Origin: Sphaerochaetaceae bacterium
GTDB taxonomy: Bacteria; Spirochaetota; Spirochaetia; Sphaerochaetales; Sphaerochaetaceae
DNA length: 32,425 nt
Assembly: GCA_016938475.1 (NCBI GenBank)
Contig: JAFGUP010000134.1
Location: 1 to 32,425, forward strand
Direction of reading: 5' to 3'
Positions 1-32,425 of the stretch are shown piece after piece. The position numbers were made by a program, and so were the translations under genes. The notes below the pieces were generated by a model. That model did no database searches and had not been told where the DNA came from. It worked only from the letters and a program-made list of their open reading frames with translations. Position 1 is the stretch's first letter, and each line of letters starts with the position of its first letter.

Positions 1-1
1 A

Positions 2-553
2 CTGTCAGGAGAACAGTTCATCGAAAGATGTACTCAAATATTTGATGTGCAGGCAATTGTCGTCGGGGATAACTTCAAATGCGGCTACCGGGGAACTACC
101 GGTCCACAGGAGATTCGCGAATATCTGGACAGGACAGGAATGCACATTAAAGTGATAGTACCGACAACGTACCGTTTATCTGACGGTACAGTGGATAGTA
201 GTACGGTAGTACGTTCTACGATCAAACAAGGTGATATGGGGATTATACCCCAGTTGCTAGGCAGATATCATTCATTGGATCTGGGCCATATCCCTTCCAG
301 CATACATGAATGGCCTCTGCGTTTACCGATAGGTTCGTTCATGCAGCTCCTGCCGCCACCGGGATTGTATGAGGGGTATCTGAAGCTGAATCACTGTTTA
401 CAGGCATTCAGCTGTCACTGTTGTATTTCACCGGAGAATCTGGAATTCTCCATCTGTGAGACCGATCAGAGGTATATACAGCAGAGGATGTCTCATGAAT
501 CGTATCGGTTGGATAGTTTTGAATTTACAAAGGAGAAAGCACAGACATGCTGA
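2..553 (+). CDS. ribF: FAD synthetase / RibF-like, 5' end outside window
   Basis: The frame is open from base 2, so the start lies upstream; about 183 residues are visible. The first ~95 match the second half of the FMN adenylyltransferase domain of RibF: a [11 protein letters not shown] stretch, then [14 protein letters not shown] and LLGRY, equivalent to the SST-x-VR and LLGRP motifs of the family. This domain makes FAD from FMN and ATP in the cytoplasm. The remaining ~90 residues sit where the riboflavin kinase domain should be, but they are short and lack the GFPTAN and NIGxRPT motifs. Only a [10 protein letters not shown] segment recalls the P-x-GVY strand. The kinase half therefore looks truncated or degenerate. 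The gene overlaps rpsO by 7 bases, so the two are probably co-transcribed. The nucleotidyltransferase HxGH-type motif cannot be checked because it lies off the window. Confidence 0.85.
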
Positions 554-813
554 CTAGCGAACAGAAAAAAGACATTATTTCCACCTATGGTGGCGATGAG
601 ACGAACTCAGGCTCTGCAGAAGTGCAGGTAGCACTTCTGACAGCACGGATCAAGGACCTTCAGGATCACTTCAAGGCCTATCCGAAAGACCACGCAGGCC
701 GAAGGGGTCTTCTCAAGATGGTTGGTAGAAGACGACGTCTTCTCAAGTACATCAGACTCAAGGACGTCAACAGATACAGAACCCTCATCCAGCAGCTTGG
801 ATTGAGAAAGTAA
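547..813 (+). CDS. rpsO: 30S ribosomal protein S15
   Basis: This 88-residue protein is full length for S15. It shows the family pattern throughout: [15 protein letters not shown] near residue 21, the H-F-K[23 protein letters not shown] core and a [12 protein letters not shown] end. S15 is a primary 16S rRNA binder in assembly of the small-subunit platform. An AAAGGAG Shine-Dalgarno (529-535) lies inside the end of ribF, 11 bases before the ATG, and the first codons overlap ribF by 7 bases. Any S15 autoregulatory leader would therefore have to lie within ribF coding sequence. It is followed by a hairpin and then pnp, the classic rpsO-pnp arrangement. Confidence 0.98.
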
Positions 814-847
814 GTAATGGATATTACAAACAATTGAGTGAAAGAAC

Positions 848-888
848 AGCCTCCAGAAGTTACCCTTTAGGTAGCGTGGAGGCTTTTC
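848..888 (+). terminator. Hairpin terminator / processing site between rpsO and pnp
   Basis: AGCCTCCA (848-855) and TGGAGGCT (877-884) form a perfect 8-bp stem. An inner TACC/GGTA helix closes the loop, and the last stem T begins a short TTTT run (884-887). This is a plausible intrinsic terminator or attenuator between rpsO and pnp. In other bacteria this same interval holds a terminator and an RNase III cleavage site for pnp autocontrol. The T run is short, so partial readthrough into pnp is likely; no clear new promoter was seen between the hairpin and pnp. Confidence 0.7.
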
Positions 889-932
889 TCATCTCAGAAG
901 AACATACAAAGAAGTAAAAGAAGTAGGAAATC

Positions 933-3044
933 ATGGAAACAAAGAAAGTAGAAATGAAGCTCAATTCAGGAACTCTGATTCTTGAAACAGGAAAGATGGC
1001 CAAACAGGCAAACGGTTCGGTTTTTGCAACATTCGAAGGTTCAAGCGTACTCGCAACCGTCTGTGCCGGCAGGATGCCGGAGACTCCACTCGATTATGTA
1101 CCGCTCCAGGTTGAATATAATGAGAAATATTATGCGGCAGGAAAGATCCCCGGCGGATTCCTTAAACGAGAAGGCAGACCTAAAGACAAGGAAATCCTCG
1201 TCTGCCGTCTTATTGACCGCCCGATGCGACCGCTTTTTGATAAATCATTCGGACGTGAGATTCAGGTAGTACCTACTGTCATCTCAAGTGACATGGTCAA
1301 TCCCCCTGACATCATCGCTATGATAGCAAGCAGCGCAGCTGTGACTATCAGTGACATTCCTTTTAACGGACCGATCGCTGCTGTTCGAGTCGCACTGATC
1401 GGGGATCAATATGTCATCAACCCCACCTTCCAGGAGATCGAAGAAGCTCTGCTCGAAATCATTGTTGCAGGTACCGAAAAGGGCATTACTATGGTCGAAG
1501 GTGGTGCAAAACAGGTTTCTGAAGAGCAGATGCTCCAGGCAATCGAAACAGCCCAGCCTATCATTGCCGATCTGTGTGCTGTTCAGCTGGAACTAGCAAA
1601 ACTTGCGGGCAAGGAAAAACTTCCCCTGATGGTCATTGACAATGACATGTCGTTTCTCGACCCGGTAAGAGAGTGGGCCTATCCCATGATCAAGGAAGCT
1701 TCCTTCGTTAAAGGGAAGGCTGAACGTCACGAGGCGATCAAGCAGGTTAAAGCCAAAGCACAAGAGAAGTTTGCAGAACTGCTCGAAGCAAGTGAAAAAC
1801 CTGAAAAGTTCGACAAACTGTTCGAAGAACTCGAATACACGATTCTCCGTTCTTCCATCCTCGAAGATGGTGTGAGAGTTGATGGGAGAAAGGTCGATGA
1901 AATCAGAAAGATCACCTGTGAAGTAGGGGTTCTCGCACGGGCTCATGGTTCTGCACTGTTCACCAGAGGTGAAACACAGGCACTTGCCACCACCACACTC
2001 GGTACTTCAAGCGATGAACAGATGTTTGACACCATCGATGGAGACAAGCACTTCAGTAACTTCATGCTTCACTACAACTTCCCTCCCTTCAGTGTCGGTG
2101 AAACAGGGAGGCTTTCCACTGGAAGACGTGAGATCGGCCACGGCCATCTTGCTCAGCGGGCTATCGAGGGAATTCTCCCTGCCAAGGAAGACTTCCCCTA
2201 CACGATGAGAATTGTTTCCGAGATCCTTGAATCCAACGGTTCATCATCAATGGCCAGTGTCTGTGGAGGATGTCTTTCACTGATGGATGCAGGGGTCAAG
2301 GTGAAGGACATGGTCGCCGGTATCGCCATGGGGCTGATTACTGAAGGTGAACACTACGAACGCTATGCGGTCCTTTCAGACATCCTCGGTGAGGAAGATC
2401 ACCTGGGCGACATGGACTTCAAAGTAGCCGGATCAAGAAAGGGTATCACAGCCTTCCAGATGGATATCAAGATCGCAGGGGTCACCCGTGAGATCATGGC
2501 AAAGGCTCTTGAACAGGCCAAGGCGGGACGACTTCATATTCTGAGTGCTATGGAACAGACGATTGATACACCGCGCACAGAGATCTCCAGATACGCACCA
2601 AAGATCCTCACGTTCAAAGTTGATGAAGAGAAGATCGGTGCCGTTATCGGAACCGGCGGCAAGACCATCAAAGGAATTGCAGAGCAGACCGGGGCTGAAG
2701 TGAATATCGACAACGACGGTACCGTGATGATCTACGGGAAGAACAGCGAGTCAGCCAACAGAGCACTCGAACTGGTTAAGTCCATCGTGGAGGAACCGGA
2801 ACCCGGCCGCATCTATCAGGGTACTGTTAAGCGTATCATGGACTTCGGTGGATTCGTTGAGAGCCTTCCCGGTAAGGAGGGGCTCTGCCACATCTCCAAG
2901 CTCGCGAGAAAGCGTGTGAACAATGTCAATGACGTTCTTGAAGTGAACCAGCAGATTCCTGTGAAGCTTCTCGATGTCGACCGGATGGGAAGACTGAACC
3001 TTTCCTACATCGACGCACTTGAAGACCAGGAAAAGAATAAATAA
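933..3044 (+). CDS. pnp: Polyribonucleotide nucleotidyltransferase (PNPase)
   Basis: The protein has 703 residues, normal for bacterial PNPase, which degrades RNA 3' to 5' using phosphate and forms a trimer. Domains in order: first RNase PH-like core (about 10-220), helical linker (about 240-320), second RNase PH core (about 325-555), KH domain (561-620, with GTGG at 573-576) and S1 domain (625-693). The second core carries the catalytic-site segments SSSMASVCGG and LGDMDFKVAGSRKG with the conserved aspartates. A GTAGGAAA ribosome-binding site precedes the ATG. It follows rpsO across the hairpin at 848-888, which may permit PNPase-dependent feedback. dut follows 18 bases later. Confidence 0.98.
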   Translation: METKKVEMKLNSGTLILETGKMAKQANGSVFATFEGSSVLATVCAGRMPETPLDYVPLQVEYNEKYYAAGKIPGGFLKREGRPKDKEILVCRLIDRPMRPLFDKSFGREIQVVPTVISSDMVNPPDIIAMIASSAAVTISDIPFNGPIAAVRVALIGDQYVINPTFQEIEEALLEIIVAGTEKGITMVEGGAKQVSEEQMLQAIETAQPIIADLCAVQLELAKLAGKEKLPLMVIDNDMSFLDPVREWAYPMIKEASFVKGKAERHEAIKQVKAKAQEKFAELLEASEKPEKFDKLFEELEYTILRSSILEDGVRVDGRKVDEIRKITCEVGVLARAHGSALFTRGETQALATTTLGTSSDEQMFDTIDGDKHFSNFMLHYNFPPFSVGETGRLSTGRREIGHGHLAQRAIEGILPAKEDFPYTMRIVSEILESNGSSSMASVCGGCLSLMDAGVKVKDMVAGIAMGLITEGEHYERYAVLSDILGEEDHLGDMDFKVAGSRKGITAFQMDIKIAGVTREIMAKALEQAKAGRLHILSAMEQTIDTPRTEISRYAPKILTFKVDEEKIGAVIGTGGKTIKGIAEQTGAEVNIDNDGTVMIYGKNSESANRALELVKSIVEEPEPGRIYQGTVKRIMDFGGFVESLPGKEGLCHISKLARKRVNNVNDVLEVNQQIPVKLLDVDRMGRLNLSYIDALEDQEKNK

Positions 3045-3062
3045 TCAGGGAGAGGAGACGAC

Positions 3063-3509
3063 ATGGATCTGCTTACGATACTCACGAAAAGAAAATCCGG
3101 CAGTGTCCTCCCCGAATATCACTCGATAGAGGCAGCAGGTGCCGACCTGAGGGCGTACCTCCCCGAAGCACCTGTGACCCTCTCCTCTCATGGTGGCTAT
3201 GCGTTGATACCCACCGGACTTTTCCTCGAAATACCCGGCGGGTACGAGGGACAGGTCAGGCCGAGAAGCGGACTTGCCGCCAGACACGGAGTCACCGTAC
3301 TCAATGCTCCCGGCACGATAGATGCCGACTACCGGGGCGAAATACAAGTAGTTCTTATCAATCATGGGAATGAGGATTTTGTGATTCAGGACGGAGATAG
3401 GATCGCACAGCTTGTCATTGCACCTGTGATAAAAGTACAGTACATTCCTACCCACTCGACAAGTGAAACTCAACGGGGAAGCGGAGGATTCGGTTCTACA
3501 GGAGTCTGA
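3063..3509 (+). CDS. dut: dUTP diphosphatase (dUTPase)
   Basis: This 148-residue trimeric-type dUTPase hydrolyses dUTP to dUMP and pyrophosphate, keeping uracil out of DNA and feeding dTMP synthesis. All five motifs are present: I AAGADLRA (24-31), II PRSGLA (67-72), [13 protein letters not shown] (84-93) with the catalytic Asp, [12 protein letters not shown] (112-121) and [11 protein letters not shown] (138-147). A GAGAGGAG ribosome-binding site lies before the ATG. It is 18 bases after pnp and one base before lptF, so it appears to be part of the same operon. A 155-residue reverse-strand frame over the same bases is a shadow. Confidence 0.97.
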
Positions 3510-3510
3510 C

Positions 3511-4791
3511 ATGAGAGGAGGGAAGGGTGATGGTACGAGACTGACTCTCGTGCACCGCTACATAGCGAGAGAATTCCTCCTCTCGTTTCTGGTTGCCTTT
3601 CTCTTTTTTTTCTTCATCTTCTTTATCAATCAGATTCTTCTGTATGCCCAGAGAATACTGCTCAAGCAGGTTCCGATTCGGCAGATGCTCACCCTGGTTG
3701 CACTCAGCATGCCACAAATCCTCCTCTATACGATCCCATTTTCAACCCTGAGCGGTGCCTCTATGGTGATCGGAAATTTATCAAGCAACCATGAGATCAT
3801 TGCCATGAGAGCACTCGGGATTTCCCTGTTTCAGATGCTCCGCTCTGTTATCATAAGTGCCCTGGTTCTCAGTGTGATCACCTTCACCATCGCCGACAGC
3901 GTATTACCTGTTTCCCACCTTCAGTTCAAACGACTCTATACAGACCTCCTGAGGACCCTGCCGACAATGGAGCTCACCTCGTACTCGGTCAATGAGGTAG
4001 GAGATGTGGTCATCGTAACTCAGGAGGTACAGGATGGGTATCTTGAAAACCCGGTACTGTTTACCACCAACAATTCCGGGGAGCAGGTGTTTATCTCTGC
4101 ACAGAGCGGCACACTCGAGCTCATAGACCTTCAGAGGTTCATCTACAAGCTTGAACTTTGGGAGGTCAGTATTCTCAGTAGTGAACGTGAAGCAGGAGGG
4201 ACTGGCGGGTTCCGATATGGACAGGGAGAGTCGATGATCTATTACCTTGATTTCAGTTCACAGGTGGAACAGGTCAGGAACGTAAGTCCTTCTCAGATGT
4301 CCAGCAGGGACCTGATCGATCAGATACGTATTCGTATGGAAGATCATGAGAAGGCGATCTCTCAGAGAAGTGTACTACTTGAACAGGTGCTGAGGGATAT
4401 AGAACAGGCGAAACATAGTGATGAGACGGAATATGCCGGGTTATCACTCAGTGATCTGTATGACCGCAAGGCATCACTGGAGCAGACACCACCGGTCAAT
4501 TTCTATTTACAGTACTACCGGGCTGAACTGCATAAGAAGTTCGCCCTCAGTGCCAGTGCTCTTATCCTTACCCTGATCTCGTTTCCCCTTTCCTTTGTCA
4601 ACATCCGGCACGGTCGTCTGTTCGGGTTCGGTCTCTCGCTTCTTGTGGCGGCTCTGTACTGGGCGATGCTGTTTGTCGCACAGACCCAGATTATCAGAAC
4701 AAATATCCACCCGCTATTTCTGATGTGGGCACCGAATCTCCTCATCCTCTCCATCTCGATGTTATTGATTATGAGGTTGAGACAATCATGA
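3511..4791 (+). CDS. lptF: LptF/LptG (YjgP/YjgQ) family permease, first copy
   Basis: This predicted inner-membrane permease has 426 residues. Members pair as LptF-LptG with the LptB ATPase to lift lipopolysaccharide or a related glycolipid out of the inner membrane. Three hydrophobic segments lie in the first ~110 residues and three near the C-terminus, with a periplasmic beta-jellyroll-like region between. I chose the ATG at 3511 because AGGAG (3500-3504) is correctly placed. An in-frame GTG at 3463 would overlap dut by 47 bases. A charged, probably coiled-coil stretch of roughly 55 residues (QMSSRDLIDQIRIRMEDHEK onward) lies before the fourth membrane segment and makes the protein longer than the usual ~360. 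Assignment to F rather than G rests on gene order. The stop overlaps the next start (ATGA). Confidence 0.85.
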   Translation: MRGGKGDGTRLTLVHRYIAREFLLSFLVAFLFFFFIFFINQILLYAQRILLKQVPIRQMLTLVALSMPQILLYTIPFSTLSGASMVIGNLSSNHEIIAMRALGISLFQMLRSVIISALVLSVITFTIADSVLPVSHLQFKRLYTDLLRTLPTMELTSYSVNEVGDVVIVTQEVQDGYLENPVLFTTNNSGEQVFISAQSGTLELIDLQRFIYKLELWEVSILSSEREAGGTGGFRYGQGESMIYYLDFSSQVEQVRNVSPSQMSSRDLIDQIRIRMEDHEKAISQRSVLLEQVLRDIEQAKHSDETEYAGLSLSDLYDRKASLEQTPPVNFYLQYYRAELHKKFALSASALILTLISFPLSFVNIRHGRLFGFGLSLLVAALYWAMLFVAQTQIIRTNIHPLFLMWAPNLLILSISMLLIMRLRQS

Positions 4792-5867
4792 GAAAACTCG
4801 ACCGCTATCTCGTAGGTTCATTCATACAACTCCTATCGATAACGACGCTTCTTCTTACCTTCATCATGCTTCTGTTCGATGTCTTCAGTACACTCGAACA
4901 GTATCTTCAATCAGAGTTCACCCTTGTTCAGATGGTGGTATCGACACTTCTGTTCATCCCGGAAGCTCTCTCCTTCACCCTTCCGCCCTCTGCTCTCTTC
5001 GCCTCTACCTATATGCTTTCGATGATGTATGCGAACAACGAGATGATCATCCTTGCCGTATCAGGTTATTCCTTCTCCCGGATCACCACCTCACTGATCA
5101 TCACTGCCGTGATCCTCACTTCACTGTTCTTCGCATTCAATGAGCAGGTGACTAGACATTTCAAGGTGATGAAAGAGGATTATACCTCATCGTATCTGGA
5201 AACAGGTTCTCAGGCCTTCACCAACAGTCTTGTTCTTACCAGTGAGAACGGGCAGTACATCCTGTACTCCCGCCGGTATGACGAGAGGACAACCACTCTC
5301 TCGTATCTCTCACTGTTCATTCTCGACGAAAACGGGCAGTTCCTTCAGCGCTATGATGCTCGAAGGGCATCGTATGAGAATGGCCGATGGATAGGGGAGG
5401 ATGTGAAGCTCTACGATCGTGATGAGAACCGCCTCATAACCACCTCGCAGACAAAAACACTCGTTCTGCCGTATCTTGATCTTGACCCCGAGGTGATAGC
5501 ACAGAGATCTGTCGATATAGACACAATGGACCTCAAGGCGGCCTACGACTATATCGAGCGGCTCAGGAAGGTGAACAACCCGAGTCATACAGGATACTCG
5601 GTTGACTTCTATCAGCGGCTGAGTATGAATTTTGCTCCCCTCATACTGATTCTTATCTCGTGTGCGACGGTCATTCCCTGGAAGAAGAATGTCATGGTAC
5701 TCAGTATCATCATGAGTATCAGTATTGCAGTTGTCTATTATGTACTGGTATTATCAGGAACGATACTTGCACGACAGGAGATCGTCGAGGCAGGCCCTGC
5801 GCTCTTCGTTCCCCCTGCTATCCTGATCATCCTTGCCTCAGGCATACTTATCGTAAGAAGGAAATGA
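4788..5867 (+). CDS. lptG: LptF/LptG (YjgP/YjgQ) family permease, second copy
   Basis: This 359-residue membrane protein has the same layout as its upstream neighbour: N-terminal RKLDRYLVGSFIQLL motif, three membrane segments, a periplasmic domain (about 130-260) and three C-terminal membrane segments. It would form the heterodimer partner in a lipid export machine. The ATG at 4788 overlaps the upstream stop (ATGA), implying translational coupling. An earlier in-frame start at 4725 would bury 21 extra residues in lptF and is less likely. It has the usual family length and lacks the extra coiled-coil region of the first copy. LptB and the periplasmic bridge genes are not in the window. The transported lipid is unknown, since many spirochaetes lack classical LPS. 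Confidence 0.85.
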   Translation: MRKLDRYLVGSFIQLLSITTLLLTFIMLLFDVFSTLEQYLQSEFTLVQMVVSTLLFIPEALSFTLPPSALFASTYMLSMMYANNEMIILAVSGYSFSRITTSLIITAVILTSLFFAFNEQVTRHFKVMKEDYTSSYLETGSQAFTNSLVLTSENGQYILYSRRYDERTTTLSYLSLFILDENGQFLQRYDARRASYENGRWIGEDVKLYDRDENRLITTSQTKTLVLPYLDLDPEVIAQRSVDIDTMDLKAAYDYIERLRKVNNPSHTGYSVDFYQRLSMNFAPLILILISCATVIPWKKNVMVLSIIMSISIAVVYYVLVLSGTILARQEIVEAGPALFVPPAILIILASGILIVRRK

Positions 5868-5870
5868 ACC

Positions 5871-6992
5871 ATGAAGAAGATTCACCGAATAACACATACT
5901 CATCCCTCTACCAGTGCCCGAACCGGTATACTCAGCCTCGATCATGGGGATGTAGTGACCCCGGCGTTCATGCCGGTGGGGACCAATGGTACCGTAAAGG
6001 GAATCTATCATGAGCATGTACACCAGATCGGCTATAATCTCATCCTCGCAAATACCTATCATCTGTATTTGAGACCGGGAGTTGACGTACTCGGACAGTT
6101 CGGTGGACTCCATCGCTTCAGCAACTGGAATTACAACATTCTCACCGACAGCGGAGGGTTTCAGGTGTTCAGCCTATCTGGCCTGAGGAAGATACAGGAA
6201 CAGGGAGTGGTTTTCCAGTCCCACATCGATGGTTCGAGGCACATGCTTACCCCCGAAAAAGTCGTGGATGTCCAGAATGTCATCGGAAGCGACATCATGA
6301 TGGTCCTCGATGTATGTACTGCTCCCGAGATTCCACACAAAGAGGCGAAAATCGCCTGGGAAACTACCCGTACGTGGGCACAGCGTTCGTATGATCATTG
6401 GATTCAGGAGGGTGGAGAGCGGAATCTCTTCGGGATCGTCCAGGGAAACTTCTATCAGGACCTGAGAAAGGAAAGTGCCCTGGCTATCAGTGAGATCGGT
6501 TTTCCTGGTATTGCTATCGGCGGCCTCAGTGTCGGAGAGACAAGCCAGCAGTTTGCCGACTACCTTGGTTACACGACCCAGTTCCTCCCCCCTGACCGCC
6601 CCCGCTATGTGATGGGGATCGGTACTCCCGACTATATTCTTGAAGCTGTCGCGAACGGTATCGACATGTTCGACTGTGTGCTTGCAACGAGAAGTGCACG
6701 AAACGGTTCGGTATTCACAGATGATGGAATGATCCAGCTGAAGAAAGCAGCTCATGCCTATTCGCAGGCTCCTATCCAGGAAGGATGCACGTGCAGAGCG
6801 TGTACGAACTACTCAAGAGGGTACCTCAGGCATGTGTTCAAGGCCAATGAGATGATCGCAGGGATGCTCGCAACCGAACACAACCTGACCTACCTGCACA
6901 CCTTCATGAAGAATATTCGCACTGCAATCGATGAAGATCGTTTTCCTGAATTTAAAAAATCATATCTGGAACGCTATTATGGAGGTTCATGA
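5871..6992 (+). CDS. tgt: tRNA-guanine transglycosylase (queuosine pathway)
   Basis: This 373-residue enzyme exchanges guanine-34 in the anticodon of Tyr, His, Asn and Asp tRNAs for a queuosine precursor base. Key residues are visible: D93 in LTDSGGFQVF (general base), D268 in GIDMFDCV (nucleophile), R274 and R277 in the TRSAR guide loop, and a zinc site C306-x-C308-xx-C311 with H337. Their spacing agrees with the well-studied Zymomonas enzyme at a constant offset near the C-terminus. AAGGAA, overlapping the end of lptG, serves as ribosome-binding site. The gene sits three bases after lptG and overlaps murJ by 14 bases. Confidence 0.97.
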   Translation: MKKIHRITHTHPSTSARTGILSLDHGDVVTPAFMPVGTNGTVKGIYHEHVHQIGYNLILANTYHLYLRPGVDVLGQFGGLHRFSNWNYNILTDSGGFQVFSLSGLRKIQEQGVVFQSHIDGSRHMLTPEKVVDVQNVIGSDIMMVLDVCTAPEIPHKEAKIAWETTRTWAQRSYDHWIQEGGERNLFGIVQGNFYQDLRKESALAISEIGFPGIAIGGLSVGETSQQFADYLGYTTQFLPPDRPRYVMGIGTPDYILEAVANGIDMFDCVLATRSARNGSVFTDDGMIQLKKAAHAYSQAPIQEGCTCRACTNYSRGYLRHVFKANEMIAGMLATEHNLTYLHTFMKNIRTAIDEDRFPEFKKSYLERYYGGS

Positions 6993-8529
6993 TCAGGAAC
7001 GACAGGTACATTCGACAATTCTCATGATCTTCACACTGCTCTCGAGGATCCTCGGGATTTTCAAGGCGAGGGTCCTTGCAGTACTGTTCGGAGCAACTCA
7101 GCTTGCTGATGTGATCAACTTCACCTTCAATATACCGAATAACTTCAGGAAACTATTTGCCGAAGGGGCGTTCAATTCCGCTTTCATACCGATCTTCACC
7201 AGGTCTCTTCAGGACAAGACGGATACCAGGGTTCTGCTGAGACGAATGATGAGTGTCCAGCTAGTCATTTTCACGGTGATCACTCTCTTTATCATCGTAT
7301 TCAGAGGGTACATCATAAGCTTTCTCAGCGATTTTCGCGATCCACAGATGATCTCTCTTTCAGGCAATCTGCTTGTGTTTTTCACGCTCTACCTTGCCAT
7401 GATTTCCCTGTACGCCCTGTTAAACGGAGTACTCAATGCTCACGGCACCTTCATCACGGGTGCGTTAGCCCCTCTGATTTTCTCTGTGACACTGATTCTC
7501 TCCCTGTATCTGCTCGAGCCGGTAATCGGTGCCTATGCGATGGCAGTGGGTGTGATTGCAGGGGGAGGGGGACAGCTGGTATTCACCTGGAGAGGTGTAC
7601 GACGGTACGGCTATCGTTTTGCTCTTACACGCCAAATCTTCACCCCCGAGGTACACCAGGTGATGAGAAAATGGCTCATGATCACGCTGAATGCTTTGAT
7701 CATGGTAATCTCACAGCAGGTCGCATACTACTTCGCTACAACGATGGAGACCGGTAGCGTGACCTCCTTTGCCAACGCCATCATCATATGGCAGGCACCC
7801 TACGGCATCTTCTATGCAGCGATTGCGACAGCTTTTTTCCCTTCTCTGGTCAGGGCAGCGGGAGACAGGGACAGACGTGCCCTTCACCACACTACTTCCC
7901 ATGGTATGACGCTGATCCTCGCGACACTGCTTCCGAACCTGCTTCTTCTTTCCTTCTTCGGTTCAGAAACAGCTTCAGTACTTCTTCAGAGCGGACAGTT
8001 CACACTGACAGACAGCATACGTACCGGCTCAGCCCTTCGTTTTTTTGCCTTCGGGATGCCATTTGCCGCACTGTACGGGTTCTTTCAGCGTATCTGCTAC
8101 GCAGACGACAGGGAACGGGATGTGTTCATTGTTTCCCTGATGGTCGCTCTGGTCGATATCATCCTGACGATAGTGCTGATACGTTATGAACACACCATAG
8201 GCTCAATCGCTCTTGCCAACAGTATAGCATTTGCGGTCGGTGTCGTGATCTATCTCATCCATCTGTCACGGAGAAATCTTATCAGGGTATTCACAGCGGG
8301 TATCCTCGGTACGCTGAGCGGCATCCTGATGATAAACGGCATACTGGCCCTCCTGCTTTTCTATACTGACTCAGTTCTGGGGTCCTCATGGTGGCAGGAA
8401 GGCTCTTCTCTGCTCAGTCTCGCCATTCTAGCTCTGATTTACTCCATGACCTTTCTCAGTGCGCTCATACTGTACAGACTCATGGGAATCAGAGTCATTT
8501 CATTCCTTACGAACAGGAAACATCACTAG
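6979..8529 (+). CDS. murJ: Lipid II flippase MurJ
   Basis: This is a polytopic inner-membrane protein of the MVF/MurJ family with 516 residues. Members flip lipid II to the periplasmic face for peptidoglycan synthesis. The start of the family core is clear: STILMIFTLLSRILGIFKAR, then FNIPNNFRKLFAEGAFNSAFIPIF, the typical motif of the first two helices. About 14 hydrophobic segments follow. I chose ATG 6979, which overlaps tgt by 14 bases and has TGGA 8 bases upstream. An in-frame ATG at 6931 would overlap tgt by 62 bases. This is the last gene of the ribF-to-murJ run. No plus-strand terminator was seen after it; the hairpin at 8536-8567 has its U tract in the other direction. Confidence 0.94.
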   Translation: MEVHDQERQVHSTILMIFTLLSRILGIFKARVLAVLFGATQLADVINFTFNIPNNFRKLFAEGAFNSAFIPIFTRSLQDKTDTRVLLRRMMSVQLVIFTVITLFIIVFRGYIISFLSDFRDPQMISLSGNLLVFFTLYLAMISLYALLNGVLNAHGTFITGALAPLIFSVTLILSLYLLEPVIGAYAMAVGVIAGGGGQLVFTWRGVRRYGYRFALTRQIFTPEVHQVMRKWLMITLNALIMVISQQVAYYFATTMETGSVTSFANAIIIWQAPYGIFYAAIATAFFPSLVRAAGDRDRRALHHTTSHGMTLILATLLPNLLLLSFFGSETASVLLQSGQFTLTDSIRTGSALRFFAFGMPFAALYGFFQRICYADDRERDVFIVSLMVALVDIILTIVLIRYEHTIGSIALANSIAFAVGVVIYLIHLSRRNLIRVFTAGILGTLSGILMINGILALLLFYTDSVLGSSWWQEGSSLLSLAILALIYSMTFLSALILYRLMGIRVISFLTNRKHH

Positions 8530-8535
8530 AAGAAG

Positions 8536-8567
8536 AAAAAAAAAACAACCACCCGATGAAGGATGGT
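8536..8567 (-). terminator. Intrinsic terminator of the TPR-GreA gene
   Basis: Read on the minus strand, ACCATCC and GGGTGGT form a 7-bp stem (one U-G pair) around a 6-base loop. TG and then a run of ten T follow (A run at 8536-8545 on the plus strand). This is a textbook Rho-independent terminator placed 32 bases after the stop codon of the minus-strand gene. On the plus strand the A run precedes the stem, and the U-G pair becomes an A-C mismatch, so it should act only for the minus-strand gene. Confidence 0.85.
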
Positions 8568-8598
8568 CGTCTGCAGATACTCATTTACTGAGTGTGGG

Positions 8599-11283
8599 TC
8601 AGATGGCAATAGCCTCAATAGATTCCACCGTGAAATCATAGGGTTTTTCATTTATGTCGAATGTGAATCGTTCTCCGGGAGTATGATTCAGCAGTTTAGC
8701 TCCGAAGGGAGCCATGTAACTGATGGTATTTTCATTCGGATTCGATTCCCATGGGCCAAGAATTCGATATTCCTGCATATCACCGGTAATGTTGTTCTTG
8801 AGAGTTACCTTCGTGCCGAAGGATACCTTGCTCACATCGATCTGTTCCTTCGTGATAACATTCGCACGGGATATCTCATCGGTCAGTTTCACCATCGTTG
8901 CATTCAGTATTCCCTGCTTCTCCTTGGCGGCTTTGAATTCAGAATTCTCACGAAGATCACCAAGTTCCAGTGCTGCACCGATTTCCTTGGAGTTCTCAGG
9001 TATCTCCACGTTCATGATGTGGTCAAGTTCGTTCTGCTTCTCGATGTATCGTGTCCTGGTGACCATGAGACCGCTACTCACCATCTCCTTGGAATCGAGG
9101 TCTTCACCGAGGAAGACGAAATCAGGGAACCGTTCAAGAATCACATGTTTTACTTCAAGCTTCTTGGACATCTCGAGAGATTCCATCCGCTGTATGATAA
9201 AGTTGATCCTCTGAGCCTGCCCCTCATTCGCTTCATCGAGGAACTGGTACAGACTGCGCTCATCGAACAGGATGGTTAGAAGTGTTTTCACGATCTTCTT
9301 GTTTTCCGCTGTAGCCCGTTTTGCTTCTATGGCGTTGAACGCATAGTCGAGCAGCTGGAGCTGACTGGTGATGAGAGTCTCGAAAGGAATTCTGATCTTC
9401 TTTTCCCAGAACTTCCTGTCATAGGAGCGTGAGAGATAGGTGAACAGGTCAGCGTTCTCCTTGTAGTTCCTGCAGGCCTTCTTGAACATATCACTGATGA
9501 CACGGTTCTTTCCCTGTTCTCGGAGAGTGTCCATGATGTAGTTAGTCAGGTAATAGGGGTACAGGGAAACCAGCACCACCGGCACGCGTTCAGGGTCTTC
9601 GGTCTCAACGACCTTGTCAATGAAAGCCTTCTTCAGTTCTGCATCTTCGATTGCTTCGAACGTCTGTTCAATCGAGTCAAGCATACCGTACAGGTGTTTG
9701 AATTCTGCGCCTTCAGGACGGGCAATGAACGGGTAGCGCCGGGCAAGGTAATCAACCAGCAGGTAGGAGGAGATAACCTGATCGGTCACTCCCTGATAGA
9801 TACTGCACTGGTCTCTGAAATATTTGACCATTTCTATGAAGAAATCGGACTCCACGTCTCCGTTGATGAGAAAATCCCGTATGATCTTGACCTTTGCATA
9901 GAACCGCTTTTCGTTTCTAAAGATACCAAGTGATTTCTCTTCATAACTGATAGGGGTCTCCCGTACAGTATAGACATCACTCGCGTTGGGTAGGAACCCG
10001 ATGAGAGGATCGTTCATGAGTACTTTCTTGGCCTTATTGAGCCAGCTGGTCCACTCCTTCGCACTCAGAATGGAAGGGACTATCTCACTCTTCATGGTCT
10101 TCAATGTGGCCGCATTACCGTTGCTCTGAATCAGCGTCCTCAGACCCCAGGGCACATCGGTGATGAATTTCTCCTTGAGCTTATCCTTCGGGAACAGCGA
10201 CTTCAGAACCCAGATATGCTGGGCAGGAAGAACCTGTAGAGAGCTGAAAGCCATGGCAAGAGACATCGAATGTCCTCGCTTGGAGGGGAAATCGATGATA
10301 ACATGCTCACTGGTAATCTCCTTGATTCTACCGATGGCCCATGATTTATGGAACACGAATGATCCCTTATCGAAGGCAATGTTCTTTTCGAATTCATTGA
10401 TCGCAAGATGGATGTCCCGGTAGGCCTTGTCCAGATTACTGCTCTCGATGCAGGATGCGAGACGACTGTGGTTGGCATACTTCTTTTTGTAAGTCGCCAC
10501 GAGCTGTTCTCGAGCCCAGTCATTTGTGGGAGAAAAATCGAGAATGGTCTTCATGGCATCAATGGCGTTGTCGTAATTGTCGTGTTCAAGACTCCGCTGG
10601 TACAGGGCACCTATCGGTTTAAAGGCAGGTTCTCCGTTGAATTTCTCTGCAATCCTTTCTGCAAGTGAAAGTACGTAGGGGAACTCATCAGGCATCATAT
10701 CAAAGAGTATCGTAAACACTTCAATGACCGACTGATAACTCTGGGCATTCAGATACCTCTGGAAGGCCTTCTTGTAGTACGCTATCGCCTTTTCTCTCTG
10801 GTCCTGTTCTAGAGCTTTCTCTGCAAGTGTTATGAGTAGTTCAGTTTCCTCGAAATCGACCGCTACAAGACGTTCATACAATGCATAGGCTTCTTCTCGT
10901 TTTCCCTGTTTCTCATAAATCGAGGCAAGAATACGGAGAACGTACTTGTCTTCAAAAGCGTCAAGCACCTTGAGTGACAGAAACTCTGCGATCCCGTCCT
11001 TGCCGTTCTCTATGAACATCTCGATAAGGTTCGTGATATTCCCGTAATCGAACGATTTTCTCATCACCGAGATGATTCCTGAGATATAGAGTGCCGCGAT
11101 ACTGTTTTTGTTCTTCTTGAGATGCTCATCGCAGATGCTCTTGACTTCAAGGAGATCTTCACTTCCCTGGATGCCTGCTATGGTTGTATCAATCTCCTGA
11201 AACATCGGCACAGTGTAGGTGGTAAGAGCAGTACGGGTCCATGCCTCTTCTGTTAACAGTGATCTGATAGCGTCTTCATTCAT
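8599..11283 (-). CDS. greA: Transcription elongation factor GreA with long TPR-like N-terminal extension
   Basis: The protein has 894 residues; ordinary GreA has about 158. The C-terminal ~155 residues are GreA: a coiled-coil hairpin with GDLRENSEF at about 775-783 (the acidic tip that enters the RNA polymerase secondary channel and stimulates cleavage of backtracked RNA), then the globular domain with ISYMAPFGAKLL. Residues ~105-260 are helical repeats with TPR character, for example LASIYEKQGKREEAYALYERL and KAIAYYKKAFQRY. Residues ~307-352 form a small beta-rich stretch (WAIGRIKEITSEHVIIDF) that looks KOW/SH3-like. Residues ~360-735 are helical with no assignment. AAGGA lies 8 bases before the ATG. 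Similar long GreA proteins are known in Borrelia and Treponema; the role of the extension is unknown to me. Confidence 0.92.
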   Translation of the reverse strand: MNEDAIRSLLTEEAWTRTALTTYTVPMFQEIDTTIAGIQGSEDLLEVKSICDEHLKKNKNSIAALYISGIISVMRKSFDYGNITNLIEMFIENGKDGIAEFLSLKVLDAFEDKYVLRILASIYEKQGKREEAYALYERLVAVDFEETELLITLAEKALEQDQREKAIAYYKKAFQRYLNAQSYQSVIEVFTILFDMMPDEFPYVLSLAERIAEKFNGEPAFKPIGALYQRSLEHDNYDNAIDAMKTILDFSPTNDWAREQLVATYKKKYANHSRLASCIESSNLDKAYRDIHLAINEFEKNIAFDKGSFVFHKSWAIGRIKEITSEHVIIDFPSKRGHSMSLAMAFSSLQVLPAQHIWVLKSLFPKDKLKEKFITDVPWGLRTLIQSNGNAATLKTMKSEIVPSILSAKEWTSWLNKAKKVLMNDPLIGFLPNASDVYTVRETPISYEEKSLGIFRNEKRFYAKVKIIRDFLINGDVESDFFIEMVKYFRDQCSIYQGVTDQVISSYLLVDYLARRYPFIARPEGAEFKHLYGMLDSIEQTFEAIEDAELKKAFIDKVVETEDPERVPVVLVSLYPYYLTNYIMDTLREQGKNRVISDMFKKACRNYKENADLFTYLSRSYDRKFWEKKIRIPFETLITSQLQLLDYAFNAIEAKRATAENKKIVKTLLTILFDERSLYQFLDEANEGQAQRINFIIQRMESLEMSKKLEVKHVILERFPDFVFLGEDLDSKEMVSSGLMVTRTRYIEKQNELDHIMNVEIPENSKEIGAALELGDLRENSEFKAAKEKQGILNATMVKLTDEISRANVITKEQIDVSKVSFGTKVTLKNNITGDMQEYRILGPWESNPNENTISYMAPFGAKLLNHTPGERFTFDINEKPYDFTVESIEAIAI

Positions 11284-11416
11284 GTGGATTGTCCTTCTAA
11301 CTGAATATGACGTTCTTTTCCATACACAACAACACTGATTGCTACTCTATCTTCATTCGAAAGTGAAATAGATGCAGATCAGCACGATAGGTGAGAACGG
11401 TAGTAAACGTAGTATT

Positions 11417-11445
11417 AGTATAGAGCAAATCCCGTATACTTGCAA
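11417..11445 (-). promoter_or_regulatory. Sigma70-type promoter for the TPR-GreA gene
   Basis: On the minus strand TTGCAA (11445-11440) and TATACT (11422-11417) are separated by exactly 17 bases, 4/6 and 5/6 matches to TTGACA and TATAAT. The predicted transcript would begin near 11410, giving a leader of about 125 bases before the ATG at 11283. I see no strong hairpin or known riboswitch in that leader. Confidence 0.65.
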
Positions 11446-11480
11446 GCAACACGAAAAAAATCCGGGCAGACAGTGATATT

Positions 11481-11504
11481 GGGAGTGGGAGTGAGAGTGG
11501 GAGT
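11481..11504 (+). repeat. Four-unit hexanucleotide repeat GGGAGT
   Basis: GGGAGT GGGAGT GAGAGT GGGAGT runs without gaps; the third unit differs at one base. It lies about 36 bases upstream of the greA -35 element and 87 bases before the rpe -35 element. A short tandem repeat between two divergent promoters can vary in copy number by slippage. Whether it does here cannot be seen from one sequence. Confidence 0.8.
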
Positions 11505-11590
11505 AAGGAAAAGCTGCGCACATCCACCGGATATGAGAGGACTCAAAGTGAAAAGCAGGCAACCTGTGTAAAAGAGCACATGTTTTTACC

Positions 11591-11619
11591 TTAACAAATG
11601 TTTTATTTTCTGGTACAAA
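11591..11619 (+). promoter_or_regulatory. Candidate promoter placing the start point at the rpe start codon
   Basis: TTAACA (11591-11596) and TACAAA (11614-11619) are separated by 17 bases, and TGG before the -10 gives an extended -10 (TGnTACAAA). The -10 ends 6 bases before the rpe ATG, so transcription would start at or next to the A of ATG. There is no Shine-Dalgarno in the upstream 20 bases, and an in-frame TAA at 11620 excludes a longer protein. This suggests a leaderless rpe mRNA. Confidence 0.55.
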
Positions 11620-11625
11620 TAAGCT

Positions 11626-12294
11626 ATGAAAAGAGAATCGAAGTGTATAGTCGCACCGAGCATGCTGTCGGCAGACTTCAGCAGAGCAGGTGAGGGTCTT
11701 GAGGAAGTGAACGCAGCCGGGGCTGACTGGGTTCATCTGGATGTGATGGATGGCCTTTTCGTGCCGAATATATCGTTCGGACCGAAGTTCATAGCGGACC
11801 TGAAAGACAAGAGCACGCTACCTTTCGATGCTCATCTCATGGTTCAGAATCCTGAACCGTTCATAAAAGAGTTTGCTGATGCCGGGGCTGATTACATCAC
11901 CGTTCACGCGGAGACGGTGACTCATCTTCATAAGGTTATCTCCAGTATACACCAGGCGGGTGTCAATGCCGGAATTTCAATCGTCCCCTCGACACCGGTA
12001 TCCATGATATACCAGATGCTCTCTGACGTGGAACTCGTCCTTCTCATGAGTGTCAATCCCGGTTTTGGTGGCCAGAGTTTCATCGAATTCACCTTTGATA
12101 AGATTCGTGAGCTCGATGCGTATCGCACTGAGCATAAACTCGATTTTCTGATCTCCGTGGATGGGGGAGTGACTACACACAATGCCGAGAAGCTGTATCA
12201 GAGCGGAGTTGATGTGCTGGTAGTGGGAACCACATTCTTCAAGAGTACCGACAGGTCGGCACTGGTGGAAGCCCTCCACGCGATGAATCGATAG
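11626..12294 (+). CDS. rpe: Ribulose-phosphate 3-epimerase
   Basis: This 222-residue TIM-barrel enzyme interconverts ribulose 5-phosphate and xylulose 5-phosphate in the pentose phosphate pathway. Visible active-site elements are S12 in APSMLSADF, H37 and D39 in HLDVMDG, H70 in FDAHLMV, the SVNPGFGGQSF phosphate loop (142-152), D179 in SVDGGV and VVGTTFF at about 199. H37, D39, H70 and D179 are the expected metal ligands. The start is forced: an in-frame TAA lies two codons upstream and no other start codon occurs before the family core. No ribosome-binding site is present, consistent with a leaderless message. dtd begins at the base after the stop. Confidence 0.97.
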   Translation: MKRESKCIVAPSMLSADFSRAGEGLEEVNAAGADWVHLDVMDGLFVPNISFGPKFIADLKDKSTLPFDAHLMVQNPEPFIKEFADAGADYITVHAETVTHLHKVISSIHQAGVNAGISIVPSTPVSMIYQMLSDVELVLLMSVNPGFGGQSFIEFTFDKIRELDAYRTEHKLDFLISVDGGVTTHNAEKLYQSGVDVLVVGTTFFKSTDRSALVEALHAMNR

Positions 12295-12747
12295 ATGAGA
12301 GCAGTGGTACAGCGAGTGAGCGATGCTTCGGTCACCGTGGACGATCAGGTGACCGGCTCGATAGAGAGAGGTATTCTTGTATACCTGGGCGTCTATCGGG
12401 AGGATAATGGGTCCGACCTTTCCTATATCGTGCGCAAGGTTGCCAATCTGCGAATATTTACCGATCAGGAAGGAAAGATGAACCGGTGCATTCTGCAGGA
12501 GAGTGGAAAAATCCTTCTGGTGAGTCAGTTCACCCTCTGCGCCATCACGACAAAAGGGAACCGTCCTTCGTTCAATCCGGCAGCGCCGCCTGAGATGGCA
12601 CAAGACTTGTATGAGCAGGCAGCTGATCAGCTGAGAGATCTGGGCCTGGAAGTGCAGACCGGTATCTTCGGAGCACATATGAAGGTGGGCTACATCAATG
12701 ATGGTCCGGTGACGATTATCCTCGATTCTCATGACATACAGAAGTGA
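12295..12747 (+). CDS. dtd: D-aminoacyl-tRNA deacylase
   Basis: At 150 residues this is full length for DTD, a homodimer that hydrolyses D-amino acids (and Gly mischarged on tRNA-Ala) from tRNA and so proofreads chirality. Family motifs are clear: MRAVVQRVSDASV at the N-terminus, SQFTL (77-81), GNRPSFNPAAPPE (88-100) and NDGPVT (135-140) with the cross-subunit Gly-cisPro pair at 137-138. The ATG directly follows the rpe TAG. It has no clear ribosome-binding site of its own, so translation is probably by reinitiation or coupling. recA follows after 59 bases. Confidence 0.97.
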   Translation: MRAVVQRVSDASVTVDDQVTGSIERGILVYLGVYREDNGSDLSYIVRKVANLRIFTDQEGKMNRCILQESGKILLVSQFTLCAITTKGNRPSFNPAAPPEMAQDLYEQAADQLRDLGLEVQTGIFGAHMKVGYINDGPVTIILDSHDIQK

Positions 12748-12806
12748 ATGTGTGATACAGTTCGTAATACAGTAGTAGGAAACACCCGAAAAGGAGAGCG
12801 GTATTT

Positions 12807-13886
12807 ATGGCTAAGAATAAGAGTAATTCCCCATCTATCACGATAGACAAGAAAGCAGACACCAAGGACAAACTGATAGCCCTTGAGGCTGCGAGAAGCC
12901 AGATGGACAAGCAGTACGGCAAAGGGGCTCTTATGAAACTCTCCGACTCTGTCACAGATTCCACGATATCAACTATCAGCAGCGGCTCGATCCTTCTCGA
13001 CGAAGCTCTCGGGGTAGGTGGATTCCCACGGGGGCGGATCATTGAGATCTACGGCCCTGAGTCATCTGGAAAGACGACTCTGTCCCTTCACGCGATAGCC
13101 GAGGCGCAGAAGGCAGGGGGGATTGCAGCATTCATTGATGCCGAGCATGCTCTTGACCCGGTCTATGCCAGAAAAATCGGTGTCAATACCGATGAACTGT
13201 GGATCAGCCAGCCGGACAATGGGGAACAGGCCCTGGAGATTACCGAATCACTCGTACGAAGCGGAGCTGTCGATATTATCGTCGTTGACTCGGTTGCCGC
13301 CCTCACGCCTCAGGCGGAGATCGATGGTGAGATGGGGGACTCACACATGGGACTCCAGGCCAGACTGATGTCTCAGGCATTGAGAAAACTGACAGGCATC
13401 CTCTCGAAAAGCCACACCACCATCATCTTCATAAACCAGATCAGAATGAAAATCGGCATCATGTTCGGAAACCCGGAGACCACCACCGGAGGAAATGCCC
13501 TGAAATTCTACTCCTCGATTCGTATCGAGGTGAGAAAGATCGAAAGTATAAGCAAGAGCGCTGATGAGATCATCGGAAACAGAGTGAGAATCAAGATCGT
13601 CAAAAACAAGGTTGCTCCACCGTTCAAGAAGATTGAACTGGACATGCTCTTCGGTGAAGGACTCAGCTACTACGGTTCGATTCTGGATGCTGCAATAAAA
13701 TATGACATGGTGAACAAGTCGGGATCCTGGTATTCGTATCGCGATGAGAAGATCGGACAGGGTAGGGATAATGCGATTCAGTTCCTCCGGACCAATACAG
13801 ATGTCACTGAAGCACTGGAACGGGATCTGAGAGCGATCATGTTCCCCTCCGAAGTGAAGAATGAGGTGAACGTTGAACAAGAGTAA
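12807..13886 (+). CDS. recA: Recombinase RecA
   Basis: This 359-residue RecA forms the ATP-dependent filament on single-stranded DNA for homologous recombination and repair. Walker A is GPESSGKT (83-90). Walker B is in the [14 protein letters not shown] segment, followed by loop L1 and the L2-adjacent [20 protein letters not shown], with a short acidic C-terminus. An AAGGAG ribosome-binding site is at 12791-12796, 10 bases before the ATG. The 59 bases upstream contain no obvious LexA-type palindrome (neither CTG-N10-CAG nor GAAC-N4-GTTC), so SOS control is not evident. It may be expressed from the rpe promoter or from a weak promoter in this gap. Confidence 0.98.
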
Positions 13887-13938
13887 GTGCTCAGCAGTGT
13901 TCCCTATCATATCCGCTGTCCACAGACTCCTGCATCCT

Positions 13939-13967
13939 TTACCAGAATCTATCAGGTACGGTATAAT
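13939..13967 (+). promoter_or_regulatory. Candidate promoter placing the start point at the scpA start codon
   Basis: TTACCA (13939-13944) and a perfect TATAAT (13962-13967) are 17 bases apart. The -10 ends 8 bases before the scpA ATG, so the predicted transcription start falls within about two bases of the initiation codon. No Shine-Dalgarno is present. The TATAAT itself contains an in-frame TAA, and the three codons between it and the ATG include no start codon, so the position of the first codon is not in doubt. Confidence 0.65.
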
Positions 13968-13975
13968 CGGCTGAT

Positions 13976-14899
13976 ATGGGAACAGGTACCCAGTCAGGAA
14001 CAGCATCGCACACAATACCGCCGCAGCCGCTCACCTACAGCCTTAGAGAGTTTGAAGGTCCTCTCGACCTTCTTCTCCACCTGATAGACAAGGCTCAGGT
14101 AAGCATTTACTCGATCCCGATTTCCGAGATCACCGACCAGTTCATGCACTACCTTGATATGGCTTCTAGGGTTGATCTCGATGATCTGACCGAGTTCTAC
14201 CTGATGGCCTCCCATCTGCTCCTTCTCAAGAGCAATATGCTGATCCCTCACGAAGAAGTGGAGGATGAAAGGTGGCTGGAGGACAAACAGGAGCTGGTGG
14301 AACAGCTCCTTGAATATCAGAAATACAAACGGTACAGTACACTTCTCAGTGAGGCACAGTCAGAGAATACGCTCCTTCTGTCACGAAAGAAAAGTCAGTT
14401 CATGCTTCCGTTTCCTGATGAACAACTGTGGAAAGAAGTCAATGTCTGGGACCTTCTCAAGACCTTCAGCACTCTTCTGAGCACGATCACCCATGATAAG
14501 ATATTCAACGTCTATGAAGAGGTGAGTGTCAAACAGAAGCTCACGTTGATGCAAGAGCTGTTCGAGACGAGCGAGAGCATCAGTTTCATAGACCTTGTGG
14601 TTCATGAAGATTCCCGCATCGATATCATCTGCGCCTTTCTGGCCATTCTGGAAGCGGTGAAATTCCGCATGATCATCATAGAACAGCATGTACTGTTCGG
14701 TGATATTCAGATACGAAAGGCTCCTGAAGAAGAGATGGAGGACACCCCCGTCGAGGTGATACCGGAGTCGTTTGTGCCCCCTGCCCCCCCATTTTCTTCG
14801 AAACCGCCACATCAGGCACCTGCAGTGGATGATGAGGAGGAAGATATTGATGATCAGACGATCGTCATTTCATTTGATGATGAGGAGGATGATGAGTGA
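13976..14899 (+). CDS. scpA: Segregation and condensation protein A (kleisin)
   Basis: The protein has 307 residues, a little longer than typical ScpA (~250). The kleisin core starts at about residue 21 with YSLREFEGPLDLLLHLIDKA. It continues through LTEFYLMASHLLLLKSNMLIP and ends with a winged-helix region (IDLVVHEDSRIDIICAFLAILEAVKFRMI). ScpA bridges the SMC heads with ScpB in chromosome condensation and segregation. The last ~60 residues are a Pro-rich then strongly acidic tail (DDEEEDIDDQTIVISFDDEEDDE) that I do not recognise as a domain. It is probably transcribed from its own promoter with a leaderless start, unlike the downstream genes. scpB overlaps its stop by 4 bases (GTGA). Confidence 0.95.
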   Translation: MGTGTQSGTASHTIPPQPLTYSLREFEGPLDLLLHLIDKAQVSIYSIPISEITDQFMHYLDMASRVDLDDLTEFYLMASHLLLLKSNMLIPHEEVEDERWLEDKQELVEQLLEYQKYKRYSTLLSEAQSENTLLLSRKKSQFMLPFPDEQLWKEVNVWDLLKTFSTLLSTITHDKIFNVYEEVSVKQKLTLMQELFETSESISFIDLVVHEDSRIDIICAFLAILEAVKFRMIIIEQHVLFGDIQIRKAPEEEMEDTPVEVIPESFVPPAPPFSSKPPHQAPAVDDEEEDIDDQTIVISFDDEEDDE

Positions 14900-15453
14900 A
14901 CGGAATCACCACAGAGACAGCGAAACTCATCGAAGCGGTTCTGTTTATTGAAAATGATGCACTCAGCGGGGAAAGACTGTCACACATGATGAACCTCCCG
15001 ATCGAAGTGATCGAACAGGCTGTACAGGAGTTGCAGGAGATCTACCGTACTGGATCACGGGGAGTGACTCTATCAGAGACGACTCAAGGATACCAGTTGA
15101 TCCCGTCCCCCGAACTGCATGATGCGCTCAGGAACACCTATGGTAAACGGGTCGACAGACGACTCACGCGTGCAGCGCTTGAAACACTTTCCATCATTGC
15201 GTATGCTCAACCGGTCACCAGACGGGATGTCGAGAACATACGCGGTGTCTCGAGCGACTCTATCATGCGGATGCTCCTTGAACGAGAGTATATCCACGTG
15301 GTAGGACGAAAAGATGTACCCGGTCACCCGGGACTCTACGGTACAACGAGAAAGTTTCTGCTCCAGTTCGGCTTGAACAGCATTTCCGACCTGCCCAGAC
15401 TTTCGGAACTGGACCGGCAACGATTCTTACAGAATGAGGAAGAGAAACAATGA
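14896..15453 (+). CDS. scpB: Segregation and condensation protein B
   Basis: This 185-residue ScpB has two winged-helix domains (about 5-80 and 85-160). The signature LETLSIIAYAQPVTRRDVENIRGV and the VPGHPGLYGTT turn typical of the family are both present. It dimerises and binds ScpA in the SMC complex. It starts with GTG at 14896, overlapping the scpA stop. GGAGG at 14884-14888, 7 bases upstream, supports this start. Confidence 0.96.
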   Translation: MNGITTETAKLIEAVLFIENDALSGERLSHMMNLPIEVIEQAVQELQEIYRTGSRGVTLSETTQGYQLIPSPELHDALRNTYGKRVDRRLTRAALETLSIIAYAQPVTRRDVENIRGVSSDSIMRMLLEREYIHVVGRKDVPGHPGLYGTTRKFLLQFGLNSISDLPRLSELDRQRFLQNEEEKQ

Positions 15454-16175
15454 ATATAGATTATCCGATACGACTACAGAGTTATCTTGCAAAAAGCGGC
15501 TATGGTTCGCGCAGAGCTTGTGAACGGATCATTCAGGAGGGGCGGGTGAGCGTCAACCTGAAACAGATCACAGAACCGGGAGTGAAGGTGAATGAGGAGG
15601 ACATCGTGCAGGTAGATGGGATGCTCGCAGAAATCAGCGAGGCTACCTACTATTTTGCCCTCCACAAGCCCAGAGGATACATCTGCAGCAACTATGACCC
15701 GAATGAAGATCGCTACGCAAGAGACCTGATCACGATCAAGGACAAACACCTTCTGTTCCACATCGGACGGCTCGACAAAGATTCCAGCGGCCTGATTCTC
15801 TATACGAATGACGGAGATGCAGCCAACAAGATTACCCATCCCTCCTACGGGATAGAGAAAGAGTATGCGGTAAAGACGAAAGAACCGATCAGAAAAGAGG
15901 ATCTCAAGAAAGCCCTGAAAGGAATCATGATCGACAATAAGCTTCCCTATGCAATCAAAAGTTTCGATATCAAGACGAAGACCTGGGTGCATGTGACTCT
16001 TACAGAGGGGAAAAACCGTGAGATCCGCAAGATCTTCGAGGTTCTGGGGTACGAGGTCGTCAAACTCATCAGACTGAGAATCGGTTCGATAGAACTCAAG
16101 GACATGAAGGTTGGTGAGTATCGTCCGCTGAAGAAGGGAGAGATCGATTCTCTGCTGAAGGAAAGTCAGAGATGA
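15450..16175 (+). CDS. rluB: RsuA/RluB-family rRNA pseudouridine synthase
   Basis: This 241-residue enzyme has an N-terminal S4 RNA-binding domain (about 8-65, LAKSGYGSRRACERIIQEGRV) and a catalytic domain with GRLDKDSSGLIL (the Asp of GRLD is the catalytic residue). The family C-terminal EGKNREIRKIFEVLGY is also present. It isomerises a uridine in ribosomal RNA. The position after scpA-scpB matches the widespread scpA-scpB-rluB cluster, which favours RluB over RsuA. The exact target position cannot be deduced. GAGGAAGAG precedes the ATG, which overlaps the scpB stop by 4 bases; the stop in turn overlaps cmk. Confidence 0.93.
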   Translation: MNIDYPIRLQSYLAKSGYGSRRACERIIQEGRVSVNLKQITEPGVKVNEEDIVQVDGMLAEISEATYYFALHKPRGYICSNYDPNEDRYARDLITIKDKHLLFHIGRLDKDSSGLILYTNDGDAANKITHPSYGIEKEYAVKTKEPIRKEDLKKALKGIMIDNKLPYAIKSFDIKTKTWVHVTLTEGKNREIRKIFEVLGYEVVKLIRLRIGSIELKDMKVGEYRPLKKGEIDSLLKESQR

Positions 16176-16852
16176 ACATAGAACCATTGAAACACCTTCA
16201 TGGTGCTGTTGTCGCTATCGATGGACCGGCCGGGGTAGGCAAGTCGACTATCGCCAGAACCATCAGCGATCATCTCGGTTATTACTTTGTGAACTCAGGG
16301 AATTTCTATCGGGCGATCACCTACACGGCATTGCATAGGAATATCGACCTTACACATGAAGATCAGATCATTACAGTTGCCCGCAGTGTCAGACTCACTC
16401 TCAAGGATGACCTTCTGGCCGTTGATGGTGAAATCGTCGAGGGATTCCTGCACACTGACGAAGTCGATGCCTGGGTTGCCGGGCACTCTGCGATCATCTC
16501 AGTGCGAGACATCGTCAATGAGAATCTCAGACGGCTTGCACGTGAGGGGCTGAATATCGTATGCGAAGGAAGAGATATCACGACTGTGGTATTTCCCCAT
16601 GCCCGGTTCAAGTTCTTCCTTGATGCATCCCCTCACGTCCGAGCCGAGAGACGGTATCATCAGCAGGAGACCCGTTACAGTATCGATGAAATCGAACAGA
16701 AGATCGCTGAACGCGATGTGATCGATCGAAATAAAGTCTATGGAGCCCTAAAGATCTCAGAGGAAGCGATCTATATTGATTCCTCATACTTGACCATAGA
16801 TGAAGTTTATGTAAAAGTGTTACAAGCTATGCTCGACCAATTGGGAGAGTGA
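16172..16852 (+). CDS. cmk: Cytidylate kinase
   Basis: This 226-residue P-loop kinase phosphorylates CMP and dCMP with ATP. Walker A is IDGPAGVGKST (16-26). NSGNFYRAIT is the CMP-binding segment, and the GRDITTVVFPHARFKFFLDA region carries the conserved GRD-x-T-x-V-P-A pattern. The start overlaps the rluB stop (ATGA). rpsA begins 25 bases after its stop, the very common cmk-rpsA pairing. I recall that some treponemes carry these two as one fused protein; here they are separate, with an intact stop codon and a new ribosome-binding site. Confidence 0.96.
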   Translation: MNIEPLKHLHGAVVAIDGPAGVGKSTIARTISDHLGYYFVNSGNFYRAITYTALHRNIDLTHEDQIITVARSVRLTLKDDLLAVDGEIVEGFLHTDEVDAWVAGHSAIISVRDIVNENLRRLAREGLNIVCEGRDITTVVFPHARFKFFLDASPHVRAERRYHQQETRYSIDEIEQKIAERDVIDRNKVYGALKISEEAIYIDSSYLTIDEVYVKVLQAMLDQLGE

Positions 16853-16877
16853 GCAAATATGGATCAGGAGAATATAA

Positions 16878-18605
16878 GTGGAAGAAGTAAAGGAAGTGTT
16901 GGAAACACAAGAAAAACTGCAGCAGAAGGCTGAACTACAGACAAAGTTGCAGGAGCATTACCTTAAATCTCTTGATGAAATTGAAGACGGTCAGCTTGTT
17001 ACCGGTACTGTTGTTCAGGTCAATAACGAGTATGTATTTGTGGATGTGGGATATAAGTCCGAAGGAAGGATTGCCTTGGATGAGTTTGCCACCAGCCCTG
17101 CCGTCGGCGACGAAGTCAAGGTTCTGATAGTCAACAAGGAAGGAAAAGGCGGACAGATCGTCATTTCCAAGAAGCGCGCTGACATCAAAGAGAGAACGGA
17201 TGTTCTCAAAGTAGCTGCAGAAAACCGGGATCCGGTTATGGGCAAGTTCGTTAAAGTCATCAAAGGCGGATACGAAGTTGACCTTGGAAACGAGTTCCTC
17301 GGATTCTGTCCTCTCAGTAAAGCAGACGTAGTCAGAGTCGAGGATCCCGAGACTCTCATCGGTATTGCAGACTATTTCATCATAGACAAGTTTCATACAG
17401 GCATGAAACTTAAATCTGTCGTTTCGAGAAGAGAATATCTCGAGAAGCAGATCAAGATCAACAAAGAACATTTTTTCTCGACTGTCAAGATCGGAGATGT
17501 TGTTGAAGGTACCGTCAAGAGCTTTACCAGCTTCGGTGCATTCATCGATCTCGGGGGATTTGACGGTCTTCTTCACATAAACGATATGAGCTGGGGTCAT
17601 GTGACCAAGCCCAAGGACTTTGTCAACAAAGGTGAAGTGGTGCATCTTCGTCTGATCAATATCGACCCGGAATCACAGAAGATCAATCTTTCACTCAAGC
17701 ACATGACCGAGGATCCATGGAATTCTTTCGAACAGCGCTACCATGTTGATGATGTGGTTCAGGCACCTGTGACAAAGATCACCAATTTCGGTGTGTTCAT
17801 TGAGATAGAACCCGGAATTGAAGGGCTCGCTCACATCTCTGAGCTGTCCTGGACGAAACGGGTCAACAACCCGAAGGAAATTGTTTCCATCGGAGATATG
17901 GTCAGTGCAAAGATCCTGGGCTATGACCTCGATAAGAAGAGAGTCTCTCTCGGTCTCAAGCAGCTCGAAGAGAATCCCTGGGACACAATCGATGTACGCT
18001 ACCCGGTAGGTATGACCTTCACCAAGCCTGTTGTCAAGATCACGGCAAACGGAGCTTTCGTTAACCTTGAAGACGGTATAGACGGATTTCTCCATGTTGA
18101 TGACATCTCATGGACCAAGAGAGTCAAGAATATGAACGACTTCTGTAAGGAAGGCGACGTGATTGATGTCGTGGTAACCCGTGTGGATCCGCAGACACGC
18201 CATATCAGACTTGGTGTCAAACAGCTTTCAGGTAATCCATGGAATACGCTCAAGCAGGAATACCCCAAGGGTTCGATCATCAGTGGTGAGGTCACCAATG
18301 TGACTGACTTTGGTGTGTTTGTCCGTGTCCTCGGTGACATTGAAGGGCTCATCTCCAAATACAACCTGATCGGACCGGATGAAGAGTACAATGACTCAAT
18401 TCTCTCGAAGTTCAAAGTTGGAGACCCGATCTCTGCAGCGGTTGTCGAGGTGAATACCAATACACAGAAACTTTCTCTTTCGATCAAGGAGAAGATCCGG
18501 ATCTCTCAGCAGTCTGAGATCTCAAAGTACATTCATGGCAGTGATGACTCCGATACGTTCACGTTCGGCGATCTTATCAGTTCCAAAGACAAAGACTCAG
18601 AATAG
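16878..18605 (+). CDS. rpsA: 30S ribosomal protein S1
   Basis: This 575-residue S1 has six S1 (OB-fold) repeats at roughly 37-100, 116-186, 205-276, 290-363, 377-450 and 464-540. Repeats 3-6 are the best conserved (EGTVKSFTSFGAFIDLG, ITNFGVFIEI, ITANGAFVNL, VTDFGVFVRV). S1 captures mRNA leaders on the small subunit. The start is GTG at 16878 with AGGAG close upstream (16866-16870). The ATG at 16859 is out of frame and leads only to a short frame. The length and six repeats match proteobacterial-type full S1, not the four-repeat Firmicute type. A conserved NPW/DPW spacer separates repeats 3-6. Confidence 0.97.
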   Translation: MEEVKEVLETQEKLQQKAELQTKLQEHYLKSLDEIEDGQLVTGTVVQVNNEYVFVDVGYKSEGRIALDEFATSPAVGDEVKVLIVNKEGKGGQIVISKKRADIKERTDVLKVAAENRDPVMGKFVKVIKGGYEVDLGNEFLGFCPLSKADVVRVEDPETLIGIADYFIIDKFHTGMKLKSVVSRREYLEKQIKINKEHFFSTVKIGDVVEGTVKSFTSFGAFIDLGGFDGLLHINDMSWGHVTKPKDFVNKGEVVHLRLINIDPESQKINLSLKHMTEDPWNSFEQRYHVDDVVQAPVTKITNFGVFIEIEPGIEGLAHISELSWTKRVNNPKEIVSIGDMVSAKILGYDLDKKRVSLGLKQLEENPWDTIDVRYPVGMTFTKPVVKITANGAFVNLEDGIDGFLHVDDISWTKRVKNMNDFCKEGDVIDVVVTRVDPQTRHIRLGVKQLSGNPWNTLKQEYPKGSIISGEVTNVTDFGVFVRVLGDIEGLISKYNLIGPDEEYNDSILSKFKVGDPISAAVVEVNTNTQKLSLSIKEKIRISQQSEISKYIHGSDDSDTFTFGDLISSKDKDSE

Positions 18606-18616
18606 CGGAGTAGGGT

Positions 18617-19291
18617 ATGGCAGAGAAGGTTAGAAAAGAAGTTTCCTTTCAGAACAGAGTTGAGGAATCACTCGCTCTGTTCTTTCAGAAGAACAAACAT
18701 GTGTTGATCATATCAGGGGCTGTCATAGTTCTCGCCTTAGCCATTCTGATTATTACGCTGGCTGTGAGTTCTTCACAGACAGAAAAGAACCAGCAGCTCA
18801 TTGATGAGCTGTCGCTTCAGTATGATGAATGGGCCTCTTCAGAGGGTGAAACTGGTGTTCCGCAGGATCTCATTGAAGGTCTTGAGGCACTGACCTCAAC
18901 GAAGAAGAGTGCCTATCCGGCTCTTAAAGCTGAATACCTTCTGGCCCTGATCAGTGCCGAAGAAAAACAGTGGGGTGATGCCGCAAGCAGACTCGAAACG
19001 CTGGCAGAGAATGGGAAAAACACCTATTTCGCTTCTCTTGCCCTGTTCAACCTCGGGGTTGTGAAGGAAGAGATGGGCGATAACGAAGCTGCACTCAAAA
19101 GCTATCGGCAGGTATTTGAAGATAGTGAGGGCAGAGCTTCAGAGTCAGCCAGGGCGCTTCTCAGTGTAGCTCGTCTCCATGAGAATGCAGGCGATACAGA
19201 TCTGGCAAAAGCAGTACTACAGCAGTTGGCGGATGAATACCCTGAGAGTGAGTATGCAAAGCTGGCACTCTCGCATCTTGTTCTACTGTAA
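18617..19291 (+). CDS. Membrane-anchored TPR protein (YfgM-like)
   Basis: This 224-residue protein has a short basic cytoplasmic N-terminus, one membrane helix (about 29-52, VLIISGAVIVLALAILIITLAV) and a periplasmic region with three or so tetratricopeptide-like repeats (about 105-220; for example YFASLALFNLGVVKEEMGD and ARLHENAGDTDLAKAVLQQL). The layout matches the YfgM/ancillary SecYEG translocon family of small anchored TPR proteins, but I cannot confirm that function. GGAG lies upstream of the ATG, 11 bases after rpsA, so it is probably co-transcribed with it. Confidence 0.8.
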   Translation: MAEKVRKEVSFQNRVEESLALFFQKNKHVLIISGAVIVLALAILIITLAVSSSQTEKNQQLIDELSLQYDEWASSEGETGVPQDLIEGLEALTSTKKSAYPALKAEYLLALISAEEKQWGDAASRLETLAENGKNTYFASLALFNLGVVKEEMGDNEAALKSYRQVFEDSEGRASESARALLSVARLHENAGDTDLAKAVLQQLADEYPESEYAKLALSHLVLL

Positions 19292-19335
19292 AGATTAAGA
19301 TCTCAACCACCCGGTCACCCACAGGAGGAGACCAT

Positions 19336-20280
19336 ATGAATAGCAGGTACCGATCGAAAGGAAACATCTATGTTACTCTTTTCGTCATGGTGCCTGTTTT
19401 TTTCGTGCTTATACTCTCCTGTGGCGTACCTACTTACCTGTATATCGGGGACTCGGAAATACAGATGGAACCAGTTGTGGTGGTCGACCAGGAAAGCTTC
19501 ACCGTCACGGTCAGCCTCACCGAAGATGCGCTGAGTGAGTTCCAGGATAAGAACACTGTTCCGGCAGTGAAACTGTTCTATGTCCTTTCGACCGATGCTC
19601 TCGCAAGCTCTGCAATAAGCTCTCTTTCCTCACTCTCTGTCAGTGCTACCAGCAAGTCGGCCTTCAGTTCACTGTTTGTAAAATCAAATGGAAACGGTGA
19701 CATGTGGACTCCTCAATCAGATTCACGGGCGACGGGATTCTATATCTACGATACAGATGATTCTTCTGTGAAATACGCAGCATCCCGCCCTGACTATATA
19801 GCGGATACCGCCTATGATGTGATAGTCGCATCAACCTTCTCCTATACTGATACAGCCACTGAGAGTGGAGAAGTATTCGCCACAGCACCTTCCATGGATA
19901 TCGCCATGCCTATCGATGATTTCAAACCCGAAGCGACCCCTCCGTTCAGCGGGTATTCCTTTTCCATCCGGGCCCTTGATACTGCAGGGATGTACAGCAC
20001 GATAGGGTTGTACGATCAGGATGATGTTCTGATCGGTTACATGAACAACGAACGCAAGGATCGGTTCTTCGGTGCAGACACTGACACGCTGACAGTTGAA
20101 GACATCAAAAACCGGTTCTCCGGGTATGATGAGATCAGCTACCGCGTCCTGACCGAAGCCATTGCTGACAACACATCCCTGTATCTGCACATCTTCGCCT
20201 CGCTGTATGGAGGAAACGGGGACGCGACAAATATCTACTGGTCACCGTTGCAGAGTATAGGAACATTGCAGTTACGCTGA
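19336..20280 (+). CDS. Predicted lipoprotein of unknown function
   Basis: This 314-residue protein has a basic N-terminus, a hydrophobic segment (about 11-27) and a lipobox-like LILSC-G with Cys29, so it is probably an exported lipoprotein. Spirochaetal lipoboxes are often relaxed like this. The rest is Ser/Asp/Thr-rich with alternating beta-type patterns (VVVVDQESFTVTVSLTEDAL; YSFSIRALDTAGMYSTIGLYD) and no motif I recognise. A strong AGGAGG ribosome-binding site precedes the ATG. It follows the TPR protein by 44 bases and may be the last gene of the scpA-to-lipoprotein run. I assign no function. Confidence 0.8.
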   Translation: MNSRYRSKGNIYVTLFVMVPVFFVLILSCGVPTYLYIGDSEIQMEPVVVVDQESFTVTVSLTEDALSEFQDKNTVPAVKLFYVLSTDALASSAISSLSSLSVSATSKSAFSSLFVKSNGNGDMWTPQSDSRATGFYIYDTDDSSVKYAASRPDYIADTAYDVIVASTFSYTDTATESGEVFATAPSMDIAMPIDDFKPEATPPFSGYSFSIRALDTAGMYSTIGLYDQDDVLIGYMNNERKDRFFGADTDTLTVEDIKNRFSGYDEISYRVLTEAIADNTSLYLHIFASLYGGNGDATNIYWSPLQSIGTLQLR

Positions 20281-20399
20281 TCTCACAAAATGTATATAAT
20301 GTATATTCTGTAAACTAGACTGCAAAAAGAAAATTCTTGGGTTCCCTGTTAACAACACGTGAGTCTCGCTGTTATTACCCTCTGCCACATGAGAAACTA

Positions 20400-20428
20400 T
20401 TCTCAAGACTCTGACTGCCCGATATACT
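20400..20428 (+). promoter_or_regulatory. Candidate promoter placing the start point at the mazG start codon
   Basis: TTCTCA (20400-20405) and TATACT (20423-20428) are 17 bases apart. The -10 ends 6 bases before the mazG ATG at 20435, so the expected transcription start coincides with the start codon. No Shine-Dalgarno is present. A second TATAAT-like element lies further upstream near 20295 but lacks a matching -35. Confidence 0.55.
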
Positions 20429-20434
20429 ATTACC

Positions 20435-21256
20435 ATGATAGATTATACCTACAAAGAAACCGAAACCCTGTCGGAAGCCCTCAGCCAGCTGTACACCATC
20501 GTAACAATCCTGAGAAGTCCAGGTGGATGTCCCTGGGATCGAAAGCAGACAGCAAAGAGCGTGTCTTCCGCTATCGTGGATGAAACCTATGAATATATAG
20601 ATGGAATCCTCGACGATAATGATGAGAACATGAAAGAGGAACTCGGTGATGTCCTTTTGAATGTATTCCTGTCCTACCGTATCCACGAGGAAGAACAAAC
20701 CTTTTCACCTGTCGACTCAATAAACGCAGTTTCTCAGAAACTGATTCGGCGTCACCCTCATGTGTTTTCCGATGCCGAAGCAGATGATGCAGATTCGGTC
20801 ATAACCTTATGGGATCAGGTCAAACAGACGGTCGAAGGGAAAACCTATGACTCTGATGATCTTTTTTCCAGGATTCCACAGCAGTTGCCCCAACTTGCGC
20901 ATGCACTTGAAGTCCAGAAGATCATGAAGAAACTAGGCTTCGACTGGCCCGAAGTGAACGGTGTGATTGATAAGATCGAAGAAGAACTAGAAGAAGTGAG
21001 AGATGCGATACACAACAGGCAACCCATGGACACTGAACATGTTGAGGAAGAAATCGGGGATCTGCTGTTCACTGTCGTCAATCTTGCCAGATATCTGAAG
21101 ATCGATCCGCAGATCGCCTTGCGACGTACAAACAGAAAAATCGAGAAACGGTTCAATACGCTTCATACACGCTCTCGTCAGAACAGTATCGAGATGCACT
21201 ATGACAACCTTGATCAGCTTAATGATCTGTGGGATGCAATTAAGGAAGAGGAATAA
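20435..21256 (+). CDS. mazG: Nucleoside triphosphate pyrophosphohydrolase MazG
   Basis: This 273-residue protein has the two tandem MazG domains of the full-length family. The N-terminal domain has GGCPWDRKQT, DETYEYIDGI, EELGDVLLNVFL and RRHPHVF. The C-terminal domain has KLGFDWPEV, EEELEEVRDAI and EEEIGDLLFTVVNLARYL, carrying the acidic metal-binding set. It hydrolyses NTPs/dNTPs to monophosphates and pyrophosphate. In the N-terminal domain the first acidic motif reads DETYE where EEAYE is common. It has no ribosome-binding site and probably a leaderless transcript. oppA1 starts 62 bases downstream without an obvious strong promoter, so readthrough is possible. Confidence 0.95.
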   Translation: MIDYTYKETETLSEALSQLYTIVTILRSPGGCPWDRKQTAKSVSSAIVDETYEYIDGILDDNDENMKEELGDVLLNVFLSYRIHEEEQTFSPVDSINAVSQKLIRRHPHVFSDAEADDADSVITLWDQVKQTVEGKTYDSDDLFSRIPQQLPQLAHALEVQKIMKKLGFDWPEVNGVIDKIEEELEEVRDAIHNRQPMDTEHVEEEIGDLLFTVVNLARYLKIDPQIALRRTNRKIEKRFNTLHTRSRQNSIEMHYDNLDQLNDLWDAIKEEE

Positions 21257-21318
21257 TAATTCTCCTCTTTCCTTCACATTGCCTTCGGTGCGTGGTACAT
21301 TCAATACAAGGGGGCCCT

Positions 21319-22833
21319 ATGAAACGTATATGTATAGTACTCTCGATTCTTATTGCACTCTCAGGAACCTTGCTGTTTGCCGCAGGTGAAACAGAACAGA
21401 CGACGGGTAGTTCCGTCATCATTCGAGTAGCTGATAACATGCCGGGACTCATCACTCCCGGACAATGGAATGGGCAGGCTTTCAGTCTCAACTCTTCAGT
21501 CTATGATTATCCGGTAGTACTCGACCCCGATACAGGTGAACTGAAAGGAGAGGTTCTGAGCTCATGGGAGAGTGAAGACGGTCTGAGATGGATACTCACC
21601 ATTAGACAGGATATTGTGTTTCATGACGGGTCCACTCTCGATGCCGATGATCTCATCTTCACCCTTGAAAGAACTCAGGACTCAACTGTTTCACATGTGA
21701 AACAAAAAGACTTCGAGATCATTGAATCGGTCAACAAGATCGATGCATACACGGTTGAGGTGGTTCTCAAGGAAGTGCGTCCTGGCTTCATCTATCAGCT
21801 GAGTGATTATAACATGGCTGTTCTCTCTCGTGACTACGACTATTCGGCACTGGGAGAAACTTCCCCGATGGGTAGTGGTCCCTTTACAGTACAGGAACTG
21901 GTGAACAAGGAGTATGCACATCTGGTCGCCTTCGATGAGTACTGGGAGAAAGGCTTTCCCCTTTCTGACGAGGTACATATCTACTTCGTCTCTGACAGGG
22001 ATACTGCTCTCTCGATGCTCATAAACGGTCAGGTGGATATAGTTCCTTTTATAACACCAATCATGAAACAGCGTGTGGATTCTCATGAAGATATCTATGT
22101 GACAGTACCATATACTGAGCAGAGATTCCTATCCATGAGAGTTGATGCCCCCCCCTTCAATGATAATACTGTGCGTCTGGCACTGAAGCATTCGCTCTCC
22201 CCTACCCTGCTTGCCAGAGGCCTCAATCTTGAACTGGGTTCCCAATTCTACTACAGTGAAGGTCCCGTGATGGAAACACAATCGCAGTTTGTGCAGACAG
22301 GACCGAGAAAACGGGACCCGCAGAAAGCACGCGATCTTTTAAAGCAGGCTGGATATCCGGAAGGGCTGACGGTGACCCTCACCTATGCAGGGGACCATGC
22401 TTTTAATCAGGCCATCGCGCAGAGTATCCAGGAACAGGCGAAGGAAGGTGGGTTCACTATTTTACTGAAAGGGTATCCAAGAGATATCTACTTCAGTCAG
22501 TACTGGATGCAGGTTCCTTTGAGCATCACCACCTGGGGCGGCAGAGTTGATCCTGCAGTTCTCCTCTCTCTGGCGTTCGACTCCCGGGGGGTCTGGAATG
22601 AATCGCATGTGAAGGATCCTGTCCTTGATGAGATAATCAGTTCGATACTCACAGAAGTAGAGGCAGGCAAGCTGGACATGCTGTATCGAGAACTACAGGA
22701 GTATTTCTACGATGTCGGTCCTCTGATAAACATCCAGGTTCCCTACCTTGTAGCTCTCACCTCATCGATCAGCGGCTATACGCAACCGTTAACTATGCTG
22801 CCAGTATATAAATACATAGAAAAACTAAATTAG
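21319..22833 (+). CDS. oppA1: Peptide/opine/nickel-type ABC transporter substrate-binding protein (first copy)
   Basis: This 504-residue family-5 solute-binding protein has a signal peptide with the MKRICIVLSILIALSGTLLF core, ending at about AAGETEQ. There is no lipobox Cys, so it is probably cleaved by signal peptidase I. Mature-protein motifs include LRWILTIRQDIVFHDGSTLDADDL and the SPMGSGPFTV segment, both typical of OppA/DppA. I chose ATG 21319 over the in-frame GTG at 21292 because it starts a clean signal peptide and has AAGGGGG just upstream. It is a clear paralogue of the protein at 23683-25191 along its whole length. The regulator gene follows after 16 bases. The ligand cannot be deduced; a peptide is the default guess, but osmolytes or opines are possible. 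The gene symbol is positional. Confidence 0.9.
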   Translation: MKRICIVLSILIALSGTLLFAAGETEQTTGSSVIIRVADNMPGLITPGQWNGQAFSLNSSVYDYPVVLDPDTGELKGEVLSSWESEDGLRWILTIRQDIVFHDGSTLDADDLIFTLERTQDSTVSHVKQKDFEIIESVNKIDAYTVEVVLKEVRPGFIYQLSDYNMAVLSRDYDYSALGETSPMGSGPFTVQELVNKEYAHLVAFDEYWEKGFPLSDEVHIYFVSDRDTALSMLINGQVDIVPFITPIMKQRVDSHEDIYVTVPYTEQRFLSMRVDAPPFNDNTVRLALKHSLSPTLLARGLNLELGSQFYYSEGPVMETQSQFVQTGPRKRDPQKARDLLKQAGYPEGLTVTLTYAGDHAFNQAIAQSIQEQAKEGGFTILLKGYPRDIYFSQYWMQVPLSITTWGGRVDPAVLLSLAFDSRGVWNESHVKDPVLDEIISSILTEVEAGKLDMLYRELQEYFYDVGPLINIQVPYLVALTSSISGYTQPLTMLPVYKYIEKLN

Positions 22834-22849
22834 CAGGACAGAGATCATT

Positions 22850-23509
22850 ATGACTCATGACGAAACACAGATGCAATACGTCTCTTCGAAACGGAATGCA
22901 CATCCAGCATACCTCAAAATTGCATACGACATTGCAAGAAGGATCTCCTGTGAAGAACTTCCGGTCGGGACGCGACTGTTCGGCCGATCTCTCATGAGCA
23001 GTGAATACGGGGTTTCGCCGGAGACCATACGCCGAGCTTTATCACTTCTTTCAGAGAAAAGTATCGTTGAGATCCACAAAAACAGCGGCGTATCTGTCCT
23101 TTCCAAAGAGAAGGCAGACACCTATGTACGGGAGGCATCAAAGGATACAGACAATCGAGCTCTTTTGTCACATCTGTATGATCTTCTCGAACAGCAGAAG
23201 AAACTTTCTCAGGAAATCTCTTCCACCGTACATGCCCTCACCCGTTCCATAAGCCGCAAATCTGCCGATCTGTTTCCGTACCACACATACGAGGTGATAA
23301 TCCAGGAAGGTTCTCTGTTGTGCGGGAAGACCCTCTCCGATGTTGAATTCTGGGGGAAAACAGGAGCGACAGTCATTGCGATACGAAGGAGTGGTCATAT
23401 TCACCTCTCTCCCGGTCCTGATGTCCCCCTTGAGGCTGATGATGTCCTGGTCCTTGTCGGACATGAAGATCACAGTCAGGCACTTGCTTCTCTGACGAAC
23501 GGAGAATAG
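22850..23509 (+). CDS. GntR-type winged-helix regulator with RCK_C (TrkA-C) domain, BusR-like
   Basis: This 219-residue protein has an N-terminal GntR-type winged helix (about 17-84; YLKIAYDIARRI, LMSSEYGVSPETIRRALSLL, IVEIHKNSGVSVLSKEKA). A helical, probably coiled-coil segment follows (about 102-138), then an RCK_C/TrkA-C domain (about 145-215; GSLLCGKTLSDVEFWGKTGATVIAIRR and LEADDVLVLVG). This order and length match BusR, the c-di-AMP-binding repressor of glycine-betaine uptake in streptococci and lactococci. RCK_C domains of several K+ systems also bind c-di-AMP. AGGA precedes the ATG. It lies between two paralogous binding-protein genes, directly upstream of oppA2-oppB-oppC-oppDF, as busR lies upstream of its target. 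The ligand and target are inferred, not shown. Confidence 0.88.
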   Translation: MTHDETQMQYVSSKRNAHPAYLKIAYDIARRISCEELPVGTRLFGRSLMSSEYGVSPETIRRALSLLSEKSIVEIHKNSGVSVLSKEKADTYVREASKDTDNRALLSHLYDLLEQQKKLSQEISSTVHALTRSISRKSADLFPYHTYEVIIQEGSLLCGKTLSDVEFWGKTGATVIAIRRSGHIHLSPGPDVPLEADDVLVLVGHEDHSQALASLTNGE

Positions 23510-23582
23510 TACCTTATTTTATCTCCCACCATTAGATATGACACACATGAACACTACAGTAAGCGACAGGATGATTCTGCCC

Positions 23583-23637
23583 TGTCACCAAGACTTGACA
23601 AACTGACATACTCAGTACAATAATAAAGTTGTCAGTT
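23583..23637 (+). promoter_or_regulatory. oppA2 promoter with bipartite TGACA/TGTCA operator candidate
   Basis: A perfect TTGACA (23595-23600) is followed by AATAAT at an 18-base spacing (23619-23624) or TACAAT at 15 (23616-23621). Around it lie four TGTCA/TGACA half-sites: 23583-23587, 23596-23600, 23604-23608 and 23630-23634. The outer arms AACTGACA (23601-23608) and TGTCAGTT (23630-23637) are perfect 8-base inverted copies, 21 bases apart, flanking the -10. A further GACAGG/CCTGTC pair lies at 23565-23586. The likely reader is the regulator encoded just upstream. The 173-base gap (23510-23682) contains no gene. Confidence 0.55.
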
Positions 23638-23682
23638 CTATGTTCCATGAACTGCCTTATCAATTTCACTGGAGGTAAAACA

Positions 23683-25191
23683 ATGAAAAAGATAGCTGTC
23701 TTTCTCGTAGTTGTGCTGCTATTCTCATCTCTGCTGTTTGCAGGGGGAGCTGCAGAACAGGAAAGCACAAAGAAATCGCTACGGGTTGCTACTCAGGTAC
23801 CGGGTCTCATTACAATGGGAATCTGGGATGGTCAGGCTTTTGCTCTGAACTCGAGTATCTATGAATATCTTATCGAAATCGATGCAAATACTGGAGAACT
23901 TGTCCCGGTGCTGGCAACAGATTGGGAAACAGAGGATGGGAAGACCTGGGTCTTCAACCTGAGAGAAGGGGTTACGTTCCATGACGGATCCGCTTTCACT
24001 GCCGAAGATGTCAAATACACCATCGAACGAACTCAGGACCCCGAAATCGGACATCTGAAGAAGAATGATTTCGCCGCGGTCGAACAAGTGGAGATCATTG
24101 ACGATTATACGATTGCTCTCCATCTTGAAAAAGCATTACCGACATTCATCTACCTGTTCACCGACTACAACATGGGAATTCTTTCAAGTGAATACGACTA
24201 TGCCTCGAAGGGGGAGATGTATCCGATGGGAACAGGACCTTTCATTCTGAAAGAGATCATACCCAAAGAATCAGCCTATCTGGTAAAAAATGAGTCCTAC
24301 TGGGATCCAGAGTTGCCGAAGGTCGACGAACTCCTTCTTTATTTCGTCGGGGATATCGATGCATCGGTATCCATGCTTGAAAGCGGAGAAGTAGATGTCG
24401 TCCCGCAGATCTCCCCTATCATTAAAAAGCGTCTTGACCAGCAGGAAGGGATCACCGTTGTCTCTCCCTACCAGGAAAACAGATTCATCGCCCTTGTCCA
24501 GGACAGAGAACCGTTCAACGACAACCGCGTACGTCTTGCATTCAAGTATGCAATGGATCCTCAGGTCATCGCACGAAGCGTAGCTCAGATGGAGTTAAAT
24601 GAGGGAGTGTTCTACAACGAATCATTCATCCTCAATGAACAGGCTGAATACCTTGACATACCATTCAGAGGAAGGGACATCGAGAAAGCAAAAGAACTGC
24701 TTAGTGAAGCCGGATATCCTGATGGCCTCTCCGTAGACCTGTACTATGCATCCGACCACCCATACGGGAAGGAACTTTCTCAGACTATCAAAGAGCTCTC
24801 TGCAGATGCAGGATTCGAACTTAACCTTAAAGGATTCACTCGCGACGTCTATCTCTCGCAGCACTGGCTGAATGTACCGATGAGTATTACAGGATGGGGT
24901 GCCAGAGTCGATGTTTCGATGCTTCTCAGCTATGCATACCATAGTGAAGGCCCCTGGAATGAATCCCATATGAACAATCCGAAGGTTGATGAACTCATAG
25001 ACCTGATCAAGGCGGAAGTCGACTACGATACACGATTGGGGTATTATCACGAACTCCAGAGGATCTTCTTTGAAGAAGGGACGGTCATCAATGTACAGGT
25101 TCCTTATCTCGTTGCGTTAAGTGACAAGGTTGTTGACTATCGTCAGCCTTTGACCATGTTGCCGCAGTACAAATATACGGATATCAAATGA
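23683..25191 (+). CDS. oppA2: Peptide/opine/nickel-type ABC transporter substrate-binding protein (second copy)
   Basis: This 502-residue family-5 solute-binding protein has a signal peptide (MKKIAVFLVVVLLFSSLLFA) followed by GGAAEQ, a pattern common for exported binding proteins in Treponema/Sphaerochaeta-type spirochaetes. Shared with oppA1 are PGLIT-x-G-x-W, the GQAF-x-LNSS block, FHDGS, the ERTQD segment, P-MG-GPF, EPFNDN/APPFNDN and a C-terminal QVPYLVAL. The two are tandem paralogues that have diverged considerably. ATG 23683 has GGAGG 7 bases upstream (23671-23675); the longer GTG-started frame from 23629 overlaps the operator and is rejected. Its stop overlaps oppB (ATGA), so this copy is the one built into the transporter operon. 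Confidence 0.92.
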   Translation: MKKIAVFLVVVLLFSSLLFAGGAAEQESTKKSLRVATQVPGLITMGIWDGQAFALNSSIYEYLIEIDANTGELVPVLATDWETEDGKTWVFNLREGVTFHDGSAFTAEDVKYTIERTQDPEIGHLKKNDFAAVEQVEIIDDYTIALHLEKALPTFIYLFTDYNMGILSSEYDYASKGEMYPMGTGPFILKEIIPKESAYLVKNESYWDPELPKVDELLLYFVGDIDASVSMLESGEVDVVPQISPIIKKRLDQQEGITVVSPYQENRFIALVQDREPFNDNRVRLAFKYAMDPQVIARSVAQMELNEGVFYNESFILNEQAEYLDIPFRGRDIEKAKELLSEAGYPDGLSVDLYYASDHPYGKELSQTIKELSADAGFELNLKGFTRDVYLSQHWLNVPMSITGWGARVDVSMLLSYAYHSEGPWNESHMNNPKVDELIDLIKAEVDYDTRLGYYHELQRIFFEEGTVINVQVPYLVALSDKVVDYRQPLTMLPQYKYTDIK

Positions 25192-26156
25192 ATAGTTATC
25201 TGAGTACGGTTTTCAGCAAGGTAGGGTCGCTTCTAGCGACCCTACTGGTCATCTCGCTGATCATCTTCTCCCTTGTCGAACTGATGCCTGGAGATGTAGC
25301 ACAGATGATTCTCGGGCAATCAGCAACAGAAGAGTCTCTGAGAGAATTACGACAGGCTCGCGGCCTCAACGATCCCTTCTTCACCCGCTACGGGAGATGG
25401 ATCACAGGTGTTCTTCGCGGTGATCTAGGGGATTCTATCTATATGCAGGGTGTTCCCATCAGTTCGATACTGTGGAGGAAGGTGGGTCATTCACTCTTCC
25501 TTGCTCTCACAGCATTCATTATCTTCGTCCCGGTATCAATCGTCCTGGGTGTCATAGCCGGTGTGAAGGAAAAGAAGGCCGCAGATTCGATCATCAGTTT
25601 TACGGGACTGGCGACGATGGCCCTTCCTGAATTTGTATCGGGGGTCATTCTCATCTCCATTTTTGCGGTACGACTGAAATGGCTACCGATTGTAAGTGTT
25701 ATCCCGATCGGTCAGACTCTTTTTCAGAATCTCGACATCCTTATACTCCCTGCTCTCAGTATCACCTTTGTCATGTTCGGATACGTTTCGCGCATGCAGA
25801 GATCAAGTATGATCATTGTCATGAATTCAGATTATATCAAGGCGGCACGCCTGAAAGGATTACCTGAACGATATATCATCTTCCGGCATGCTCTCAGGAA
25901 TGCTCTCCTGCCAACAATCACGATCATCGGGATGAATATGGGCTGGCTGTTCGGCGGCCTGATCGTCGTAGAGACCCTGTTCGGATTCCCGGGCATGGGC
26001 TCTCTTCTGATGACCGCGATCAAAACGCGTGATGTCCCGCTTATAGAGGCATGCGTGCTTCTTATCACTGTCATCTTCGCTCTATCAACGATGACAACAG
26101 ATCTCCTGTATGGATATCTGAACCCGCGAATCAGGTTCAAAGGGGGTCAGCGATGA
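25188..26156 (+). CDS. oppB: ABC transporter permease, OppB/DppB type
   Basis: This 322-residue inner-membrane permease has a first membrane helix at about 12-32, then the characteristic periplasmic segment RGLNDPFFTRYGRWITGVLRGDLGDS, and five further helices. The EAA cytoplasmic coupling loop is YIKAARLKGLPERYIIFRHALRNALLP. It forms the translocation channel with OppC. The ATG overlaps the oppA2 stop (ATGA). A perfect 11-bp hairpin lies at codons 12-20 of this gene and could reduce its expression relative to oppA2. The stop overlaps oppC. Confidence 0.95.
   Translation: MNSYLSTVFSKVGSLLATLLVISLIIFSLVELMPGDVAQMILGQSATEESLRELRQARGLNDPFFTRYGRWITGVLRGDLGDSIYMQGVPISSILWRKVGHSLFLALTAFIIFVPVSIVLGVIAGVKEKKAADSIISFTGLATMALPEFVSGVILISIFAVRLKWLPIVSVIPIGQTLFQNLDILILPALSITFVMFGYVSRMQRSSMIIVMNSDYIKAARLKGLPERYIIFRHALRNALLPTITIIGMNMGWLFGGLIVVETLFGFPGMGSLLMTAIKTRDVPLIEACVLLITVIFALSTMTTDLLYGYLNPRIRFKGGQR
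25221..25245 (+). other. Perfect 11-bp hairpin inside the 5' end of oppB
   Basis: GTAGGGTCGCT (25221-25231), loop TCT, AGCGACCCTAC (25235-25245) is an uninterrupted 11-bp stem with a 3-base loop, 7 of 11 pairs G-C. It begins 33 bases after the oppB ATG and 29 bases after the oppA2 stop. No U tract follows, so it is not an intrinsic terminator. Likely roles are protection of the oppA2 3' end from exonucleases after cleavage, or damping of oppB translation. Confidence 0.85.
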
Positions 26157-26983
26157 AATATGTTCTCTATCAGCTGAAACGACACCCCCTGGCGATCATA
26201 GCCATACTGGTCATCCTCGGGTGGATTTTTCTTGCTTTTGCAGGTCCTTCGCTGCTTTCCTATACATACACGGAGATGGACAGCACGTTCCAGATGGCAC
26301 CTCCGGGAGTCAATAACCATCTGCTGGGAACGGATGCTCTCGGGAGAGATATCCTGTCACGAATCATCGTGGGGAGCAGGTCAATTCTAACCGTTGCCCT
26401 GTTCACCAGTATCCTTTCGACAATACTCGGCATTATTCTTGGTTTTTCAGCAGGATATTTCGGCAAAGCCTTTGATACCCTTTTCCTCAGATCGATGGAT
26501 ATCCTCATGTCGATCCCTCCCCTTGTCCTTTCGATGGTTGTCCTGGGTATTCTGGGAGATTCTACAATCGCCTCATTGACACTCATTGTCTCTATTGCAT
26601 TCATTCCAGCGACAGCCCGCGTTTCGCGTGGCGTTCTACTGAGTGAAAAATCACAGGAGTATGTGCAGGCTGCACGTATACGAGGAGAATCGCACGTCTA
26701 CATCATGTTCGCAGAAATCCTTCCGAATACGGTCGGTCCGATCATTGTTGAAGCCACTGCCCGTTTCGCCTACTCCATCATGATGGTCGCATCACTCGGT
26801 TTTCTCGGTGTTGGCCTGCAACCTCCGACACCGGACTGGGGTATGATGGTCATAGAAAACAGACCGATCATAGCAGACGCTCCCTGGACAGTTCTCTTTC
26901 CTGCGCTTGCAATCGCTTCGCTGGTGATTGCAATTTCGATATTCAGCGATTTCATTTCAAAGGTACTGATCCATGAACGATAA
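26153..26983 (+). CDS. oppC: ABC transporter permease, OppC/DppC type
   Basis: This 276-residue permease has an N-terminal membrane helix (about 14-36) and the OppC family segment GVNNHLLGTDALGRDILSRIIVGSR. Five further helices follow, with the EAA loop YVQAARIRGESHVYIMFAEILPN. It ends with SLGFLGVGLQPPTPDWGMMV, typical of the DppC/OppC subfamily. It pairs with OppB. I chose ATG 26153, overlapping the oppB stop; a longer frame from 26051 lies wholly inside oppB. Its 3' end overlaps the ATPase gene by 11 bases. Confidence 0.95.
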   Translation: MKYVLYQLKRHPLAIIAILVILGWIFLAFAGPSLLSYTYTEMDSTFQMAPPGVNNHLLGTDALGRDILSRIIVGSRSILTVALFTSILSTILGIILGFSAGYFGKAFDTLFLRSMDILMSIPPLVLSMVVLGILGDSTIASLTLIVSIAFIPATARVSRGVLLSEKSQEYVQAARIRGESHVYIMFAEILPNTVGPIIVEATARFAYSIMMVASLGFLGVGLQPPTPDWGMMVIENRPIIADAPWTVLFPALAIASLVIAISIFSDFISKVLIHER

Positions 26984-28967
26984 TATATTAGATCTCAAGC
27001 ATGTGAGTGTGCACTATGAGACATTTGAAGGATTATTTACCGCAGTGCGTGATATATCCTTCTCACTCGGGTACAATGAATCCATCGGGATTATCGGTGA
27101 AAGCGGATGCGGAAAAAGCACTCTCAGTTATGCTATCCTCCGGTACCTTGCCAGTAATGCGAAGATAGAAGGTTCTGTCCACTTCAAGGACCAGAATCTT
27201 TTCGAACTCAGCGACAGGGAAATGGAAGGAATACGTGGTAACAGGATATCGATGGTCTACCAGAACCCCTACTCTTCTTTGAACCCCTCAATCACCATCG
27301 GGAAACAACTTGATGAAGTAACGATATTCCACCGTGGTCTCTCGAAAGCAGATGCCCGTACTGCCTCGCTCGAAGCTCTTGAACTGATGAATATCGGTGA
27401 CGGGAAGAATCTGGTCAGACGGTATCCCCATCAGATAAGTGGAGGAATCCAACAGAGAATCATTATAGCGATGGCGATTCTTGCACGTCCTGATATCATG
27501 GTACTTGATGAGCCGACTACCGCTTTGGATGTGACCACCGAAGCGGTTATTCTGGATTCTATCAACGACCTGAAACAGAAACTGAACATGTCCTTCATAT
27601 ACATTTCTCACGACATGGGAGTCATCAACAAGGTAGCAGAACAGATTATCGTCATGTACAACGGAGAGATGGTGGAACGCGGACCGAAGGAGAAAATCTT
27701 TGCCCATCCGTTCCATCCGTATACCAGGGCACTGATCAACTGTATGCCCCGAGGTGGAGTGGTCAAGGAGAAAACCTATCTGAACACGATCAAGGGATAC
27801 GTGAAACGCAGAGGTGATCTGGCGACAGGGTGTCCCTTTGCAGACCGCTGTGAAAAAAAGACAGCAACCTGTGAAGATGATTATGGGATTCGTGAGGTTG
27901 ATGATGGCCACTATGCTGCCTGTTCGAGAGCCTACGCTGAAGATGTTCAAAGTCCGCCAACAAAGGCTTTCCATCGCAATAGTGTCACAGCTGCAACCCA
28001 ACAGGCTGATGTGCCTGCGCTTATCAATATCGAGGATCTGAAAAAAGTCTACGGCCTGAGGCGCAAGGTCCATGCACTCAATGGAGTAACCTTCTCTATG
28101 CCGGCAGGCACTGTCCTGGGAGTTGTTGGAGAAAGCGGCTGCGGTAAATCTACGACCGGTCATATCATCACAGGTCTTTACTCTCCAACCAAAGGGAAAG
28201 TGGAGTTCAAACAGAGAGATATCTCCCTTGACTGGAGAAAACGCGACGCCGCCACGCTTCGTGAGATCCAGCTCATCTTCCAGAATCCGGGAAAATCCCT
28301 CAATCCATCTCACACGGTTGAGCAGATCATTGCCCGTCCGATGAATAAACTGATAGGACGTAAAAACAAGAAAGAGAGGCGTGAAGAGATCATCCAGCTC
28401 CTCAAGACCGTCGATCTGGGCGGAGACTACATCACGAAGAAACCGAAGGAGATGAGCGGAGGAGAGCAACAGCGGGTAGCAATTGCCCGTGCACTGGCGA
28501 TCAATCCTGAACTGATAGTCTGTGATGAACCGACAAGTGCCCTTGATGTATCGGTTCAGGCCTCTGTTCTCAATCTTCTGAATGAGATCCAGGAAAAGAC
28601 AGGTACCAGCTACATCTTCATCTCTCACGATCTGAATGTGATCAACTACATCAGTGATACTATTCTTGTGATGTATGCCGGGTTTGTAGTCGAGTTCGGA
28701 TTACGTGATGAGGTCATGGCACCTCCCTTCCATCCTTACACGGAAGCGCTCTTTTCGGCTGTTCCTGACGTTGACCCGACAAAAAAAAAGAAGGTCATCG
28801 AACTGACAGGCGCCCTTCCAGACCCAAGTCGCAAGGTGAAGGGATGTCCCTTCGCAAGTCGCTGCCACATAAAAATCGGAGAAGTGTGTGACAAGGTGTA
28901 TCCTCCCAAACGGGAGATCTCACCGACACACTATTATTACTGCCACGCTGACAGAAGTTCCTCGTAG
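26973..28967 (+). CDS. oppDF: Fused OppD-OppF ABC transporter ATPase
   Basis: This 664-residue protein carries two complete ATPase halves. The first (about 5-320) has Walker A GESGCGKST (42-50), signature SGGIQQR (156-162), Walker B with DEPTTALD (179-186) and an OppD-type Cys-containing C-terminal motif (C287, C293, C300, C317). A ~30-residue linker follows. The second (about 350-664) has Walker A GESGCGKST (386-394), signature SGGEQQR (495-501), DEPTSALD (518-525) and a second Cys motif (C625, C631, C639, C657). It powers OppBC-type import. The fusion fixes 1:1 stoichiometry and is seen in several lineages. The 3' end overlaps the convergent radical SAM gene by 31 bases. Confidence 0.95.
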   Translation: MNDNILDLKHVSVHYETFEGLFTAVRDISFSLGYNESIGIIGESGCGKSTLSYAILRYLASNAKIEGSVHFKDQNLFELSDREMEGIRGNRISMVYQNPYSSLNPSITIGKQLDEVTIFHRGLSKADARTASLEALELMNIGDGKNLVRRYPHQISGGIQQRIIIAMAILARPDIMVLDEPTTALDVTTEAVILDSINDLKQKLNMSFIYISHDMGVINKVAEQIIVMYNGEMVERGPKEKIFAHPFHPYTRALINCMPRGGVVKEKTYLNTIKGYVKRRGDLATGCPFADRCEKKTATCEDDYGIREVDDGHYAACSRAYAEDVQSPPTKAFHRNSVTAATQQADVPALINIEDLKKVYGLRRKVHALNGVTFSMPAGTVLGVVGESGCGKSTTGHIITGLYSPTKGKVEFKQRDISLDWRKRDAATLREIQLIFQNPGKSLNPSHTVEQIIARPMNKLIGRKNKKERREEIIQLLKTVDLGGDYITKKPKEMSGGEQQRVAIARALAINPELIVCDEPTSALDVSVQASVLNLLNEIQEKTGTSYIFISHDLNVINYISDTILVMYAGFVVEFGLRDEVMAPPFHPYTEALFSAVPDVDPTKKKKVIELTGALPDPSRKVKGCPFASRCHIKIGEVCDKVYPPKREISPTHYYYCHADRSSS

Positions 28968-31417
28968 GTAATGAGTCTACCCTCTTTTTCTCCTGTGGTG
29001 AGGAAGTCGCGGTGGATCTTCATAGACGCAAGTACCTTGAATTTATCGGTGTGATCGGGGAAAAGAGCCTTGACCGGGTTTTTCTGTCCCCTGACGTACA
29101 CACTGAAACTCTCTTTGTTACCCACTGAAATACGACTTACTGTTATATCGTTCGAGCACGAACGGGCCAGTTCTCTCAACCGTTCACTATAGGGTTCCTC
29201 CAGTACCTCCTGGATCGTGTACATGGCACCTGTGTGGTATTTGCTGAGGGTCGTTCGTTTACCCGCAGGTAGAACAATCATCTGTTTGAAATGGAAACCT
29301 TCGGGACTGAATCGATTAAGATCATCGAGGGTTTTCTGAGCATCCCAGTGATTCGGCCCGTGAGCGAGGATTCCGAGCACTTCGCTTTGACCACTCGCCC
29401 CGGTTGACAGCGGATGGACGAATTCCATTCTTGGTTTGGGATTGTAACCTTCTGTAAATGCGACCGGTATTGAGGCACGCTGGAAGGTCTGCTCCATGGC
29501 TCTCATAGTGGATATATGGGAAAGAAAGACAGCCCTATCTCGTTTCTCATAGAAAAACACTACCGAGGAAACATCCTCTTCCGCACTGACTGGAGGTGCC
29601 AGCCGTTCGGCCTGTGGAATGCTCAGTGGGGAATCGGAAGCTTGTACTACCGGATTCGCGGGACTGCAGGAACCACACGGATTCAGGCAGTCTGTAAGAC
29701 ATTCTGGAGTCAGCTCACCATGTTCTGAACGCAGATACTCCTGCTGAAGGAAGGCCTTCGAGACTTTCATGCTTACAGAATCCCATGGAAGAGGAGCCTG
29801 CAGACCATAGGGAGTATAGAGGATGGCCTCAACATCAATTCCTGTTCTTTCAATCGCTTCAAGCCACAGGTCTTTGTTGAAGTGTTCCTGCCAGGCATCA
29901 AGGCGACACCCGGCATCGTAGGCATAGCGGATCATATGAGAGACACGTATATCACCCCGGGAAATGATACCTTCTACATAGGAGACCAGAGGATTATGGA
30001 AGGAGACCTTCGCACCCTTGATGGTACTCTGTATCGATCGCTTGATAGAAAGAAGGTGTTCCCTTGAGGTTTCGAGGCGGAGCTGTGGGGCCCATTGATA
30101 GGGAGTGTGGGCTTTGGGAATGAACGTCCCGATATTGATGTTCATCCCGATACGTGTCTGTTCTCTTACCTGTGCCAGGAAGTCCACGATTGCCGGACCT
30201 TCTATCGCAGGGTCGGTACCGGGAAGCCCCACCATGAAATAGAATTTAGCCAGTTTCCAACCCCGCTTCTTTGCTTCCTGTATGATCTCAATGACCGATT
30301 CCACCGGGACTTCTTTGTTGACAGACCTCTGCCATTGACTCAAAGGAGTCTCGATTGCAAAGGTCAGTCCGCTCTTACGCACTTCATTCAACCTCTCGAG
30401 AATCGATAGATTGAAGGTGCTCACCTTGAGCGAAGGAAGTGAGAAAGATACATGATGGGCAGAGAAGTCGCTGTTGAGTTCTTCGATCATTGCACCGAGT
30501 TGAGGATGATCTCCGCTTGAAAGGGAGGAGAGTGTAACCTCACGATACCCGAATTGTTCAACCTGCTGACGTGCTTCACGGTATATAGTAGCCAGTTCTT
30601 TCTGTCTGAATGGTTTGTAAAACTGACCGGCGTGACAGAATCTGCAGCCGTTCGGACAGCCTCTCATAATCTCAACCACTCCGTGGTCCTGTGCGACTCG
30701 GAAGGCAGGCATCACATAATGATCAAACAGAACGTGTTCGCCATCTGCGAATGTTTCATCTATCGCGCGGTAGGCCTTTTTCTTGTGCTCACTCCACACC
30801 ATCGAAAAACTCTGTTCGACCTGTTCACGTATCGTCGATCTCGGGGCTCCTTCCTTCTTCAGTCTCCGTATGAGCCTGATGATATCTGCATGCCCGTTCT
30901 CAGCTTCTCCTATGAACACAAAATCCAAAAAAGGGGCAAAGGGAAGTGGATTGGTGATCGCAGGTCCGCCTGCAATAACGATAGGGTCATTATCACCCCT
31001 ATCTTTACTGAGAATGGGAATTCCGCCGAGATCGAGAATCTGGAGAATGTTTGTGGCAGCAAGTTCATAGCCGATTGAAATACCCAGTACATCAAGTGAG
31101 TGAAGCGGGATTCCATGGTACAGAGTCGCAAGGGGCAGCTTCCGTTCGCGAAGCAGGGCCTCAAAATCGGGAGCCACTGAAAAGACATGGTCACAGACCA
31201 CCCCTTCAATATTCTGAAGCAGATTGTAAAGAATCCTGACTGCGTTGTTTGACATTCCGATTTCATAGAGGTCGGGAAAGCAGATGCCTGCCGTGAAGGA
31301 ATCATCGGTAAGCTCAGACTGAGGCCCATACCGGTACTCTCCTGCAGTGTAACGAGCAGGTTGCTCGACAGTGAGAAGCCTATTTCCCAGTTCCTGTACT
31401 ATATCTAGTGTATCCAA
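28937..31417 (-). CDS. TIGR03960/TIGR03936-type radical SAM protein (fused with DUF2344 domain)
   Basis: The protein has 826 residues. An N-terminal cobalamin-binding-like region (about 40-180, with PIVIAGGPAITNP and DFVFIGEAEN) precedes a radical SAM core. That core carries C254-xxx-C258-xx-C261 (RGCPNGCRFCHAGQF) for the 4Fe-4S cluster and IETPLS-type strands. A second Cys group (C573, C577, C581, C584) could hold another cluster. The C-terminal ~210 residues (from about 618; FFYEKRDRAVFLSHIS, TEGYNPKPRMEFVHPL) match the DUF2344 domain. Many bacteria encode this domain separately. The start is TTG at 31417, with GGAG 6 bases upstream and no ATG nearby. The function is uncertain; related genes often neighbour RNase E/G and ribosomal protein L21. 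It follows rnpB on the same strand. Confidence 0.88.
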   Translation of the reverse strand: MDTLDIVQELGNRLLTVEQPARYTAGEYRYGPQSELTDDSFTAGICFPDLYEIGMSNNAVRILYNLLQNIEGVVCDHVFSVAPDFEALLRERKLPLATLYHGIPLHSLDVLGISIGYELAATNILQILDLGGIPILSKDRGDNDPIVIAGGPAITNPLPFAPFLDFVFIGEAENGHADIIRLIRRLKKEGAPRSTIREQVEQSFSMVWSEHKKKAYRAIDETFADGEHVLFDHYVMPAFRVAQDHGVVEIMRGCPNGCRFCHAGQFYKPFRQKELATIYREARQQVEQFGYREVTLSSLSSGDHPQLGAMIEELNSDFSAHHVSFSLPSLKVSTFNLSILERLNEVRKSGLTFAIETPLSQWQRSVNKEVPVESVIEIIQEAKKRGWKLAKFYFMVGLPGTDPAIEGPAIVDFLAQVREQTRIGMNINIGTFIPKAHTPYQWAPQLRLETSREHLLSIKRSIQSTIKGAKVSFHNPLVSYVEGIISRGDIRVSHMIRYAYDAGCRLDAWQEHFNKDLWLEAIERTGIDVEAILYTPYGLQAPLPWDSVSMKVSKAFLQQEYLRSEHGELTPECLTDCLNPCGSCSPANPVVQASDSPLSIPQAERLAPPVSAEEDVSSVVFFYEKRDRAVFLSHISTMRAMEQTFQRASIPVAFTEGYNPKPRMEFVHPLSTGASGQSEVLGILAHGPNHWDAQKTLDDLNRFSPEGFHFKQMIVLPAGKRTTLSKYHTGAMYTIQEVLEEPYSERLRELARSCSNDITVSRISVGNKESFSVYVRGQKNPVKALFPDHTDKFKVLASMKIHRDFLTTGEKEGRLITYEELLSAWQ

Positions 31418-31437
31418 TGAATTCTCCGAAGGGTTAT

Positions 31438-31458
31438 AAAAAAAAATTGGTGGACCAT
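31438..31458 (-). terminator. U9 tract directly after the 3' P1 strand of rnpB
   Basis: On the minus strand the 3' strand of the RNase P P1 helix (31458-31447) runs straight into nine T residues (31446-31438). No separate local hairpin is visible, so termination would rely on P1 itself or on a nearby RNase P helix. The radical SAM gene starts 20 bases further on, so readthrough may supply its expression. Confidence 0.5.
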
Positions 31459-31790
31459 AAGCCGGGTTCTGTGTTATGCAGTCATCTATCTAGGCATACC
31501 GTTACCGGTATGCTCAAGCGATCTACCCGCAGGAAACGGGCGGACAACCCTCCTGCATACTTGATCTTGCTCCTGATGAGGTTTCCCCTGCCGACCCTGT
31601 TACCAGGGTTCGCGGTGAGCTCTTACCTCGCCATTTCACCCTTACCTCTTCCCATGGGAAGAGGCGGTATATTTTCTGCGGCACTTTCTATAGCCTTACG
31701 GCTCCCGGGTGTTACCCGGCACCATGTCCTATGGAGCCCGGACTTTCCTCCCGAAGGATTACTCCTTCCGGCGACTGCATGGTCCACCAA
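31447..31790 (-). ncRNA. rnpB: RNase P RNA (type A)
   Basis: This is the catalytic RNA that removes tRNA 5' leaders. On the minus strand, the P1 strand TTGGTGGACCAT is followed by GGAGGAAAGTCCGGGCTCC, the universal P4 5' region (31733-31751). Next come GAAAGTGCCGCAGAAA and the GGTAAGGGTGAAA region. Later GCAGGGGAAACC belongs to the P15-P17 region of type A RNAs, and ACAGAACCCGGCTTA near the 3' end is the P4 3' strand. The last segment is the P1 partner ATGGTCCACCAA, a perfect 12-bp match. Mature ends may differ by a few bases. A weak TATGTT (31805-31800) is a possible -10, but I found no good -35. A 156-residue plus-strand frame over the same bases is spurious. Confidence 0.96.
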
Positions 31791-31858
31791 AGCATACTCA
31801 ACATATCGTGGCAGACAGGTTCCTGATGTCAGTTCTACTGTATCGTATGATAACGAAC

Positions 31859-32425
31859 CTAATCAAGAAGATCACTAAACTCATCACCATCGATGAAATC
31901 AGTAAGTCCACCCTCTTCGATCTCTACTTCTCCACTTGAAGAGGCTGCACCGCCTTCTTCGACCTCTTCATAGAAGAGGACACGTGAGCAGTAGGGACAG
32001 AACTTGAATTCTTCGTTCTTACGCACATCATTGACGAACTGTACGGGCAGAGTCATGTGACAGCCCTGACACACGATCCCATGAATAGGAACAATACCGA
32101 CACCTGCCTTGTTCTTAATGATTCGTTCGAACTTGAAAAGGATACTCTCGTCAATTCCAGGAGTAAGGATTTTTTCCTGTGCAGCAAGGTCTGCAATCTG
32201 TGTTTCCTTGACAGCGAGAAGTTCGTCCTTCTTCTTCATCTCGTTCTGAACTTCTTCTTCCTGAATCTCCATGAGCTGCTCATGTTCTTCAAGTTGTTCC
32301 TGAAGCTCCCCTAGATATTTCTCCTTGGCAAGAAGAGATTTCCTGAATGACTGTTCCTTCAATGAAGCGTCGGCGATCTCCTTTTCAAGGGCCTCGTACT
32401 CTCTCTGGGTAGAGATCACCTCCAT
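31859..32425 (-). CDS. C4-type zinc-ribbon protein (DUF164 family), 5' end outside window
   Basis: 188 residues are visible, and the frame is open to the window edge. The Met at the edge is probably internal, because family members are about 240 residues and the visible VISTQREYEALEKEI segment normally lies in the middle. A long coiled coil (about 5-95, Glu/Lys/Gln-rich) is followed by a C4 zinc ribbon with CQGC and CPYC pairs in GIVCQGCHMTLP and EFKFCPYCSRVLF. An acidic tail ends the protein. Members are annotated as nucleic-acid-binding or regulatory zinc ribbon proteins, with function poorly defined. It lies 68 bases upstream of rnpB on the same strand and has no clear terminator between. 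Confidence 0.85.
   Translation of the reverse strand: MEVISTQREYEALEKEIADASLKEQSFRKSLLAKEKYLGELQEQLEEHEQLMEIQEEEVQNEMKKKDELLAVKETQIADLAAQEKILTPGIDESILFKFERIIKNKAGVGIVPIHGIVCQGCHMTLPVQFVNDVRKNEEFKFCPYCSRVLFYEEVEEGGAASSSGEVEIEEGGLTDFIDGDEFSDLLD

Follow-up and report, generated by a model that had tools for sequence, protein, structure and literature searches.

BusR, already known from streptococci and lactococci, belongs to a regulator family that links c-di-AMP to an osmolyte importer at the transcriptional level. In this family, a single polypeptide of about 210-220 residues carries a GntR winged helix-turn-helix, a coiled coil and an RCK_C domain. In the literature, the BusR operator reads GAC-N22-GTC; at busA, one of the two sites overlaps the -35 and -10 elements (PMC8517857). 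GntR-RCK_C proteins have also been noted in clostridia (PMC5919688). The RCK_C fold is shared with the c-di-AMP-binding domains of KtrA/CpaA (4xtt), in which the control of K+ transport is post-translational and no DNA-binding domain is present. In addition, no direct mechanism has been given for the opp mutations that arose as suppressors when Listeria, Group B Streptococcus and Borrelia turicatae lacked c-di-AMP (PMC5919688, PMC8316131). As the preliminary description of the present DNA had stated for spirochaetes, we found no report in the literature searched of a BusR-type regulator in these bacteria; nor did we find one with an Opp target, or with any experimentally shown target besides a betaine importer. 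Here, we analyzed a stretch of 32,425 nucleotides (the window) from a Sphaerochaetaceae assembly of 395 contigs that is 96% complete, and consider it likely that oppA2-oppB-oppC-oppDF is under the c-di-AMP-dependent control of a BusR-family repressor whose gene follows mazG and oppA1. Compared with BusR of S. agalactiae and L. lactis (7b5t, 7b5u, 7b5y and 7oz3; PMC8517857), the window system has the same domain order, full-length sequence similarity, a similar fold and a bipartite GAC/GTC inverted-repeat operator over the promoter of an ABC importer, and most of the DNA-contact and pocket residues are common to both. It differs in its Opp-type importer in place of BusA/OpuA, in an operator spacing of N23 rather than N22, in residues 157, 160 and 182, and in its spirochaete host.

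The busR-like gene (22850-23509, forward strand) starts with ATG and encodes 219 residues; its assignment rests on Pfam domains, full-length BusR homology and the predicted fold. Pfam placed a GntR winged-helix DNA-binding domain at residues 21-83 (22910-23098; E 1.9e-9, 37.4 bits against a cut-off of 27) and a TrkA_C/RCK_C domain, which holds the candidate c-di-AMP pocket and is also present in the model, at residues 147-215 (23288-23494; E 1.5e-16, 60.4 bits against a cut-off of 27). In the AlphaFold2 model, which was built from 15 orthologues and has a mean pLDDT of 80.9, the winged helix is followed by a single long helix of residues 86-141 (23105-23272) and then by RCK_C. From the secondary structure of the model and the BusR alignment, this helix is expected to be the tetrameric coiled-coil ruler. 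When the protein was searched against the PDB using phmmer, it matched BusR structures over its full length (7wjg from S. mutans, E 1.6e-28; 7b5t from S. agalactiae, E 4.4e-28), with BusR at the top of the matches, ahead of other GntR or RCK proteins. Likewise, the best 13 structural matches to the model in Foldseek were all BusR chains. The global TM-scores between the model and BusR were low (0.33-0.50), as the domains are arranged differently in the monomer model, and therefore domain fits alone were used; the model RCK_C superposed on the c-di-AMP-bound RCK_C of BusR (7b5u) with 1.2 Å over 72 columns. Among the DNA-contact residues, R38, R53 and G72 are kept and K54 is replaced by Arg, and the changes of K36 to Phe and G70 to Asn fall at positions that are both variable across the BusR family.

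To what extent the RCK_C domain could respond to c-di-AMP was judged from the pocket residues, given here in BusR numbering. In the alignment, W159, A164, T165, V166 and P179-G180-P181 are kept; T165 and P179-G180-P181 are invariant in 97 family members, and W159 is nearly so. The window protein has Leu for I153 and Phe for V158, and at the rim Glu for N157 and Gly for H160. Position 158 is Phe in 94 of the 97 family members and in nearly all of those outside streptococci. Residue 182 of BusR, Phe or Tyr, forms an autoinhibitory patch with W159 and Y13. This residue is Asp in the window protein and mostly non-aromatic across the Sphaerochaetaceae clade, and the loss of the aromatic side chain may shift the c-di-AMP requirement. 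The preliminary description had proposed comparing the pocket with that of BusR and looking for a diadenylate cyclase. The pocket was retained in its core and in its fit to 7b5u, and not at residues 157, 160 and 182, and the cyclase is present in the genome as a CdaA-like protein that is 270 aa long and has the motifs DGA and RHR. DAC also occurs in 58 of 61 relatives. As a candidate c-di-AMP phosphodiesterase, the genome further encodes a DHH-DHHA1 protein of 331 aa, of DhhP/NrnA type.

Considering the kept pocket core, c-di-AMP is probably the effector of the window regulator. In the literature searched, we found no documented c-di-AMP binding by BusR-family members outside streptococci and lactococci. 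A different reading leaves the regulator, operator and target as proposed and makes the RCK_C pocket deaf to c-di-AMP, with another ligand, ionic strength or a loss of effector control in its stead. The altered rim and the lost aromatic residue at 182 in most members of the clade are in line with this reading, as is the long branch of the window protein (1.68-1.95 changes per column), and DNA binding by L. lactis BusR responds to ionic strength too (PMC10243994). However, T165 and P179-G180-P181 of the core are invariant and W159 nearly so in the 97 family members, and a CdaA-type cyclase is encoded in the genome. Moreover, a proven c-di-AMP binder, KtrA (PMC7288161), has an acidic residue (D167) and a small one (A170) where the rim of the window protein has the similar Glu and Gly, and therefore the rim of the window protein does not exclude c-di-AMP binding. 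We thus regard a pocket deaf to c-di-AMP as unlikely.

The genes around the regulator all lie on the forward strand. Upstream are mazG (20435-21256; Pfam and synteny), the conserved upstream neighbour of busR in Sphaerochaetaceae, and oppA1 (21292-22833; SBP_bac_5 and synteny), which ends just before busR. The first gene of the putative target operon, oppA2 (23683-25191; SBP_bac_5, E 4e-77), also encodes a family-5 solute-binding protein, and the two proteins are 47% identical. While the oppA2 ORF spans 23629-25191, the ATG at 23683 is the better start, with GGAGG ahead of it. The Pfam calls that follow are the permeases oppB (25188-26156) and oppC (26051-26983) and, as the last gene of the operon, the fused double ATPase oppDF (26973-28967). 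The true start of oppC is probably near 26153, as OppC of relatives has 277 aa. SBP_bac_5, OppB, OppC and OppD/F domains together make up an Opp-type (family-5) ABC importer set. The Opp/Dpp/Gsi/Nik importers have the same SBP_bac_5, two permeases and OppD and OppF domains, and the window locus departs from them in having a BusR-like gene flanked by a pair of paralogous binding proteins and in the fusion of OppDF. The preliminary description had claimed a 219-residue GntR, coiled-coil and RCK_C protein that is flanked by paralogous family-5 binding proteins and precedes oppA2-oppB-oppC-oppDF, and each of these points was borne out by the domain, fold and homology searches. Its guess of a spirochaete host is correct as well. 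Among the genomes compared, oppA1 was present at the locus only in the window's genus (3 genomes), and there was no operator in front of it. Elsewhere in the window, cytidylate kinase and ribosomal protein S1 (16172-18605) are two ORFs with a change of reading frame at their junction; in the same-genus relatives L038 and L047 they are fused into one protein of about 811 aa. The reverse strand (8599-11283) encodes an 894-aa protein with a C-terminal GreA/GreB-type domain and an N-terminal extension of more than 700 aa.

The oppA2 promoter (23595-23624, forward strand) consists of the -35 element TTGACA (23595-23600), an 18-nt spacer and the -10 element AATAAT (23619-23624); it matches the consensus at 11 of 12 positions and is conserved in relatives. 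Intergenic conservation, a matrix scan and pattern counts point to a BusR-type operator, AACTGACA-N21-TGTCAGTT (GAC-N23-GTC), at 23601-23637, with its left arm directly after the -35 element and its right arm just downstream of the -10 element. In eight genomes, the conserved block between busR and oppA2 contains TTGACA, AACTGMCA, 21 bases with a -10-like element, and TGTYRGTT, with a few mismatches in the arms. We scanned the window using a half-site matrix trained only on operators at Firmicutes loci where betaine-importer (ProVWX) genes stand beside a BusR-like gene. The oppA2 operator scored 32.2 bits and was the best site in the window, compared with 11.3 bits for the next best in the 32 kb and 20.1 bits for the best among 300 Markov-simulated windows. 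As a held-out test, the same matrix was applied to 9 opp-linked named loci, and in 8 of them it located a site of at least 20 bits between -400 and +1250 relative to the regulator. In leave-one-out scans with this matrix, 47 of the 51 betaine-linked loci had a site of at least 16 bits near the regulator, and no such site occurred in the approximately 11.7 kb of flank scanned per locus at these 51 loci. The exact operator pattern was found in 8 of 15 regulator-bearing genomes and in 4 of 86 others (p 1.2e-5). In the window's genome, it occurred once in the genome-wide pattern search, which gave no second strong operator; at two or fewer mismatches, the counts equalled those of the reversed-pattern control, so weak sites are uninformative. 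The preliminary description had inferred that the regulator acts on the region upstream of oppA2 and had proposed 23565-23640 for gel shifts, a region that includes the operator. The predicted operator over the promoter and its co-occurrence with the regulator give this inference good support, and on sequence grounds the operator and the oppA2 operon are well supported as the target.

The spacing of the window operator is N23, whereas that of the four tested BusR operators is N22, and because it is 23 bp instead of exactly 22, we filed the window regulator as a BusR-family homologue, apart from BusR itself. At the 47 betaine-linked sites, N23 was found 38 times, N22 6 times and N24 3 times, which suggests that, within the wider BusR family, the 22 bp described for BusR are the value of a subtype. 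A longer coiled coil was rejected as the cause of N23, which is also found in relatives whose coil has the same length as that of BusR. Just upstream of the operator, at 23563-23587, there is a second imperfect inverted repeat, GCGACAGG..CCTGTCAC (GAC-N16-GTC), the spacing of which is wrong for the regulator and which is absent from the relatives' promoters compared.

A full-length regulator orthologue was present in 15 of 101 genomes (that of the window and 100 relatives, the window's included). Among 296 genomes drawn from the spirochaete phylum, only 4 had the regulator, which is therefore sporadic in spirochaetes. The gene order mazG-[oppA1]-busR-oppA2BCDF is kept across several genera, and the operator recurs at oppA2 in other regulator-bearing Sphaerochaetaceae. 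Within this family, oppA2 at E ≤ 1e-90 was found only in regulator-bearing genomes and in the fragmentary assembly G032. We dropped G032 as a regulator-less control, as its contig is fragmentary and has a degenerate site in front of oppA2 as well as another one behind this gene. In four regulator-less genomes (G061, G063, G064 and G082), oppA2 orthologues of about 60-66% identity have no operator upstream, although these genomes belong to other families and divergence could contribute to its absence. These observations bear on whether the operator is owned by another regulator, with the BusR-like gene as a bystander. Since a single conserved block holds busR, opp and housekeeping genes together, the adjacency of busR and opp could be passive, and some Sphaerochaeta keep the regulator without opp. 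However, the same operator stands beside the same regulator family at unrelated transporter genes in Firmicutes and at three transporter types in spirochaetes, and it is missing at oppA2 in the regulator-less genomes, which makes a bystander role highly improbable.

In a Sphaerochaeta group (L091, L094, L095, G004, G024, G054 and G058, including S. halotolerans), the regulator is located beside mazG and no opp genes are present at the locus. We examined whether these genomes keep an operator elsewhere near the regulator, and this was rejected: no operator was found at their busR loci, nor at the betaine loci examined in two of them. In G003 C156, two further oppA2 paralogues have variant GCC..GGC operators. 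Extra operators were also found at L037:7901-7937, L090:9373-9408 and 11602-11637, and L196:7031-7067 and 8747-8783. Such operators before oppB or before tandem or remote paralogues of oppA2 point to an Opp regulon of a few sites in some of the relatives.

Relatives of the regulator were found in 521 stretches of GTDB genomes. Among the nearest 80, 51 loci contain ProV- and ProW-like betaine-importer genes, mostly directly beside the regulator. The closest family outside spirochaetes comprises the Clostridia regulators beside ProVWX (e.g. Anaerotignum and Oscillibacter), which have about 40-50% identity and the same operator, mostly with N23, but differ in having a betaine-type importer as the target and, in nearly all cases, Tyr at residue 182. 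The Sphaerochaetaceae regulators form one clade with a support of 100/100, or 96 in a larger quick tree, and the association with opp versus betaine importers corresponds to one change on the tree. As the family elsewhere stands beside betaine importers (51 of 80 loci), the window regulator would be a rewired BusR. Two further Sphaerochaetaceae genomes have other arrangements: in G046, the regulator gene closes a ProVWX-like operon and the operator has the spacing N22, and in G038 the regulator gene precedes those of an OpuAC-permease fusion and of an ABC-CBS protein and has the operator upstream of it. In the Treponema-like spirochaetes L128, L129 and L154, a BusR-like gene is immediately followed by the genes of a polar amino-acid importer (SBP_bac_3, permease and ATPase), with one operator or two in tandem of the same type (L128:8702-8738, L129:8152-8188 and L154:1580-1651). 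Betaine, Opp and SBP_bac_3 loci thus all carry operators, and a single pairing of protein and operator has therefore been used with three or more types of importer.

As to what the importer carries, the binding proteins of solved structure that come closest in sequence profile are 5u4o, E. coli YliB (GsiB), a heme/glutathione-binding protein, AgaA, and dipeptide and nickel binders, with no clear winner. The fold comparison gave the same mixture, with glutathione, peptide, opine and nickel binders about equally near. We attempted to assign the cargo from the sequence or from the predicted OppA2 model (pLDDT 73.6), and it was not decidable; none of the binding proteins or permeases of the locus reached an NCBIfam equivalog cut-off. 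As judged from these comparisons, 'oligopeptide' is a family label rather than a result, and the cargo is somewhere within the family-5 range. These even scores would also suit a regulator that exerts nutrient (peptide or metal) control over an ordinary Opp, Nik or Gsi importer and has no osmotic meaning, as would the two OpuAC-type binding proteins of betaine-type importers that the genome keeps besides opp, with no strong operator in the stretches around their genes. Against such nutrient control, the effector domain is an RCK_C, the family elsewhere serves betaine importers, and the opp mutations in c-di-AMP-null Listeria, Group B Streptococcus and Borrelia turicatae tie peptide uptake to c-di-AMP (PMC5919688, PMC8316131). 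We consider it not very likely.

For the preferred reading, a c-di-AMP-responsive repressor of the oppA2 operon, the mechanism can be outlined by analogy with BusR. At high turgor and K+, c-di-AMP would be high and the regulator would be present as the c-di-AMP-bound tetramer. The tetramer would clamp both half-sites of 23601-23637 and cover the promoter spacer, the -10 element and the start region, by which transcription would be blocked. When c-di-AMP falls at low turgor or K+, oppA2BCDF would be derepressed. In this scheme, the regulator family, the predicted operator, its overlap with the promoter, the co-inheritance with the operon and the presence of a c-di-AMP synthase are backed by the sequence. 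Repression rather than activation is suggested by the operator position and the BusR precedent, and we hypothesize that its purpose is related to osmotic conditions or turgor.

Taken together, a regulator family known for the transcriptional coupling of c-di-AMP to an osmolyte importer appears here to be wired to an Opp-type importer via an identifiable operator, and the BusR switch seems to have changed its transporter type during evolution. We lean towards a view in which BusR-type regulators are a portable c-di-AMP-operator module, with one protein and a nearly identical operator, that has moved among betaine importers in Firmicutes and some spirochaetes, Opp in Sphaerochaetaceae and SBP_bac_3 importers in Treponema-like spirochaetes, such that c-di-AMP would directly set Opp or amino-acid uptake in these spirochaetes as a turgor valve. 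As such, the locus may connect the signalling of cell turgor directly with Opp uptake in Sphaerochaetaceae, and may bear on the question of why c-di-AMP-null Listeria, Group B Streptococcus and Borrelia acquire opp mutations.
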